From NCBI GenBank assembly GCA_025360015.1, contig JANYCZ010000023.1:114005-178004 (forward strand): a stretch of DNA of 64,000 nucleotides. The letters run 5' to 3'. The notes under the pieces are model-generated. The model was not told the DNA's origin. It saw only the letters and a list, made by a program, of their open reading frames with translations, and did no database searches. Below are positions 1 through 64,000 of the stretch, in pieces (the stretch's first letter is position 1; every line of letters starts with the position of its first letter). A program made the translations under genes and the position numbers. Origin of the DNA: Verrucomicrobiota bacterium. Its GTDB lineage: Bacteria; Verrucomicrobiota; Verrucomicrobiia; Verrucomicrobiales; Verrucomicrobiaceae.

Positions 1-1
1 G

Positions 2-73
2 CAAACCGTAGAGAAGGGACAGTACGAAGCTAAGCGGCGCCGCCATTGGCAAATGAACCTCCCTGATCTATGA
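2..73 (+). CDS. C-terminal end of an upstream gene (partial)
   Basis: One frame is open from the window edge for 23 codons and stops at TGA 71-73, overlapping the ATG of the HlyD-type gene at 70 in an ATGA arrangement. The basic, short tail has no recognisable motif. A regulator or outer-membrane factor often precedes an EmrAB pair, but nothing visible here decides between them. The overlap is the only support. Confidence 0.35.
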   Translation, partial: QTVEKGQYEAKRRRHWQMNLPDL

Positions 74-1542
74 AAAATGAATTGCCGCCACCGGCTGGTG
101 AAACCCCCGCTGCCGGTAAACCGGTGGAAACTCCAGAGCAGGCCCTGGTGCCAAAGCCTCCGGGCGAACATCGCAGACTTTTCATCGTGCTGGGGATTGT
201 GGGCGCATGCATCGCGGTCATTCTGCTCATTCCCTGGATCCTCCACAGCATGCATACGGTTTCGACTGATGACGCCTATGTGAACAGCTACGTCACATTT
301 GTGGCACCGCGCGTCTCGGGGCAGGTGGCACGCGTGCTGGTGGAAGACAACAACCGCGTGAAAAAGGGAGATGTGCTGGTGCAGCTCGACACCGAGCCCT
401 ACCGCATCAAAGTGGCGGTGGCTGAGGCTGCACTGGAGGCCTCTCGTGCAGATCTGGCGGCTGCTAGGGCGAACACCCTTGGACTGTTGGCGCAAAGCCG
501 TGGCGCGCGCTTCAAGCTGGAACACGCCATCGAGGAAGTGGACAACCAGGTGGCCGCCTTAAGGCAGCGCGTGGCGCAAATCGAAGAGAGCAAGGCGAAC
601 CTCAAACTCGCGCAGGTGGAGGCAGGGCGTGCTGAGACTCTGATCACACAAAAGGCAGTGAGTGCCCAGGAGGTGGATGAAAAGCACGCCACTCTGGACG
701 TGGCAAAGGCCAAGGTGAATGAAATGCTGGAGAGCATTCGTCAGGCCCGAGTGGCTCTGGGGCTGCCTTCCGAACCCGGCGAAGGGAAGAAGCTGGATGA
801 TGTGCCTGCGGATCTGGATCAGAACTTTTCTTCCGTGCGCGAAGCTCTCGCCAATCTCATTTATCAGGGGGCGCAGCTCGGCGTCAGTCCCTCGTCTTTG
901 AATCTGACCCCACGGCAGACCTTGGAGGAATTCTACAAGCGTGATCCTGCCGGAGACATCGACCGCATCTATGCCGAAATCCTGTCGAAAGCGCCCTCAT
1001 TGAAGCAGGCGGAAGCGCGCTCCGTGCAGGCCGAGCGGGATGCCGAGCAGGCGCGGCTGGATCTCAGCTACTGCGCCGTCAAGTCGGAGATTGATGGCGT
1101 CGTCACGCGGCGGAATGTGAATCCTGGTAACGGCGTGCAGGTGGGGCAGAGCCTCATGGCCGTGAGGTCCATCACCGAGGTGTGGATCGACGCGAACTTC
1201 AAGGAGACGCAGTTGCAGAATCTGCGCATCGGCCAGCGGGTGGAGATGAAGACCGACATGTATGGCGGCCGCCAGATTTTCAAGGGACGCATCTCCGGCT
1301 TTACGATGGGCACGGGCTCCACGCTGGCCCTGCTGCCCGCGCAGAATGCCACGGGCAACTTTGTGAAGGTGGTGCAGCGCCTGCCCGTGCGCATTGAACT
1401 GGTGGATTATGACCCCGTGCGCACGCCCTTGTTTGTCGGCCTTTCTGTGGAGCCTGAGGTGGACCTCGTCAGCGCGCCTACCGGACCGAATGCGGGTCAG
1501 TTGCTTCAGGCGTCCCCCCCTTCATCCTCGGAGGCCCGGTGA
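70..1542 (+). CDS. HlyD/EmrA-family membrane fusion protein
   Basis: This 490-residue periplasmic adaptor would link an inner-membrane pump to an outer-membrane channel for drug or toxic-compound efflux. A Pro-rich cytoplasmic N-terminus is followed by one membrane helix (about residues 37-60). Then come a barrel-sandwich (lipoyl-like) half with the GQVARVLVEDNNRVKKGD signature, a long alpha-helical hairpin (about 110-340), and the second lipoyl half and beta-barrel with a VNPGNGVQVGQ motif. The hairpin is longer than in E. coli EmrA (about 390 residues total), with an insert near residues 235-320. The stop overlaps the start of the MFS gene, so the two are almost certainly co-translated. Confidence 0.9.
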   Translation: MKNELPPPAGETPAAGKPVETPEQALVPKPPGEHRRLFIVLGIVGACIAVILLIPWILHSMHTVSTDDAYVNSYVTFVAPRVSGQVARVLVEDNNRVKKGDVLVQLDTEPYRIKVAVAEAALEASRADLAAARANTLGLLAQSRGARFKLEHAIEEVDNQVAALRQRVAQIEESKANLKLAQVEAGRAETLITQKAVSAQEVDEKHATLDVAKAKVNEMLESIRQARVALGLPSEPGEGKKLDDVPADLDQNFSSVREALANLIYQGAQLGVSPSSLNLTPRQTLEEFYKRDPAGDIDRIYAEILSKAPSLKQAEARSVQAERDAEQARLDLSYCAVKSEIDGVVTRRNVNPGNGVQVGQSLMAVRSITEVWIDANFKETQLQNLRIGQRVEMKTDMYGGRQIFKGRISGFTMGTGSTLALLPAQNATGNFVKVVQRLPVRIELVDYDPVRTPLFVGLSVEPEVDLVSAPTGPNAGQLLQASPPSSSEAR

Positions 1543-3128
1543 TGAACGCGCCGTCCCGAGTCATCAATCCCTGGCTGGTGGCGCTGGCGGTGGTCGTGCC
1601 CACATTCATGGAGGTGCTGGACACCACGATCGCCAACGTGGCGCTGCATCACATCGCAGGCGGTCTCTCGGCCGCGCAGAGTGACAGCGAGTGGGTCATC
1701 ACCAGCTACTTGGCCGCCAATGCGATTGTTCTGCCCCTCACGGGCTGGATTGCCTCGCACCTCGGCCGGCGGCGCTACTTTCTGCTCTCGATCATGGTCT
1801 TTACCCTGGCCTCCATGCTGTGCGGGATGGCGTCCAACCTGAACATGCTGATCGCATGCCGTGTGTTGCAGGGGCTGGCGGGTGGTGGGCTGCAGCCTTG
1901 CAGCCAGGGCATCCTGCTCGATACTTTTCCGAAGGAAAAGCAGGGCGCGGCGCAGACATTCTTTGGCATCGCGGCGGTCATCGCGCCTGTGGTGGGCCCA
2001 ACGCTGGGAGGCTGGATCACCGATCAGTATTCATGGCGCTGGATCTTTTACATCAACCTGCCCGTGGGCATGCTAGCATGGTATCTCTGCTCCAAGTGGG
2101 TATGGGATCCTGAGTACATCACCAAGGAGCAGGAGGAGCTGAAGAAGCAGCCGCTGCGCTTTGATTTTCCCGGCCTGAGCCTGCTCGTTCTCGTCATCGT
2201 CGCATGGGAAATTCTGCTGAGCAAAGGGCAGGAGTGGGACTGGTTTGGCGATCCTTTTGGACGCATCCAGGTGCTGGTGATCCTGTTCGTGGTGGGGCTT
2301 GCCACGCTCATCTGGTGGGAAGGGCGGAAGGCGCACCCGATTGTCAGTTTCAAGCCGCTGCGTGATCGCAACTTTGCCGTCTCCAGCCTCATCGTCTTCT
2401 GTGCTTTTGCGGTCCTCTATGGTTCAAGCACGCTGCTGCCCGGCATGCTGGAGACGCTCTTTGGATATGATGCGCTGCATGCCGGACTGGTGCTCTCGCC
2501 GTCCGGGTTTTTCACGCTGATCACGGTGATCATCGTGGGGCGCTTGCTTGGCCTGGGGACGGATGCACGCTGGTTGATCGCCACTGGGCTATGCCTGCTG
2601 GCCTGCGGCAGTTACTGGATGTCGCTCATGAATCTGGAGATTTCGCCCGGGCAGGTGATCTGGCCGCGTGTGGTGCTCGTCATTGGTCTCGGGTGCATCT
2701 TTGCTCCGCTGAACGTGGCCGCTTATCTGTACATCCCGCAAAAGATGCGCGGCGCTGCCGTGGGCTTGTTCGCGCTGCTGCGGAATGAGGGCGGCAGCTT
2801 CGGCACCTCTTTGGGGCAGACTCTCACCGTACGCCGTGCGCAGTTTCATGCGCTGCGCTTAAATGAATCGCTCGACCCATTTAATCCAGCGGTGGCCTCC
2901 TTTCTCGATCAGTCCAAGGCGCAGATGCTCCAGCAGACGGGAGACCCTGTGGCGGCCTCCCAGATGTCAATGCAGGCGCTGTCCAATGCCCTCAATGTGC
3001 AGGCTCAGGCACTTTCCTATTTTGACTGTTTCCTGATCTTTGCCGTGGCCGGGGCCGTGCTCTCATTCTTCGTGCTGGGCATGCGGCCGTCCGTGGCTAA
3101 AAAGGGCGCGCATGTTGCGGCAGAATGA
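1542..3128 (+). CDS. DHA2-family (EmrB-like) MFS efflux transporter, 14 TM
   Basis: A proton-driven multidrug exporter of the inner membrane, 528 residues from ATG 1542; GTG 1539 is an alternative. The TGATG overlap with the adaptor gene shows translational coupling. MFS motif A (GWIASHLGRRR, about residues 68-78) and antiporter motif C (a Gly/Pro-rich helix around AVIAPVVGPTLGG) identify the DHA2 group. The hydrophobicity pattern fits 14 helices. Together with the preceding gene it makes an EmrAB-type pump. The substrate cannot be inferred. Confidence 0.92.
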   Translation: MNAPSRVINPWLVALAVVVPTFMEVLDTTIANVALHHIAGGLSAAQSDSEWVITSYLAANAIVLPLTGWIASHLGRRRYFLLSIMVFTLASMLCGMASNLNMLIACRVLQGLAGGGLQPCSQGILLDTFPKEKQGAAQTFFGIAAVIAPVVGPTLGGWITDQYSWRWIFYINLPVGMLAWYLCSKWVWDPEYITKEQEELKKQPLRFDFPGLSLLVLVIVAWEILLSKGQEWDWFGDPFGRIQVLVILFVVGLATLIWWEGRKAHPIVSFKPLRDRNFAVSSLIVFCAFAVLYGSSTLLPGMLETLFGYDALHAGLVLSPSGFFTLITVIIVGRLLGLGTDARWLIATGLCLLACGSYWMSLMNLEISPGQVIWPRVVLVIGLGCIFAPLNVAAYLYIPQKMRGAAVGLFALLRNEGGSFGTSLGQTLTVRRAQFHALRLNESLDPFNPAVASFLDQSKAQMLQQTGDPVAASQMSMQALSNALNVQAQALSYFDCFLIFAVAGAVLSFFVLGMRPSVAKKGAHVAAE

Positions 3129-3141
3129 ATGGAGCGTGTGC

Positions 3142-3597
3142 CTATGAAGGCACACTGAGCCTGCCTTCGTCGATGTCGATGTACTCAAACATGGTCTGCA
3201 CCGTCCCGGCGGGCAGGCCGATCTCCTCCAGGCGTTCGTTGAGGCGCTGGGTGCCGGCATCGCGCCAGCCGCGCTTGAGCATGAAGCTGTTCCAGATTTC
3301 GATCTCCTGTTCGGTGGGCTGGCGGCCGTTCGCATAGGCCCAGGCCAGCAGGCTTTCATCGCTGCCGCCTTTGGCCGTTTCGGCTTCAAGCGCCGCGTAG
3401 TCGAGGTGGAGGAATTCGCAGCAGCGCCAGTCAAAGCTGCCCTTGGCGTTCCCGCGCATGGGCTGCCAGCCGTCGGGCAGAGTTCCTGCTGCGTTCAGAC
3501 GAATCTTGTCCACCATGCGGCCGAAATAGACCAGGCCGTTCAGGGTGGCGGAAGGGCTGCGAAGTCCGGGGATGATCGTGGGGTAGGAGAGGGCCAT
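3142..3597 (-). CDS. DUF5069 domain protein
   Basis: About 151 residues. The N-terminal block reads YPTIIPGLRSPSATLNGLVY and is followed by GRMVDKIRLNAAG, the conserved opening of DUF5069 proteins found mainly in Verrucomicrobiota and Planctomycetota. A later segment, EIEIWNSFMLKRGWRD, is also family-like. Function is unknown. The start at ATG 3597 places the conserved block at the N-terminus; GTG 3621 would add eight residues. Convergent with the MFS gene, 13 bp apart. Confidence 0.75.
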   Translation of the reverse strand: MALSYPTIIPGLRSPSATLNGLVYFGRMVDKIRLNAAGTLPDGWQPMRGNAKGSFDWRCCEFLHLDYAALEAETAKGGSDESLLAWAYANGRQPTEQEIEIWNSFMLKRGWRDAGTQRLNERLEEIGLPAGTVQTMFEYIDIDEGRLSVPS

Positions 3598-3700
3598 GCG
3601 GGAGCAAAGCACGGTCCGCACACGCCTTCAAGAGACGTCAGCGGGAGCAAAGGTGTGAAGCACCCTTTGCAAAGCGGGCTTTTTAAAAGTATTGGAGGGC

Positions 3701-3877
3701 ATGCGCAGTCAAAAAGTAAGCAATCGCTCCCCCCGCCCCTTCAAGATCCAGACAGACCAGTGGTCGGGCATCCGTGCTCCCAAGGTTTTGTTTACAGCTC
3801 CTAAGCCCGCCGCGCCTGCTGCCAAAGCAGACGCTGGTGCCGCCAAGCCTACGGAGAAGAAAGCCGACAAGGAATAA
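3701..3877 (+). CDS. Small basic protein, 58 residues, unknown
   Basis: ATG 3701 is preceded closely by GGAGGG, one of the few clear ribosome-binding sites nearby. The product is basic at its N-terminus (RSPRPFKIQTDQW) and ends in an Ala/Pro/Lys-rich tail resembling low-complexity tails of small nucleic-acid-binding or ribosome-associated proteins. No family is recognised. The ribosome-binding site and unbiased composition support it being real. Confidence 0.5.
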   Translation: MRSQKVSNRSPRPFKIQTDQWSGIRAPKVLFTAPKPAAPAAKADAGAAKPTEKKADKE

Positions 3878-3916
3878 AGGACTGGGGAAGCCAGCGCGAA
3901 CCTCCGAGCATCCACT

Positions 3917-4450
3917 ATGCGCGCTTCTCCTGCCTCCGCCGAACTGCTGGACCACACGCCGACCAGCACGGGGGAAACGCTCGCGGCGCTGTCAGAGAAG
4001 TCTCCGGTGCTGCTGGTGCTGCTGCGGCATGAAGGCTGCACCTTCTGCCGCAATGCGATGTCTGATATCGCGCGGCTGCGGCGGCAGATCGAAGAGGTCG
4101 GCACACGCATCGTGCTGGGGCACATGGGTGCTGCTGAAGATTTTGACGCTTTTGCCGAACGCTACGGCTTAGCGGACATCGCCGCTGTGGCAGATCCGCA
4201 GCGCACGCTTTACAGAGGTCTGGGACTGGGGCGTGGCCGCATGCTGCAGCTGATAGGGCCGCGCGTGCTGTGTGCCTGGATCAAGTCCACCGTGGCAGGC
4301 CATCTGCCCGGCAAGATCAAAGGCGATCCGCTCCAGCTCCCCGGAGCGTTTTTGCTGCATCATGGCCAGGTGATCAAAGGACACACGTATCGTGATGCGT
4401 CTGACCGGCCTGATTATGTGACGCTGGCGACGCCGTTACAGGCGGCATGA
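3917..4450 (+). CDS. Thioredoxin-fold AhpC/TSA-like (PRXL2/SelL-type) protein
   Basis: 177 residues. A CTFC motif (Cys41, Cys44) at the start of a thioredoxin-like fold follows a strand VLLVLLRHEG. This matches the AhpC/TSA family 2 (PRXL2-type) antioxidant proteins, in which the CxxC sits after an R-H-x-G-C motif. The remaining pattern (ADPQRTLYRGLGL, later GAFLLHHGQVI) fits the family. Likely a cytoplasmic thiol oxidoreductase; the substrate is unknown. No signal peptide. Confidence 0.7.
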   Translation: MRASPASAELLDHTPTSTGETLAALSEKSPVLLVLLRHEGCTFCRNAMSDIARLRRQIEEVGTRIVLGHMGAAEDFDAFAERYGLADIAAVADPQRTLYRGLGLGRGRMLQLIGPRVLCAWIKSTVAGHLPGKIKGDPLQLPGAFLLHHGQVIKGHTYRDASDRPDYVTLATPLQAA

Positions 4451-4507
4451 TCTGTATTCACCCCTTTTTCGGTTGCCAGTCCCGGGAGGCTGCGGTGATC
4501 GTACTTG

Positions 4508-4720
4508 ATGGCAAATCCTGAGAACGTACAACTGGCCGCGAATTTCGGCATATTTATGCTCGCCGTCGGCGCGCTGGGATTGTTCTGCGGCACGACTTTG
4601 GGACGAGGTGGCATGCTGCGGCGTGCGGATGCACCGGGTGCGTTTTACAGCACCTGCTGCTGCCACCTGGCCGTGGGAGCCTTCTGTTATTTCGGGCCGT
4701 ATTTTGCGCGGACGGTGTAA
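4508..4720 (+). CDS. Small membrane protein, two predicted helices
   Basis: 70 residues from ATG 4508 (TTG 4505 lies immediately upstream). Hydrophobic segments at about residues 11-30 and 47-65 suggest a hairpin membrane protein; a CCCH cluster sits before the second helix. The gene lies 12 bp before the SGNH hydrolase gene on the same strand. No family is recognised. Confidence 0.5.
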   Translation: MANPENVQLAANFGIFMLAVGALGLFCGTTLGRGGMLRRADAPGAFYSTCCCHLAVGAFCYFGPYFARTV

Positions 4721-4732
4721 ATTGAAAACTGC

Positions 4733-5380
4733 ATGCCACGTGTTCTCATCCTCCTCTTTGCCCTGAGCCTGGGCGTCTTCGCACAAAGCCCCGCTCCGCG
4801 CACGGTGATCGTGTTTGGGGATTCCATCACGGCTGGCGGAGCTTTGCCGCAGGCGCAGCGGGGCCAGATCTGGGTGACGCAGGTTCAGCAGGAGTCGGTG
4901 GGAGCGCTCAAGCTGATGAATGAAGGCAAAGGCGGGCGTCCAACGAACTCGCTTGCGGATTTTGAGGCGATGCTGTCACGCCATGCGAAGGCGGACGCGC
5001 TCGTGATCGCGCTAGGCATGAATGATTCACGCGACCTCACGGCGCAGTGCATCCCCAAGGCGGCGGCGAATGTGCGGGCGATGATCGAGAAAGCGCGCGC
5101 GGCTTATGGCGCGAAGCTTCCCGTGCTGCTCGTCGGGCCCTCGAACATCAACAAAGCCGCGCTGGGTCCGACGAAGCCCATCGGCAAGGAGCGCGAGGCG
5201 AAGCTGCGTGAAATCGGTGCTGCGTTTGAGAAGCTTGCCGGTGAGACGAAAAGCGAGTTCGTCAGCCTCTTCGGAGTCGTGCCGGATGCCTCGCTGCTCA
5301 AAGACGGGGTGCATCCCGACGGTGCGGGGAATGACGCCATCGCGAAGGTGATGGGGGCAAGATTGAAGGCGCTGCGTTAG
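4733..5380 (+). CDS. Secreted SGNH/GDSL-family esterase
   Basis: 215 residues with a signal peptide (cleavage probably after VFA, about residue 17). The four SGNH blocks are present: GDSIT (29-33) with the nucleophile Ser, a Gly block in NEGKGGRP, GMND with the oxyanion Asn, and DGVHPDG with the catalytic Asp191 and His194. It resembles TesA/lysophospholipase L1-like arylesterases acting on ester substrates in the periplasm. The 3' end overlaps the convergent methyltransferase gene by 4 bp. Confidence 0.88.
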   Translation: MPRVLILLFALSLGVFAQSPAPRTVIVFGDSITAGGALPQAQRGQIWVTQVQQESVGALKLMNEGKGGRPTNSLADFEAMLSRHAKADALVIALGMNDSRDLTAQCIPKAAANVRAMIEKARAAYGAKLPVLLVGPSNINKAALGPTKPIGKEREAKLREIGAAFEKLAGETKSEFVSLFGVVPDASLLKDGVHPDGAGNDAIAKVMGARLKALR

Positions 5381-6273
5381 CGGAGCATCATCCACAGCGT
5401 GCTGGAGCCGTGGCCGGGTGGGAAGTCCACCGGCGTGCCGAGCTTGTGATAGTCAGCGGTGCGGCGTTTGCCCTTCGCGCACCAGCGGGCGCTGCGTTCC
5501 AGGGTGGCGGGATCGAGCTTGGTGCAGTTGGTGGAAAGCAGAATAGCGCATTTCTGCGCAGCCACTTCCAGCGCGGCATTGAGGAGGTCTTCGAAATGAT
5601 TCTCCACCTGCCAGCGGCGGCCGCTCTTGCTGCGGGAGAAAGTGGGCGGATCGAGGATGATGGCGTCAAAGCGCTCGCCACGCACGCAGAGCTGAGGCAG
5701 CAACTCGGAGGCGTCGTCCACCACAAAGCGGTGCTTCGTTTCCGCGATGCCGTTGAGCGTGAGATTTTCCCTGCCGCGATCGAGTGACTTGCGGGACAGA
5801 TCCACGCTGACCGTCTCCGCACCCGTGAGCGCGGCCACCAGCGAGAAGCTGCAGGTGTAGGCAAAGGTGTTCAGAACGCGCTTCGGCTTCAGCGCGTGCA
5901 GCTTGGCGCGGTTCAGGCGCTGGTCCAGAAACAGGCCGTGGCTGTAGCTCGCGCCGATGTCGATCCCATATTTAATTCCAGCTTCCGTCACCACCGTGGT
6001 GAGGGGCAGCGTGGCATCGCCACTGTGCAGCACGGGCGAGACGCGGTCGGCGTTCTTGATGGGCATGAAGCGGTGGAAGACGCGCGCAGGCTGCCAGCCG
6101 GAATTCGTGCACCATGTGGTCAGTCCTGCGGAGAGTTCATCGCGTGCGGCGTCGTTCTTGTAGGAAAGAATGACGTCATCTCCCAGCCGCTCCACCCAGC
6201 CATCGGGGCCTGAGGCGAGGCGGTGTGCATTGGTGCCTGCGGCTGCAATCGTTTTGCACTGGGCAGGGGTCAT
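5377..6273 (-). CDS. RlmI/RlmL-like SAM-dependent methyltransferase
   Basis: About 298 residues from ATG 6273. The open frame continues upstream to 6579, but that extension is low-complexity and has no conserved sequence. The central Rossmann fold carries an SAM-binding motif (VLNTFAYTCSFSLVAALTGA), an acidic loop (VSVDLSRKSLDRGREN) and the catalytic motif DPPTFSRSKSGRRW. This matches the class of 23S rRNA cytosine C5 methyltransferases (RlmI family, PF10672). It lacks the N-terminal PUA domain of E. coli RlmI, so its exact target is uncertain. Confidence 0.8.
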   Translation of the reverse strand: MTPAQCKTIAAAGTNAHRLASGPDGWVERLGDDVILSYKNDAARDELSAGLTTWCTNSGWQPARVFHRFMPIKNADRVSPVLHSGDATLPLTTVVTEAGIKYGIDIGASYSHGLFLDQRLNRAKLHALKPKRVLNTFAYTCSFSLVAALTGAETVSVDLSRKSLDRGRENLTLNGIAETKHRFVVDDASELLPQLCVRGERFDAIILDPPTFSRSKSGRRWQVENHFEDLLNAALEVAAQKCAILLSTNCTKLDPATLERSARWCAKGKRRTADYHKLGTPVDFPPGHGSSTLWMMLR

Positions 6274-6436
6274 CCAGATCACGGGTGGAGGGGCTGGGCG
6301 TGGGTCGGGGGGAGGGTTCACTGCCTCACTCCTGCCGCAGGATGGACGGGCAAGCAATCGAGGTTCGTGGGGTCCGGGCCATCTTCGCGTGAATTCTCTT
6401 TTTCCGTGCCGGTTCATTGCGCTAAGCATCGCTTGT

Positions 6437-6901
6437 ATGCCCCATCTCTTCCGCACCACTGACGGCAAAACCTGGAAAGCCAGCCAGCCCTTGGACCTGA
6501 CTCTTGCCGATGGCTCAAAGATTGAGGCCGTGTGGGGTGGATCTGCGCAGGAGGAAAAGCTTTCCTGGTGGCTGGCCAAACCCGGCCACCTGCTGGCCCA
6601 GACTCAGGAGGTGGTCGAGGTGGCGGTGCGGGATGACGAGACGCAGGATATCGCCTGGGGGGCGGCACCTGCGGGGGCGCGGTTGTTCTTTGTGTTGGAG
6701 GCACCGGTGCAGGGGAAGAACGGCACGCCGTATCGCATCGCCAAGATGGTGACCACGGCGGTGACGGAGGCGCAGCTTGCTTACTTTCGTGACACGCGCT
6801 TCTCGCTTTTTGGCACGCTGCAGCCGGATGGCGGCATTCGCAGGATTCCTGCGCTGACTCCGCCGCCGCCGAAGCGGCCGGTGCAGGGTGAGTTGTTTTG
6901 A
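6437..6901 (+). CDS. Hypothetical protein, 154 residues
   Basis: Starts at ATG 6437, divergent from the methyltransferase gene. It opens with a beta-rich segment (LFRTTDGKTWKASQPLDL) and ends in a Pro-rich tail with RRIPAL and PPPPKRPVQGELF. No signal peptide, membrane helix or known catalytic motif is visible. Codon use matches the neighbours. No function is proposed. Confidence 0.6.
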   Translation: MPHLFRTTDGKTWKASQPLDLTLADGSKIEAVWGGSAQEEKLSWWLAKPGHLLAQTQEVVEVAVRDDETQDIAWGAAPAGARLFFVLEAPVQGKNGTPYRIAKMVTTAVTEAQLAYFRDTRFSLFGTLQPDGGIRRIPALTPPPPKRPVQGELF

Positions 6902-6921
6902 GGGGTAGATTTCGCTGGACC

Positions 6922-6943
6922 GCGTTCTGGCGAACGCAGCTAC
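6922..6943 (+). repeat. REP-like palindrome with GCTAC tail (copy 1)
   Basis: GCGTTC-TGGC-GAACGC forms a 6-bp stem followed by AGCTAC. It is the first of six stem-loops in the window with a variable stem and the same GCTAC tail. Confidence 0.6.
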
Positions 6944-7064
6944 GAGGAGCCTTACATCAAAACGAGCAGAGGGCGGGAAACGAGAGCCATGGGAGGGTGA
7001 GCAGAGATTAGATAACTGCGGAGTGTACGTCAGTTCCTGTTATGGCAGGGTGCGGCGAGCAGCC

Positions 7065-7086
7065 ACGTTCGGGTGAACGTAGCTAC
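7065..7086 (+). repeat. REP-like palindrome with GCTAC tail (copy 2)
   Basis: ACGTTC-GGGT-GAACGT, a 6-bp stem followed by AGCTAC, lies just beyond the 3' end of the cupin gene. Compared with copy 1, the outermost G-C pair has become A-T on both arms. Confidence 0.6.
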
Positions 7087-7090
7087 ATGC

Positions 7091-7552
7091 TCAGCTTTTT
7101 GGCGGCCAGTTGACGCCTGCGAGTTCCTTCGGCAGTTGCGTGGGATCGGTCGGATAAATGAGGGACATGTCGGGCTTGGTCGTGGCACCGGGGAGAAACT
7201 CGGTTTCCTCCGGTGCGCCGATGATGAGCCAGAGCACTTCTTCGGCGGTGTCGTTGAACACCTGCCGCAGTTGATCCGGCCCGACGTGGACGCCGCCGTG
7301 CTTGGGCACGGTGAGTGTTTCATCGCCCACGCGCAGGCGGCCGGTGCCTTCGAGCACGAAATAAAACTCTTCTGCGCGGATGTGTTTATGCAGAGTGTTC
7401 GCGCTCATGGGCGGCATGCGCCAGAGCCGTGCGCCCATGTTTTCGCTGCCGGTGCGCTCCAGAAAATCTGCGTTCGGGATGCGCATGAGATTCGACAGAC
7501 GCCAGGTGAGATCGCCGGGCGTGATGAGGTGGTAGCCTTGCACGGGGTTCAT
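7091..7552 (-). CDS. Single-domain cupin protein
   Basis: 153 residues. The first cupin motif is visible as LHKHIRAEEFYFVLEGTGR, with the metal-binding His, His and Glu, and the second as a GPDQLRQVFNDTAEEVLWL region in which the usual His is replaced by Gln. Likely a cytoplasmic small-molecule binding or isomerase-type protein. The start ATG 7552 is 12 bp downstream of the rlmN stop on the same strand, so they may be co-transcribed. No substrate can be assigned. Confidence 0.8.
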   Translation of the reverse strand: MNPVQGYHLITPGDLTWRLSNLMRIPNADFLERTGSENMGARLWRMPPMSANTLHKHIRAEEFYFVLEGTGRLRVGDETLTVPKHGGVHVGPDQLRQVFNDTAEEVLWLIIGAPEETEFLPGATTKPDMSLIYPTDPTQLPKELAGVNWPPKS

Positions 7553-7564
7553 GGAATTTGCAAA

Positions 7565-8656
7565 TCAATGCGCCGATGAAACAGCCGCTTCGCGTTTGCG
7601 CAACTGTCCGCAGGCGGCATCGATGTCCGGTCCCCGCGCACGACGCAGATGGGACACGGTGCCATGGGCGCGGAGCTCGGCGAGAAAGGCTTCCGTTTGC
7701 CCAATGCTGCTGGGAGCGTAGTTGCGGCCCCGCAGGCTGAGGCCGGTGGCGTTGTAGCGCAGCAGATTCACATGCATGCGCCGGCCTGCAAGCAGGCGTG
7801 ACAAATCGCGGGCTTGGGCGAGAGAATCATTCACGCCAGCGAGCAGGCAGTACTGGATGGTGGTGATGCGGCCGCTGCTGGCTTGATAACGGTCCACCGC
7901 AGCGAGCACGTCCTGCACATCGAAGCGTTTGCCCATGGGTAGCAGATCCGCGCGGGTCGCATCATCCGGTGCATGTAGAGACAAAGCGAGATGCACACCG
8001 AGACCGGCCTCACGCAGTTCATCAATGCCGGGCACGATTCCCACGGTGGAGATGGTGATCTGCCGCCAGCCGAAGGCGCCGAGCCTGGGCGCGGCGATGC
8101 GCTGCACAGCGGCAAGCACGTTCTTGAGATTTAGCATCGGTTCGCCCATGCCCATGAAGACTATGGTGCGCAGCGTGCGCCCGGCGGCGCGTGCCTCGCG
8201 GCGCAGGTGGATGAACTGCTCCACGATCTCGCCGGAGGTGAGGTTGCGCTCAAAGCCGGTCTGCGTGGTGGCGCAGAAATCACAGCCCATGGCGCAGCCC
8301 ACCTGGCTGGAAATGCAGCCCGCTGCGCGGTCTGGGTGGAAGTCCGGCATCAGCACGGACTCCACGGTGCGGCCGTCATGCAGACGCAGGAGCAGCTTCG
8401 CTGTGCCATCCTCGGAAACCTGCCGCATCGCGAGGGTGGCGGCGGCGGTGGGAAAGGCGCTGTGCAGTTGCTGTGTGAGCTCTGCGGGCAAAAGCATGCC
8501 GGGGTGCTCTCTGTTTTCTTCTCCATGAACTTCGAGGAGATTGCGCAGCACGCGGGGCGCGTGGGAGGCTTTGAATCCTTGTGCTGCGAGCCATGTGCCC
8601 AGCTCCTCGGCGGAGAGGTCGGGCAAGGAGCGCGGTGGACGGGTGGTGGGGGGCAT
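7565..8656 (-). CDS. rlmN: Dual-specificity 23S rRNA A2503 / tRNA methyltransferase RlmN
   Basis: 363 residues, the normal RlmN length. It is a radical-SAM enzyme that adds C2-methyl groups to A2503 of 23S rRNA and A37 of tRNAs. The 4Fe-4S cysteines are C121, C125 and C128 in CAMGCDFC. GMGEPMLNLKNV is the SAM-binding GGE-like motif, and Cys349 near the C-terminus is the expected methyl-carrying residue. The N-terminal helical accessory domain is present. It starts at ATG 8656, just downstream (on this strand) of a nested palindromic element. Confidence 0.94.
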   Translation of the reverse strand: MPPTTRPPRSLPDLSAEELGTWLAAQGFKASHAPRVLRNLLEVHGEENREHPGMLLPAELTQQLHSAFPTAAATLAMRQVSEDGTAKLLLRLHDGRTVESVLMPDFHPDRAAGCISSQVGCAMGCDFCATTQTGFERNLTSGEIVEQFIHLRREARAAGRTLRTIVFMGMGEPMLNLKNVLAAVQRIAAPRLGAFGWRQITISTVGIVPGIDELREAGLGVHLALSLHAPDDATRADLLPMGKRFDVQDVLAAVDRYQASSGRITTIQYCLLAGVNDSLAQARDLSRLLAGRRMHVNLLRYNATGLSLRGRNYAPSSIGQTEAFLAELRAHGTVSHLRRARGPDIDAACGQLRKREAAVSSAH

Positions 8657-8672
8657 GGGGCGAGTGCAGACA

Positions 8673-8756
8673 TAAAGTTGCCCAGTTGCGCCGCAACTGG
8701 AGTTCTATCGCTGGCCCGTTCTTCCAGACCCGTTGCGGCGCAACGGATCAACTTTA
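8673..8756. repeat. Nested palindromic (BIME-like) element
   Basis: Outer arms TAAAGTTG (8673-8680) and CAACTTTA (8749-8756) enclose two perfect palindromes: CCAGTTGCG-C-CGCAACTGG (8682-8700) and CCGTTGCG-G-CGCAACGG (8730-8746). It fills the FKBP-rlmN gap and includes the FKBP stop codon. Two REP-like hairpins inside an outer inverted repeat resemble a BIME or a miniature mobile element. Confidence 0.65.
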
Positions 8757-9245
8757 CTGCGCGCCATTCACCTGCAGCAGATGAACCTGGAAAATGAGGT
8801 CGCTGTTGGCCGGGATGCCGCCCGTGCCCATGGCGCCGTAACCGAGATTGGCGGGGACGAAGATGACCCACTGGTCGCCGGGTTTCATGAGCTGTAGTGC
8901 TTCCGTCCAGCCGGGGATCACCTGGCTGACGCCGAAGGTGGCGGGAGCTCCGCGGTCATAGGAGCTGTCAAACTGGGTGCCATTGGTCAGCGTGCCCTTG
9001 TAATGCACGGTGACGGAGTCACTGGGGGTGGGGGATTTCCCGCTCGCAGGACCGGAGGCCAGCACCTTGTAGCGCAGCCCGCTGGGCGTTGTGATGACTG
9101 TGCCTGCCTTGCTGGGGTCCGCCGGGGTGGTGCTGGCGACAGCGGCTTTTTGGGAGGATGTGGATTTGCCGCTCTCGCAGGCCGGGATCAGGAGCAGCAG
9201 CGCGGCGGACAGGGAAAGGGACAAGGACAAAGAGCGGAGTTTCAT
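8754..9245 (-). CDS. FKBP-type peptidyl-prolyl isomerase lipoprotein
   Basis: 163 residues from ATG 9245. A signal peptide with a long Leu/Ser run ends in a lipobox (LIPAC), so the protein is probably lipid-anchored. After an Ala/Ser/Thr linker, the FKBP domain begins with TPSGLRYKVLASG and contains SVTVHYKGTLTNGTQFDSSY, FGVSQVIPGWTEALQLMKPG and IPANLGYG-type elements of active FKBPs. It would catalyse prolyl isomerisation in the cell envelope. The open frame extends upstream of 9245, but only the shorter start gives a signal peptide. Confidence 0.9.
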   Translation of the reverse strand: MKLRSLSLSLSLSAALLLLIPACESGKSTSSQKAAVASTTPADPSKAGTVITTPSGLRYKVLASGPASGKSPTPSDSVTVHYKGTLTNGTQFDSSYDRGAPATFGVSQVIPGWTEALQLMKPGDQWVIFVPANLGYGAMGTGGIPANSDLIFQVHLLQVNGAQ

Positions 9246-9403
9246 GGTGGCGGCGGAGGGTTGGGTTGGCGGGGGGCTTGGTAGTGGATTGGGGGGGTGG
9301 TGTGGGGAGATGTGGGCGGGAATGCGCAGACGTGCAACTGGATGCGTGGGGGTGCAGGAGGAGGCAAACTTTGAGCCGGGCTTCAAGGGTGAAGAGTTCG
9401 CGC

Positions 9404-10180
9404 TTATCCCATCCACTCGCGGGGATCGAGGTGGTAGTATCTCTTTAGTTCGGCGTACATTTCTGGACGCTCATTGAACAACTGCGTTGGTTTCTCGAAG
9501 AAGATTTCGGTGGCGACGGCGAAGAATTCGGCGGGGTTTGTTGCGCCGTAGGGGTCGAGGACTTTTTCGGTGCCTGCTTCGGTGCGCTGGAGGAAGTCGG
9601 CGTAGTTGGCCTGGAAGACTCGGGACCAGGTGCGGTAGGCGGCACCACTGGAGAGGGCAGGGGCACCGTCGGTGCGGCCGTCTTCGTGGTCGAGCTGATG
9701 GGCGAACTCATGGAAGGTCACGTTGTCGCCGTCGGCCATGTGGCGTGCGCCTTGAGTCACGGAGTCCCAGGCCAGGACCACGGTGCCCCAGCCGGAGGAT
9801 TCGCCCAAGCGGCGGACATCGCCCTCGGTGACGATGCCGTGGGCATCCATGCGCTTGCTCACGGAGCTGAAGGTGGTGGGGTAGAGGTAGACGGCGCTCA
9901 GCTTGGGGTAGGGTTTGCCTTCGCGATGCACCACCAGCAGGCAGGCCTGCGCCGCCACGGTGAGGATCATGGCTTCCGTGAGCTCCAGGCCGCCGCAGCC
10001 TTCAAAGCGGATGGTGGCGATGAACTGGGCGATCCGCTCGTGAAGCCGCAGCCGCAGTTCCTCTGGCAGCTGCGCATACAGAGGCACATTTTTCTTCAGG
10101 AGCGTGATCCATTCTTCTTGGAAGACTTCCGTGATGTGTGTCTCGCCGCCAAACAATGCCTTCAGTTTCTGCCAGATCAT
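9404..10180 (-). CDS. mtfA: MtfA-family zinc peptidase (Mlc titration factor A-like)
   Basis: 258 residues. The zinc-peptidase motif HEFAHQLDHEDG (HExxH) with a downstream Glu in NPAEFFAVATEIFF identifies the MtfA/DUF980 family. In enterobacteria MtfA binds the repressor Mlc and affects glucose phosphotransferase regulation. Mlc control is not evident here, so only the peptidase family is secure. It starts at ATG 10180 with MIWQKLKALFG, matching the family N-terminus. Confidence 0.88.
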   Translation of the reverse strand: MIWQKLKALFGGETHITEVFQEEWITLLKKNVPLYAQLPEELRLRLHERIAQFIATIRFEGCGGLELTEAMILTVAAQACLLVVHREGKPYPKLSAVYLYPTTFSSVSKRMDAHGIVTEGDVRRLGESSGWGTVVLAWDSVTQGARHMADGDNVTFHEFAHQLDHEDGRTDGAPALSSGAAYRTWSRVFQANYADFLQRTEAGTEKVLDPYGATNPAEFFAVATEIFFEKPTQLFNERPEMYAELKRYYHLDPREWMG

Positions 10181-10258
10181 GGGGCGGAGGTTAGACGCTG
10201 GTGGGGAGGCTGCCAGAGTATTCCCAAGGCAGCCCGGTTCCTGTGGAACAGACCGCTT

Positions 10259-10283
10259 CCTTGTTCCGCAGGAACAAGGCTAC
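10259..10283 (+). repeat. REP-like palindrome with GCTAC tail (copy 3)
   Basis: CCTTGTTCC-GCA-GGAACAAGG, a perfect 9-bp stem, is followed by CTAC; the final stem G completes GCTAC. A shorter GTTCC...GGAAC-type imperfect pair lies just before it. Confidence 0.65.
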
Positions 10284-10297
10284 TTTATGGGAGGCCA

Positions 10298-11062
10298 TTA
10301 TTCCATCATGGCGTTCAGGTTGTTGAACACGGTGGCGTAGTTTTCTGCGCTGCCGGCAGCGGCGTTGCGGAGGGGCTGGACACGGTTCACGAGAATTTCT
10401 GTGGCGGAGGGCTGGGTTTTGAGGATCTGCATGACTTCCGCGATGAACTCTGCCAGGGGCATGGCGCGTGGGTCTTCTGCCTGATGCTCGCCCATCAAGT
10501 GGGTGGCCACGTAGGGCGGGGCGAGTTCGAGTACTTCCACCTTGGACTTCCGCAGCTGATGGCGCAGAGACTCGGTGTAGGAATGCATGGCGGCCTTGGT
10601 GGCGCAGTAGGTGGGCGTGAAGGCAAGCGGGATGAAGGCGAGGCCGGAGGTGACGTTCATCACTGTGGCGTGGGCCTGCTTCTGGAGATGGGGCAGGAGC
10701 GCGTTGATGAGGCGGATGGGGCCGAGGAGATTGGTCTGCACGATGGCCTCGGCATCGGCGGTGCCGGTTTCTGCGGCGAGCAGATTCTCAGGGCGCATGA
10801 TGCCGGCGTTGTTGATGAGGACATTGAGAAAAGGGAAGTCCTGCTGCAATTTGGCGGCGAAGGCTTGGATGCTGGCCGCGTCTGTCATGTCCACCGTGAG
10901 GGATGTCATGCCGGGGTTGGCGGCTGTGGTTTCATCCAGCGTTTTTGCGTTGCGTCCGGAGATGATGACCTGGTTGCCGAGGGCGTGAAAGGCTTCGGCG
11001 AGGCCGCGGCCGATGCCGGAGCCGCCGCCGGTGATGAGGATGGTGTTGCCGGTGGTTTTCAT
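10298..11062 (-). CDS. Short-chain dehydrogenase/reductase (DltE-like)
   Basis: 254 residues from ATG 11062. It has the Rossmann motif TGGGSGIGRG, the NNAG motif (LINNAGIM), catalytic Ser in MNVTSG, and YCATKAAM with Tyr and Lys of the YxxxK dyad. The cofactor-binding Arg in ISGRNAKTL suggests NADP preference. The sequence is like DltE and related uncharacterised oxidoreductases. The longer upstream open frame lacks conservation. Substrate unknown. Confidence 0.85.
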   Translation of the reverse strand: MKTTGNTILITGGGSGIGRGLAEAFHALGNQVIISGRNAKTLDETTAANPGMTSLTVDMTDAASIQAFAAKLQQDFPFLNVLINNAGIMRPENLLAAETGTADAEAIVQTNLLGPIRLINALLPHLQKQAHATVMNVTSGLAFIPLAFTPTYCATKAAMHSYTESLRHQLRKSKVEVLELAPPYVATHLMGEHQAEDPRAMPLAEFIAEVMQILKTQPSATEILVNRVQPLRNAAAGSAENYATVFNNLNAMME

Positions 11063-11315
11063 GGAGAGAGAGAGTGGTGTTTGAGGGAGAGAGGGAAGGG
11101 TGACTGGCGGAGTCAATACGGCTGCCATTGTGCGTGGGATGGCATCGTTCCTATCTCAGCACTCAGGCGGCCTGGATGCTGGGCAGCGCATTTCGTCCTC
11201 ATGCTGCACTCCTGCCGGATAGGTGAGAAAAAACAGGTTCCCGCCGAAAGCGAACTGACATGAAATGCTTCGATATGTGATTGGGTGAGTGGTGAAACTC
11301 GGCTGCTGAACCACT

Positions 11316-11510
11316 TTCCCAGAAGGGTTAACCACTGACTGACACTCACCTCACACTGACACAATCCGAATGAGGAAGGTTTCACTTTTTCCGGCGATTA
11401 GCGTCAACTGAGTGTCCCGTTAGTGGCTCACGACTTCCTAGAAGGGCTAACCACTCATCGAACACTACGGGCACACTCATAAAACCTGAATTCAGAGGGG
11501 TTTATTTTCT
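11316..11510. repeat. Imperfect direct repeat in a 500-bp gene-free stretch
   Basis: The gap 11063-11563 holds two diverged copies of a roughly 75-bp unit, at 11316-11390 and 11435-11510. The best-conserved core is TTCCyAGAAGGGyTAACCAC at 11316 and 11435. No open frame, tRNA or clear hairpin terminator is visible. It could be an old tandem duplication or a pair of regulatory sites. Confidence 0.5.
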
Positions 11511-11563
11511 GAATGTTGGTGTTTTATTAGGGTCCGATGAGCGGTTCAAAATCTGGCCTGCGC

Positions 11564-12145
11564 TCAAGCTTCAGGGCTGGAATGACGCCATGCTTTGATC
11601 GTGTTTTCGCGGGCCTGTTTGGCTACGGAGAGATCGATGCTGGCATCGTCTTTCGCGAGTTCTTCCAGCACGACATCGGGGATGATTTCCGTCATGGACA
11701 TGATCAGCGGGGTGATCTCGGTGAGGTGGTGGAGGGCGGTGTCTGCGAGGCCTTTCTGGTGCAGGGCCAGGGCGGTGGTGTGGAGCATCTCGTAGGCCAC
11801 GCAGGCGAGGGAGAGGGCGGTGTAGTTGTCGCGCAGGATGCGGGAGAGCGGGTGCTTGCGTACTTTGCCATAGAGGCCTGCCAGCGCGCCGGTGAGGGTG
11901 GTCACGGCTTCCTTCAGCGTCGCGCCCACGCCGCTGCCTGCTTCTTCGGCATATTTCTCCATCGTCACACGCTGGGTGGCGAGGATGCTGTGCATGCGTT
12001 CGATGAGCTGGTGCGCTGCGGGGTGGCTCTGCACGTCGCTGTCTTTGCGCTGCTGCTCAAAGGCGCCTTCGATGTGCTTGGCCATCGCGGCGGTGTCGTT
12101 GATGTACATGCGGAGGTTGTCGGTCTGCTCGGGGCTGGTGGTCAT
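11564..12145 (-). CDS. Helical hypothetical protein (ferritin-like appearance)
   Basis: 193 residues from ATG 12145. The sequence is almost wholly amphipathic helix, with blocks such as NLRMYINDTAAMAKHIEGAF and AYEMLHTTALALHQKGL. The helix pattern and spaced acidic/His residues recall YciE/DUF892-type ferritin-like bundles, but the paired ExxH metal motifs are not clear. Inference only: a cytoplasmic four-helix bundle, perhaps stress-related. Confidence 0.6.
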   Translation of the reverse strand: MTTSPEQTDNLRMYINDTAAMAKHIEGAFEQQRKDSDVQSHPAAHQLIERMHSILATQRVTMEKYAEEAGSGVGATLKEAVTTLTGALAGLYGKVRKHPLSRILRDNYTALSLACVAYEMLHTTALALHQKGLADTALHHLTEITPLIMSMTEIIPDVVLEELAKDDASIDLSVAKQARENTIKAWRHSSPEA

Positions 12146-12355
12146 GAGTGTGGGTGGGTTTTGTTTAACTGCCAGCTCATCGCTTTTGCCTTGGGGCATG
12201 GATGGGTGGGGACCTCGTCAAACGAACGCCCTACCCGACATTAGGGGATGGAGTGGAACCGCGGTGGAGAGGCCCTGTTCGTGTAGAACAGAGAGTGTGC
12301 CGTGATGGCAGGGCCGGGTGAGACCACCCTGACGGGTTGGCGAGGCGGAGCCGGA

Positions 12356-12380
12356 CCTTGTTGCGCAGCAACAAGGCTAC
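12356..12380 (+). repeat. REP-like palindrome with GCTAC tail (copy 4)
   Basis: CCTTGTTGC-GCA-GCAACAAGG, a perfect 9-bp stem followed by CTAC and then TTT. Relative to copy 3 one base pair has flipped from C-G to G-C on both arms, while loop GCA and tail are unchanged. Confidence 0.65.
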
Positions 12381-12418
12381 TTTGGGCCAGCTACGCTGTC
12401 TCCAGCGGCGGCAAGGTT

Positions 12419-12799
12419 TCAGCGGACGAGGGTGGCGCGCCGGACTTCGTAGGCGGGGGCGTGCCTCGTGGAGGCTTGCAGACCGAAGGGAGGCAGGGGC
12501 GCCAGGGGCGTCATGGGCCCGACATGCACGGAGCCTCTTCTGGCGGGGTGCCGCAGGGCCTGGGCGTGGTAGAACTGGTTGTCCACCAGACCGCGGTGAT
12601 CGTAGAGAAAGGGCGTGTAGAGCTTCGGACTGTACTGCTGCAGCTCGACCCCATTGATCACGTAGAGAGGGCCGATGACGCCCGGGGAGGATGGGACGTA
12701 TCTTTCGGTGTGGACCCACTGGATCTGAGAAGGAAAGGCGCAGGCGGAGAGGCAGGCGACGAGACCGATCAGAGCGAGAAGCAGAAGAGGGCGTTTCAT
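12419..12799 (-). CDS. Small putative lipoprotein
   Basis: 126 residues from ATG 12799. A hydrophobic signal (LLLLALIGLVACLSAC) ends in a lipobox with Cys at about residue 20. The mature part is Tyr/Pro-rich and lacks a known domain. The longer upstream frame is ignored because only this start gives a signal peptide. Probably anchored in the outer or inner membrane; function unknown. Confidence 0.6.
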   Translation of the reverse strand: MKRPLLLLALIGLVACLSACAFPSQIQWVHTERYVPSSPGVIGPLYVINGVELQQYSPKLYTPFLYDHRGLVDNQFYHAQALRHPARRGSVHVGPMTPLAPLPPFGLQASTRHAPAYEVRRATLVR

Positions 12800-13258
12800 G
12801 GTGAGGATGAGATGGAGAAGATCGAGTTTGAGGCTCGTTTCTGACAAATGAATCGAATATGACGATTCAGAATCCCGCATTGTGCGGTGAAAGGGAAGCC
12901 TAAAGAGCGGGTCGAGTGTGGCATTTTTGTTTCGGTCGGTGGGCGGGTCAGCCGGAAAATGCGTGGCATGAACGGCGCGCGGTTGAAGGGCATGCGAAGA
13001 AGGGACACACCGCGAGCACCTGCGGCTCCGAACCGTCCCGGCTGCCATCGCCCTTTCGTTCCCGAAGTTGCTTGTGTTTCAGATGTTCTGTTCGCCACCT
13101 CACCTCCGATGCGTGGGGGCGACCTGCTGCGGGCTCGGAGGCCCCGCGCTCCTTGGGCGTTTTCTTTCAGCGGAGCATTGAGCTTTGCGAAAGTTGGAAA
13201 AACGAACGGCATCCCTTCTTAATGGAGTGCCATTCATGCCTGGCATCCTCCCACACTG
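12800..13258. other. Gene-free stretch
   Basis: About 460 bp between the lipoprotein start and the next minus-strand gene. The frames here have no conserved sequence and overlap on both strands. No hairpin terminator, repeat or RNA gene was recognised. It probably contains the lipoprotein promoter near its left end. Confidence 0.4.
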
Positions 13259-13858
13259 TCACCCATGTCCCCGCTCCGAACCCTGATTGGCGTCTGCGCC
13301 TTGCCTCTCCAGCTCACGGTTGATCACGCCGCTGAAATGGATGGTGACGCATTTCGGGCAGATGCCATGGCTGAACCGGGCCTCGGATCGTGAGGCGACG
13401 AATTCTTCCATCTGCTGCCATTCGCCCTTTTCGTCCCGGATGTCCTTGCAGTAGGCGCACGTGGGCAGGAGCCCCTCAAGGGTGCGAACGCGGGCGCGCA
13501 GGGCCTGGGTCTGCTGAGAGAGTTTGCCGCAGAGAAACGTGATGAGGAACAGGAGCGTGAGCCGAATGATGGCGTTGATGATGGCGACGGGCAGCGTGTA
13601 GGGAATGCCCCATTTGTATTGGATGCAGAAGCGAATGATGCAGAGGATGGCCGCCAGCCGCAGGGCGGTGCGGAGGCCGCAGTTCCACGCCATCAGCGCG
13701 ATTGGAATCACGAACAGGACGGGAAAGAAGACAATGGGACCCGCCAGGAAGTCGCAACAGGCCATCAGCAGGGCCATGCAAAACAGCACCCACTTGTTGT
13801 TCCAGGGAGACCGTTCGAAAAAGTATTCCGACGGAGGTTGGGGCTGAGGTCCATTCAT
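13259..13858 (-). CDS. Membrane protein with C-terminal histidine-kinase-type Cys motif
   Basis: 199 residues. Four hydrophobic segments between about residues 22 and 110 are followed by a short coiled linker (KLSQQTQALRARVRTLEGLL). The tail reads LLPTCAYCKDIRDEKGEWQQ and later FSHGICPKC. That tail is well known at the C-termini of PAS and GGDEF signalling proteins and histidine kinases, and presumably binds metal or senses redox. Here it is joined directly to a small MASE-like membrane domain with no catalytic domain, so the protein is probably a sensor or scaffold. Confidence 0.7.
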   Translation of the reverse strand: MNGPQPQPPSEYFFERSPWNNKWVLFCMALLMACCDFLAGPIVFFPVLFVIPIALMAWNCGLRTALRLAAILCIIRFCIQYKWGIPYTLPVAIINAIIRLTLLFLITFLCGKLSQQTQALRARVRTLEGLLPTCAYCKDIRDEKGEWQQMEEFVASRSEARFSHGICPKCVTIHFSGVINRELERQGADANQGSERGHG

Positions 13859-14249
13859 GGCTTTGGCCGGTTAAGAAGCCAAGGAATAAACGCTGCACAA
13901 GAGCAGGTCACGCAGGTGATTACGAGTCAGTGACAGAGACGGCAGTAGATTTCTGTCTGTGAACCACGGCTGGTTGGGGGGCTTTTGAAAAGGAGGGATG
14001 CGATGAGGCGGCAGTGCACGCTGGGGCGAAGGATTCCACGGACGCGCACAGAGCATCCCTACCATCCCGAGTGCTGGACCTCTTGGGATGAGGGTGGCGA
14101 CAGCGCGCTAGTCTGCCGGCGTACGGCGAGCGCTGGAGCGTGGGAACGTCCTCGCAGTCGGGCGGTTTGGCGAAGGGGGGGTGAGGGGTGGGAGGCTCTT
14201 GGACGCCAAACACACCCAACCTACGGCCAGAGTGCGGCGCTATTCAGCG

Positions 14250-14310
14250 TCCTACCGCGCTGGTTCTGCGTTCCAGATCTTGAGGTCGTTGGAGAAGCCG
14301 TCTTTGCCCA
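14250..14310 (-). pseudogene. Fragment duplicating the 3' end of the LamG-like gene
   Basis: These 61 bp match 15231-15291, the last codons of the intact LamG-like gene (encoding KDGFLDDLKIWNAEPAR), with four differences confined to five adjacent bases. It lies just past the vapC stop, so the VapBC module sits between two copies of the same gene end. The rest of the gap 13859-14325 contains nothing else recognisable. Confidence 0.7.
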
Positions 14311-14325
14311 GCATCTCTTTCAGTC

Positions 14326-14718
14326 TCAATACGCCACCACCGTCAAACCCGGCACACGACTGAACTCGTCCTGATTGTTTGTCACGACTCCCATGCCGTG
14401 CACCAGCGCTATGGCGGCGATCCACATGTCGTTGGCGCCGATCAGTTGTCCTTTGGAAGCCAGCGCACGGTAGATTTCACCATACTGCCAGGAGACTTCG
14501 TTGGTCCAGGGCAGGATCGGGTAGGGGCGGCACAGACGTTCCCAGTCCCTTTTGGGGCTCGCTGACTGGCCGCAGGCCAGTTCGCCCGCCACGGTGAAGG
14601 TGATGTAAAAGTTCTCCTTCGCTCTACTGGCAAAGAACCGGTCAATCGTGGTCGTCACCCCGCGCCTGGCCTCGCGCTCGGCCACGATGATGAAGTTCGT
14701 GTCGAGGATCAGGCCCAT
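14326..14718 (-). CDS. vapC: PIN-domain toxin, VapC family
   Basis: 130 residues. PIN-domain acidic residues are visible: Asp6 (LILDTNFI), Glu46 (VAGELACG), Asp97 (GANDMWIAA) and Asp117 (NNQDEF). VapC toxins are Mg-dependent RNases that cut tRNA or rRNA. The start ATG 14718 overlaps the antitoxin stop by 10 bp, the usual translational coupling with the antitoxin upstream. The module is flanked by duplicated fragments of the LamG-like gene, a sign of insertion. Confidence 0.9.
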   Translation of the reverse strand: MGLILDTNFIIVAEREARRGVTTTIDRFFASRAKENFYITFTVAGELACGQSASPKRDWERLCRPYPILPWTNEVSWQYGEIYRALASKGQLIGANDMWIAAIALVHGMGVVTNNQDEFSRVPGLTVVAY

Positions 14719-14948
14719 GGATCGTCGGGAATGGGGTCGTGCTGAGCGGCTTTTTCCACCGCGTCCAAATATTTGTCAGAGATGCCGCTGCGGCCGTTGT
14801 GGAAGTGCTGGAGCAGGCCTTCGCCTGTGGCAGGGGCATCGAGCCATACCGCCCGACGCACAACCTCGGTGAAGGATTCGCCGCCACGTTTGACCTGACG
14901 CAGCTTCTCGTAGGCATCGAGTTCCAGAGTGATCGTCTTGGTTGCCAT
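14709..14948 (-). CDS. vapB: Antitoxin partner of VapC
   Basis: 79 residues from ATG 14948. The N-terminus (TKTITLELDAYEKLRQVKRG) has the strand-helix start of ribbon-helix-helix or VapB-like DNA-binding antitoxins, and the acidic C-terminus (EKAAQHDPIPDDPWA) would wrap the toxin. It immediately precedes and overlaps vapC. Autoregulation of the operon is expected from the family, but no operator was identified. Confidence 0.82.
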   Translation of the reverse strand: MATKTITLELDAYEKLRQVKRGGESFTEVVRRAVWLDAPATGEGLLQHFHNGRSGISDKYLDAVEKAAQHDPIPDDPWA

Positions 14949-15113
14949 GCACGAAAAATGCACGAAACGGAGAGATTTTCAATGGAAATCTCCTTGGTGA
15001 AGAGTCCAGGAAATGGGCGCTCCTTAGGGCAGTTCCAAGCGCATCTCTTTTTTAGCATGCTGCTTCCTACTTGTAGACGATGGGCTTCGGCGGCGGCGGG
15101 CTGAGGACAGCCC

Positions 15114-15157
15114 GCCCTACCAGCGCTAGATGTGCGAGCGCCCAGGGCTGGTAGGGC
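15114..15157. repeat. Inverted repeat in the vapB-LamG gap
   Basis: GCCCTACCAGC (15114-15124) and GCTGGTAGGGC (15147-15157) form an 11-bp stem with a 22-base loop. The surrounding 14949-15232 has no gene. The element could be a diverged relative of the REP-like palindromes, since it also contains GTAG, or a site near the module boundary. Confidence 0.45.
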
Positions 15158-15232
15158 GCTTGGTCCTCCAAGCGCCGTCGAGCGGTCCCTGACTCGCTTT
15201 TCGGAAATGAGTTCCGAGATCGCTATCACGTC

Positions 15233-15967
15233 CTACCGCGCTGGTTCTGCGTTCCAGATCTTGAGGTCATCCAAGAAGCCGTCTTTGCCCATGCAGCCGA
15301 ATTCGACCTTGGACTTGGTCGGGTGGGCGATGCCGGGGGACTGGAGGAAAGCGACGGGCTTGCCGTCGATGGAGGCGCGCATCGTGTCGCCCACGGTTTC
15401 GAGCATGAAGCTGTGCCAGGCCTCGGGATCGAGGCTGAGCGGGAAGCTGGCGTTTTTCCGGCCTTGCGGGGGCGGCGGTTCGCCGGTGGCGCCTTCGGGC
15501 CGGGCCACGGCCAGGCCCTTCTGATCCACGAGGATGATTTTGTCCGCCGCGATGCGCGCCATGCAGAGGTGCCCGTAGTGCGAGCCGTTGAACTTCCGGT
15601 CGTCAAACTCCGCCGTCACCGACTGCGCCCCACCGAGCCGGAAGCGGAACTCGATCACGCTGTCCTGCGTCGGGATGTCATTGCCGATCACCGCCTGGTG
15701 CCCCTTCACCGGCGGCTTGCCCTCCTGCGCCGGGGCGTCAAAGCGCATCTGCGTGCCCTTCAGCGTGCCGTTCTCCACAGAAAACGTCGGCACCACGATG
15801 GCCCAGCCCTTGTCCTTGCCCAGCTCCGGCCGCTCAAAGTCATCGGAGAAAAGCAGCTCCTTCTTCTTCGCCGTCGGCTCTGCAGGAATGGAAGGCAGCT
15901 TCGGCGCATCAGCAGCGAAGGTGGAGGCGGTGAGAAGGCTGGCCAGGGTGAGGAAGCGGAGGTTCAT
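15233..15967 (-). CDS. Secreted LamG/DUF1080-like jelly-roll protein
   Basis: 244 residues with a signal peptide (cleavage after STFAA, about residue 19). The mature part starts with KKKELLFSDDFERPELGKDK, a classic opening of concanavalin-like domains in Planctomycetota/Verrucomicrobiota exoproteins. It ends with the LDDLKIWNAE strand typical of LamG/DUF1080 folds. Such domains bind or cleave glycans, but no catalytic acid pair is evident. Both ends of this gene recur as fragments nearby (14250-14310 and 17170-17422). Confidence 0.8.
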   Translation of the reverse strand: MNLRFLTLASLLTASTFAADAPKLPSIPAEPTAKKKELLFSDDFERPELGKDKGWAIVVPTFSVENGTLKGTQMRFDAPAQEGKPPVKGHQAVIGNDIPTQDSVIEFRFRLGGAQSVTAEFDDRKFNGSHYGHLCMARIAADKIILVDQKGLAVARPEGATGEPPPPQGRKNASFPLSLDPEAWHSFMLETVGDTMRASIDGKPVAFLQSPGIAHPTKSKVEFGCMGKDGFLDDLKIWNAEPAR

Positions 15968-16006
15968 GGGGGAGAGGGAACGTGCGGCGAGCGGTGGTTT
16001 CTCAGC

Positions 16007-17098
16007 TTATTGAGCCTTTCTGCTCGTCTTCTTCCCAGCTTTGCCATCACTCAAAGTGAGTCGCTGCCGGGCGCGGACGACGGCTTGGTGGAGCTTTCGT
16101 TCGAGCTGTTTCTTCGGCAGCAGTTGGGTCCAGTAAGTCGCCACGTGGATGCCGCTGCTGGCGAGTTCGAGCAGCTCGACGTGCTCATCGTTCTTGCCCG
16201 CGCATAGGATCATTCCCAGCGGCGCTTCTTCGCCCGGCTCGACGGCGTGGCGTTTCAGCCAGCCGAGATACAGCTCCATTTGTCCTTTGTCCGCTGCCTC
16301 GAAATCGCCGAGTTTCAACTCAATCGCCACGAGCCGCTTGAGTTTCCGATGGTAGAACAGCAGATCGAGATAGTAGTCCTTGGCATCAATCGGCATCCGC
16401 TTCTGCCGCTCCAGGAAGGCAAAGCCGATGCCGAGTTCGAGGATGAAGCTCTCCACCTCGCGCAGGATCGCCGTCTCAACGTCCTTCTCGGCATAGGTGT
16501 CCTTCAGCCCGAGGAAGTCGAGGATGTAGGGATCACGAAAGACGAGGTCGGGCGTGAGCTTGTCCTCGCTGCGCAGGGCGGCGAGTTCCTGCTTGATGAG
16601 CTTGTCCGGCTTCTTGGAGATCGCCGTGCGCTCGTAGAGCATGCTCTTGATCTTCTGCTCCAGCGTCCGCGTGCTCCAGTTTTCCATGCGGCACATCTCG
16701 GCGTAGAAGTCGCGCTTCAGTTCATCCTCCATCGGGATGAGCATCCGAAAATGCGTCCAGCCCAATTGTCGCCGCAGTGCGGCGACAATTTGCTCGTCCG
16801 GGAAAACCTCCGCGAACTGAACCATGCGATGCAACGCCTTGGCGGTGAATCCCCGGCCAAACTCCTCGGACAATTGTCGCCCCAGTGCGGCGACAATCTC
16901 CACTCCATACTCCGCGCGCTTCTCCTTGAGAATGTCCTGATGAATCCGGCGACCGATGTGCCAGTAAAGCGTCACCAGACTGGCATCAATCGTCCGGGCA
17001 ACGGCTTCGCGGGCCGTGAGGATGAGTTCGCGCAGATCCGCAAGCAGCGGGGCGGCAGGTTTGGGAGCGAGCGTGCGAGGCTTGGGCTTGGCGGGCAT
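16007..17098 (-). CDS. DUF1016/YhcG-family PDDEXK nuclease domain protein
   Basis: 363 residues. The N-terminal DUF1016_N part is a winged-helix-like domain (LYWHIGRRIHQDIL, FAEVFPDEQIVAALRR). The C-terminal YhcG-type nuclease fold has Asp245 in YYLDLLFYHR and Glu260-x-Lys262 in AIELK. Proteins of this family accompany restriction-modification and mobile elements and probably cleave DNA. The gene is inserted between the intact LamG-like gene and its broken copy. Its coding sequence includes two 27-bp palindromes, both encoding IVAALxRQL. Confidence 0.9.
   Translation of the reverse strand: MPAKPKPRTLAPKPAAPLLADLRELILTAREAVARTIDASLVTLYWHIGRRIHQDILKEKRAEYGVEIVAALGRQLSEEFGRGFTAKALHRMVQFAEVFPDEQIVAALRRQLGWTHFRMLIPMEDELKRDFYAEMCRMENWSTRTLEQKIKSMLYERTAISKKPDKLIKQELAALRSEDKLTPDLVFRDPYILDFLGLKDTYAEKDVETAILREVESFILELGIGFAFLERQKRMPIDAKDYYLDLLFYHRKLKRLVAIELKLGDFEAADKGQMELYLGWLKRHAVEPGEEAPLGMILCAGKNDEHVELLELASSGIHVATYWTQLLPKKQLERKLHQAVVRARQRLTLSDGKAGKKTSRKAQ
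16764..16790. repeat. Perfect 27-bp palindrome inside the DUF1016 gene
   Basis: AATTGTCGCCGCA-G-TGCGGCGACAATT: 13-bp arms around one base. It is read in frame as IVAALRRQL on the coding strand. Confidence 0.75.
16872..16898. repeat. Second, imperfect copy of the 27-bp palindrome
   Basis: It differs from the 16764 copy by a single C for G in the left arm and by the last base. It is read in frame as IVAALGRQL. The two sites are 108 bp apart, a multiple of three. Confidence 0.7.
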
Positions 17099-17141
17099 GG
17101 CTCCGTCAGAGTAGCGCGGTCAGGCGGCATCGGGAAAGGTG

Positions 17142-17167
17142 AATTGTCTCCGCAGTGCGGAGAGAGT
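17142..17167. repeat. Third, diverged copy of the palindrome at a duplication breakpoint
   Basis: AATTGTCTCCGCAGTGCGGAG followed by AGAGT keeps the centre CTCCGCA-G-TGCGGAG. It lies upstream of the DUF1016 start, exactly where similarity to the intact LamG-like gene ends (about 17170). Confidence 0.65.
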
Positions 17168-17169
17168 CC

Positions 17170-17422
17170 ACGTGCCATTCTCCACCGAAAACGTCGGCAC
17201 CCCAATGGCCCAGCCCTTGTCCTTGCCCAGCTCCGCCCGCTCGAAGTCATCGGAAAAGAGCAGTTCCTTCTTTTTCCCCGACGGCTCTGCGGGCTTGCGA
17301 AGCTCGCCGCTCATCTGCTTCTATTTGGCAGCGGCAACGGCAGGCAGCTTCGGCGCATCAGCAGCGAAGGTGGAGGCGGTGAGAAAGCTGGCAAGGGTGA
17401 GGAAGCGGAAGCGGAGGTTCAT
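17170..17422 (-). pseudogene. Broken 5' copy of the LamG-like gene
   Basis: On the minus strand from ATG 17422 the sequence nearly repeats the first 70 codons of the gene at 15967. The copy has a signal peptide (MNLRFRFLTLASFLTASTFA), then a TAG stop after 33 codons. It resumes after a short insertion with KKKELLFSDDFERAELGKDK and GVPTFSVENGT, and similarity stops abruptly at the palindrome near 17167. The upstream untranslated sequence (GGGGGAGAGGGAACG) is also duplicated. This is a tandem duplicate that has lost its 3' part. Confidence 0.85.
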
Positions 17423-17499
17423 GGGGGAGAGGGAACGCACGGCAGGCGGCGGTTTGTCAACGCAGTGCCGAATATACGGCTTCGCTCAGCGACAAGGCC

Positions 17500-17943
17500 T
17501 TGGAGATCCTAGTCCACGATTATCAGGTCTTTCTGGTGAACCATTTGATCAATCTGGGGGCAGAGCTAATGCTTCATCTATGCGACCTGCAGCTTCCCGT
17601 AAAGAGGGTGCTGGCAGCGGTGACGCGACGGCTGGAAAAGACGATGACGGACACGGCGAAGGCGACGGTGGCGCTGTGGGCTTATTATACGGCGACACCT
17701 ACGGCGAACGAACTGGTGGAGAAGCTGGTGGCAGAGCTACCGAAGGAAAAGGAGTTTGAGCATCTGCGGTGCCACGCGGTGTGGGTGAAGCCCCGGGGAC
17801 AAACTAACGGTGGATCAGCAGAAGGGATATAATGAGCTTCGGCTTATGCTGCAAAAGGCCTAGCAACGGGTGTCGGATGAGACGCTGGGCGAGGCGGATC
17901 ACTACACGGATAAGATGCGGAGGTTATTGGGGGATTCAAGATG
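17500..17943 (+). pseudogene. Decayed gene of unknown function
   Basis: A frame from 17500 encodes MTDTAKATVALWAYYTATPT and a charged helical segment (LVEKLVAELPKEKEFEHLR), then ends at 17832. In the next frame the sequence continues as QQKGYNELRLMLQKA, an in-frame TAG, then QRVSDETLGEADHYTDKMRR to TGA at about 17943. The continuation of helical, charged sequence across one frameshift and one stop suggests a degraded gene. I do not recognise its family. The gap up to 18087 holds nothing else. Confidence 0.4.
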
Positions 17944-18087
17944 AACTGCGGCGCACCTATGGGTAGTTACGCAGCCTGTCAGTCAGTCTTTTGATAAGAA
18001 TTGCACACGAACTCCATTTCCGTTTTTTCTTTGATTTCAACACTCATCACATTCTTTTCTGCCTATACTGGCACAGCAAAACACAAT

Positions 18088-18651
18088 ATGACGCTTCATC
18101 GCCTTACCCTTCCTGATCCGCTTCAGCATATAGACTGCGAGAACGACTCCGTGTTGGAAATCACCCTGAAGGGACACCTCGTAATGGAAGGTCAAATTGA
18201 TTTAATTCTCAGACAGCATTTTCCCAGTGCCGAATACTATGATGAAGCAAGACTAGCTTTCTCACAGAAATTGGCGTTGGTGCGTGCTCGTCACTGGAGA
18301 GCACAAGACCACGCCATCTGGAAGTTAGTGCAATCATTGAACAAGTTGAGGAATGCGTATTCTCACGCCCTTGATAAAAGCGTGCTAGAACAAAAACTTC
18401 AGGATGCTCTTCGCATGCAACTCCATATTTCGGAATCGGCAGAAGAAACTGCTGGCATTCTTAGTGGTGATGACCGCATGCAACTCATCTATGCTTTTGT
18501 TCACATTCAGGGATTTCTGAGTGGCTATTTTAAAGATGCGACTTTTCTGGCTGAACTTGTAAATGCACTTCATTCCACAGACCCCAACTTAGAGCAGGGT
18601 AAAAAGGGCCTTGTTTCATCTACTAAGGCTCCACCAAAGATGACTGACTAA
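18088..18651 (+). CDS. HEPN-like protein
   Basis: 187 residues from ATG 18088 (the frame opens at TTG 18001). It is all-helical, with LVQSLNKLRNAYSHALDK. Arg88-Asn89-x3-His93 is the R-x4-H motif of HEPN domains, which are often RNases in defence and toxin systems. Codon and base use are clearly AT-richer than the surrounding genome, suggesting horizontal acquisition. No nucleotidyltransferase (MNT) partner lies beside it; the next gene encodes a transglutaminase-like protein. Confidence 0.7.
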   Translation: MTLHRLTLPDPLQHIDCENDSVLEITLKGHLVMEGQIDLILRQHFPSAEYYDEARLAFSQKLALVRARHWRAQDHAIWKLVQSLNKLRNAYSHALDKSVLEQKLQDALRMQLHISESAEETAGILSGDDRMQLIYAFVHIQGFLSGYFKDATFLAELVNALHSTDPNLEQGKKGLVSSTKAPPKMTD

Positions 18652-18824
18652 GTATTGGCAATCTGACGCATAGCGTGTTTTCTCTCCATCATCGACCATC
18701 GCGTGCGCGGCGCCTATAACCCGGAAATGGGCCAGCACTTTCTTGTCATGGGTCAGGTTTCGTCTGCAGCATGCGGGATATCAAAAAATGTTGCCATCAC
18801 AGGTAACATATATATAGCATCAAT

Positions 18825-19673
18825 ATGATTTCCTACACGGATTCCTTCGATAATATTTTGAGTGGATTTAGGAAGCTGGGTATACCTCCTGATAAACCTG
18901 GCTTTTGCGATCACCCTAAGTTTGCCCAAATCGAAAAGGAAGACCCCTCCTTCCTCAATGCGTACGCAAAATATGTGCACGCCTTACCCTTGGACTCTAG
19001 ATATCTGGAAAAAGCGCGAAAGGAAATACCTGTAATTACAAAAGCTCTTCATGCCGAACTTGTCCGGTCCGGACGTAAAGGTGCGTGTGTAGATGCGTCA
19101 GCAATACTTTTCCGAATTTTAGAGCGTGAGAGTTTTTGGTGTTACTTAGTCAAAGGCTCACTGACACTCGAGTTCTCGAGGGAAAGTGGTATCAAGCGAC
19201 AATACTTTTGGACCATCGATGAGGGCAATTTTGTCGCCGCCCATGCTTGGGTAGTGGCACCACCTTTTAAAGTGATCGATTTCACAATTAGACTCCAGCA
19301 AAATGCGGACGATGAGAATCGATATCTCCCCGAGATCGTGCTGGCAGAAGAAACTGTTAATGCAAGTGGCACCGTAGATGATGTATTTGCGCCGGAAACT
19401 GTTCAAGCATTCATACGCAGAGGAATCAAAAAGAAAGATTTTTTCCGTGTACTTCTGCCGCATCTAGTTCCCTTCATGAGGGAGTTTTCTGCCCAGCAGT
19501 TTCTACAACTTGGCACGCAGTTTAAGTATATTCCGACCGCAATCGGTGCACCTGACTGTGCACTTGAGGCGATGATCGGAATGAGCGGTTATTGCGGTAA
19601 GGGTGGAGTGGAACTGTATCAGCATGTAGTTCGACCGGCCCTGACGGCGTTTCAGGAACGACACCTCTATTGA
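18825..19673 (+). CDS. Transglutaminase-like (Cys-His-Asp) fold protein
   Basis: 282 residues, AT-rich. A plausible catalytic triad is Cys88 at a helix start (KGACVDASAILFRILE), His140 (VAAHAWVVAPP) and Asp152 (KVIDFTIRL). The Cys-helix, His-strand, Asp-strand order and spacing are those of transglutaminase-like and NAT-like cysteine enzymes. It has no signal peptide, so it should act in the cytoplasm as a protease, acyltransferase or crosslinker. The assignment rests on motif pattern only. It belongs to the same AT-rich block as the HEPN gene. Confidence 0.6.
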   Translation: MISYTDSFDNILSGFRKLGIPPDKPGFCDHPKFAQIEKEDPSFLNAYAKYVHALPLDSRYLEKARKEIPVITKALHAELVRSGRKGACVDASAILFRILERESFWCYLVKGSLTLEFSRESGIKRQYFWTIDEGNFVAAHAWVVAPPFKVIDFTIRLQQNADDENRYLPEIVLAEETVNASGTVDDVFAPETVQAFIRRGIKKKDFFRVLLPHLVPFMREFSAQQFLQLGTQFKYIPTAIGAPDCALEAMIGMSGYCGKGGVELYQHVVRPALTAFQERHLY

Positions 19674-19887
19674 CGCGCTACACGATGAAGGTTGGTATCT
19701 GCCTAGACTCGTGTTTGTGCTAATAGTGTCGCAACGGTTAATGCCAGCGTATTACCAAAGGTAGAATACTTTTCAGGTTTGGGCGGGAGGGAAGCGTTGC
19801 TTGGTGAAATGTAAGTGAAAGTGTCAGCACATTATTTTCATATGCTGTCTTCCCATGGGGCGTTTATTAACGAATGTATTTATAGAC

Positions 19888-20553
19888 TTAAGCCGCTTGC
19901 CAATCTTTTGGAGTCGTCTTGCTTTTTCCAGCATGACGGATGGCTGTGACTAATTTTAGTCCAACTCGTACAATCGACTCCGTCGTCGTATTGTCTACTT
20001 CTCCTCCGTGGATTGCTTTACTGCAGGCTGAAAAGACTTCTTTGACAACCGATGCGAGTGAAGCATCGACCACGCCTTTCTCAACGAGGTGGGTAAACAA
20101 CCTTGTTGGATTTAATGGAAGTTCTGATTGAAAAATTCCCGATGCTTCTGCGGCAGATTGTATCTCTTTTTCTAAATCCATTCGTAGCTTTGCTAACGCT
20201 AGTTGATTGTCACGTCCGACAAAAGAGGCGGCAGAAAAACCGTCATCTTGGTCTCGTTTTCCAGCCCCGGTCGGACTAATGACTTCTGCGTCAACCACTT
20301 TCGAAGCTGATTCTAATGCTTGATTATTAATCCCTTCATTGAAATGCACGACAATAAATGGACCGCGTTGATTCGAGTCAAACGCTTGGAAAAATATTAA
20401 AACTGCGCTAACTGCTAGCATTCCAAGCAACAACATGATCACGTTCAGGATGTCCTGAGTCAGGCCCATCCGATATACAAAAAAGAGACCTGTAGCCACG
20501 AGCGCGACTAGCGATGCTCCCAATGCTAATGCGAATTTTGCGTTTCTATTCAT
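19888..20553 (-). CDS. Two-TM membrane protein with C-terminal helical domain
   Basis: 221 residues from ATG 20553, which overlaps the preceding gene's stop by 8 bp and has AGGAGG and GGAAAGG in front. Two membrane helices (about residues 5-27 and 33-55) are followed by a cytoplasmic helical domain. The SACSKAIHGGEVDNTTTES motif resembles the A-x-H-G helix of DUF4145/HEPN-like domains. It forms a two-gene operon with 20546-20968. Function unknown; the AT-rich context suggests an acquired, possibly defence-related unit. Confidence 0.65.
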   Translation of the reverse strand: MNRNAKFALALGASLVALVATGLFFVYRMGLTQDILNVIMLLLGMLAVSAVLIFFQAFDSNQRGPFIVVHFNEGINNQALESASKVVDAEVISPTGAGKRDQDDGFSAASFVGRDNQLALAKLRMDLEKEIQSAAEASGIFQSELPLNPTRLFTHLVEKGVVDASLASVVKEVFSACSKAIHGGEVDNTTTESIVRVGLKLVTAIRHAGKSKTTPKDWQAA

Positions 20554-20968
20554 CGTCCTTTCCTCCTTTGCCAAACGTGTTGATGTATTGCTTTACGTAA
20601 TTAGGGGCGAACATCGCAACCCCTCCGCCCATCAGGAAAAATCCACTCATGGCATGACCTACAAACACCAAACCTGCACCCACCAAAAGTGTGAGTGCCG
20701 AAAATCCGGTTTTGGCCCAAAATTGTCTTTTTTGAGCGCCGATTATTTCAAGCTGTTTACGTTCCTCTAAATCTTGGCGTTTCAATTCACCACGAATCTG
20801 TGTAAAAAGAATTGCCTCCCTCGGATCTTGAGCCTGAATAATACGATCTTCAATGGAGCGTGTTAAATGCAGTCCAGAAGGCGGCACAACAAGTTCCTGT
20901 TTTTCCTGAATAGGCTGCAATTTCGCATCACTCCCTTGTGCTATGATCGGTTTTGAGGTGTCATTCAT
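20546..20968 (-). CDS. Small membrane protein, first gene of a pair
   Basis: 140 residues. A soluble, charged N-terminal half (SIEDRIIQAQDPREAILFTQ, then an ERKQLEIIGAQ helix) precedes two hydrophobic segments (about 88-108 and 110-125) and a Lys/Gly tail. No family is recognised. The stop overlaps the start of the next gene, so the two are expected to be made in equal amounts and perhaps to interact. Confidence 0.6.
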   Translation of the reverse strand: MNDTSKPIIAQGSDAKLQPIQEKQELVVPPSGLHLTRSIEDRIIQAQDPREAILFTQIRGELKRQDLEERKQLEIIGAQKRQFWAKTGFSALTLLVGAGLVFVGHAMSGFFLMGGGVAMFAPNYVKQYINTFGKGGKDDE

Positions 20969-21124
20969 AAACTTTTAGGAAATGTCATCCATGCGTCGAA
21001 TTCATAGGCTTAATACTCATTTTGCGCAAACTTTTTAAAAGCTCGGTTGCCCAATCGTGGCATACGTTCGAAGTAACTTTCCGTTGTGTGGAACCTCTTG
21101 GCGACTTGTTTTTAGGCGATTGGT

Positions 21125-23281
<2,157 letters not shown>

Positions 23282-23416
23282 GAGGCGATTGTCAGGGGCA
23301 TGGGGGGGGAGGTCAAAGGCAATTTCAGCGAAGAGAGCGGGGGAGGCGGCTAAGGATACCCGCAGGGAAAAGGGGAGAAAGTGGTTGGTATATTATGAAA
23401 ATTATAATAAACTTAG

Positions 23417-24796
23417 ATGTTTTATCAGATGATGTTGCCGTTTTCCCCCCATTTTTCGCGCCTGCTGGCAGGTGCCGCCCTGCTGCTGACCGCAGCGACG
23501 GCGGTGCGTGGGGACATTGTTTCGGACTGGAATGCGCTGGCGCTGGCGTCGATGACGGGCACGGAATCCCCGATGGTGGCGCATGATCTGGCGATCCTGC
23601 AGGCGTCCATCTACAATGCGGACCAGAGCATCGAAGGAACCTATAATACATATGGCTCTGGGGCTTACCCAGCCCCTGTGATTGGCAGTGCCCCTGCGGG
23701 AGCGGACTACCAGGCGGCGATCATCGCGGCGGCGAACACGGTGATGCAGAATCTCTATGCGGGATCGAGCAGCAACTCCACCTCGCTGTACAATTCGCAG
23801 CTAGGGGCCATTGCGAACAGCCAGGCCAAGACGGATGGCATCGCCTGGGGCGTCACGATTGCTAATAACGTGCTGAACTGGCGTGCGACTGACGGCTCTG
23901 CGGATGCCGCCACCACCAGCTACACCCCCGTGGGAACCATCGGCTACTGGCAGCAGACTTCCTCCGCCGGTGCGCTGCTGCCGGGCTGGGGGAATGTGAG
24001 CACTTTTGCGATTCCTGGCACCGCCACGTATATGTCGGCGCTGCCGAGTGGGTCGGTCACCACGTATTTGCAGAGCAGCCAGTATGCGACGGATTACAAT
24101 CAGGTGCAGAGTCTCGGCTCCGCCTTCAGCCTCACGCGTACCTCGGACCAGACGAATCAGGCCTACTTCTGGGCTGCGGGAGGCGGCACGGTGAAGATGA
24201 CGGGCATGTGGAATCAGATCGCCCAAACGGCGGCGGCCACCGCGGGGATGAGCACCGCGGACACGGCGCGCCTGCTGGCCACGCTGAATGTGGCGATGGC
24301 AGACGCCAGCACCACGGCGATGGCCACCGCGTATGATCAGCAGTTCTGGCGTCCGGAGACGGCGATCGCGAATGGTGACATCGACGGCAATGCCGGGACC
24401 AATGTGGATTCCTCGTGGGCGCCGCTGATCAGCTCTCCTTCGCTGCCGGAATACGTGTCGCTGAATGCCACCATCAGTGAAGCTGCGGCCACCGTGCTGG
24501 CTTCCTACCTCGGCAACAACGTTTCTTTCAGCCTAGGCAGCGACATTAATGGCGACGGCAGCATCGACCTCACGCGCAATTTCACCAGCTTTAGTCAGGC
24601 GGCGATCGAGGCGGGGATGGCCGGCGTGTATGGCGGCACGCAGTTTCTTACCTCGGTCACGGACGGCCAGGCCCTCGGCGCGAATGTGGCGAACTACGTG
24701 CTGGCGAATAATTTTGCCGTTGTACCTGAGCCTGCTGGCGCTGTGCTGGTGGTATGGGGGGCGTTCTTTCTGCTGGGCGCGCGCAGACGCCGCTAG
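23417..24796 (+). CDS. PEP-CTERM protein with degenerate vanadium haloperoxidase/PAP2 fold
   Basis: 459 residues. It has a signal peptide (cleavage near residue 30) and a C-terminal VPEP, hydrophobic helix and RRRR, the PEP-CTERM sorting signal processed by exosortase. The body follows bacterial vanadium chloroperoxidase-like phosphatases. FWRPETAI (about residue 310) keeps one Arg, but the usual Lys before it is Ala. SGHS is replaced by SLNA (about 345). The GIHxR segment reads GTQFLTS (about 408), losing His and Arg. It is probably a non-catalytic surface or matrix protein. ATG 23429 and 23432 are alternative starts. Confidence 0.8.
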   Translation: MFYQMMLPFSPHFSRLLAGAALLLTAATAVRGDIVSDWNALALASMTGTESPMVAHDLAILQASIYNADQSIEGTYNTYGSGAYPAPVIGSAPAGADYQAAIIAAANTVMQNLYAGSSSNSTSLYNSQLGAIANSQAKTDGIAWGVTIANNVLNWRATDGSADAATTSYTPVGTIGYWQQTSSAGALLPGWGNVSTFAIPGTATYMSALPSGSVTTYLQSSQYATDYNQVQSLGSAFSLTRTSDQTNQAYFWAAGGGTVKMTGMWNQIAQTAAATAGMSTADTARLLATLNVAMADASTTAMATAYDQQFWRPETAIANGDIDGNAGTNVDSSWAPLISSPSLPEYVSLNATISEAAATVLASYLGNNVSFSLGSDINGDGSIDLTRNFTSFSQAAIEAGMAGVYGGTQFLTSVTDGQALGANVANYVLANNFAVVPEPAGAVLVVWGAFFLLGARRRR

Positions 24797-24825
24797 ATCC
24801 GTGCGCGACGCTGCGTTGTTTTGCG

Positions 24826-26010
24826 ATGAACCGCATCGCATGTTCCGTCCTCTCCGCCCTCCTGTTGTTTCCTGCGCTGCTGCCAGCGCTGGATGAAGCG
24901 CAACTCGCCGCCATTCATCCTGCCATGGAGGCTGCGGTGAAGGCAAAGCAAGCGGCGGGCATTGTCACGCTGGTGATGGAGAAGGGGAAGGTCGTTCACT
25001 TCGATGCCGCCGGCATGGCCGACATCGGCAAGGGCCGGGCGATGGAAAAAAACGCGCTGTTTTGGATCGCCTCCATGACAAAATCCATCAACGCCACCGC
25101 CGTGATGGTGCTGGTGGATGAAGGCAAGCTTTCGCTCGATGAACCCGCCGCCAAATGGCTGCCAGAGCTCGCCAAGGTGAAGCTGGCCGATGGCAGCGCA
25201 CCGGAAAAGCCCATCACGCTGCGCATGCTGCTCAGCCACACTGCGGGCATTGCCTTTCCACGCCGCGCACCTTCGGACGGAGCCGTCTCGCTGAAGGCCT
25301 ACGTGGCCTCGCTGCTCAAGACCCCGCTGGCCTTTCAGCCAGGTAGTGCGTACGAGTATGGCTTTGGGCCCACGGTGTCCGGGCGCATCATTGAGATCGC
25401 CTCCGGGATGAAGTATGACGCGTTTTTGCAGGCGAAGATCTTCGCGCCGCTGGGGATGAAGGACACGATGTTCAATCCGGATGACGCGCACCGTGCCCGC
25501 ATCGCCCGCACTTATAAGATGGATGAGGAAACGCATGAGCTGGTGCCCGGCTACAATCCCTTCGTCACCAGCGACGCCAGCGTGACGCACATGACGGAGC
25601 CCGCAGGCGGCCTTTTCTCCACCGCTGAGGACATGGGGCGGTTTTACGCGATGATTGCCAATGGCGGCGAGCTCGATGGCGTGCGCGTTGTCAGTGAAAA
25701 ATCGGTGCAGGACATGACCACGCCGGTGACTGCGGGTGGCAAGCAGCTCAACTATGCCTGCGGCTGGCAGGTGAACACCGAAACGCAGCGCGTGAACTCG
25801 CAGATGCCGGTGGGCAGCTTTGGCCACGGTGGTGCTTTTGCGACGAATGGCTGCATTGATCCGCAGAGCAAGACCGTCACTGTGTATCTGGTGCAGAATG
25901 TGCTGGTGCCGGACAGTGGGAAACCCAAAGACGCCTTTCAGCATCTGGTGATGGCAGCGGCTGGTATCAAGGTGCAACCTTTACTGACACTAAAGAAAAA
26001 AGAACCCTAA
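24826..26010 (+). CDS. Secreted serine hydrolase, beta-lactamase (class C) family
   Basis: 394 residues from ATG 24826, with a signal peptide ending near residue 21. The catalytic SMTK motif is Ser83-Lys86. A Tyr motif appears as YEYGFG where YxN is usual, and an HGG triad motif appears in GHGGAFATNG. The length and EstB-like pattern (HTAGI, GLFSTAEDMGRF) point to an esterase or D-aminopeptidase-type enzyme rather than an antibiotic beta-lactamase. It starts 29 bp after the PEP-CTERM gene. Confidence 0.87.
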   Translation: MNRIACSVLSALLLFPALLPALDEAQLAAIHPAMEAAVKAKQAAGIVTLVMEKGKVVHFDAAGMADIGKGRAMEKNALFWIASMTKSINATAVMVLVDEGKLSLDEPAAKWLPELAKVKLADGSAPEKPITLRMLLSHTAGIAFPRRAPSDGAVSLKAYVASLLKTPLAFQPGSAYEYGFGPTVSGRIIEIASGMKYDAFLQAKIFAPLGMKDTMFNPDDAHRARIARTYKMDEETHELVPGYNPFVTSDASVTHMTEPAGGLFSTAEDMGRFYAMIANGGELDGVRVVSEKSVQDMTTPVTAGGKQLNYACGWQVNTETQRVNSQMPVGSFGHGGAFATNGCIDPQSKTVTVYLVQNVLVPDSGKPKDAFQHLVMAAAGIKVQPLLTLKKKEP

Positions 26011-26058
26011 ACTCGTTGCTATAACAGGCGTGTTTCTTGCTTGCCTGACCCGGGAAGA

Positions 26059-26895
26059 ATGAAGTATTCCTTGAGTTCAAACATGAGAGAAACAGCACTG
26101 ACCCGACGCGCTTTTATTTCGACAGGGTGTGCAGCCATGACAGGTGCATTGTGTGCTGAGGAGGAGGTGATAGCGCCCTTGGGGATACCGCTGCGGCAGG
26201 AACCGCTGGCGTTTGATTTTGATGCGTTGGAGCCGTACATTGATGCGGCGACTTTGAAGCTGCACCATGGCAGTTATCATGTGGAAATTCTCGACAATCT
26301 GATCGCGACTTTGCAGCCGCTCAATTTGAGTGTAGGCAATGTCTCAGCTCTCCTGCCGAACATTCGCAGCTTGGTGCTGCCCTCAGACCCGCGCAGAAGT
26401 GTGGTGCGCATGGGAGGGCCGCCTGAAACGCTGTCTGTGGACGATCAGCAGGGCCTTCGCATGTATGGCGGAGCGCATGTGAATCACACCGCCTTCTGGC
26501 GCTACCTGGCCCCCCCGGGCAAGGGGCCTGCGGACCCTGAGGGAAAAGTGGCCGAGGCGATTGTCCGAGACTTTGGCGGCATCAAGGAATTCAAAAAGGC
26601 CTTCATGGACGCTGCGATGAAGCACTTTGGCTCCGGCTGGGCGTTTGTGGTTTATCGCCCCGATGGCAGGCTCGTCATCACCACGACTCAGAACGAGGAC
26701 AATCCGATGATGAAGGACTTCGTGAAGCCGGAGGAGCAGGGCCGGTACATTTTGTGTCTCGACCTCTGGGAGCATTCCTACTATTTGAAGTATCGGAACG
26801 ACCGCAGAAAGTACATTGAAGCCTGGTGGAATGTGGTGAACTGGAGCTTCGTCTCGCAGGCCTATGCCGTGGTCACTTCCCGGGTGCGGGTGTGA
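26059..26895 (+). CDS. Tat-exported Fe/Mn superoxide dismutase
   Basis: 278 residues from ATG 26059; ATG 26083 is another possible start. A twin-arginine signal (LTRRAFISTGCAAM) directs export of the folded metalloenzyme. The dismutase domain shows the N-terminal His motif (LKLHHGSYHVEILDN), HVNHTAFWRYL, and the DLWEHSYYLKYRNDR metal motif with Asp and His. It removes superoxide in the periplasm. Most bacterial Fe/Mn SODs are about 200 residues and cytoplasmic; the extra length here is the leader and an inserted loop. Confidence 0.9.
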   Translation: MKYSLSSNMRETALTRRAFISTGCAAMTGALCAEEEVIAPLGIPLRQEPLAFDFDALEPYIDAATLKLHHGSYHVEILDNLIATLQPLNLSVGNVSALLPNIRSLVLPSDPRRSVVRMGGPPETLSVDDQQGLRMYGGAHVNHTAFWRYLAPPGKGPADPEGKVAEAIVRDFGGIKEFKKAFMDAAMKHFGSGWAFVVYRPDGRLVITTTQNEDNPMMKDFVKPEEQGRYILCLDLWEHSYYLKYRNDRRKYIEAWWNVVNWSFVSQAYAVVTSRVRV

Positions 26896-26922
26896 GAAAA
26901 TAGTGGCGAGCTTTCTCCCAAT

Positions 26923-27495
26923 CTACCGCGTGGGATAGAGGTCTGGCATTAGCAGCGGGCGCAGGACCATGGGGGTGAGATCGCGGGGCAGGGGCTTCCA
27001 GGGGTGCTTTTTGTCATTCTTGAGCAGGCCCCACCACAGGCGGCCGCCGTGGCGCCAGGGATCAATCACGAGGCCGTCTTCAAAGCGCTGGCCTTTGGCC
27101 GTGACGATGATGCCGTGGTGCTCCTGCCAAGTGTCGCGCTTGGAGGCGGTGAGGTGCAGATCCATCGTCTTGAGATTCAGGCGGAACAGGTGCGGGAAAA
27201 GATCATCCCGCCATTGGTAGCAGAGGCCGCGCTTGCGCAGGCCGGTGTTGACGAGGCCGTTGTTCATCCACGGATAGATCAAGGGCTTGAAGTCGCTGGA
27301 GAGCTTGGCGGATTCTTCGATCGCCGTGGTTGCCAGCCGGTCGGCTTCCTGCGCACTCACCGTGGGCGAGAGCTGCTGGAGATCGTGCCTGAGGCGGCGG
27401 GCTTTTTCCTGACGTTCGTCGGGCGTGCCGGTGCTGACGCAAGAGGCGAGGAGCAGTGTGAGAAGCAGAGCGCTGAGGCGGGAAACGGTAAGCAT
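26923..27495 (-). CDS. Putative lipoprotein, 190 residues
   Basis: Starts at ATG 27495 with a signal ending in the lipobox LLASC (Cys about 19). The mature protein has a helical first half and a conserved-looking second half rich in Trp, Tyr and His (NTGLRKRGLCYQWRD, TWQEHHGIIVTA, LVIDPWRHGGRLWWG). The His/Cys pattern suggests a papain-like or NlpC-like fold, but this is speculative. It follows the helix-hairpin-helix gene on the same strand. Confidence 0.65.
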   Translation of the reverse strand: MLTVSRLSALLLTLLLASCVSTGTPDERQEKARRLRHDLQQLSPTVSAQEADRLATTAIEESAKLSSDFKPLIYPWMNNGLVNTGLRKRGLCYQWRDDLFPHLFRLNLKTMDLHLTASKRDTWQEHHGIIVTAKGQRFEDGLVIDPWRHGGRLWWGLLKNDKKHPWKPLPRDLTPMVLRPLLMPDLYPTR

Positions 27496-27509
27496 GCGGT
27501 GGGGTAAAA

Positions 27510-28523
27510 TTAGAACAGGGAGCCGTGGGCGGCGGCGTGCAGCGCGCGGGCCTGCTCCTGCCATTGCTCGCGTGTGGCGCGGTTTTTGAAGGCCAGCAGT
27601 TCGCTGAAGGCGCGCTGCTCGGCCTCATCCCACAGGGCGATCTGACGCCAGGTGCGGATGCCGTGGGCGCGAAGCTGCTCGCTGATTACTTTTTTGATGC
27701 CCTTGATCTGCGTGAGGTCGTCGTCAGGCACATCGGCCAGCGCGGCGGTGGTTTCCTCCACGCGCAGCAGCACGCGTGTTTGATTCTGCAGCCGCTCGAT
27801 CTCCGCCGTGGCGGTGACCAGGCGCTTTTCACTGTCGGCCAGACTGCGGCGGGCGAGGCCCAGACCGGCCGGATCAGGAGGGGATTTTGTTTCGAGCTTG
27901 CTGATGCGGCGCTGCCAGTCATCGCGCTCCTGCGTCAGCGTGGCGAGGCCCGGCTGCTGCGTGGAGAGTTGTGCTTCGAGGGAGGCGATTTTTTCGCGGA
28001 GGGAGGCGGGCACTGCAGCTTCGGAGCCCTTGGGTTTCGCCGGGGTGCTGCGCTTGCGTTTGCCCTTGGCGATTGCGGCTTCGGCTGGAGCAGGCGTGGA
28101 AGAGGCCACGTCTGCGGATGGCGGCACGTTGCGCAGGTCAGCGAGTTCTTCCTGAGCGGCGGTGTGTTCGGCGCGCAGATGTTCCAAGTCTGCCAGCAGC
28201 CGGGCCCTTTCTGTTTGCAGCGCCAGCGTGGCTTCGCGCGCTTGGAAGGCTTCATCCTTATGCAGCCGCGCTTCGGCTCGGGCAGATTTTAAATCGGCTT
28301 GCAGAGACTGAAGTTCTTCCGAGCTCGCAGCATGTGCGGCGGGCGCTGGAGAGGCCGCTGCCTGGCGGGGCGCGTCTTGTGCTGCGTCCGCCTGTGAGGC
28401 CAGTTCGTCGAGGCGCTTCTGAATGTCACTGCCGCGCCACTGCCAGCCGAACCATGCGAAGAGCGCGGCGGTGAGGCAGAGCAGCGGTGCGAGGTAGAGC
28501 AACAGCCAGAGGAAGGAGGACAT
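27510..28523 (-). CDS. Membrane-anchored coiled-coil protein with helix-hairpin-helix tail
   Basis: 337 residues. One N-terminal membrane helix (about 3-27) is followed by an Ala-rich coiled coil (about 70-250) interrupted by a basic Lys/Pro stretch (KGKRKRSTPAKPKG). The C-terminal HHH-like domain is DDLTQIKGIKKVISEQLRAH followed by GIRTWRQIALW. The tail resembles those of ribosomal L21-associated and other 'flap endonuclease-like' HHH proteins that bind DNA or RNA. The ATG overlaps the upstream stop as TGATG. It may tether nucleic acid or a protein partner to the membrane. Confidence 0.7.
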   Translation of the reverse strand: MSSFLWLLLYLAPLLCLTAALFAWFGWQWRGSDIQKRLDELASQADAAQDAPRQAAASPAPAAHAASSEELQSLQADLKSARAEARLHKDEAFQAREATLALQTERARLLADLEHLRAEHTAAQEELADLRNVPPSADVASSTPAPAEAAIAKGKRKRSTPAKPKGSEAAVPASLREKIASLEAQLSTQQPGLATLTQERDDWQRRISKLETKSPPDPAGLGLARRSLADSEKRLVTATAEIERLQNQTRVLLRVEETTAALADVPDDDLTQIKGIKKVISEQLRAHGIRTWRQIALWDEAEQRAFSELLAFKNRATREQWQEQARALHAAAHGSLF

Positions 28524-30142
28524 CAGCGTAAAGCAGGGGGGGCTGGGTGCAGACGAAGCTGCTCGATGGCTTCGGCGGCCAGGTCTTCAACGATGGCGGC
28601 GGGAATGCCGGCGGGCAGAAGACCGGAGTGGGCCAGCCCACCCGCTTCGACGAGCTGGCGGGTCACCGGGATGAGCGTCCAGGTGCTGCCGGGTTTGGCG
28701 ATGGCGAAAAGGCCAGCGCTGCTCGCGGCCGGTGGCGGCGGCAGGCTTTTGAGCGTGTTGAGGATGTCGCTGGAGGGTTCGCAACTGCCGCGCACATGCA
28801 CTTGGTCGCTGGTGATGATGAAGCGCGAGCTGTAGGCCAGACGCACTGCGGCGATGAGCTGCGCGCGCACGGCCTCCTCGGCGATCTGCCCGGAGAGGAT
28901 GGCCTTGCTGCCAAACAGAGCCAGAGCGATGAAGGCGGGCTCCGTGGGCTGGGAGGGAGCCGGTGCGTGGGAGTCATCCCCCTCCAGCCATGCGCTGAGC
29001 ATGGCGCTGTCATTTTGCAGCGGCTTCACATCCAGCATGGCGGGCAGATTTTCTTTCCATGACTGCTCTTTGACGGCGGTCTGCCAGTCCACCGGTTTCC
29101 ACGCATCCCCGCTGAGACTGAGAAAGCAGGATTTGCCACCGGTCACGCCCCCCTCCGGCAGCAAGGCGGTGGTGATGGGGCCCATGTCTCCGCTGGGGCG
29201 GCGCTGCGTGCTGACGCGGATCTCATCATGCAAACGGCACGGTGCCAGGGCGGTAAGAGCGTCTTCGAGAATTGCATCCTTCATGGCGGGGGTGCCTACT
29301 TCACCCCGCAGGATGATCTGCTGATCCCGGACAGCGATGAAGAGATAACCTGGAGGCAGTCTGGCCAGGCGCTCCTCCTCAGCCTGTGCGAGGCGCTGCT
29401 GCTGGAGGGAGGCGCGCAGCTCATGCAGCGCGGGGAGCACCTGGCTCTGCCACTCGGCCTCGCTGACACCGAGGGCACGTGCTTCGGTGAGCAGTTCAGC
29501 GTCCGACTTGCTCAGCGTCAGCTCCTGCCACGACTGGCCGAGACGGGCGAGGCTGGCCTGCACGCCGGACTGCGGCGCGGGCACGGTGCGCAATGTGGCG
29601 GAGACGTTGGTGGCTTCGTCATGCTGGTCAGCATCCGTGTCAGGCATGCCTTCGGTCATGCCGCCCTGGGTGCTCCAGCTTTCCTGCACGCTGCGCATGA
29701 GGTCGCGTGCTTCATAGTCGTTTGCGGCGGTGCCCAGCAGGCGTGCGTGGTCGCCATGGGCTGCCAGCAGCATCCAGCCCGGGGGGTAAGGAATGACTTC
29801 GACTTCATTGTCCACGCTGCTGACGGGATTGAGACGCCGTCCGAGGCCGCCAGACAGCGGTGCAGGAAGGCGCAGCAGATCGTGCACAGCCGTCTCGATC
29901 TGGCTGCGGTCCTGCGGCGTGCGCACGCTACCGCTGAGGCGTGCCTGCTGGCCGTCAAAGGTGAGGTGCAGCCCATTCAGCCGTTTACGCAAAGCAGGCT
30001 GCTGGGAGAGCGCGTCCCGCGCGGCGGTTTCCAGATCGCGCTCTAGATGAGGGAGGCAAACCAGCGCGCCGATGAGCCAGAGCGCGAAGAGCGATGCAGC
30101 AGAAAGGATCCAGCGCGCGCGAGTCATGACGGGAGGGGTCAC
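28523..30142 (-). CDS. BON-domain inner-membrane-anchored protein
   Basis: 539 residues from GTG 30142, which overlaps the phosphatase stop (GTGA); ATG 30127 is an alternative. An N-terminal membrane helix (about 10-30) is followed by a BON-type domain (LNGLHLTFDGQQARLSGSVR). Two more BON-like repeats follow around 270-310 and 415-455 (FIALALFGSKAILSGQIA). BON domains bind phospholipid surfaces, as in OsmY and the ArfA/OmpATb group. Probably an envelope-stability protein. Coupled to the coiled-coil/HHH gene downstream. Confidence 0.72.
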   Translation of the reverse strand: MTPPVMTRARWILSAASLFALWLIGALVCLPHLERDLETAARDALSQQPALRKRLNGLHLTFDGQQARLSGSVRTPQDRSQIETAVHDLLRLPAPLSGGLGRRLNPVSSVDNEVEVIPYPPGWMLLAAHGDHARLLGTAANDYEARDLMRSVQESWSTQGGMTEGMPDTDADQHDEATNVSATLRTVPAPQSGVQASLARLGQSWQELTLSKSDAELLTEARALGVSEAEWQSQVLPALHELRASLQQQRLAQAEEERLARLPPGYLFIAVRDQQIILRGEVGTPAMKDAILEDALTALAPCRLHDEIRVSTQRRPSGDMGPITTALLPEGGVTGGKSCFLSLSGDAWKPVDWQTAVKEQSWKENLPAMLDVKPLQNDSAMLSAWLEGDDSHAPAPSQPTEPAFIALALFGSKAILSGQIAEEAVRAQLIAAVRLAYSSRFIITSDQVHVRGSCEPSSDILNTLKSLPPPPAASSAGLFAIAKPGSTWTLIPVTRQLVEAGGLAHSGLLPAGIPAAIVEDLAAEAIEQLRLHPAPPALR

Positions 30143-30912
30143 TCTTTTTCGGTGAGCATGCGCACCTCGTCAAAATTGTAGCGCCGAGCCTCTCCCCGTT
30201 GATTCGTCTGCACCAGGGTTCCGGTGCTGGTGTCCAGCGCGGTGAGCCAGCCTTCCCCATAGACCCAGGTGTCCAGACAGATGCGGCCGGGCAGGATGCG
30301 GGGCAGCCCGTTCTTCTGCGCGGTGTGGCCGCAGATCAGGGTCTTGCCGGAGAAATGGGGATGCGAGTCATCAAAGCGCCGCCAGAACAGCCAGTCGTCG
30401 CTCTGATCCGGCATGGGCAGCATGGCGTTCACATTGGCGTGGGCAAAGATGTGGGTGTCGTTCGCATGCCAGCGGCGCAGGCGCTGGCTGAGGAAATCCC
30501 AGTGCTCCTGTGGGATGGCGTCCCAGTCCGGCGCGTCCATGCAACCGTAGGATTGCATGGTCTGCCTGCCGCCAACGCCGTACCATGAGCCGGAGTCCAC
30601 GAGATTGCTGCGGGCATCCAGCATGAGGATTTCATGATTGCCGATCAGCGGGATGAGGTGCGTGCTTTGCTCCAGCTCCAGCAGGCGGTGGATCACGCCG
30701 CGGGTGTCCGGGCCGCGGTCAATGTAATCTCCCAGGGTGACGACGACGTCGTCGCGTTGCGGGTGCAGTTCCTCCAGCATGCGGTCCAGAGCGGTCGAGC
30801 AGCCGTGGATGTCCCCAATGACCAGAGTGCGTCCGCAGGAGCGTTCACGCGTGGGGAGTTTCACCCTCGTCGTGTGAATGTCGGGGGCGTCGTCGCTGAC
30901 CAAAATGGGCAT
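30139..30912 (-). CDS. PPP-family metallophosphatase
   Basis: 257 residues. The four signature motifs are present: GDIHG (33-37), GDYIDRG (61-67), GNHE (91-94), and His in IFAHAN and GHT. They bind two metals and place it with bacterial PrpA/ApaH-like protein or dinucleotide phosphatases. The sequence most resembles bacterial serine/threonine phosphatases of the PP1/2A type. It is first in a three-gene overlapping operon with the BON and coiled-coil/HHH genes, which suggests envelope stress signalling; that link is inference. Confidence 0.88.
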   Translation of the reverse strand: MPILVSDDAPDIHTTRVKLPTRERSCGRTLVIGDIHGCSTALDRMLEELHPQRDDVVVTLGDYIDRGPDTRGVIHRLLELEQSTHLIPLIGNHEILMLDARSNLVDSGSWYGVGGRQTMQSYGCMDAPDWDAIPQEHWDFLSQRLRRWHANDTHIFAHANVNAMLPMPDQSDDWLFWRRFDDSHPHFSGKTLICGHTAQKNGLPRILPGRICLDTWVYGEGWLTALDTSTGTLVQTNQRGEARRYNFDEVRMLTEKE

Positions 30913-30980
30913 CGGTCAATCTTGCGCGATGAGAGCCGGACGCAACCACCGATCATCGTGTTGGCACAATCCCTTTCGCC

Positions 30981-31757
30981 ATGCAAGGTAGCGGCATGCC
31001 CCGTCCCCAGCAGCCCAGCCCCCCGACCTTCCAGCAGTCGCCTGTGGATGGCGGCCCGCCGATTTTCGCGGCCCGGGGGCTGCGCAAAGTTTACCAGACC
31101 GGAGATCTCAATGTGGTGGCGCTCCAGGGGGTGGATCTCGATTTCCATGCCGGAGAGCTCGTCGTGCTGCTGGGTGCCTCCGGCAGCGGCAAGTCCACCC
31201 TGCTGAACATCCTGGGCGGGCTGGACATCCCCACAGCAGGCAGCCTGCGCTACAAAGGCTGGGATCTCTCCGGCGGTGGTGAACGCACGCTGACGCAGTT
31301 CCGCCGCAACTGCGTGGGCTTCGTGTTTCAGTTCTATAATCTCATCCCCAGTCTCACCGCCCGCGAAAACGTGGCTCTCATCACCGACATCGCCCCGGAC
31401 CCGATGAAGCCGGAGGATGCGCTGGACCGCGTGGGGCTGAGCCACCGGATGGATCATTTTCCCTCGCAGCTCAGCGGCGGCGAGCAGCAGCGTGTGGCCA
31501 TCGCCCGTGCCATCGCGAAGAAACCCGAAGTGCTGCTGTGTGACGAACCCACCGGAGCTCTCGATGTGACCACCGGCATCACCGTGCTCGAAGCCATCGA
31601 GCGCATCAATCGTGAGCTCGGTACGCTCACCATCGTCATCACCCACAACGCCGCCATGGCCGCCATGGCGGACCGCGTGCTGCATCTCTCCGACGGGCAC
31701 ATCATCAAGGAAAGCCGCAATGCGACACGGGTGGAAGTGTCCACGCTGAAGTGGTGA
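30981..31757 (+). CDS. ABC transporter ATPase, LolD/MacB type
   Basis: 258 residues. Walker A is GASGSGKST (65-73). The Q-loop is [13 protein letters not shown], the signature [14 protein letters not shown], Walker [12 protein letters not shown] and the H-loop [19 protein letters not shown] is characteristic of the MacB/LolD (type VII) subgroup, which drives lipoprotein release or mechanotransmission export. No FtsX-like permease lies next to it: a thioredoxin gene follows, so the partner is elsewhere. A Pro/Gln-rich N-terminal extension of about 27 residues is unusual. Confidence 0.9.
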
Positions 31758-31911
31758 GTGTTAAAGTGAGCCGCAGAGGTGTGCAGATGTAGGCCTTGCC
31801 GCGCCGTGAATGAGCGGGTGCTTGATATAGGCGTGCCGGCGGCTTGAGTTACAGAACCTCGACAGGCGCGTGTGCGTATACAATGGTCAGTCCCCTCCCA
31901 ATTTGCCTTTT

Positions 31912-32370
31912 ATGAACTCCCATCTGACTGCCGATGATCGTGGCATCATCCTTCCATGTCCTGCCTGCGGCACTGCCAACCGCATCGTTTACGCCAAAGC
32001 CGACCTGCAAGGCCGCTGCGGCACCTGCAAAGCTGAACTGCCTCACGTGGCTGCGCCTGTCGAGATCACGAGTGCGTCCGATTTCGCCACGCTCATGTCT
32101 CAGAGCAAACTGCCTATCCTGGTGGATTTCTGGGCTCCCTGGTGCGGCCCCTGCCAGATGATGGCACCTGAATTTGCCAAAGCCGCCGCCAAGGCCGCAG
32201 GCGCGGCCATCCTCGTCAAAGTAAACACGGACGAGCGGCAGGACATCGCCAGCCAGTTCCGTGTTCAAGGCATTCCCGCTTTCGCGCTCATCAAAGAAGG
32301 CATGCTGGTGGCACAAACCACCGGCTTTCAACCAGCAGACCGTCTCCTGGCCTGGATGCAAAGCCAGTGA
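31912..32370 (+). CDS. trxC: Thioredoxin 2 with N-terminal zinc ribbon
   Basis: 152 residues from ATG 31912. Cys16-x2-Cys19 and Cys36-x2-Cys39 form the zinc ribbon of TrxC-type thioredoxins. The active site is WCGPC (77-81) within VDFWAPWCGPCQMMAPEF, followed by the cis-Pro loop (QGIPAFALI). It reduces disulfides in the cytoplasm and is oxidative-stress-linked in other bacteria. The frame opens upstream, but only this start gives a canonical N-terminus. Confidence 0.93.
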   Translation: MNSHLTADDRGIILPCPACGTANRIVYAKADLQGRCGTCKAELPHVAAPVEITSASDFATLMSQSKLPILVDFWAPWCGPCQMMAPEFAKAAAKAAGAAILVKVNTDERQDIASQFRVQGIPAFALIKEGMLVAQTTGFQPADRLLAWMQSQ

Positions 32371-32489
32371 TGCCTCACTTCCGCTGAAACTTCGTGAAGC
32401 AGGGTTTCTTCACCACGCCGATTTTTTCGAGGTCGGCGCAGTGACCTCGGCTTCGACGACTTCGACGGGCGTGGACGCCATCAAGTCAC

Positions 32490-32521
32490 AAAAAAGCGGC
32501 ATCCTGTTGCCAGGATGCCGC
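32490..32521 (-). terminator. Rho-independent terminator of the RRM gene
   Basis: On the minus strand a perfect 11-bp stem (GCGGCATCCTG / CAGGATGCCGC, loop GCAA) is followed by TTTTTT. It lies 44 bp after the RRM protein stop. On the plus strand the same hairpin could end trxC, but with a poor T-tract. Confidence 0.88.
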
Positions 32522-32564
32522 CGTGAATTTTCTTGGGGGTTGGTTGGAGAGTCAGAGGGGACGC

Positions 32565-32981
32565 TTAGTAGCGACCACCACCGCCGCCGCCACCACCACC
32601 GGAGTAGCCGCCACGGCCACCGCCGCCGCCGCCACCACCGCTCTTGCCGCCGCCGCCGCCACCACCGTAGCCGCCACGGCCACCGCCGCCGCCGCCACCA
32701 CCGTAGCCGCCGCCGCCACCAGCAGGGCGATCTTCCTTCGGACGGGCTTCATTGATGGTCAGGTTGCGACCGCCGTAATCTTTTTCATTGAGGCCACGGA
32801 TGGCTTCATTCATGGCGGTTTGGGAATCCATGGTCACGAAAGCAAAGCCACGAGGACGACCGGAGTCGCGGTCCATAGGGAGGTGGATGTCGGTAACGGT
32901 GCCGTAGTCGGTGAAGAGAGCGCGGACGTCGTCTTCGGTGGCGGTGAAGGGCAGATTGCCCACGTACATTTTAGTATTCAT
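32565..32981 (-). CDS. RRM RNA-binding protein with glycine-rich tail
   Basis: 138 residues from ATG 32981. A single RRM has RNP2 MYVGNL (5-10) and RNP1 RGFAFV (44-49). From about residue 87 the tail is almost pure Gly with Arg and Tyr (RGG/GGY-like). The architecture matches bacterial and cyanobacterial Rbp-type glycine-rich proteins, often cold-induced RNA chaperones. The 5' region is unusually long and AT-rich, consistent with post-transcriptional or cold control. It ends in a strong terminator. Confidence 0.92.
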
Positions 32982-33444
32982 ATCGATTTTCTTGAGTTCA
33001 GCCAGCCTGAATGAGGGCCGAGTAAGCTCCGAGATCGGATTTAAGAACACCAAAGGAAACAACCTGATGAACGACTTAGCTTAGCCTTTATCAGGTTAAC
33101 TTGCGATGGGACCTTTCGTCTTCATTGAGGGAATAGCAAACGTTAGTTTTGAGGACAGTGGTTTATTCGCGTGCCCCTTTTGAATCTCCACCCACGGTGC
33201 TCGGCCTATCCAAAAAAACTGATGATGAAAATTTCGTCATGTTGAGAGCTACAAGGTGCAGATCGGTATTTTTACGGCGATAGATGGAAAAAACGGACCA
33301 CCGAGTTTTTGAGCTTGTGAAATTTGAATTTATTTCATTCAAATAGAGGTGTTGATACGCTTTCTATTTTTTTGAATTAGGCTTCCTTTTCGTATGTGGA
33401 TGATAAGCTCAGGGTTTATCATATATGTTTCAATCCTTTACTTC
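32982..33444. other. AT-rich divergent intergenic region
   Basis: About 460 bp between the divergent RRM and SDR genes, clearly AT-richer than the surroundings. It probably holds the promoters of both and a long leader for the RRM transcript. ATG codons at 33394 and 33400 are in frame with the SDR gene but look like non-conserved upstream extension. No repeat or hairpin stood out. Confidence 0.5.
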
Positions 33445-34761
33445 ATGATTACCCAAACTCTCCTCAAAAAAGCTACCGTCGGGCGGGCTCTGAACGGTAA
33501 CCGCTCCACAAGCATGCTGGCCGCCAGGGCCCCGCGTCCGTGGATGGACGAGCGCCGCGAAAACGGCGGTGCGGTGAACGGGGTGGAACAGGTACGGACG
33601 GCTCGGGGAAACCTGAGCGCCGGTGCCTTTCCCAATCTGGGAGCCATCACCTCCAGTGATTTTTTCCTGATCACCGGCGTCACTGGCTTTCTGGGCGGTA
33701 CGGTGGTGGCGGAGTTGCTGGCCTCCCACTCGACCGCCAAGCTGCTGCTGATGGTGCGCGCGGGCAGTGTGGCTGAGGGCCTGCAGCGCGTGCGGCGCTC
33801 TCTGGAACGTTTTGAAGTGCCGGCGGCCCTGCTGGACAAGCTTGGCCCAGCGAACATCCTATGCGGAGATCTGGCCAACGTGGCTGCCTTTGCCGAGGAC
33901 ACCAGGCTGGATGCGGTGACGCATGTCATCAACAGCGCCGGCGTCACCTCCTTTGGCAAAGATCCCAATGTGTGGAGCGTCAATGTGGATGGCACGCTGG
34001 CATTTGCGCGCCGTTTGAAGCAGGCCAAGGGACTGAAACGGTTCACCCACATCAGCACAGCGATGATCTGCGGTGACAGGCCGCCGAGCGTGGTGGAGGA
34101 GGACGTGAGCCTGAGCATCAACGGCCAGCACTTGGTCCCCTATACCGAGAGCAAGGCGGAGGCGGAAAGAAGGCTGACGGTGGAGATGGCGGGGCTGCCC
34201 TTTGTCATTGTACGACCGACGATCATCGCCGGGCACACGCGGCTGGGATGCCGCCCGTCTGGGAGCATTTTCTGGGCATTCCGCATGGGCCATGCGCTGC
34301 GGATGACGACGTCTCCGCTGAATGGAATGATCGACGTGGTGCCGGTGGACTATGCGGCACGCGCGGTGCTGCACCTGGCTGCGGCACGCAAGCTGGAGCA
34401 TTCGATCTACCATGTGGGATCGGGGCCTTCCCACAGCTCGACTTTTGCCGAGATCGATGCGGCGTTTGTGAAAGCGACGGGCGACAGCAGCGGAGGGGAA
34501 CTGCGCAGCACCTCCATCGAAGAGGCGCTGAGCCGCAAGGCCAGCTTTCAAGACATCTTCGGCCATTGCAACCGGCGCTTCATGCAGGTGGCCATCCGTC
34601 TCTACGGCGGCTTTGCCGGGCTCAATGCGACGTTTGACAACTCCCGCCTGCTCCAAGAAGGCGCGCCGCCACCGCCAAAGTTTTCGGACTATCTCGGCGT
34701 TTGCCTGGAGACGTGCAAAGAAGTAAACATCTATGCCCAGGCGATGATCGACTTTGTCTGA
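33445..34761 (+). CDS. Extended SDR / thioester-reductase-like NAD-binding protein
   Basis: About 438 residues from ATG 33445. After a non-conserved N-terminus of about 70 residues, the Rossmann motif ITGVTGFLGGTV (about 77-88) begins a 'male sterility'/thioester-reductase NAD-binding domain. Further motifs are LLMVRAG, the VINSAGVTSF loop, and YTESKAEAER with Tyr and Lys of the active site. Such proteins reduce carboxyl thioesters or epimerise sugars. The next gene starts 6 bp after the stop, beginning a four-gene cluster. Substrate unknown. Confidence 0.8.
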   Translation: MITQTLLKKATVGRALNGNRSTSMLAARAPRPWMDERRENGGAVNGVEQVRTARGNLSAGAFPNLGAITSSDFFLITGVTGFLGGTVVAELLASHSTAKLLLMVRAGSVAEGLQRVRRSLERFEVPAALLDKLGPANILCGDLANVAAFAEDTRLDAVTHVINSAGVTSFGKDPNVWSVNVDGTLAFARRLKQAKGLKRFTHISTAMICGDRPPSVVEEDVSLSINGQHLVPYTESKAEAERRLTVEMAGLPFVIVRPTIIAGHTRLGCRPSGSIFWAFRMGHALRMTTSPLNGMIDVVPVDYAARAVLHLAAARKLEHSIYHVGSGPSHSSTFAEIDAAFVKATGDSSGGELRSTSIEEALSRKASFQDIFGHCNRRFMQVAIRLYGGFAGLNATFDNSRLLQEGAPPPPKFSDYLGVCLETCKEVNIYAQAMIDFV

Positions 34762-34767
34762 GGTGGT

Positions 34768-35337
34768 ATGAACATTTCCAGTTTCATTCAGGATTATGGC
34801 CTGGCGGCTTTGGTCCTGGGCACGATCTTTGAGGGGGAAGGCGTGGTGCTGGTGGCCGGGCTGGCGATCCGCCAAGGACTGCTCCCGCCCGTGGCGGCGC
34901 TACTGGCGGCGCTGCTGGGGACGGTGATCTCTGACCAGTTCTGCTTCTACGCCGGCAGGCTGATGGGCGGGACGGTGCTGCGGCGGTTTCCCGGTGTGCA
35001 GAAGCGCTTTCACTCGGTGCGCACGAGGGTGGAAAACCACCAGACGGCCCTCATCTTCAGCTTCCAGTACTTTCCCGGCCTGAGCATGATCGTGCCCTTC
35101 ACGCTGGGGATGACGCAGCTGCTGGCACTGCGCTTTTTGGTGCTGGATGTTCTCTCGGCGGGCCTATGGGCAGCCACGCTCTTGCTGGGCGGATATTTGT
35201 TTGGCATGTCCATCCAGCCGCTGCTGGAGGCGTTTCAGGAGTACAGCGGCTGGTTGCTGGCTGCGCTGGCCTGCCTCATCCTGGGGGTGTTTCACTGGCG
35301 GGCCTCCCGGGCTGCAGCGAAGGAGGAAGGGCTGTGA
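34768..35337 (+). CDS. DedA/SNARE-associated family membrane protein
   Basis: 189 residues with about five hydrophobic segments. The first motif, FEGEGVVLVAGLAIRQGLL, matches the DedA FLExxxPxxP-type opening. A DQFCFYAGRLMGG re-entrant block and RxxPxxS-like FSFQYFPGLSMIVPFTLGM follow. DedA proteins act as lipid scramblases or in undecaprenyl-phosphate recycling. It lies between the SDR gene (6 bp gap) and an overlapping lipoprotein gene. Confidence 0.87.
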   Translation: MNISSFIQDYGLAALVLGTIFEGEGVVLVAGLAIRQGLLPPVAALLAALLGTVISDQFCFYAGRLMGGTVLRRFPGVQKRFHSVRTRVENHQTALIFSFQYFPGLSMIVPFTLGMTQLLALRFLVLDVLSAGLWAATLLLGGYLFGMSIQPLLEAFQEYSGWLLAALACLILGVFHWRASRAAAKEEGL

Positions 35338-36116
35338 GCGGGCGTGCATTCCATATAGCGATGAAGGCGGCAGTGCTGCTGACGCTGCTGCTCTGCTCAT
35401 GCCGCACGGCCAAGAGCGTGGTGGCCGCCGTGGAGATGAAGCCCTCCACCTTCCTGAGCCACGCCAAAGAATTGAAGGAGGTGCGCAAGCGCTCACCCTT
35501 TCTGGGCAACTGGTGGAACCCAGACAAGAAGGTGGCAGCGGCGGTGGAGCAGGCCCGAAAGATCTACATCGCGCCGGTGCTGCACAGCTATGCGCGCCCG
35601 ATGGAGGGCTTTATACCGAAGCTCGAATACGGATCAAGCCGGCGCGACCGCAACCTCCCTGCGATGGCCAAATACATGCGCAAGAAATTCATCCAAGTGT
35701 TTCGTGGTGCCAAAGCCCCGCGCTTCACCGTGGTGGACGCGCCGGAGCCGGATGCGCTGGTGCTGGAGCTCTCCCTGCTGGAATGGGTGCCAAACACCTA
35801 TACTGGTTTTTTGGTGCGTGAGGTGGTGGATTGGGTGACCTTTGACGGAGTGGCCATGGTGACGATGAAAGGTACGCGGGGCATCATCGCAATCGAGGGA
35901 CGTTTGATCGAGCCGAAATCGAAGCAGCCGTGGTTTGAGTTTGCCGACAAGGAGATCGGCAAGACGGTTTTGATCATGCCCATCCAGGAGTTTTTTCCCA
36001 CTGGCCAGGCGCATTTTGCGATCACCGAATGGGCGAAGCAGCTGGAGGAACTGCTGCGGACAAAGTCCGATGTGAAAGTGAAGGACAGCTTCCCCGTGGT
36101 GCTCTGGAATTACTAA
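35334..36116 (+). CDS. Putative outer-membrane lipoprotein (DUF3313-like)
   Basis: 260 residues from GTG 35334, which overlaps the DedA stop (GTGA). This start gives a normal-length lipoprotein signal (lipobox LCSC, Cys about 23), whereas ATG 35361 would leave the signal very short. The mature protein reads WNPDKKVAAAVEQARKIYIA, then PVLHSY and YMRKKFIQVFRGA, with a later LELSLLEWVPNT strand. This follows DUF3313-type lipoproteins that assemble a small alpha/beta domain. The rest of the cluster suggests an envelope role. Confidence 0.72.
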   Translation: MSGRAFHIAMKAAVLLTLLLCSCRTAKSVVAAVEMKPSTFLSHAKELKEVRKRSPFLGNWWNPDKKVAAAVEQARKIYIAPVLHSYARPMEGFIPKLEYGSSRRDRNLPAMAKYMRKKFIQVFRGAKAPRFTVVDAPEPDALVLELSLLEWVPNTYTGFLVREVVDWVTFDGVAMVTMKGTRGIIAIEGRLIEPKSKQPWFEFADKEIGKTVLIMPIQEFFPTGQAHFAITEWAKQLEELLRTKSDVKVKDSFPVVLWNY

Positions 36117-36129
36117 CCCCGCCGCTGCC

Positions 36130-37116
36130 ATGACCGATTATCAAGGCCCCGCTTTCCAACTGGTCGAAACCATCGACGCAGCAGATCTGGCGCGTCAGGG
36201 CGGCTTCCGCCCGCGCACGAGGCCATTGCTGGTGAAGGGGGCCGTCAAGTCATGGCCTGCCTGGGATAAATGGACCTTCGCGAGACTGGCCGAGCTGAAG
36301 CGGCAGGACGGCTCGGAGGTGGTCTCCAGTTTTCAAAACGGACTGGTGGAGCAGGGCGTCACCAAAGAGCCGCTGGACCTTCCCGTGGCCCCCTACCTGC
36401 GTGAACTCGATGATCTGGCGCGCAAAATCCGTGCGGAATGGGATGAGAACACGGGGCTTTGTCCTGACCGGATTTGGAAGTCGCTCAAGCCGGGTGAACG
36501 TTTCCATCTCAACTGGGCGCACTTGCAGAGTTTCGTGCCGAATCGGGTCTATCTCGCGCAATGGGACATACTGAGTGAGTTCCCGGAAATGAAAAAGGAC
36601 TTTGCCATCAAGACCCTCTGGCCCGGCTGGCGGATGACCTGGCAGTATGTTTTCATCGGTCCTTCGAACACCGTCACCGGCCTGCACTACGACTTCCCTG
36701 ACAACTGGTTTTCCCAGATTACGGGAGTGAAGGAGTTTCTGCTCTTTCCGCCGGAAAACACGCCGCACATGCATCGCTCGAAGAAATTCGACTGGGGGGC
36801 CACGCTCAGTGACATCAACATTTCAAAGCTGGCGGAGCAGCCGCAGATGCGGGCAGATTTTGCCAAAACGAATGGCTTGTACGCCCGTGTGGAGGCTGGT
36901 GATGCGCTCTTCGTTCCGAAGCAGACCTGGCACTGTGTTGTCGCCCTGGAGCCATCCGTGAGTCTGGCTGTGTTTGGCCTCACCGTGCCAGAAGTGATCC
37001 TTGGTGGCGGCAAGGCGGAGTTCAAAGCGCTGCTGCACCGTCTGCACCTCTATCGGTGGGGGAACTGCACCTGTCATAAAATGACGGCTGCGCCGAAAGG
37101 CCTTGCGACAAAGTAA
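36130..37116 (+). CDS. Cupin-like JmjC-domain Fe(II)/2-oxoglutarate oxygenase
   Basis: 328 residues. The metal triad is visible as His186-x-Asp188 (TGLHYDFPDNW) and a distal His268 (KQTWHCVVALE). FLLFPPENTPHMH gives the strand after the first motif. It belongs to the cupin_8/JmjC group (FIH-, JMJD6- and tRNA wybutosine hydroxylase-like), which hydroxylate protein or RNA side chains. It is the last gene of the SDR-DedA-lipoprotein cluster, 13 bp downstream. The target cannot be predicted. Confidence 0.85.
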   Translation: MTDYQGPAFQLVETIDAADLARQGGFRPRTRPLLVKGAVKSWPAWDKWTFARLAELKRQDGSEVVSSFQNGLVEQGVTKEPLDLPVAPYLRELDDLARKIRAEWDENTGLCPDRIWKSLKPGERFHLNWAHLQSFVPNRVYLAQWDILSEFPEMKKDFAIKTLWPGWRMTWQYVFIGPSNTVTGLHYDFPDNWFSQITGVKEFLLFPPENTPHMHRSKKFDWGATLSDINISKLAEQPQMRADFAKTNGLYARVEAGDALFVPKQTWHCVVALEPSVSLAVFGLTVPEVILGGGKAEFKALLHRLHLYRWGNCTCHKMTAAPKGLATK

Positions 37117-37168
37117 GACCCGCAGCCATGCATCGACACTGCAGCGACTGCGTGTGGGATGGGGCTGG

Positions 37169-37614
37169 TCATGCCGGATTCGCCACTGGGCGGTTTTGAC
37201 CGGAGTCAGGCTTCACGCCCGTTCCGCGCATGTTGATGATTTTTTCATCAGATCGAACCAGAACTGCGCGCCGAGCGCCGCAGCGGCACCGGCCATGAGC
37301 CAGCCGAGGATGCTTTCAAAGTTCGCTCTGCGCCCGCACGGAGGCCTGCGCCTTTTGGACCAAAGAGGTGCGCAGTTGATCATTCGTGGAAAGCGCCCGC
37401 GTGATGGTGATGACGTTCAGATTGCAGGCGATGGCCAGGGTGCTGTACGAAATCATTCAGCGGTGCGAGCGTGTCATTGCGCCAGCGCCTTCCACAGCAT
37501 TTTTCCCCGCGCATTGCTCCAGGAGAGGATCATCTCGCTCGTGGTCAAGACCAGCGCGCTGAACAGGACGAAGATGAACGAAAGACCGAGAGCGACATCG
37601 AGCGTCTGAAGCAT
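37169..37614 (-). pseudogene. Decayed multi-pass membrane protein gene
   Basis: From ATG 37614 the minus strand reads LDVALGLSFIFVLFSALVLT and TSEMILSWSNARGKMLWKAL, then a stop. After a gap it continues as LAIACNLNVITITRALSTND and QLRTSLVQKAQ, a stop, then ESILGWLMAGAAAALGAQFW with FDLMKK, a frameshift, and KIINMRGTGVKPDSGQ to a final TGA. These blocks are, in order, the start, the late helix and the end of a known family of roughly 400-residue membrane proteins of unknown function. The middle is deleted and at least two stops and one frameshift remain. Confidence 0.75.
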
Positions 37615-37694
37615 GGGAGGAAGTTCAAAATTTCAAGTTCCATGCAGCGACGAATCGGCTGCCAGCTTGAAACTTTAAACCTGAAACTGTTTCA

Positions 37695-38633
37695 TCAATG
37701 CATTTCCACATCGCACTGGCCGATGCCGCCGCGATAGTAGTTGAACTGCACATTCGGGTGATCGGCCAGCAGGGACATCGGCACGGAGGCGTCGGCGAGG
37801 CGCTTGGAAATCATGAGCGCGGTGAGGCGCTGGCCCAGGGGATTGTCGTGCTGGCCGGCGTGCCAGATGCTGATCTTCTCGGCCATCCAAGTTTCCTTGG
37901 GCCCCACCGTGATGGCCTTCTGCGGCACCAGGGTGATGTTGCCCCCGCCCGAGGTGCGGGCGTTTTGCATGAGGGTCACGGGATGGAGATCCACGACACG
38001 CGTGGTCAGCTTGCGAAACTCCGCGGGCGGCGGCGGCTCGTTTTTGAACTTGCCAGTGCGCTTGGGCGGATCGTTGAAGGCCCAGTTTTTGATGTCTCCC
38101 TGGCCGCCCTGCATTACGGCACAGCGCACGCCGCTCTGCCAGCTCTTGATGTAGGCGGCGGTGTCTGCCTTCGGGAAATGGAGCTGCGTGTCCGGCATGC
38201 AAAGCTTCTTCTGCATGCGGTCAAAGCAGAGCTCGCGGTCGGCTCTTTCAAAGGACAGCGGATGCTCCAGAGTCACCTCTTTCTTGGTGTGCTCGTCATA
38301 CCACTCATCCATGCCCCAGAAGTGGCCGTCTTTGATGGAGATGCCGAGGTCGTTGATCAGTCGCGCCACCAGCGGGAGATGCTCCGTGGGACCCACGGGG
38401 CCGCAGATGCCTGCGGGATTGTCCGGCGTGGCCTGCTTCCACGCGTGGATGTACTCCAGCGCCTCGGCCAGGTAAAAATCTTCCAAGGTGTCAAACATCA
38501 CCACTTTGAAACCGGGGCGGGAGAGCTGGCGCAGATCCCGTTCCGTGAGACGGGCGGCATCGTTGATGAGGTCGTCTTCCAACGTGGTGTAGTCCCACCA
38601 CTCCGGTGCGATATGGCTGATTTTACGCGGCAT
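37695..38633 (-). CDS. Glucosamine-6-phosphate deaminase-like (NagB family) protein
   Basis: 312 residues. The NagB/RpiA-like fold shows FWGMDEWYD, the counterpart of the active-site D-E region, and [15 protein letters not shown], corresponding to the GIGxDGHIAFNEP loop. In that loop the catalytic DGH is altered (GDI-K), so true deaminase activity is doubtful. Later [14 protein letters not shown] and [11 protein letters not shown] are also NagB-like. It may be an isomerase or binding protein of amino-sugar metabolism. It stands alone as a transcription unit. Confidence 0.75.
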
Positions 38634-38822
38634 GGTTTGATTTGGTTGTTAAGCGGAATAGTCAAGGAGAACGCCCGTTTTGCCAAGCTCTCATCACCCG
38701 AGGTGGAAAAAATGTCTTCCGGCCCCATTGGGAAGGTGGTCACGCTAGGCCATCCTGACCCTCTGACTACATCTTGACCGGCGCAGCCTTGACCATGCCG
38801 ACGCACCGCACTACCTGCCTGC

Positions 38823-39614
38823 ATGGAAGATATGCTCAATCACCCCGATGCCCTCACCCGCCTGCGTTACGTCGTGCACCGCCTGCGTGCGCCCGGTGGC
38901 TGCCCGTGGGACATGGAGCAGACGCACACGTCCCTCATCCCGCATGTCATCGAAGAAGCCTACGAGGTGGCCGATGCCATCCGCAGCGGCGATCCGGCCC
39001 AGATTTGCGATGAACTCGGCGACATCCTGCTCCAGCCAGTGCTGCACGCGGAGATCGCCAGCGAGACGGGAGCCTTCGATCTCGACACAATGGCGCATGG
39101 CCTGACCGAAAAGCTCATCCGCCGTCATCCGCATGTGTTTGGCGACACCAGCGCCGCCACCTCAGACGCGGTGCTGAAGCAATGGGATGCCATCAAGCGC
39201 ACCGAAAAAGGGACGGAGCACGAAGGCCTGCTCCACGGCACAGGCAACGGGCTGCCCGCCCTCATGCGCGCGCAGAAGCTGCAAAAGAAAGCCGCCCGCG
39301 TCGGCTTCGACTGGCCGGATGCAACGCCCGTCTTTGGCAAGATTCGCGAAGAGGCGGCTGAACTGGAAGAAGCCATCGCTTCAGGGGACAAGGCGCACAT
39401 GGAAGAAGAGCTGGGCGATCTGCTCTTCAGCGTCGTCAATCTTGCGCGCAAACTCGGCATCGAATCCGAGCCCGCTCTGGCCGCTGCGAATGAAAAATTT
39501 ACGCGGCGCTTTCACGCGATGGAGACGCACCTGCGCGGGCAGGGGCACGAGCTGGGCAAGCTCTCGCTGGAGCAGATGGATGCGGCGTGGGATGAGGTGA
39601 AGCACAGTGTTTGA
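38823..39614 (+). CDS. mazG: Nucleoside triphosphate pyrophosphohydrolase MazG
   Basis: 263 residues, close to the usual MazG length. Two MazG domains are present: APGGCPWDMEQTHTSLIPHV with the metal EExxE/ExxD motif in EEAYEVADAI and DELGDILLQ, and the second with EEAAELEEAI and EEELGDLLFSVVN. The protein hydrolyses NTPs and dNTPs to monophosphates and pyrophosphate, cleaning damaged nucleotides or lowering ppGpp in E. coli. Start ATG 38823 fits the family N-terminus. Confidence 0.95.
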   Translation: MEDMLNHPDALTRLRYVVHRLRAPGGCPWDMEQTHTSLIPHVIEEAYEVADAIRSGDPAQICDELGDILLQPVLHAEIASETGAFDLDTMAHGLTEKLIRRHPHVFGDTSAATSDAVLKQWDAIKRTEKGTEHEGLLHGTGNGLPALMRAQKLQKKAARVGFDWPDATPVFGKIREEAAELEEAIASGDKAHMEEELGDLLFSVVNLARKLGIESEPALAAANEKFTRRFHAMETHLRGQGHELGKLSLEQMDAAWDEVKHSV

Positions 39615-39644
39615 CAGGCGCGGCACCAAAAGCCATTTTCCACC

Positions 39645-39893
39645 ATGCAACTCACCATTGAAATCGACGACGACACCTACGCTGGCATCGAAGCCGTGGC
39701 GCAGCGGGAGCATTCCAGTGTCAGCAGTGTGGTAAAGCATGCGCTGAGCCGAATGACTGGTCTGCGAAAGCCTGCGCTGCCACCGGTGAAGATTCCGCAT
39801 GGACATAAGATCAGGGTGTCTCCCAGCGAGTCATTCACCATGGAAGACGTGTATCGCATCGAAGATGAGAATGACATGCGGGGTCTGGCATGA
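39645..39893 (+). CDS. vapB: Ribbon-helix-helix antitoxin (VapB-like)
   Basis: 82 residues. The N-terminus TIEIDDDTYAGIEAVAQREH, then SSVSSVVKHALSRM, is a CopG/RHH DNA-binding fold. The C-terminal part, with MEDVYRIEDENDMRGLA, is the toxin-binding tail. It overlaps the toxin start by 4 bp (ATGA). Expected to neutralise the toxin and repress the operon. Confidence 0.82.
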   Translation: MQLTIEIDDDTYAGIEAVAQREHSSVSSVVKHALSRMTGLRKPALPPVKIPHGHKIRVSPSESFTMEDVYRIEDENDMRGLA

Positions 39894-40285
39894 TCTGGCT
39901 TGTTGATGGCAATCTGCTTGCGGCGTATGTCCTCTCGGGACATCCGCATCATGCTCAAGTGGAACGTTGGTTTGATAACCTCACGGATCGTTTTGCCACC
40001 TGTTCTGTAACCCAGGGCACTCTGTTGAGGCTGCACATGCGCCTGGCCATCGATAAAAGCTCAGCCGCCGCCTGGCGTGCGCTTGCAGAAGTTGAAGCCC
40101 ATACGCTCCATGACTACTGCTCTGACGACCTGCCTTATCGCGAAGTGCCTCACCGGTTGATGCAGGGACATGGTCAAATAACAGATGCCTGGCTGATTGA
40201 ACTGGCGCGTCGTAATGGCGGCAAGGTGGCCACTTTGGACCAAGGCATGGTCGCCACCTATCCGAACGAGGCTGTGCTGATCTAA
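39890..40285 (+). CDS. vapC: PIN-domain toxin (VapC family, TqxxLRL subgroup)
   Basis: 131 residues. Asp6 (LVDGNLLAAYVLS), the TQGTLLRLHM helix, Asp99 (QITDAWLIELAR) and Asp117 (ATLDQGM) give the PIN pattern of the subgroup with 'C-x-T-Q-x-x-x-L-R' in place of the usual second Glu. It should be a Mg-dependent RNase. The SNF2 helicase gene starts only 4 bp after its stop, so transcription is probably shared. Confidence 0.88.
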   Translation: MIWLVDGNLLAAYVLSGHPHHAQVERWFDNLTDRFATCSVTQGTLLRLHMRLAIDKSSAAAWRALAEVEAHTLHDYCSDDLPYREVPHRLMQGHGQITDAWLIELARRNGGKVATLDQGMVATYPNEAVLI

Positions 40286-40289
40286 CGGC

Positions 40290-43016
40290 ATGGTTATCGA
40301 AGATTTTCCTTTTCCCAAACTCTGGGTGCAGGTGCGCTCGAAATCCTGGCTGTGGCTGTTTCGGCGGCAGCAGATCGAGGAGGGCGGGCGGCTGCTCAAG
40401 CACGGGGACATCGGTCTGGCGGGGGTGCATGTGTGTGCGGAGAATGAGGTGGAGATCATTGCGGGCATTGGCACGGGTTTGTTCAACTCCGCCTCCGTCA
40501 CAGCGCATCTGCGACTGCGCGAAGATGACAGCATGGCGATGACCTCCCACTGCACCTGTGCGGTGGGAACCCTGTGCCAGCATGCGGCGGCGCTGATGCT
40601 GATGCTCGACCTTGAGGAGGGGCGCAAACGCATCGAGGCGATGGCTCGTGTGCGCGAGAAAACCTCTGTGGCTGCTGATGACGAATCATCCACGCAAGTG
40701 GAACCGGCAGAGGTCGAGCTACCGCCCTCAGAGCCCAAGCCTATTCTGCTGGTGCGGCGCATGATCGTGGACATGCCGCAGATCACGGCGAAGCGAAACA
40801 TCGGCGGCTGGGTGCCACGCAGCATCGCCTTCATTCAACCCTGTGCGGAATACGACGACTGCCCGCTGCGGCTGGAGATGCTGGTGCGCAGCCCGGCGCA
40901 TCAGTGGAAAGATGAAAACGAAACGCGCCACACCCTTGTGCGCAATCTGCGCTCAGAGCGCCTGCTGCTGACGGATTTGTCCGGCCTCGGCTTCAAATCA
41001 TTCTCTGAAGCACTGCCCGGAGCGAAGGCACCTGAGTCCACCCTAGGCTTCATGGCAGTGGCGGGAGATCAGGCCTTGTTCTGGTCGCAGTTTCTCAAAG
41101 ACCAGGTGCCGAAGCTGCGCGAGGGCGGCTGGCGGGTGGAGGTGCCGGAGGACATCGGCTTTCAAATTCACGAGGCGGGTGAAGACGCGTGGTTCACGGA
41201 TCTTGCGGAAGATCGAGATGGGCGCGAATGGTTCTCGTTGGATCTTGGTGTCGAAATTGAAGGACGGCGCATTTCAATGGTGCCGCTGCTGGTGGACTGC
41301 ATTGATCAGGGGCTCACCGCCGCCGTGCTGGAAAAGAACCTCGATCAACGATTCCTGCTCTCACTCGGCGGTGATGAGGGAGATGTACTCTCCGTGCCGG
41401 CGCAGCGTCTGGTGGTGCTGCTGCGTTTCTTTGATGAACTGCTCGCTACGCGACCGGTGCGCAAGGATGGCAAGCTCCAGCTCGACAAACTGCGCGCTGC
41501 CCAGCTCGCCACGCTGGATGGCCTGCCGATTCGCGCACCCGCAGAACTGACCGCGCTCAGCCTACAGCTCGGCAGTTTCCGCGAGATCGGCCTCATTGAT
41601 CCGCCTGCGTCGTTGAAGGCCAGTCTGCGCGACTACCAGCGCGAAGGCGCTTCTTGGATGCAGTTTCTGCGTGAGTTCGGGCTGCACGGCATTCTGGCCG
41701 ATGACATGGGTCTGGGCAAAACGCTGCAAACGCTCACGCACATCCTGATCGAAAAGGAGAGCGGACGCATGAAGCATCCCTGCCTCATTGTGGCACCGAC
41801 GAGCGTACTGCGGAACTGGATCAATGAGTCGATCAAATTTACGCCGTCGTTGAGCTTGCTGCTCATGCAGGGGCAGTCGCGCAAGAACGACTTCAAGCAC
41901 CTCAAGCAATACGATCTCGTCGTCACCAGCTATCCGCTGCTCGTGCGGGATGCCGATGTCATGCAGTCGCAGGAGTGGCACATTGTTGCGCTCGATGAAG
42001 CGCAGAACATCAAGAATCCCAAGAGCCTCGCGGCGCAAACCTGCGGTGGTTTGAAGGCGAAGCACCGCCTCTGCCTCACAGGCACGCCGATGGAAAATCA
42101 TCTTGGTGAGCTGTGGAGCCTCTACCATTTCCTGATGCCCGGCCTGCTGAGCGATGCGGATACGTTCCGGCAGCACTACCGCAACCCCATCGAGCGTGAT
42201 GCCGATGCGGAGCGCCAGCAGCAGCTCAGCACACGGATCCAGCCGCTGCTGCTGCGCCGCACAAAGGACGCCGTGGCCAAGGAACTGCCGCCGAAAACGG
42301 AGATACTGCACAGCATCGTACTCGGTCAGGCGCAGACGGATTTGTATGAAACGATCCGTGCGGCGATGGACAAGCGCGTGCGCGAGGCCATCGCGGTGAA
42401 TGGACTGGACCGCTCGCAAATCGTCGTGCTCGATGCGCTGCTCAAATTACGACAGGTCTGCTGCAACCCGCAGTTGCTCAAGCAGGAGACGGCGCGTGAT
42501 GTGGACTCCGCGAAGACCGCCTTCCTGATGGATGAACTGCTGCCCGAACTCATTGAGGAAGGGCGCCGCATCCTCATCTTCTCGCAGTTCACGGAGATGC
42601 TCGCCCTCATCGAGGCGCGCTTGAAGAAAGACGGCACGCGCTATGTGAAGCTCACCGGCAGCACGAAGGACCGTGAAACACCGATCCAGGAATTTCAGGC
42701 GGGCAAGGTGCCCGTGTTCCTCATCAGCCTTAAAGCGGGTGGTGCAGGCATCAACCTGACCACTGCGGACACCGTCATTCACTACGATCCTTGGTGGAAT
42801 CCAGCGGCAGAGGCGCAGGCGAGTGATCGTGCGCATCGCATCGGGCAGAAGAATCCTGTGTTTGTACACAAGCTCATCTGCGAAAACACCATCGAAGAGC
42901 GCATCCTCAAGATGCAGCTTAAAAAGGCTGCGCTGGTGGAAGGATTGCTGGCGGGGCGTGCTGACAAGCTGCAGCTGACGCAGTCGGATATTCAGGCCTT
43001 GTTCATGGCGGAGTGA
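40290..43016 (+). CDS. SWIM zinc finger SNF2-family helicase
   Basis: 908 residues. The SWIM motif is Cys88-x-Cys90...Cys96-x-His98 (CTCAVGTLCQH). A central region of unknown fold precedes the SNF2 ATPase: Walker A DDMGLGKTLQT (about 470), motif II LDEAQNIKN (DEAQ, about 568), CLTGTPMENHLGELWSL, and the C-terminal motifs SLKAGGAGINLT and DRAHRIGQKNPV. It is a dsDNA translocase that remodels nucleoprotein. Bacterial SWIM-SNF2 proteins are common, and several SNF2 ATPases act in phage defence. Its tight coupling to VapBC is notable. Confidence 0.93.
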   Translation: MVIEDFPFPKLWVQVRSKSWLWLFRRQQIEEGGRLLKHGDIGLAGVHVCAENEVEIIAGIGTGLFNSASVTAHLRLREDDSMAMTSHCTCAVGTLCQHAAALMLMLDLEEGRKRIEAMARVREKTSVAADDESSTQVEPAEVELPPSEPKPILLVRRMIVDMPQITAKRNIGGWVPRSIAFIQPCAEYDDCPLRLEMLVRSPAHQWKDENETRHTLVRNLRSERLLLTDLSGLGFKSFSEALPGAKAPESTLGFMAVAGDQALFWSQFLKDQVPKLREGGWRVEVPEDIGFQIHEAGEDAWFTDLAEDRDGREWFSLDLGVEIEGRRISMVPLLVDCIDQGLTAAVLEKNLDQRFLLSLGGDEGDVLSVPAQRLVVLLRFFDELLATRPVRKDGKLQLDKLRAAQLATLDGLPIRAPAELTALSLQLGSFREIGLIDPPASLKASLRDYQREGASWMQFLREFGLHGILADDMGLGKTLQTLTHILIEKESGRMKHPCLIVAPTSVLRNWINESIKFTPSLSLLLMQGQSRKNDFKHLKQYDLVVTSYPLLVRDADVMQSQEWHIVALDEAQNIKNPKSLAAQTCGGLKAKHRLCLTGTPMENHLGELWSLYHFLMPGLLSDADTFRQHYRNPIERDADAERQQQLSTRIQPLLLRRTKDAVAKELPPKTEILHSIVLGQAQTDLYETIRAAMDKRVREAIAVNGLDRSQIVVLDALLKLRQVCCNPQLLKQETARDVDSAKTAFLMDELLPELIEEGRRILIFSQFTEMLALIEARLKKDGTRYVKLTGSTKDRETPIQEFQAGKVPVFLISLKAGGAGINLTTADTVIHYDPWWNPAAEAQASDRAHRIGQKNPVFVHKLICENTIEERILKMQLKKAALVEGLLAGRADKLQLTQSDIQALFMAE

Positions 43017-43231
43017 GGAAAGGTGACTGACCTGAATGCGGAATCCACGGAGCGACGTGAATCTATGATGCTGATTTGATTCAACACCGCAGAGGCTGGA
43101 ACGCCGCAGAGATGGGATCTGAAAGGAGTCTGATGGGTTTGATTTGTTCAGCGGATGCTGATGGAGGCCGAGGGTGGATGGCATTTTTTTACGCGCAGAG
43201 TCGAGCGGCGCGGCGATTTAGCGGGAAGGCT

Positions 43232-43930
43232 ATGGACACACACCCCGCACCGCTACCGCTCGCCGAGAATCTCTGGCTGCTCGCCTATCCCTTGAAAATG
43301 CTTGGGGCGGATTTGCGGCGCAACGTGACCCTGATCCGGCTTGGCTCGGGAAAAGTGGTCATTCACTCCACGGCTCCTTTTCCCCCGGAGGACGTGGCTG
43401 CGATCCGCGCGCTCGGCGAACCTGGCTGGCTGCTGGACGGCATTTTGCGGCATGACACTTTTGCCAAGGAAGGACGCGCGGCGTTTTCGGGAATTCCTTA
43501 TCTTGCACCCGATGGATTTTCCGAAGTGGTCGGATTTCCGACCGAGACGATCGTGCCTGCGCCGGTTGAGTGGGACGGCGAATTGCTGGCGCTGGAAATC
43601 CAAGGCGCGCCGGAAGCCCGCGATACGGCACTGCTGCACGTTCCGTCTCGGACGCTGATCCTCACGGAGCTGGTCTTCAACTTTGGCGGTGATGAGCCGC
43701 TCTGGACGGAGATGCTCCTGCGCGTCGCCGTGGGCGGCGAGCATCATCCGGGGATGCCGCGGCCAGTGAAGGCCGGGGTGAAGGACAAGGCAGCGTTCGA
43801 GAGTTCGCTGGCGACGATCCTCGGATGGGATTTTGACCGGATCATCGTCGGGCACGGCGATGTCATTGAGTTCGACGGAAAGGCCAAACTGCGCGCGGCC
43901 CTGGCGGCGGCGGGATTTTCCCTCGGGTGA
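43232..43930 (+). CDS. DUF4336 (metallo-beta-lactamase-fold-like) protein
   Basis: 232 residues from ATG 43232; the upstream in-frame extension is not conserved. LAENLWLLAYPLKMLGADLR and NVTLIRLGSGKVVIHSTAPF are the typical opening of DUF4336 proteins. These share the metallo-beta-lactamase fold but often lack the full HxHxDH metal motif, as here. DFDRIIVGHGDVIE carries a remaining His-x-Asp. Function unknown, probably cytoplasmic. The gap 43931-44191 holds nothing recognised. Confidence 0.75.
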   Translation: MDTHPAPLPLAENLWLLAYPLKMLGADLRRNVTLIRLGSGKVVIHSTAPFPPEDVAAIRALGEPGWLLDGILRHDTFAKEGRAAFSGIPYLAPDGFSEVVGFPTETIVPAPVEWDGELLALEIQGAPEARDTALLHVPSRTLILTELVFNFGGDEPLWTEMLLRVAVGGEHHPGMPRPVKAGVKDKAAFESSLATILGWDFDRIIVGHGDVIEFDGKAKLRAALAAAGFSLG

Positions 43931-44191
43931 ATTCCACCCCTTTCGCAATGGTGATTGCGCAGTGAAATAGGCAGCCGCTGGTGGGCTAGGGCATGAAGAC
44001 TTTGGCTGCATGACAGAACCTGTGGGGCCTTGTTTTGGCAGGGGAATCGGCTGAGTTTAGGCCGTGGAGGCGGGGTGCATTTTGTCAAGAATTTGCCCTG
44101 ACCCATATCCGGCCACGGTACAAATTAACGGACTCCTCTCATAGTGATCTCTGCCATCGAGGATCAACCAAGTGAGTAGCGACGCATAGGG

Positions 44192-45439
44192 TTGAAACCC
44201 AAAATTCAGGTTGCTTTTGTGAGCGGAAACAAATTAGTATATGAGATGTCTTTTTCCGATACATATCTTTACTATCTGTTCATAAATATTCCTGAGAAGA
44301 TGATGGTTAACTCGCTTCTTTTCCAAGAAAGAATTTGCAGGGTTATTCCTTCTGCCATGGGAATGGATGAAGAACGTTATCACGACGCACAAAGGCCCAA
44401 TGCTATATGTCGGCAATATTTGGGTTACGATTTTATAGAGGATGCTGATTTTTGGCAGGCTACTAAAGAGGTGTCAGGAATGTTTTGTAACTTTCTAAGG
44501 GATGCATCAACCGCAAAGCGAACCGGTAAGTTTGAACTGTTGCTTGGTAAACGTTATAAGCAGCGATTTGATTTTAGAAAAAATGAAGGACTAAGATTTA
44601 CACAGTACTTTATTTATGCTCAAAAGTTCGACGATCGAGTATTTGACGCTTTGATGAAGCTGCATTGGGCACATTTCCACCCTGAGAAGTATGCGTGTGA
44701 GCTAAGTAATGAGTTGTGCAATTTATACATGACTTTGCTTGCTTGTTGTATATCTAAACAAAGTGGTCGCCCCATTTCAACAAATGTCAGCATGGCGGAC
44801 CATATGATTCGGGAACCCCTGTTTCAAGAATATTTTAGGGAAGCGCTGCCTGGCAGTTTTACGGATGACGCCCTGCAAGAATTATGCATTTCGATTCTTA
44901 TGCATAGCGATGCCGATGATTCATCTGGCAAACAACGCCCAATAGATGAAGTCCTCACGATTCATGAGGCTGCGAGAATTAGAGCAGGCTTGGAAGTGGA
45001 GCGTCGTAGTTTCAGTGAATGCGTAAGCAATTTGATTCATAAAACCAAAGTGAGCAACCCAACCTCAATGTCCGAATACTTGAAAATAAATGCCCGCGAG
45101 GTAATTCATGCCGCTGAAGACTACAATAGAAGAATGAGGGTGGCAGCCACTGATGCTGTTGATAGTGAGCGAAGGAAATTTATGCGAAATATCGGGTCTG
45201 GATTTTCTATTGCAATTCCATGTGTTAAACTTGCTATTGAGTCTTCAATTAACGGGGTTATGCCGGGAATGGGATCGCTTGTTGGAACTGGCGTCGAAAT
45301 TGCGGGCCTCTACTTGACTACCAATGTTTTAACGGGGCAGACGCATTCGCCCGAACGATTAGAACCCTCAAAATCCGAAAATGTGCATCTGTTTATGAAT
45401 CGTCTTTGGGATGCCAGAGATCAACGCTTGCCTGTCTAA
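44192..45439 (+). CDS. Unknown AT-rich gene, 415 residues
   Basis: Starts at TTG 44192, or possibly ATG 44246. Base composition and codons are strikingly AT-richer than the flanks, a sign of transfer. The protein looks mostly helical, with many Cys and aromatic residues in the first half (LSNELCNLYMTLLACCISKQ). The last quarter has a Gly-rich hydrophobic hairpin (IAIPCVKLAIESSI, then MGSLVGTGVEIAGLYLTTNV) that could insert in membranes. It shares the length and overall pattern of defence-island genes of unknown function. No motif was recognised. The next gene is the CBS-HEPN fusion, 83 bp downstream. Confidence 0.6.
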   Translation: MKPKIQVAFVSGNKLVYEMSFSDTYLYYLFINIPEKMMVNSLLFQERICRVIPSAMGMDEERYHDAQRPNAICRQYLGYDFIEDADFWQATKEVSGMFCNFLRDASTAKRTGKFELLLGKRYKQRFDFRKNEGLRFTQYFIYAQKFDDRVFDALMKLHWAHFHPEKYACELSNELCNLYMTLLACCISKQSGRPISTNVSMADHMIREPLFQEYFREALPGSFTDDALQELCISILMHSDADDSSGKQRPIDEVLTIHEAARIRAGLEVERRSFSECVSNLIHKTKVSNPTSMSEYLKINAREVIHAAEDYNRRMRVAATDAVDSERRKFMRNIGSGFSIAIPCVKLAIESSINGVMPGMGSLVGTGVEIAGLYLTTNVLTGQTHSPERLEPSKSENVHLFMNRLWDARDQRLPV

Positions 45440-45522
45440 GTGAAGCAAGTGCCATTTATGACTGGCATCTTTATCACGACTGCGCGAGTTAATTTAGATG
45501 ATCATTTTCCCCACAGCACATC

Positions 45523-47229
45523 ATGACCCCGACTCTTAAAGACCTGCTCCCGCCGGATCAACAGCCTCTTACCGTTCAGTCTCACGAGGTCGTGCTAGAG
45601 GCGATTAATCGCCTCCGTGCTCATGACTACAATCAACTGCCCGTAGTCGATGATCAAGGACGCTGCCGAGGTGAAGTTGTAACGTATGATACGATCTTGC
45701 AGGCGGTGCTTGCCTTTGAATCCATGCCATCACAGCTGCGAGTCAAGGACGCCATCAAGCGGGTTCAGGTTTATAATGCTGAAGACGACCTTTTAACAAC
45801 GCTGGATACGATTCAGCGCAACGACTTTGCACTGATTGTTGGGGAAGACGAAAAGCTGACTGGGATCGTCACAACAGCAGACACCACTGCGTTTTTCCAT
45901 AAGTATGCAGGAGATTTGATGGTGATTGAAGGGGTGGAGGAAAGCGTTAAAGATGCCATCGAAACTCTTTATGGTGGGCTTCAGAGTCAAGAACTCACGG
46001 ATGCCATCGAAGCTGTAACTGACCGAGCCTCCGACACTCGTAAAAAGCTGCCAAGTGCGATCAAGGCCTACCTTACTAAAATGGACCTTGCTACGACCGT
46101 CGGAGATGACTCTGAGGCGCTGACCATTGCCGAATCCAAACTGAATTTACCCAAAGCCGGCAAACCCTTTGATCGCCTCACTTTTGACGAGTACACTGAA
46201 ATACTTCTACGCCACCCCAACACTCCAAAGGTAGGCGATACCGATGGTGTGAGAGCCATCCGCAAGCTGCTCAATGCGGTTCGAGACACACGAAACAAGC
46301 TGGCTCATTTCCGTGGTGATGTGAGTATCGGTGAACGCGAAAATATCAAGTTCGCAGATCAATGGCTGGAGAGGCATCAGCCCGCCAGATCGGAGGTGGT
46401 AGCTACCATCATCGCGGCGGAGCCTGTGGCTGATTCGGCAGAACCTGCAGCGCAGCTTACAATTGACGAGATTATCGCAAATCCTTCTTTTGAAGTATCC
46501 GAAGCAGAAGACTCGACTCCAAAGGGCAAGTATGGAGCCTTGTCACAGTTTCTTGCGTCGCAACCTAGCTCGGCACAGACGTGTATAGTTTCGTTTGCTG
46601 AGATTGAAAATTTGCTCGGAGGAAAACTCCCTGATTCAGCCTACGAATATCGAGCGTGGTGGGCGAATGATTCGTCTAAGCCCCAGGCGGCAGCTTGGTC
46701 GGGGGAGGGGTGGCGAGCTGCGGCCGTGGACATGAGCGAGCGAAGTCTAACGTTCGTGCGAACAAGTGATAGGGCCAATCAGTTTATGGAATTCTTCCAC
46801 CAGCTTATCATGCGGTTGAAATTGGAGGATGGCTTCCCATTGAGTAATATTGCTCCAAAAGGTGCGAATTGGCAGGCGCTTGCCTTTCTGCCCTGGAGTG
46901 CCCGCACCCAATCAGCGAGTATCTTTGCCACGTTTACCCGTGATCGACAGTTGCGAGTCGAACTTTATCTGGACAGTGGTAACGACGAACAGAACAAGAA
47001 GCGTTTTGACGAATTGTATATTCGGAAAGGCCAAATTGAGTCAATAGTTGGAGAGCCCTTACACTGGGAGCGGCGCGATAGAAGTCGAGCATGCCGAATT
47101 GCTCTATACACCAAAGCACAGATCGGCGAGGCAAGCGAAAGCTCGTCACTGCTTGATTGGGCGGCCCAAAAAGTTATCGCTCTACATAGGGCATTTGCGC
47201 CCGAGTTTCCTGCGAAACAGTACAAATGA
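45523..47229 (+). CDS. CBS pair - HEPN-like - DUF7662 - DUF4268 fusion protein
   Basis: 568 residues. Residues about 15-130 form two CBS repeats (YNQLPVVDDQGRCRGEV, ALIVGEDEKLTGIVTTAD), which usually bind adenine nucleotides. A helical domain follows with VRDTRNKLAHFRG; Arg257-x4-His262 is the HEPN catalytic motif. Residues about 335-412 match the DUF7662-type domain (KYGALSQFLASQ, YEYRAWWAND). The C-terminus matches DUF4268 (LRVELYLDSGNDEQNKKRFD, HWERRDRSRACRIALY), a probable PD-(D/E)XK-like fold. A nucleotide sensor joined to RNase and nuclease-like domains suggests an abortive-infection effector (inference). Confidence 0.72.
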   Translation: MTPTLKDLLPPDQQPLTVQSHEVVLEAINRLRAHDYNQLPVVDDQGRCRGEVVTYDTILQAVLAFESMPSQLRVKDAIKRVQVYNAEDDLLTTLDTIQRNDFALIVGEDEKLTGIVTTADTTAFFHKYAGDLMVIEGVEESVKDAIETLYGGLQSQELTDAIEAVTDRASDTRKKLPSAIKAYLTKMDLATTVGDDSEALTIAESKLNLPKAGKPFDRLTFDEYTEILLRHPNTPKVGDTDGVRAIRKLLNAVRDTRNKLAHFRGDVSIGERENIKFADQWLERHQPARSEVVATIIAAEPVADSAEPAAQLTIDEIIANPSFEVSEAEDSTPKGKYGALSQFLASQPSSAQTCIVSFAEIENLLGGKLPDSAYEYRAWWANDSSKPQAAAWSGEGWRAAAVDMSERSLTFVRTSDRANQFMEFFHQLIMRLKLEDGFPLSNIAPKGANWQALAFLPWSARTQSASIFATFTRDRQLRVELYLDSGNDEQNKKRFDELYIRKGQIESIVGEPLHWERRDRSRACRIALYTKAQIGEASESSSLLDWAAQKVIALHRAFAPEFPAKQYK

Positions 47230-47359
47230 GTTTCTTTGCAGTTACCAATTCAAAATAAGACGCCATGTGTGGGGCGGCATACTTTGTTATTAAACAGGTG
47301 CGCTGAAGATCAACGTTCGGTTGACTTTAAGCCGCAGCGCAATTGGGGTTGGATGCTCA

Positions 47360-49870
47360 TCATAATATAACCAAGAAGCCCTGCTCGTCCACTTTGGCGC
47401 CGGGGATGGTGGCGGTGAGGGGGGAGCCGGGGAGGAGGGCGCTGATGAGGAGGCCTTCCGGGGTGGACTCGATGGTGAGGCCGGGGAGGAGGCGGCCGAG
47501 GGTGTGGGGTTTTTGGCCGAGTTGCTGGTCTTTGTCGGCGTGAGGCAGGGGGGGATTGGGGACTTCGGTGCTAAGGAGGATGCCGGTGGGGGCGTCGATG
47601 TAGCCGCGGAGGGGCGTGGCCGGAAGGTGGGGATGGACGGGAGGTTGAACCGGAACCGGAAGTGAGGGAGCCTCCTTCGCTAAAGCTACGGAGCCCAAGG
47701 GGGAGAGGTCGCTGTCGAGGCAGAAGGCGAGGCGTTCGTGGCCGGTGAGTTGATGTAGGGTGGCGCGGGTGCCGAAGGCGACGATGTGGGTGGCGTGGGC
47801 TTCGGTGGGGTGGTCGATGAACTTGGTGCCGGGGAGGACCTGGGTGAGGGCTTTGACGGTGCGGTGGATGATGCTGCCTGCGGGTTCGAGGCTGAGGAAG
47901 ACATCGCCGGGGTGATGCCATTCAATTTCGGCGAGGCGGAGGGCGTTGGCGAAGGCGACGAGGTCGTCTTCGGCGTGGTGCCAGCTTTTGCGCTTGAGGA
48001 AGGCTTCGGCACTGAGGGCGAGCATGGCGTGGCGGACGACTTCGGCGGTGGCGGCGCGTGGGCCGAGGGGGTGGCCGTAGTGGACTTCGACGGGGTAGCG
48101 GAGGTGCTTGGGACGCTTGGTGAAGAACTTGCCGCCCTGAAAGGAGAAGATGCTGCCGTAGAGGCCGTCGAGATAGACGGGCACCACTTGCGCATCGCCC
48201 TGGCGGGCCATGAGCTCGAAGCCTTTGAGCAGTTCATTGACCATGCCGTGGCGGGTGATCTGGCCTTCGGGGAAGAGGCAGACGATCTCTCCCTCCTTGA
48301 GCGCAGCGGCCACCGCGCGGATGGCGTCCTTGGCGCGGGTGGCGGAAATCGGCACGGTGCCGATGAGGCGCATGAGCCATTTCAGCCACCAGAGATTGTA
48401 CAGGGCGTCCCACATGACGAACCGCACCGGGCGGCGGCTGGCGGAGCCCACGATGAGGGCATCGACATAGCTGACATGGTTTGGCAGCAGCAGCACACCG
48501 CCGGTGGTGGGGATGCGTTCCATGTGCACAGGCTTCACCCGATAGGTGAAGCGCACGGCGGCCAGCATGAGGAAGCGCACCAGATCCTGCGGCAGCAGGC
48601 GCATGATGTAGATGGCTGCAAAGAAGGTGGGAATGGCGAGCAGCAGAAACTGGGTGGAGGAGCTCAGGTTGGCCGCCTTCATCAGCGCCACGATGGCCAC
48701 GGCCACCAATGTGCCGAGGCAGTCCATCAGGTTCATCCCGGCATGAATGCGCGCTTTCTCGTGCTTTTCCGCCTTGTCCTGCGCGAAGGCGTAGAGGGGC
48801 ACCATGAAGCAGCCGCCTGCAGCGCCGGTGAAGATGATGCCGGCATACATCCAACTGCTGCCGAGGGTGGCGAGGCCGGACCAGAGGAGGCCGGCGACTA
48901 GGCCGAAGCCGCCGAGGGGGATGAGGCCAAGCTCAATGCGATTGCGGCTGACGTGGGAGGCAAAGAAGCTGCCGCTGATGACGCCGATGCCGAGAATGCC
49001 GGCGACCTTGGCGAGCTCCATGGGGCCGTCGCCATGGCCGGTGTCGGGGTGCAGCTCCTTGGTCAGCGTGACGAGGATGAAGCTGAGCGCATTGGAGATG
49101 AACCAGAAGTAGGTCACCCCCAGAGCGGCGAGGCGGATGGAGCGGCGGCGGAAGACAATTTTGAGGCTTTCGAAATGCTCGAGCGCCATGCCTTTGCGCC
49201 AGTGGACTTCGGTATGCGCGGGGGTGGACTGAATGCAGATGGCGGCGATGAGTTCGACGATGCCGAGGATGCTGATGATGATCAGCGGCCACAGCGCGGA
49301 CATCCAGGCATCGTGAGTTTTTTCATACTCGGTGCCATACCAGATGCCACCGGCCCACATGCCGCCGAGAATGCCAGCCAGCATGGTGACCTGCAGCCAG
49401 CCGGAGACGCGGCCGAGGCGGCGTGAGCCTGCGAGCTCCTTCATGATGCCCATCTTGGCCGGACTCAGGATGGCGGCCTGCACGGCGAGCACAAAAAAGC
49501 CGACGAGGGAGATCTCCAGCGAGCCTGGCACGCGCTGCATCCACAGCGCCAACGACAGCCACACAAAGCAGATGATCTGCATGACCTGCATCCACACCAT
49601 GACCTTGCGCTTGGAGAAACGGTCCGACCAATAACCGGCCAGCGGAGCAAAGATCATGTAGGGCAGGGAGAAAATGGCCCCGAGCCACAGCTCCATGTGG
49701 CGGCCCACCCAGGAGTCTTTGGCGATGATGATCGACAGCGCGATCAGCAGCATCTTCACAAAATTGTCGCTGAACGAATTCATCGCCTGCACAAAGAGTA
49801 CGAGGACGATGGACGCCCAGTTCCGGCGTGGCAGATGCGGTGCGTTGTCGAGTTCGGCGGATTCGGGCAT
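47360..49870 (-). CDS. MFS transporter - acyltransferase fusion (LplT/Aas-like) with degenerate ligase domain
   Basis: 836 residues. The N-terminal half is a 12-TM LplT-like lysophospholipid flippase (MNSFSDNFVKMLLIAL; RFSKRKVMVWM). The middle is a PlsC acyltransferase with NHVSYVD (HX4D) and FPEGQITR. In full-length Aas-like proteins an AMP-binding acyl-ACP synthetase follows. Here only about 200 residues remain: a GDVFLSLEPAGS piece and a LGRLLPGLTIE...KVDEQGFLVIL end, with no P-loop (TSGTTGxPKG). The protein would import and re-acylate lysolipids using an external acyl donor. Confidence 0.85.
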   Translation of the reverse strand: MPESAELDNAPHLPRRNWASIVLVLFVQAMNSFSDNFVKMLLIALSIIIAKDSWVGRHMELWLGAIFSLPYMIFAPLAGYWSDRFSKRKVMVWMQVMQIICFVWLSLALWMQRVPGSLEISLVGFFVLAVQAAILSPAKMGIMKELAGSRRLGRVSGWLQVTMLAGILGGMWAGGIWYGTEYEKTHDAWMSALWPLIIISILGIVELIAAICIQSTPAHTEVHWRKGMALEHFESLKIVFRRRSIRLAALGVTYFWFISNALSFILVTLTKELHPDTGHGDGPMELAKVAGILGIGVISGSFFASHVSRNRIELGLIPLGGFGLVAGLLWSGLATLGSSWMYAGIIFTGAAGGCFMVPLYAFAQDKAEKHEKARIHAGMNLMDCLGTLVAVAIVALMKAANLSSSTQFLLLAIPTFFAAIYIMRLLPQDLVRFLMLAAVRFTYRVKPVHMERIPTTGGVLLLPNHVSYVDALIVGSASRRPVRFVMWDALYNLWWLKWLMRLIGTVPISATRAKDAIRAVAAALKEGEIVCLFPEGQITRHGMVNELLKGFELMARQGDAQVVPVYLDGLYGSIFSFQGGKFFTKRPKHLRYPVEVHYGHPLGPRAATAEVVRHAMLALSAEAFLKRKSWHHAEDDLVAFANALRLAEIEWHHPGDVFLSLEPAGSIIHRTVKALTQVLPGTKFIDHPTEAHATHIVAFGTRATLHQLTGHERLAFCLDSDLSPLGSVALAKEAPSLPVPVQPPVHPHLPATPLRGYIDAPTGILLSTEVPNPPLPHADKDQQLGQKPHTLGRLLPGLTIESTPEGLLISALLPGSPLTATIPGAKVDEQGFLVIL

Positions 49871-49878
49871 GACGTCGG

Positions 49879-50544
49879 TTAATCGACAAAACGCTGTGCC
49901 AGCAGGATGTCTGCCGGGAACGTGATCTTAGGGTTCAGTTCAAAGTTTTCGACGACATGGACAGAGGCTCCGAGATGCTGCACGGCGGAGACTTCATCGG
50001 TGACCTGGAGGCCGTCACGGATCACCGCGTCATAGGCTTTCACCAGCAGATCCCGCTGAAACACCTGGGGCGTCTCCATGATCCAGGCGTTGGCCCGGTC
50101 AATGGAATCGATGATGCGGCCTGTGCTGTCGCAGCGCTTGAGCGTCTCGGTCATCGGACGCGCGCAGGCGACCGCGGCCTGCGTGCGTGCGGCATCGATG
50201 CAGCGTGTGATCTGCGCCACGGAGATGAGAGGACGCGCGCCGTCATGCACCGCGACGATCTCGCAGGAGGGATTCAATGCCTGCAGGCCGGCATGCACGG
50301 AGAGATGGCGCTCGGCACCGCCGGTGATGATCTGGGTGATTTTGTTTACACCGCCGGAGCGCCAGGTTTCGATCTCGGGGCGCAGGGCATCGCTGGTGAC
50401 CACGATGATCTCATCAATGGCGCAGCACTTCTGAAACACACCCAGAGTGCGCCTGAGCACGGGCTCACCGGCCAGCGGCGCGAGGAGCTTGTTGAAGCCC
50501 ATGCGGCGGCTGCTGCCTGCGGCAACGATGATGGCGGATGTCAT
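49879..50544 (-). CDS. ispD: 2-C-methyl-D-erythritol 4-phosphate cytidylyltransferase
   Basis: 221 residues. IspD makes CDP-methylerythritol from MEP and CTP in the non-mevalonate isoprenoid pathway. The nucleotide-binding start is IVAAGSSRRMGFNKLLAPLA, followed by GGAERHLSVHAGL, VHDGARPL, and TDEVSAVQHLG near the C-terminus. These are the classic IspD motifs. It lies 8 bp upstream of the MFS-acyltransferase gene on the same strand and is probably co-transcribed with it. Confidence 0.95.
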   Translation of the reverse strand: MTSAIIVAAGSSRRMGFNKLLAPLAGEPVLRRTLGVFQKCCAIDEIIVVTSDALRPEIETWRSGGVNKITQIITGGAERHLSVHAGLQALNPSCEIVAVHDGARPLISVAQITRCIDAARTQAAVACARPMTETLKRCDSTGRIIDSIDRANAWIMETPQVFQRDLLVKAYDAVIRDGLQVTDEVSAVQHLGASVHVVENFELNPKITFPADILLAQRFVD

Positions 50545-50594
50545 GAAAGCCGATGAATCATGGAAACAGTGGGCGGCGGGGGCAAGTCACCGAT

Positions 50595-51047
50595 TTAGGC
50601 GAGGCGTTTGGCGACTTCGGTGGAGATGGACTTGCTGTCGGCACGGCCGACGACGCGCTCCTGCAGCACCTTCATCACGGCCCCCATGTCTTTCTTGGAG
50701 GTGGCGCCGAGTTCAGCGATGACGGTATCCACGAGCTTGCCCAGTTCTGCTTCGCTCATGGCGGCAGGGAGGTATTTTTCCAGCACGGCGATCTCGGCCT
50801 TAGCGGCTTCCACGGCTTCCGGGCGGTTGGCTTTCTCGGCTCCGTCCACGGAGTCCTGCAGTTTTTTGATCTCCTTGCGTACCACCGCCAGGGCGTCAGT
50901 GTCGCCGAGTTCGCCATCCGCGCCGAGTTTTTCGATGGCACCGTACTTGAGGGCGGACTTCAGGTTGCGGATGACGTTGAGGGCCACGGTGTCCTTGGCG
51001 CGCATGGCATTTTTAAGGTCTTCGGAAATTTGGGCGATAAAGCTCAT
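50595..51047 (-). CDS. yqeY: GatB/YqeY domain protein
   Basis: 150 residues from ATG 51047. The YqeY pattern is clear: ISEDLKNAMRAKDTVALNVI at the start, LEKYLPAAMSEAEL in the middle and a GAVMKVLQERVVGRADSKSI helix-turn-helix at the end. The domain is related to the tRNA-binding tail of GatB and is proposed to bind tRNA. It lies 50 bp before ispD on the same strand. Confidence 0.93.
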   Translation of the reverse strand: MSFIAQISEDLKNAMRAKDTVALNVIRNLKSALKYGAIEKLGADGELGDTDALAVVRKEIKKLQDSVDGAEKANRPEAVEAAKAEIAVLEKYLPAAMSEAELGKLVDTVIAELGATSKKDMGAVMKVLQERVVGRADSKSISTEVAKRLA

Positions 51048-51239
51048 GGGAAAGGGGCGGCTGAGTTGGTTAGATTGAGCGGCGAGCATGGCGTGGCGGG
51101 GGCCTTTGTCCAGACGTTAGGAGGACGGCGGCGGGGCTTTGGACCTCTTTGAAGAGCGTGCGTCGCGCCATGCCATTGTGCGTGTACTAATGGTGAGGGC
51201 CGGAGGGGGTGGAATGATCTTTGCACTCCCAGCGATGCC

Positions 51240-52106
51240 GTGCATGGTCACGGTACAGTGCAATTTCGACATCCTAAACACGACCTTTACATTCCTGACG
51301 AAACTGAACCGTGGACCGCGCTGCGGCGGGTGACGCATCTGGGCATCGTTTCGCATCAGGACGATCTCGAAATCGCGGCGTATCATGGCATCACCGAGTG
51401 TTTTCATCACAAATCACAGTGGTTTGGCGGCGTGGTGGTCACTGACGGTGCCGGGAGCCCGCGCAAAGGCCCGTATGAAAGCTACACGGACGAGGAGATG
51501 CAGAAGGTGCGTCTCATTGAGCAGCGCAAGGCGGCCTACGTGGGCGAGTACAGCTTCATGGTGCAGCTCGGCTATCCGAGCGAGGACATCAAAAAGCCGA
51601 AGCATGAGCCGGCCGTGGCGGATTTGAAGTTCGTGCTGGAACAGTCGCAGCCGAAGTTTCTCTATCTTCACAATCCCTGCGACCGGCATGACACGCATGT
51701 GGCGACCTTTCTGCGCTGCCTGGAGGCCATTCGCGAGATGCCGCCGGAACAGCGCCCTGAGAAGGTCTATGGCTGCGAAGTCTGGCGCAAGCTGGACTGG
51801 CTGCTCGCTGAGGACAAGGAGATGCTGTGGGTGGACAAACACCCGCACATGCTGCGTCCGCTGCTTGGCGTGTTTGATTCGCAGATCAGCGGCGGCAAGC
51901 GCTATGACCTGGCCGAAGAAGGCCTGCGCCACGCGAACGCGACCTACTTTGACTCCCACACGACGGACAAGACCAGCCTGCTGACCTTTGCGATGGATCT
52001 GACGCCGCTGACGAAGGATGACAGCATGTGCCCAGTGGAGTACGCCACGAACTACGTGAAGCGCCTCGAAAGCGATGTGCATGACCGCGTGAAGAAGTTC
52101 ATGTGA
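51240..52106 (+). CDS. PIG-L/LmbE-family deacetylase
   Basis: 288 residues if started at GTG 51240; GTG 51258 is an alternative, and no in-frame ATG precedes the first motif. The zinc motif HQDDLE corresponds to the family's HPDDxE, and HDTHVA carries the second His (HxxH). DGAGSPRKGPYESYTDEEM is family-like. PIG-L enzymes remove acetyl groups from N-acetylglucosamine derivatives or similar amides. The second His-Asp site is near-canonical, so activity is plausible; substrate unknown. Confidence 0.85.
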   Translation: MHGHGTVQFRHPKHDLYIPDETEPWTALRRVTHLGIVSHQDDLEIAAYHGITECFHHKSQWFGGVVVTDGAGSPRKGPYESYTDEEMQKVRLIEQRKAAYVGEYSFMVQLGYPSEDIKKPKHEPAVADLKFVLEQSQPKFLYLHNPCDRHDTHVATFLRCLEAIREMPPEQRPEKVYGCEVWRKLDWLLAEDKEMLWVDKHPHMLRPLLGVFDSQISGGKRYDLAEEGLRHANATYFDSHTTDKTSLLTFAMDLTPLTKDDSMCPVEYATNYVKRLESDVHDRVKKFM

Positions 52107-52111
52107 TCCAA

Positions 52112-52145
52112 AATAAAAATGCCAGCCGGAGTGACCGGCTGGCAT
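52112..52145 (-). terminator. Rho-independent terminator of the cyclophilin gene
   Basis: A perfect 11-bp stem (ATGCCAGCCGG / CCGGCTGGCAT, 5-base loop) is followed on the minus strand by TTTTATTTT. It lies 28 bp after the cyclophilin stop and also sits between two convergent genes, so it may stop both transcripts. Confidence 0.85.
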
Positions 52146-52173
52146 TCGAATTGAGAAGGAAGAGCTGCGGAGA

Positions 52174-52761
52174 TTACTCCACGATTTTGGCGCTCTTGAT
52201 GATGATCGGCTCCACTGGCACGTCACCGTGCTGGCCTTTGCGGCCGGTAGGGACGGCAGCCATGGCATCGACGACGTCCATGCCTTTGCTGATCTTACCG
52301 AAGACGCAGTAGCCCCAGCCATCCTGTCCTGGATAGTCGAGGAAGGTGTTGTCCTTGAGATTGATGAAGAACTGCGAGCTAGCGCTGTGTGGATCCGGGG
52401 TGCGGGCCATGGCGAGGGTGCCTTTGACGTTCTTGAGGCCGTTCTTGGCTTCGTTTTGGATCTTGGCGTCCGGCTCCTTCTGCTGCATGTCGGGGGTGAA
52501 GCCGCCGCCCTGCACCATGAAGTCAGGGATCACGCGGTGGAAGATGAGGCCATCATAGAAGCCTTTCTTCACGTATTTCACAAAGTTGGCGACAGAAATG
52601 GGAGCCTTGGCGGCGTCGAGTTCGAGTTCGATGGTGCCTTTGGAGGTTTCCATCACGATTTTCACAGGTTTTGCGTCACTCACGGTTTGGGCGGGGGATG
52701 TTCCGGTCAGGCCGGCAAACGTGAAGACGAGAGCGGCAAGAGTCGGTGCGATTGATTTCAT
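52174..52761 (-). CDS. Cyclophilin-type peptidyl-prolyl isomerase, secreted
   Basis: 195 residues from ATG 52761 with a signal peptide (cleavage after SPAQ, about residue 25). The cyclophilin core is complete: GTIELELDAAKAPISVANFV, FYDGLIFHRVIPDFMVQGG with catalytic Arg and Gln, ASSQFFINLKDN, and GYCVFGKISKGMDVVDAM. It acts in the periplasm as a prolyl isomerase/foldase. A strong terminator follows. The PIG-L gene is convergent. Confidence 0.94.
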   Translation of the reverse strand: MKSIAPTLAALVFTFAGLTGTSPAQTVSDAKPVKIVMETSKGTIELELDAAKAPISVANFVKYVKKGFYDGLIFHRVIPDFMVQGGGFTPDMQQKEPDAKIQNEAKNGLKNVKGTLAMARTPDPHSASSQFFINLKDNTFLDYPGQDGWGYCVFGKISKGMDVVDAMAAVPTGRKGQHGDVPVEPIIIKSAKIVE

Positions 52762-53181
52762 AGTGGTTGGTAAGGACGGGGAATGAGCCACGATGCCCTT
52801 GATTTGCAATGATCAAAATCGACGACCTGATCTCGTGCTGGGGCTTGGCATGAATGATTAACGTAAACGTCACGTCCAGCGCCGTGTGGAATGACTGGAT
52901 TGGGAGCAGGGGGGGGCATCTTCGAGAGCAGTGAAGGGAAATGACTCCTCTCATAGAGATCGCAGGCAGACAGCTCGTTAGTGCCGTGGCTGGGAAGGTT
53001 CAGTATGTACTTTTTGGTTGGCCATGAAGTTTGGCTCGAATGTTATGCGTAAAGGGTGTTTTTTAGTTGGGTGGAGCGTGATTTGGGCGTGATTTGGCGC
53101 AAAAAGTCCAGTTTTCGATTGTTATTTTGTGATTTGACCCCATTCTGTGCCTTCAAATCGCAATTTTCACCCAACCTAATC
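52762..53181. other. ilvB upstream region
   Basis: About 420 bp between the divergent cyclophilin and ilvB genes. It should hold both promoters and the ilvB leader. I looked for a branched-chain-rich leader peptide with an attenuator hairpin and saw neither. The in-frame extension of ilvB to 53056 is AT-rich, non-conserved and unlikely to be translated. Confidence 0.5.
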
Positions 53182-54909
53182 ATGAGTCAGCAAAAAATGG
53201 ACGGCGCGCAGGCGCTCATCAAAACCCTCGCAGATCTCGGCATTGAGTATGTCTTCGGCTACTCCGGTGGCGCGGCCATCCCGATCTTTGATGCGCTGCA
53301 GACCGTGAAGACGGACATGAAGTTCATCCTCGTCCGCCATGAGCAGGGTGCCGTTCACATGGCTGACGGTTACGCGCGCGCCACCGGCAAGCCAGCCGTC
53401 GTTCTCGTCACTTCCGGTCCTGGCGCTGGCAATACCATCACCGGCCTCATGACGGCGCAGATGGACAGCGTCCCGATGATCGTCCTTTGCGGTCAGACGG
53501 TGAGCTGGATGCTGGGCAAGGACGCCTTCCAGGAAGCCGACATCTTCAACATCACGGCCCCGGTCGTGAAGCACAACTACCTGGTCAAGAGCTCCAACTC
53601 TCTGCCACGCATCGCCAAGGAGGCCTACCACATCGCCACCACGGGCCGCCCGGGTCCGGTTCTGATCGACATTCCGAAGGACTTCAGCCAAGGCCCATTC
53701 ACCGGCACGTTTGACGAGCCGATGGATCTGCCCGGCTACCATCCCGAAGAAAACTTCAAGATTGATCAGGCCTGTATTAAAGAAGCCGCCCGGTTGCTCG
53801 CGGGTGCGAAGCGCCCCGTGATCCTCGCTGGCCAGGGTGCCATGATCGCCCGTGCCGACAAGGAACTGCTCAGGCTGGCCGAAACCCTCGGCTGCCCGGT
53901 CACCACGACGCTGCTCGGTAAAGGCGTTTTCCCGGAAACTCACCCGCTGTCCCTCGGAATGCTGGGCATGCACGGCACCGCCTATGCGAACAAGGCCATC
54001 TGCGAAGCCGATCTCATCTTCAATGTCGGCTCCCGTTTTGATGACCGCATCATTGGCAAGCCCGCCATGTTTGGCCGCAACGCCAAGCTCATCCACATCG
54101 ACATCGATGCGGCGGAGTTCCATAAGATGATCAAGGTGGACGTCACCATCAAGGGCGATGCCAAGGCCGCGCTCAGCGATCTGCTGCCGCTGGTCGAAAA
54201 ACTGCCCACCGAAGACTGGCTGGCCACATTGGACGGCTACAAGAAGAAGTTCCCCCTCTCTTATAAGAAGCAGGGCGGACTGCGCATGCAGCAGGTCATT
54301 GATGAACTGTACAACCTCACCCAAGGCAAGGCCATCATCTCCACGGACGTCGGCCAGCACCAGATGTGGGCGGCGCAGTTTTACAAAAACGACAGCAGCT
54401 ACCACTGGCTGAGCTCCGGCGGTGCAGGCACCATGGGCTTCGGCTTCCCTGCGGCCATCGGTGCCCAGCTCGCCTGTCCGGACAAGCTGGTCGTCTCCAT
54501 CTCCGGCGACGGAGGCTTCCAGATGACCCTGTTTGAACTGGCCACCGCTGCGATCCACAAGCTACCTATTAAGATCCTCATCCTGAACAACAGCTACCTC
54601 GGCATGGTCCGCCAGTGGCAGGAGTTGTTCTTTGAGAACCGCGAGAGCGGCGTTGATCTCATCGGCAACCCCGACTTCGTCAAACTCGGCGAAGCCTACG
54701 GCATCAAAGGCTGGCACATCCGCCGCCCGGCTGACGTGGAGCGCATCCTGCAGCAGGCCCTCGACTACAATGACGGCCCCTGCATCATCGAAGCCGAGTG
54801 CATCAAAACGGAGAACGTCTTCCCGATGATCCCCGCTGGTGCCGCTTTGGAAGATATGATCACCGAAGCGCCGAAACAGAAAATGGAAAAACCCACCGGT
54901 TCGACCTAG
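53182..54909 (+). CDS. ilvB: Acetolactate synthase large (catalytic) subunit
   Basis: 575 residues from ATG 53182. It condenses two pyruvates, or pyruvate and 2-oxobutyrate, in the first common step of Val/Leu/Ile synthesis. The N-terminus [20 protein letters not shown] leads into the TPP catalytic Glu region ([18 protein letters not shown]). TSGPGAGN and the FAD/PYR fold follow, then the ThDP-binding [11 protein letters not shown]...LNN motif. The usual partner ilvN lies downstream, but a DNA methyltransferase gene separates them. Confidence 0.96.
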
Positions 54910-54910
54910 T

Positions 54911-54955
54911 CGTAGCGCAACCGTCCCGGTTGCATCCGGCAAGCCAGAGGCTTGC
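54911..54955 (-). repeat. REP-like palindromes with GTAGC head (copy 5)
   Basis: GTAGC precedes GCAACCG-TCC-CGGTTGC (54917-54933), then a second stem GCAAGCC-AGA-GGCTTGC (54939-54955). On the minus strand the first stem ends in GCTAC, like the other copies. It sits between ilvB and the methyltransferase gene. Confidence 0.65.
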
Positions 54956-54963
54956 ACTAGGTC

Positions 54964-55761
54964 ATGAAATCCAACCGAATCATCCAGGGCGACGCACTCG
55001 CGGAACTCAAAAAGCTCCCTGCGTCCGTCGCCCAAGCCATCATTGCTGATCCGCCTTACTTCAATGTTCTCGAAAATGAAGCCTGGGACACCCAATGGAA
55101 AACAGCGGCCGACTACCTCGCCTGGTGCGATGGGTGGGTCGCTGAGTCCATGCGCGTCCTGCGCGATGACGGCCTGGCCTTTATCTTTGGCCAGCTAGGC
55201 AAACGCGAGCACACGTTCCTCCACCTCATGTCACGCCTCAGTCAGCAGCACCAGTTTCACGATCTCATCATCTGGGATCGTGCGGTGGGCTATGACGAGC
55301 GCCGCGACAGCTTCACGCCGCAGTACGAAATGATCCTCGTCCTTCGCAAAGGCGATGAGGTGAAGTTCAACAAAGACGCTGTCCGCATCCCTTACGATGC
55401 GGCCACCATCGAGCTCTACCTGCGGGACAAGCGCTACAAGGACAAAGCCGCCCGCCGCCAGCATCTTGAGAGCGGCAAGTTCGCCACGAACATCCTCCGC
55501 GTGCCCAGCCTGAAAGGCATTTCCAAAGAAAAGTGCGGCCACCCCTCGCAGAAGCCGCTCGGCCTCATCGGCAAACTCATCGCCTGCTCCACGGATGTCG
55601 GCGACCTCGTCATTGATCCCTTCCTCGGCTCCGGCACCACCGCCGAGGCGGCCAAGAAGCTCGACCGCCAATGGTTTGGCATCGAAAAGGACTCCAACTA
55701 CTTCAAGATCGCAAAGAAACGCCTTTCTGCCAAAGCACCAATCACCAAACGTAAAGCATAA
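54964..55761 (+). CDS. Orphan DNA methyltransferase (beta-type, N6A/N4C)
   Basis: 265 residues. The catalytic motif IV is DPPY (29-32), the substrate-recognition region is in the middle, and the AdoMet motif I lies C-terminal as DPFLGSGTT (218-226), after HPSQKP. That order is the beta class, as in CcrM and RsrI-type enzymes. No restriction gene is adjacent. The gene is inserted between ilvB and ilvN, 5 bp before ilvN, so it is co-expressed with amino-acid synthesis. It is more likely an epigenetic or regulatory orphan than part of a restriction system. Confidence 0.92.
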   Translation: MKSNRIIQGDALAELKKLPASVAQAIIADPPYFNVLENEAWDTQWKTAADYLAWCDGWVAESMRVLRDDGLAFIFGQLGKREHTFLHLMSRLSQQHQFHDLIIWDRAVGYDERRDSFTPQYEMILVLRKGDEVKFNKDAVRIPYDAATIELYLRDKRYKDKAARRQHLESGKFATNILRVPSLKGISKEKCGHPSQKPLGLIGKLIACSTDVGDLVIDPFLGSGTTAEAAKKLDRQWFGIEKDSNYFKIAKKRLSAKAPITKRKA

Positions 55762-55766
55762 ATCCC

Positions 55767-56312
55767 ATGAGCGACCGCATCCCCGCCACCACCGACAAAA
55801 AGCCAACCCCGCAGGCTGACATCATCAACATTCACACGCTCAGCGTCATGGTGAACAACCAGCCCGGCGTCCTCGGCCGTATCTGCGCCGTGTTCAGCCG
55901 CCGTGGTTTCAACATCGAATCCCTCGTCGTCTCCCAGACGCGCGATCCGCGCTTCAGCCGCATGACCATCGGCATCAGCGGCCATCCGGAAGGCCTGCAC
56001 CAGATCATCATGCAGGTGAACAAGCTCATCGACGTCATCCACGGCGTCGAGCACACCGACCGCGACGCCGTCGCCAAGGAAATGGTGCTCATCAAGGTCG
56101 CCGCCTCTGCCGCTGAGCGCACCGAGATCCTCCAGATCATCGAGCACTACAATGGCAAGACCGTCGATCTTCAGGAAGACAGCCTGATTGCCCTGATCAG
56201 CGGCAACAGCGACAAGCTCGACGCCGCCGTGCGCCTGCTCACGAAGTTCGAAATCGTCGAAACCGTTCGCACCGGCAAAGTCGTTATGGCCCGCGGCCTG
56301 ACCGAAACCTGA
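55767..56312 (+). CDS. ilvN: Acetolactate synthase small (regulatory) subunit
   Basis: 181 residues. An N-terminal ACT domain (HTLSVMVNNQPGVLGRICAV, FSRRGFNIESL) binds valine for feedback inhibition, followed by the ALS_ss_C domain (EMVLIKVAASAAERTEILQI). It activates and regulates IlvB. The ACT domain is preceded by about 20 non-conserved residues. A terminator-like hairpin follows at 56367. Confidence 0.95.
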   Translation: MSDRIPATTDKKPTPQADIINIHTLSVMVNNQPGVLGRICAVFSRRGFNIESLVVSQTRDPRFSRMTIGISGHPEGLHQIIMQVNKLIDVIHGVEHTDRDAVAKEMVLIKVAASAAERTEILQIIEHYNGKTVDLQEDSLIALISGNSDKLDAAVRLLTKFEIVETVRTGKVVMARGLTET

Positions 56313-56340
56313 TCGCTGCGCGGTAATGACGAAAACAGCA

Positions 56341-56482
56341 TGACGAATGTCGAATGAATAACTGGAGCCAGAATGCCCACCCCGGCGTTCTGGCTTCAAA
56401 ATTTCCGCATGCCGAATTAAACAGCGCATGCGTATTATTTGCCGATCATTGCGTTTTCATTCATTCGACATTCTGCATTCGT
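56341..56482. repeat. Inverted repeat of GACGAATG/CATTCGTC type around the ilvN terminator
   Basis: TGACGAATGTCGAATGAAT at 56341-56359 is matched by the reverse complement near 56457-56482 (ATTCATTCGACATT, then CTGCATTCGTCA), which has a 7-base insertion. Such 'attcgtcattcgacatt' tracts resemble short AT-rich intergenic repeats seen in related genomes, but I cannot assign a family. Confidence 0.5.
56367..56403 (+). terminator. Rho-independent terminator candidate after ilvN
   Basis: GCCAGAATGCC - CACCCC - GGCGTTCTGGC forms an 11-bp stem with one T-G wobble, followed by TTCAAAATTT. It lies 54 bp after the ilvN stop and should end the ilvB-methyltransferase-ilvN transcript. The T-tract is modest. 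Confidence 0.65.
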
Positions 56483-56491
56483 CATTTTTCC

Positions 56492-57796
56492 ATGCGCATC
56501 CTGCATCTCACCCCCGGCACTGGCAATTTCCACTGTGGAAGCTGCCTGCGTGACCATGCGCTGATCAAGGCGCTCCGCGTACGCGGGCATGATGCGCTCA
56601 TGGCCCCCTTGTACCTCCCGCTGGTGACGGACCGCGAGTTTGGCACGCAGGAGCTGCCGGTGCAGATCGGCGGCATCTCCTTGTTCATCCAGCAGAAGTT
56701 CCCCTGGTTTCACAAAGTGCCGCGCTTCGTTCATAAGTGGATCAACACCCCTGATTTCCTCCGCCTGGCCTCAAAGCGCATGGGCATGACCAGCGCCAAG
56801 GTACTCGGAGAAATGGCTCTGGGAGCGCTGCTCGGCACCGAAGGCCGGCAGTGGGGCGAATGGCAAAAGCTCATCACTTGGGTCCGCAGCCATGGGAAAT
56901 TCGACATCATCTCCCTGTCCAACAGCCTGCTCTCCGGCCTCGCTCCCACGCTGGAAAAAGAACTGGGGTTGCCCATCATCTGCTCGTTGCAGGGAGAGGA
57001 CAGCTTTCTCGATACCCTGCCGGAGCCCTACCGCGCCCAGTGCTGGGAGGTCATGCAGCGCAATGCGCGCAGCATCCGTTGCTTCATTGCTCCCAGCCAG
57101 TTCTATGCCGACCACATGCGTCAGCGTCTCGATGTGCCTGCAGCGCAGATGAAAGTGCTGCCCAATGGCATCGATACCACCGCCTTCACCACGTCTTCAC
57201 CGGACCCGAACTGGCCCATCATCGGCTTCTTTGCGCGGATGATCCACGGCAAGGGGCTCACCACCCTGGTGGATGCCTTCATCGACCTGGCCAAGCGGGG
57301 TACCGTGCCACGCGTGAAACTGCGCATCGGCGGAGCCAAGACCCCCAGCGACGAAAAATACGTGGCCGGTCTGCAAAGCAAGATCAAGGCGGCCGGACTG
57401 ACGAACCGCGTGGAGTGGCACCCGAATGTCAGCTTCAAAGACAAGGTGCATTTCTTCCATGACCTCACCGTCTTCAGCGTCCCCGCCACCTATGGGGAGG
57501 CCTTCGGGCTGTATGTCATCGAGGCCGTTTCCAGCGGTGTGCCCGTGGTGCAGCCGGACCATGGCGCCTTCCCGGAGCTCATCGCCGCCACCGAAGGCGG
57601 CATGCTCTGCAAGCCGGATGATGCCAAGGCGCTGGCAGACACCCTCGAAGCCCTGCTCAACGACGACGAGCAGCGCGAAAAATTCTCCAAAAACGGCCTC
57701 ACCAAAGTCCGCCAGGAATTCAGCGCCACCCGAATGGCCGAGCGTTTTGAAGCCGTCCTCCAGGAAGCAGTGACAGCCACGAAAGCCCCGCGTTGA
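56492..57796 (+). CDS. Glycosyltransferase, GT4 family
   Basis: 434 residues from ATG 56492; the in-frame stretch to 56354 is repeat and terminator sequence. The N-terminal Rossmann domain starts MRILHLTPGTGNFHCGSCLR, and the C-terminal domain has the GT4 donor-binding E-x7-E motif (YGEAFGLYVIEAVSSGVPVV). LPNGIDTTAF links the domains. It transfers a sugar from a nucleotide donor, for surface polysaccharide or glycolipid synthesis. No other sugar genes are adjacent, so its acceptor is unknown. Confidence 0.88.
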   Translation: MRILHLTPGTGNFHCGSCLRDHALIKALRVRGHDALMAPLYLPLVTDREFGTQELPVQIGGISLFIQQKFPWFHKVPRFVHKWINTPDFLRLASKRMGMTSAKVLGEMALGALLGTEGRQWGEWQKLITWVRSHGKFDIISLSNSLLSGLAPTLEKELGLPIICSLQGEDSFLDTLPEPYRAQCWEVMQRNARSIRCFIAPSQFYADHMRQRLDVPAAQMKVLPNGIDTTAFTTSSPDPNWPIIGFFARMIHGKGLTTLVDAFIDLAKRGTVPRVKLRIGGAKTPSDEKYVAGLQSKIKAAGLTNRVEWHPNVSFKDKVHFFHDLTVFSVPATYGEAFGLYVIEAVSSGVPVVQPDHGAFPELIAATEGGMLCKPDDAKALADTLEALLNDDEQREKFSKNGLTKVRQEFSATRMAERFEAVLQEAVTATKAPR

Positions 57797-57830
57797 CCCC
57801 GCCACTCTCCGCTCCAATATCAGCCCGCCC

Positions 57831-58244
57831 ATGACTTCCATCAGCTTTGGCGAGGCCGTTCGGCGCTCGATTCAAAAAGACCCCCGCTACCATCCCGCCG
57901 CCTACGAACTGGTGCGCGATGCACTGCACATGGCCGCCAAGAAATTCCGGGACGAGAATGCCGAGGATCAGCACGTCAGCGGTCAGGAACTTCTCGCCGG
58001 TTTCCGCGATCACGTGCTGTCCGAATACGGCCCCATGTCCAACATCATTCTCGACCAATGGGGCCTGCAGCGTGGCGAGGACGTGGGCAACATTGTTTAT
58101 AATCTGATCGACTGCGGCTACTTCGGCAAAAACGACGGCGACAGCCTCGAAGACTTTTCCGGCGGCTATGCCTTTGCCAGCGCCTTCACCCATCCTTTCC
58201 TCCCTGCCTCGCTGCGTGAAGCGCACGAGAAAAAATCTTCATGA
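57831..58244 (+). CDS. Minf_1886 family protein
   Basis: 137 residues. The sequence FGEAVRRSIQKDPRYHPAAY, then FVRDAL-type ELVRDALHMAA, and later LDQWGLQRGEDVGNIVYNLI with CGYFGKNDGDS, matches the Minf_1886 family named from Methylacidiphilum, widespread in Verrucomicrobiota and Planctomycetota. Function unknown. The stop overlaps the peptidase start by 4 bp (ATGA), so the two are translationally coupled. Confidence 0.82.
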   Translation: MTSISFGEAVRRSIQKDPRYHPAAYELVRDALHMAAKKFRDENAEDQHVSGQELLAGFRDHVLSEYGPMSNIILDQWGLQRGEDVGNIVYNLIDCGYFGKNDGDSLEDFSGGYAFASAFTHPFLPASLREAHEKKSS

Positions 58245-60808
58245 AAAAAGTTTTGTCCCGTTCCGTGTCCGCCAAATCCACCACTCTCACCGTCCCCACT
58301 CTGGATGCCAGCGTCACCACGCTGCCCAACGGCCTGGAAGTCATCGTACGTGAAGACCATGCCCATCCGCTGGCCAGCGTGCAGGTGTGGATCAAGGCGG
58401 GCAGCATGCATGAGGAGCAGCACACCGGCGCGGGCATCGCGCATTGCGTGGAGCACATGCTTTTCAAAGGCACGGAGAAGCGCGATCCCGCGCAGATCTC
58501 CCAGGGCATCCAGGCCCTCGGCGGTTATGTCAATGCCTACACCTCCTTCAACCGCACCGTGTACTGGATCGACGGCCTCGCGGAGCACGCCGGCGGCTAT
58601 CTCGACATCCTCGCGGACATGATCCGGCATTCGAAGTTCGACGCGGATGAGCTCACGCGTGAAAAGGAAGTCATCCGCCGTGAGATGGCCATGGACAATG
58701 ACGATCCCGGCAGCGCCATCCAGCATCTGATGCAGGCCACCGCCTTCCGCCAGCACCCGCTGCGCCACCCCATCATCGGTCATCGCGAAATCTTCGATCA
58801 GATCTCCCGTGCGGATGTGTACGGCTTCGTGCAGCGCCACTATGTGCCCAACAATGCCTTCATCGTCATCGTTGGGGATGTGGATACCGCCGCCATCCTG
58901 GAAACCGTGCGCAGTCACTTCGGCGACTGGCAGCGCCGTGCGTTTGATCCCGTGATGCTGCCCGCCGAGCCACGTCAGCAGGGCAGCCGCTTTGCCACCA
59001 AAAACTTCACCACCGAGCTCACCCGCATCGCCCTTGGCTGGCAGATTCCTGGAGAGAACCACGAGGACAAACCCGCCCTCGATGTGCTGGCCTTCCTGCT
59101 GGGCTCCGGCCGCAGCTCACGCCTTTATCAGGAACTGCGGGAGAAGCGCAGCCTCGCCCATTACATCTGGGCCGGTGCCTGGTGCGCACCGGAAGTCGGC
59201 CTTTTCAATGTCGAGGCGGAATGCAATCCTGACGATGCTGAAAAGCTGAAGAAGGGCATGCTCGAAGTCCTTGCCGTCATGCAAAAAAGCGGCCCCGGCC
59301 GCGCCGAACTCGAGAAGGCCGTGCGTGCCACACTCAGCGGTCAGATGCGCACGCTCAGCACCGTCAAAGGCCAGGCCAGCAGCCTGGGCAATGGCTGGCT
59401 GCTCTCCGGCTCGCTCGATTATCAGCGCCAGTTCCTCGATGCCATCACCGCGCTCACGCCTGATGTCATCCGCGATGCTGCGCGCCGGTACTTGCAGCCG
59501 GAAAACATTTGCACCGTGATCGTGGGCGATGAGGTCGAGACGCACAACCAAGCCAAGGCCGGCGCGGACTCGGCACGGCCTGAGATTCAGCGCTTCAAAC
59601 TGAAAAACGGACTCATTCTGCTCGTGGGAGAAAATCCACGCCTGCCGCTCATCAGCGTGCGCACCAATTTCCTCGCCGGGGTTCTCGCGGAAACCGACGT
59701 CTCCGCTGGTGTCACGCAGATATCTGCGCAGATGCTGCTCAAAGGCACGAAGAAACGTGCGGCGGCAGATATCGCAGCCGAGTTGGAAAATCGCGGCGGC
59801 AGCCTCATCTGCACCGCTGACGCGCACCGCTACATGATCGGTGCCGATGTCATGCGTGGGGATGAAGCCGACGCGCTCGACCTCGTGGCCGATCTCATCC
59901 TCAATCCCGCGCTGCCGCAGGCGCAACTGGCCGAGGTGAAGAAGCGCCAGGTCGCCAACATCCTCGAAGAAAAGGAAGACCCGCTCACCGTGGCCATGCG
60001 CAAAGCACGGCGTGAAATCTTTGCCGGACAGCCCTTCCACCGCACCGCGCTGGGCACCGAGCAATCCGTGGCCGCGCTGAAACTCATCGACTGCCGCGCC
60101 ATGCTGCATGCCAGCTTCACCACCGGCAACGGCGTCGTCTCCGTCTTTGGCGATGTCAAAGCCGCCGTGGTGAAAGCGCAGGTGGAAAAAGCCTTCGCCA
60201 AACTGCCACGCGGCAATCGCCAGATCGCACTCGGGCGCGAATACCACGCCAGCGCCAAGCCTGCCGCCTGGACCGAGCACCTCGAAAAAGAACAAGCCGT
60301 CCTCGTCGTCGGCTTCCGCACCGTCGGTCTGGAAGACCGTGACGTGCATGCGCTTAATCTCATTGATGAAGCCTGCAGCGACATGGGCAGCCGTTTGTTC
60401 AATCGCATCCGCGAAGAGCTCGGCCTCGCCTACTACGTCGGCGCGCAAAACTTCGCAGCGATGGGCGCGGGCGCTTTCTACTTCTACGTCGGAACCGATC
60501 CCAAAAAAGTGAAGCTCGCTGAGAAGGAGCTCATGGCGCAGATCAATGATCTCGCCACCAACGGCCTGCATGCCGATGAGATTGATCGTGCCCGTGTGAC
60601 TTGGCGTTCTTCATGGCTGCGTGCGCAGCAGGGCAACACCGGCATGGCCGACGTGTGTGCCTGGAATGAAATCAACGGACTGGGCTGGGATCATTTCCAA
60701 AAACTCCCCGGCATCATGGCCGACATCAGCTCCAAGGAGATTCAACGCGTCGCAGCGAAGTACTTCGGGGAGAAGAAAGCTTTCATCGTGCGCGTGCTGC
60801 CGAAGTAG
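58241..60808 (+). CDS. M16-family zinc metallopeptidase, two-domain pair (pitrilysin-like)
   Basis: 855 residues made of two M16 halves. The first carries the inverted zinc motif His68-x2-Glu71-His72 (HCVEHMLFKG) and the third ligand Glu in EVIRREMAMDND. The second half (from about residue 445, LKNGLILLVGENPRLPLISV) has the same fold without the zinc motif. This active-inactive arrangement is that of PqqL/YmxG-type fused peptidases. It has no signal peptide. It degrades small peptides or processes precursors. Coupled to the Minf_1886 gene. Confidence 0.93.
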   Translation: MKKVLSRSVSAKSTTLTVPTLDASVTTLPNGLEVIVREDHAHPLASVQVWIKAGSMHEEQHTGAGIAHCVEHMLFKGTEKRDPAQISQGIQALGGYVNAYTSFNRTVYWIDGLAEHAGGYLDILADMIRHSKFDADELTREKEVIRREMAMDNDDPGSAIQHLMQATAFRQHPLRHPIIGHREIFDQISRADVYGFVQRHYVPNNAFIVIVGDVDTAAILETVRSHFGDWQRRAFDPVMLPAEPRQQGSRFATKNFTTELTRIALGWQIPGENHEDKPALDVLAFLLGSGRSSRLYQELREKRSLAHYIWAGAWCAPEVGLFNVEAECNPDDAEKLKKGMLEVLAVMQKSGPGRAELEKAVRATLSGQMRTLSTVKGQASSLGNGWLLSGSLDYQRQFLDAITALTPDVIRDAARRYLQPENICTVIVGDEVETHNQAKAGADSARPEIQRFKLKNGLILLVGENPRLPLISVRTNFLAGVLAETDVSAGVTQISAQMLLKGTKKRAAADIAAELENRGGSLICTADAHRYMIGADVMRGDEADALDLVADLILNPALPQAQLAEVKKRQVANILEEKEDPLTVAMRKARREIFAGQPFHRTALGTEQSVAALKLIDCRAMLHASFTTGNGVVSVFGDVKAAVVKAQVEKAFAKLPRGNRQIALGREYHASAKPAAWTEHLEKEQAVLVVGFRTVGLEDRDVHALNLIDEACSDMGSRLFNRIREELGLAYYVGAQNFAAMGAGAFYFYVGTDPKKVKLAEKELMAQINDLATNGLHADEIDRARVTWRSSWLRAQQGNTGMADVCAWNEINGLGWDHFQKLPGIMADISSKEIQRVAAKYFGEKKAFIVRVLPK

Positions 60809-60825
60809 CGCAAGCCTCCGGCTTG
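60806..60825 (-). repeat. REP-like palindrome with GTAGC head (copy 6)
   Basis: GTAGC (starting in the M16 stop codon) precedes CAAGCC-TCC-GGCTTG, a 6-bp stem with loop TCC. On the minus strand it reads stem, GGA loop, stem, GCTAC, matching copy 5. Confidence 0.6.
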
Positions 60826-60984
60826 TAGGACTATCAGAGCCTTCAATTCATATCCGCTTCATCGAGGGAGAGGCTTGCTCGTATACCGGTGTTCGTGCGT
60901 ATTCCCAAAGCTCCCCTCAGATGCGGGGGAGGGCATAAGCATGTTCCGAAAATAAATTTAATTTTTCAAACTTCCCCGCCAAAC

Positions 60985-61164
60985 TTGGCCCGACGGCTGC
61001 TCTATCAAAGACTCAGTTGGGGCGCAAGCTTCACAAATATTTCTCGGGTTCGCCTGAGGAAACACACAACGAGCTGGAGAGTCGCTTCATGGTTGGGACT
61101 CTCTGGTCACCTAAAGGCCCGGAAGGATTTTGGTTGGGTCCTTCCGGGCCGAGTTGTTTTCAGA
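60985..61164 (+). ncRNA. Candidate structured small RNA, copy 1 of a tandem pair
   Basis: Three hairpins in order: CTCGGG-TTCG-CCTGAG (61043-61058, UUCG tetraloop), GAGAGTC/GACTCTC (61077-61103), and GGCCCGGAAGGA/TCCTTCCGGGCC (61116-61150) followed by GAGTTGTTTT, a terminator-like end. The 180-bp unit recurs at 61442. A protein reading frame through it is not supported, because nearly all base differences between copies change the residue. No promoter was clearly identified. No Rfam family is recognised by eye. Confidence 0.65.
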
Positions 61165-61441
61165 CATCGGCATCAACCGGCAAAAGGCAGCAGGAGATTT
61201 CGAGCTCAGGCTCAAGCGCGGATCTCTATTCCAACGGCTTCACCCACAGATGGCGCAGCGTGCGGAGAGGTGCCTTATGTGAAGCACGAAGAGGCCATCC
61301 AATCCTGAGATGGCTTGAAGTGGATTGAGGGATTAAGACCTTTTCAGTCCCAGCAGAACGTCTGCCTTTGAATTCTGTTTGCGAGACTGGCACACACACC
61401 CAACGAGGAGATTGGTTCTGGTCCGTATAAAATGCGCATGA

Positions 61442-61621
61442 TTGGCCCGACGGCTGCTCTATCAATGACTCAGTTGGGGCGCAAGCTTCACAAACATTTC
61501 TCGGGTTCGCCTGAGGAAACACACAACGAGCTGGAGAGTCGCTTCATGGTTGGGACTCTCCGGTCACCTAAAGGCCCGGGAGGATTTTGGTTGGGTTCTC
61601 CCGGGCCGAGTTTGTTTCAAG
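61442..61621 (+). ncRNA. Candidate structured small RNA, copy 2 of a tandem pair
   Basis: The same order of hairpins: 61500-61515, 61534-61560 and 61573-61607. In the third stem an A-U pair of copy 1 is G-C here and a G-C pair is G-U, so all 12 pairs remain. The TTGGCCCGACGG start is shared and marks the left edge of the repeat. The 280 bp between the copies (61165-61441) show no gene or recognised element. Confidence 0.65.
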
Positions 61622-61678
61622 ACAACACCTGCAGGGCAGGGGACAATAGCACGCGAAGATGCATGCTCTTCTTCTTCC

Positions 61679-61915
61679 TTACTGCCTCATCCCAATCGCC
61701 ACTGCGATTCCCACGAGCAGCAGGCTGAACCAGAACCAACGATTGTAGAGCCGATCCCACCACTGCCGCGACTCGGCTTCCATCGGCGATTCTCCCACGC
61801 GTGAGTTTTCCCTCAACGTCCGCGAACCTGCACGCAGCACTCCGAACAGCTCCAGAATTCCGTCCACAAAGCGGACCGCAAACAGGATGAGGTGGCCGAT
61901 CAGTTCTTCGAGCAT
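61679..61915 (-). CDS. Small membrane protein, 78 residues
   Basis: An amphipathic N-terminal helix (about 1-28, LIGHLILFAVRFVDGILELF) and one C-terminal membrane helix (about 59-76, FWFSLLLVGIAVAIG) flank a charged middle. It could be a bitopic inner-membrane protein. The open frame, unbiased codons and clear start ATG 61915 are the only evidence. The next small membrane gene lies on the same strand. Confidence 0.5.
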   Translation of the reverse strand: MLEELIGHLILFAVRFVDGILELFGVLRAGSRTLRENSRVGESPMEAESRQWWDRLYNRWFWFSLLLVGIAVAIGMRQ

Positions 61916-62042
61916 GGGGAGGAAGGTGAGCCGGAATGTGAAGTCCTTGTTCCAGCAAAGGAAAAGTTCTTCTGGGCTGCGTCTTCGCTGCTAAAGAGCC
62001 ACGCCGAGACCCTGCTGCCATTACAATTTCAGCGCCTAACTC

Positions 62043-62231
62043 TTAGCCCCAATACCGCCAGGCTAATCCACCGGCGATCACCATCAAGAGCAGGATGAGG
62101 CAGATGAGGCGGCAGGTGACCCCGGAGGCGCGAGCTTCGCGATCAGGGTGGGACTCTTCGAGGAGGGGGGTTTTGGACAGAAACTTATCGACGGACCAGA
62201 TGGCCCCGAAGAACTCAGCGACGGTCTTCAA
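62043..62231 (-). CDS. Small membrane protein, 62 residues
   Basis: A charged N-terminal two-thirds precedes one C-terminal hydrophobic helix (about residues 42-58, LICLILLLMVIAGGLAW). It starts at ATG 62231, 18 bp downstream of the PQQ-propeller stop on the same strand, so it may be co-transcribed. No family is recognised. Confidence 0.5.
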   Translation of the reverse strand: MKTVAEFFGAIWSVDKFLSKTPLLEESHPDREARASGVTCRLICLILLLMVIAGGLAWRYWG

Positions 62232-62249
62232 GATGCCGAGGATGCCCGT

Positions 62250-63515
62250 CTATTTCTTGATCCGGTACAGATTCCCTTCCGTGCGAATCAAGAGGTCAGA
62301 ACCGATCACGGCATACGAGGCGAGGCTGTGCTCACCGAGATCGTTTTTGGCGAGGATGCTGAAGGACTTGCCGGGCTTCACGACGATGCCGAGACCTTTT
62401 TCGTCCTGGAGGTAGAGCTTGCCATCGGCGGCGAGGAGGGAGGCGGAGATGGGGCCGGTGCAGCGTTCCGAGTAATGGACGGTGCCGGTTTTGGCATCGG
62501 CGCAGGTGAGGATGCCGCTGTCCGCCACGAAGTAGAGCTCATCGCCGATGACGACCATGCTGGGGTTGTGCGGCGCGGCTTTGTCGATGGTCCAGGCGAG
62601 GTGGGTGGCGGTGACGTCGCCCTTGCTGGCTGCGTCCACCTTGATGGCAAGGACGGAGGGCTTGTTGTAGCCGGTGGAGAGGTAGATCATGCCGTGGGCA
62701 AAGATCGGGCGGGGAACGATGGAATAGCCCTGGTCGTAGTTGCAGTGCCAGATTTCGGTGCCGTCCTTGGGATTGAGCGCATTCACGACGCCGCTGCCGG
62801 GGGTGATGAGCTGCTTCTGGCCATTTACGTCGATGATGAGCGGGGTGCAGAAGGAGAATTTCTTTTGGGCGTCCGACTGCCGGGCGAAGGTCCAGCGCAC
62901 TTTTCCGGTGGCTTTGTCGAGCGCGATGACCTTGGGCTCAGTTTCGGCATCGGCATTGAAGATGAGCAGGTCTTCAAACAGCACGGGGCTGCTGCCGTTG
63001 CCATGCACGGGTGAGTACGCAAACTCCTGTGTGCTCCACATTGTCTTGCCCGTCAGGGCGTCCAAGCAGGCGGTGCCGAGGTGGCCGAAGTGGACGTAGA
63101 GTTTTTTGTCCTCATAGATCGGCGTCGGGCTGGCATGGCTGTTTTTGCGGTGCGCCGTCGGCGATTTCACCTGAAACAGCTCCACGTCCCACACGGGCTT
63201 GCCGTTGGTGGCATCGAGCGAGATCACCCGCAGCGACCGGTCTGCCGTGGCTTCCTCCTTGCCGCTGAGCGAGACTGCCGAGGTCAGGAAGATGCGCGTT
63301 CCCACCACCACGGGGGAGGACCAGCCAATGCCAGCAACGGGTGCCTTCCATGCGATGTGCGAGGTCGGGCTCCAGGTGAGTGGGAGATTCTTGGCCTCCG
63401 AGTGGCCCTGCGCATCCGTGCCACGGAACTCAGTCCAATTTTGGGCCGTGGGCGCGGCAGGGGCGGCGGCTAGGAGAGTTGTGGAGGAGAGAAGGAGAGC
63501 GAGAGGAAGGCGCAT
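62250..63515 (-). CDS. Secreted PQQ-like beta-propeller repeat protein
   Basis: 421 residues from ATG 63515 with a signal peptide (cleavage after LLAAA, about residue 19). The mature part begins NWTEFRGTDAQGHSEAKNLP, the common opening of Verrucomicrobiota/Planctomycetota outer-membrane-type propellers. It contains repeated PQQ-like blades (TGKVRWTFARQSD, TKDGTEIWHCNYD-like, LYFVADSGILTCADAKTGT). The PQQ cofactor site is not evident, so it may be a protein-interaction propeller like BamB. The upstream in-frame extension has no signal and is discounted. Confidence 0.88.
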   Translation of the reverse strand: MRLPLALLLSSTTLLAAAPAAPTAQNWTEFRGTDAQGHSEAKNLPLTWSPTSHIAWKAPVAGIGWSSPVVVGTRIFLTSAVSLSGKEEATADRSLRVISLDATNGKPVWDVELFQVKSPTAHRKNSHASPTPIYEDKKLYVHFGHLGTACLDALTGKTMWSTQEFAYSPVHGNGSSPVLFEDLLIFNADAETEPKVIALDKATGKVRWTFARQSDAQKKFSFCTPLIIDVNGQKQLITPGSGVVNALNPKDGTEIWHCNYDQGYSIVPRPIFAHGMIYLSTGYNKPSVLAIKVDAASKGDVTATHLAWTIDKAAPHNPSMVVIGDELYFVADSGILTCADAKTGTVHYSERCTGPISASLLAADGKLYLQDEKGLGIVVKPGKSFSILAKNDLGEHSLASYAVIGSDLLIRTEGNLYRIKK

Positions 63516-63894
63516 GAGGTGGAAAGAACGCTGCGAATACGCAGGCGTTTTCAGAATGCGAGACATGAGGCGGATTTGTTCCCAAAATGAAGCATGCTCT
63601 ATGGTGCCTTTGTGTGTGGGTCCGAGACATGCCAATCCACTACGGCCCCGGTGCACATCCCGCCTATAGATTCTGCTTGTTTTGACAGTATTCTTCCGGG
63701 TAGCATCCGACTATGTATGATCGCCGGAGGGTTTTCATTTTGCTGGTGCTTGTGGTGCTGCTGCCCTTGGGCACTAGAACGCAGGTGCAAGACTACAACA
63801 ACGCGATGCGAACTTGCCTGACCTGGGCTGCCATCCGCATCAGTCCATATTTCGTTGAAACGGCGGCGCAATTTTTATTCTGTAAAAGTAGCGA
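63516..63894. other. Gene-free stretch next to an insertion sequence
   Basis: About 380 bp between the propeller gene and the transposase end. It includes the propeller promoter region and, towards 63840-63894, AT-rich sequence that should contain the IS terminal inverted repeat. A 73-codon open frame at 63713-63934 runs antisense into the transposase and is not supported. Confidence 0.4.
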
Positions 63895-64000
63895 TCAGGT
63901 TTGGGGTGGCTCAGAGGAGTTCATGTTGAGGTAAATTTTGCCGGTGCTCCACTCGTCGTTCTGCTCGCAGAGCAGGGCGGAGACCAGGCGCAGCAGCGAG
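63895..64000 (-). mobile_element. IS256 (mutator)-family transposase, C-terminal end only
   Basis: Read on the minus strand from the window edge, the frame encodes LLRLVSALLCEQNDEWSTGK and IYLNMNSSEPPQT, ending in TGA 63895-63897. The LxxLLxExxDEWxxxxxYLNM pattern is the usual end of IS256-type DDE transposases. Most of the element lies outside the window, so whether it is intact cannot be told. Confidence 0.7.

Follow-up and report, generated by a model that had tools for sequence, protein, structure and literature searches.

What the short tandem repeat at positions 60985 to 61619 of the window encodes, if anything, is the question raised by this locus, the window being the whole 64,000-nucleotide stretch of DNA that was analysed. 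A sequence-only reading had noticed two near-identical units with a UUCG-capped stem, a middle stem and a 12-bp stem followed by T-rich sequence, and had proposed them to be copies of a small RNA of no known class. The repeat was found as described: two direct units of 178 nt (60985-61162 and 61442-61619), which are 96% identical and start 457 nt apart, each containing all of the stems mentioned (Table 1). The T-rich sequence held in part, as TTTTTTT follows the 12-bp stem in some relatives but is weak in the window (GAGTTGTTTTC). A search of the whole host genome (6.6 Mb in 79 contigs) by DNA similarity and by covariance model revealed just these two copies at one place. Folding z-scores of -3.67 and -3.34 were obtained for copies 1 and 2, with 0 and 1 of 200 dinucleotide shuffles, respectively, folding equally well. 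The opening 17 nt of each unit resemble a promoter rather than RNA, and owing to the sigma-54 (-24/-12) type element within them each unit was taken as a predicted gene, consisting of promoter, an RNA of about 150 nt and a terminator.

Table 1. Features of the repeat locus; coordinates are those of the window. Ends of RNA copy 1 are predictions, the 5' end from promoter spacing and the 3' end from the terminator tail.
Feature	Position	Strand	Details
M16-peptidase gene upstream of the RNA pair	58241..60808	+	Pfam; synteny
Predicted sigma-54 promoter element, copy 1	60985..61001	+	TTGGCCCGACGGCTGCT; GG 60987-60988, GC 60999-61000
Structured RNA, copy 1	61012..61165	+	R1 match 61013-61161, 174.6 bits
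Hairpin 1, copy 1	61019..61032	+	GNRA-type loop (GCAA)
UUCG-capped hairpin, copy 1	61040..61061	+	missing from short-form relatives
Middle hairpin, copy 1	61072..61108	+	loop CUUCAUGGUUGGG at 61085-61097
Predicted terminator, copy 1	61116..61162	+	stem 61116-61127/61139-61150; loop UUUUGGUUGGG 61128-61138; T-rich tail
Predicted sigma-54 promoter element, copy 2	61442..61458	+	GG 61444-61445, GC 61456-61457
Structured RNA, copy 2	61469..61622	+	R1 match 61470-61618, 170.4 bits
Middle loop, copy 2	61542-61554	+	
Predicted terminator stem, copy 2	61573-61584/61596-61607	+	
Predicted terminator loop, copy 2	61585-61595	+	

Distribution of the RNA

Using BLASTN, the unit was identified in 33 of 56 genomes with 1 to 3 copies each, namely in 33/35 of the window's genus, which is Prosthecobacter/Brevifollis-like, and in 0/21 of others. 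From a MAFFT alignment of 43 copies (A1) the covariance model R1 was built, and the search with it, which had been named as a check in the sequence-only reading, detected the RNA in 53 out of 68 genomes from the family, 44/48 within the genus and 9/20 in other genera. The four genus genomes lacking a match are G022, G031, G058 and G066, one of them 52% complete and the rest 87 to 95%. An extended alignment of 62 copies (A2, 61 distinct rows) yielded the model R2, which across the order matched 55 of 288 genomes, i.e., the same 53 and two outside the family (G039 and G196). The latter two matches were rejected as plain terminators having no promoter element, GGUUGG being absent from G196 and reduced to UUGGUU in G039, which leaves no credible copy outside the family among the 288 genomes. 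A pattern scan of named species genomes returned 51 stretches, of which 36 carry the RNA by R1 (43 matches, E < 1e-25) under record titles naming Verrucomicrobiaceae, Prosthecobacter, Brevifollis, other Verrucomicrobia and MAGs labelled Akkermansia muciniphila; the remaining 15, along with two viral stretches, gave no model match at E < 0.01 and were regarded as chance.

The absence of a known class, as had been judged by eye, was borne out by a scan of the region against Rfam 15, in which nothing reached a gathering score and a threshold relaxed to E 10 brought up a single weak match on the opposite strand (E 2.2, 16.4 bits versus a gathering score of 60). Elsewhere in the window, a TPP riboswitch (RF00059, 23172-23283, minus strand, 71.6 bits) was observed as the sole Rfam match at gathering scores. 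A described mobile repeat had been considered as well, and phage and plasmid records were found to hold no match to the unit. With two copies at a single place in the host and 1 to 3 per genome elsewhere, the many scattered copies expected of a mobile or REP-like element are not seen, and a mobile repeat was rejected.

Structure and covariation

The base changes in the long stem on which the sequence-only reading relied, A-U to G-C and G-C to G-U between the copies, are present, as are the accompanying residue changes in the overlapping open frames (GPEGFWLGPSGPS versus GPGGFWLGSPGPS). Two copies prove little on their own, however, and the actual support comes from the 62-copy alignment, whose heavy compensatory change, together with a reading frame that is not kept among homologues, favours RNA over protein as had been argued, so that protein coding was rejected. 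In A2, standard pairs occupy 97.5% of paired cells as compared to 88.0% after shuffling, changes on both sides occur in 22 of 39 pairs versus 11.3 (0 of 500 shuffles reach 22) and in 218 cells versus 65, and the covariation score of 0.340 exceeds those of shuffled alignments (0.169) and of slid partners (at most 0.101), whereby A2 was fitted to the covariance model and thus favours the model structure. The independent alignment A1 displays 13 pairs with both-side changes. Given compensatory change across homologues, it is regarded as nearly certain that the units represent a family of structured RNA genes.

Across the copies the stems vary and the loops are fixed. UGGUUGG is found in the middle loop of 61/62 copies, the exception being the first copy at L038, and in the terminator loop of likewise 61/62, here with L048 as exception; the loop of hairpin 1 is of the GNRA type in most variants, and a terminator-like stem closes the RNA in 62/62 aligned copies. 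Several further ideas were discarded: a long-range helix joining the 5' and 3' ends, present in one fold, is not kept in relatives, GGA of the CsrA type is not conserved in the loops, and a GCC/GGC helix within the conserved 5' 17 nt was given up because the bases in the middle vary freely. Mimicry of the 16S rRNA 3' end, which we take to be GGUUGGAUCACC, was dropped as its GAUC part comes after the stem.

A predicted sigma-54 promoter

In the element TTGGCCCGACGGCTGCT, GG and GC lie ten bases apart and are invariant while the bases between them are free to vary among copies, and the same GG/GC pattern recurs in other genera (TGGTCCGCTTGCTGCT, TGGCAAGCATCCTGCT, TGGCCCGAAGGATGCT). The sigma-54 consensus is given as TGGCAC-N5-7-TTGCT (PMC12316311), which the window element, TGGCCC-N5-CTGCT, fits, its GG and GC being properly spaced. 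The element was located at 50 of 53 loci by a search that fixed GG and TGCT, making the invariance partly one by construction; allowing one mismatch, it was found at 43 of 45 copies, with one miss due to a contig end and the other probably a chance match. Judged by spacing, the predicted transcription start coincides with the foot of hairpin 1 in the window and in most relatives, with L189 as exception, where the modelled RNA begins 63 nt further on. Each tandem copy possesses its own promoter element, even in G021, where hardly any sequence separates the copies (RNA end at 2939, the following element at 2955).

A looser sigma-54 pattern matched the host genome 33 times as compared to 14 for the reversed pattern, and most of these matches are probably due to chance, many of the 30 inspected lying inside genes. 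The host genome possesses rpoN, as do 43 of 48 genus genomes in all. Separately, a sigma-54-type element was observed some 60 nt upstream of the rpoN start (L076, G000:C26:35809-35824, minus strand), by its sequence a possible sign of autoregulation. Within 40 non-redundant upstream regions, a search for an enhancer site yielded only A/T-rich words as over-represented and no shared palindrome. Judged from these sequence features, the RNA is very probably under sigma-54 control.

Gene neighbourhood and a 3' UTR version

Three loci in two other genera have no element near the RNA, L182 and L183 of genus g17 and L188 of g19. At each of them a gene for an outer-membrane-barrel-like protein (253 aa in L182) stands in front, its stop codon followed by the RNA, and it is this gene that carries a sigma-54-type element upstream (TTGGCCCGCATCATGCT, TTGGCCCGTGACCTGCT). 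The L182 barrel matched Pfam Gcw_chp below the cut-off (E 6e-4), that of L188 had no Pfam match, and NCBIfam gave none for either of the two. At the other 50 of 53 loci no barrel gene intervenes, and element and RNA are at most about 90 nt apart. Of 30 loci that encode related proteins, 18 allowed the barrel to be placed, and nine of these bear elements: L201-L203, being the same loci as L182, L183 and L188, and six of ten in the window's genus. These six (L220, L225, L227, L228, L229 and L230) were observed to have TGGCAC-type elements upstream, and on this sequence basis the barrel genes of the genus possibly form a sigma-54 outer-membrane regulon.

The two g19 genomes G077 and G078 have an upstream dehydrogenase gene in common (81% identity over 368 aa), and their RNAs are 94% identical over 78 nt. 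Only G077 has the barrel gene at this locus, along with a further gene between dehydrogenase and promoter. It is plausible that the barrel gene was either inserted between promoter and RNA or lost from there. Neighbours in general differ between clades, which argues for an action in trans: in the long-form clade an M16-peptidase gene precedes the RNA (18/53 loci), in the short-form clade the RNA mostly follows a HAD-hydrolase gene (8 loci), and a xylose-isomerase-like gene lies downstream at 11 loci, mostly of the short-form clade and one in genus g19. This 3' UTR version, the promoter element and the start-codon complementarity described below are additions to what the sequence-only reading had contained.

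Loop complementarity at start codons

Read in reverse complement, the middle loop CUUCAUGGUUGGG gives CCCAACCAUGAAG and is hence the exact complement of CCCAACC-AUG-AAG. Without mismatch, CCCAACCATGAA occurs at nine sites of the host genome, i.e., in the two RNA genes and at seven start codons, which belong to genes for a sulfatase, a FadL-type outer-membrane protein, an M60-like peptidase, an RCC1-repeat protein, a BNR-repeat protein, a methyltransferase and a small protein with a YHS match below threshold. A further 67 sites are one mismatch away; the backward pattern, serving as control, gave 0 exact matches and 8 versus 76 with one mismatch allowed. When 60 further sites from 11 genomes were read (all non-RNA sites of ten and 3/4 of G074), 63 of 67 sites in the 12 genomes proved to begin an open reading frame that either spans 75 codons or more or runs off the end of the locus. 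Orthologues with a common site exist in the short- and long-form clades, namely L302/L311/L318 with L333, L322 with L272/L345, and L305 with L332.

Leaders rich in C and A were controlled for by expressing CCCAACC as a share of MMMMMCCATGAA sites, with RNA copies removed. This share amounts to 272/3688 in the 48 genus genomes and to 16/626 in 11 family genomes of other genera without an RNA match, an odds ratio of 3.0 with a Fisher p of 1.4e-6 that can serve as a guide only, genomes and orthologues not being independent. In nine genomes of other RNA-bearing genera the share is 20/651, which is no excess (p 0.6 versus 16/626); these genera thus go against a simple targeting rule, although the full complement is missing from the majority of their middle loops, if not from every one of them, some loops having it. 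G031, which is 95% complete and in which no RNA was found, still has CCCAACC at 13 of 89 sites. In a survey of start contexts in 854 kb of the host genome, whose 605 starts are too few, CCAACC was found once versus 0.43 expected and CCCAACC not at all. As an observation in its own right, CCAACC right before AUG is a recurrent start context in the genus (L271-L279, L301-L360), mostly of genes for secreted proteins.

A second CCAACC within 60 nt upstream was identified in 9 of 61 leaders, as compared to a shuffle mean of 1.9 with 0 of 5000 shuffles reaching 9. In the leader of L357 (CCAACCAAAA-N6-CCCAACCATGAA) the order of the two words suits terminator loop and middle loop, whereas some second words may have come from tandem growth, as in L331. 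For the seven leaders of the host genome, the predicted duplexes with the middle loop range from -19.9 to -20.6 kcal/mol. The middle loop is mostly unpaired in the predicted ensemble and UGGUUGG would thus form a conserved, accessible seed; of the terminator loop no more than 5 nt are predicted to be free, and the leaders' own predicted folds engage 1 to 7 of the 12 target bases.

Proposed mode of action and alternatives

Considering these sequence data, the favoured and on balance probable reading is that of a sigma-54-switched RNA of about 150 nt, which would repress selected mRNAs through loop pairing with CCCAACC-AUG at their start codons. Sigma-54 together with an enhancer-binding protein would switch on each unit, upon a signal that may concern nitrogen, carbon or the envelope, and the RNA, made from its own promoter, would end at the terminator-like stem. 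Next, the GGUUGG-bearing middle loop is assumed to pair with CCCAACC-AUG, whereby translation initiation would be blocked independently of Hfq, and the terminator loop may provide a second contact on leaders carrying a second CCAACC. Having its own promoter and terminator, the tandem copy could allow for a higher dose or a separate timing. Hfq was found in none of 47 genus genomes (control rings were found in 5 of 14), and an Hfq-dependent, Qrr-like action is accordingly not indicated. That start-codon pairing is the main action of the RNA is considered slightly better than an even proposition on the sequence evidence. A wider idea can be put forward tentatively: a sigma-54-switched 'anti-start' RNA, operating where no Hfq was found, whose two UGGUUGG loops would jointly silence mRNAs for secreted and envelope proteins by reading their common start-codon word, CCAACC-AUG-AA, and which would exist both as a free-standing duplicated gene and in the 3' UTR of a sigma-54-driven outer-membrane gene.

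The strongest alternative, although an unlikely one, is a sigma-54-driven decoy whose two UGGUUGG loops titrate a protein, the start-codon complementarity being incidental. RNAs of the CsrB and CrcZ type do bind and titrate proteins, and a decoy would account for a motif kept in two different loops at 61/62 copies each, also in genera without an excess of start-codon matches, as well as for a copy number of 1 to 3. It leaves the over-representation of CCCAACCATGAA at start codons of the genus unexplained, however, and we know of no protein that binds UGGUUGG.

Rather improbable is the assumption that CCAACC before AUG is itself a translation signal of the genus and the RNA has another role, so that the match would arise from common sequences or from an RNA acting on ribosomes. 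The 67 host-genome sites one mismatch away and the motif in G031, where the RNA was not found, fit such a signal, whereas the roughly threefold enrichment of the exact word relative to other genera of the family in which no RNA was found, and a middle loop whose 13 nt span the AUG and the second codon, fit the pairing proposed above better.

An action in cis, as leader or attenuator of the downstream gene, would be in line with the xylose-isomerase-like gene that follows on the same strand at 11/53 loci, often within about 120 nt, but was judged very unlikely as every one of the 62 aligned copies closes with a terminator-like stem, each tandem copy has a promoter element, and the downstream gene varies by clade and often, as in the window, lies on the opposite strand. 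Finally, a short coding sequence or a mobile repeat hardly merits consideration, since open frames of 103 and 98 codons do overlap the two copies but any single frame is open in just 27 to 36 of 62, the spacing of the loop motifs leaves a remainder of 2, 0 or 1 on division by 3 in 40, 19 and 3 copies, respectively, and 1 to 3 copies per genome in clade-specific places, with no phage or plasmid record, do not resemble a mobile element.

Significance and comparison with known systems

Few sRNAs have been recorded for the Planctomycetes-Verrucomicrobia-Chlamydiae group, with eight listed in a 2022 Rfam-based tabulation (PMC9029176). Literature searches on sRNA, sigma 54 and RNA-seq or start sites in Verrucomicrobia, and on sRNA in Prosthecobacter, returned nothing on the window RNA, and those on noncoding RNA in Verrucomicrobia returned general discovery papers only, among the matches listed. 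A 2017 survey reportedly describes 224 candidate RNAs, for which the Rfam scan is the comparison made. The RNA family offers a predicted promoter type, a well-supported structure, a natural variation of 1 to 3 copies and a testable target word, and the related genera offer the contrast of promoter-RNA versus promoter-gene-RNA. If start-codon pairing holds true, the start codon itself can guide target choice by an sRNA where no Hfq is detectable, and the 3' UTR version would document a path that links 3' UTRs with free-standing sRNA genes.

Among known systems, the Qrr sRNAs of Vibrio are sigma-54-dependent and use Hfq. They are described as siblings, numbering 1 to 5, whose core is strictly conserved and which a response regulator activates (PMC4211561), features which the window RNA recalls. 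The differences are that Qrr genes are distal to each other whereas the window RNA is tandem, that no Hfq was found in the window's genus, and that no sequence or structure match between the two exists in Rfam. GlmY of the Enterobacteriaceae is likewise an sRNA from a sigma-54 promoter (PMC6075780), and according to PMC4211561 it serves as decoy for the processing machinery. This decoy role sets GlmY apart, and no similarity to the window RNA was found.

RNAIII of Staphylococcus aureus acts independently of Hfq and exposes one short seed in several hairpin loops, that of the terminator included. The repetition of a short seed across hairpin loops up to the terminator hairpin is common to both RNAs, but the C-rich loops of RNAIII bind Shine-Dalgarno sequences, whereas those of the window RNA are rich in G and U and match CCAACC-AUG. 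Finally, sRNAs derived from 3' UTRs, reviewed in PMC9438474, are resembled by the RNA where it follows the barrel stop codon (L182, L183 and L188), and differ from the window form, seen at 50 of 53 loci, which has its element close by and no barrel gene in between.
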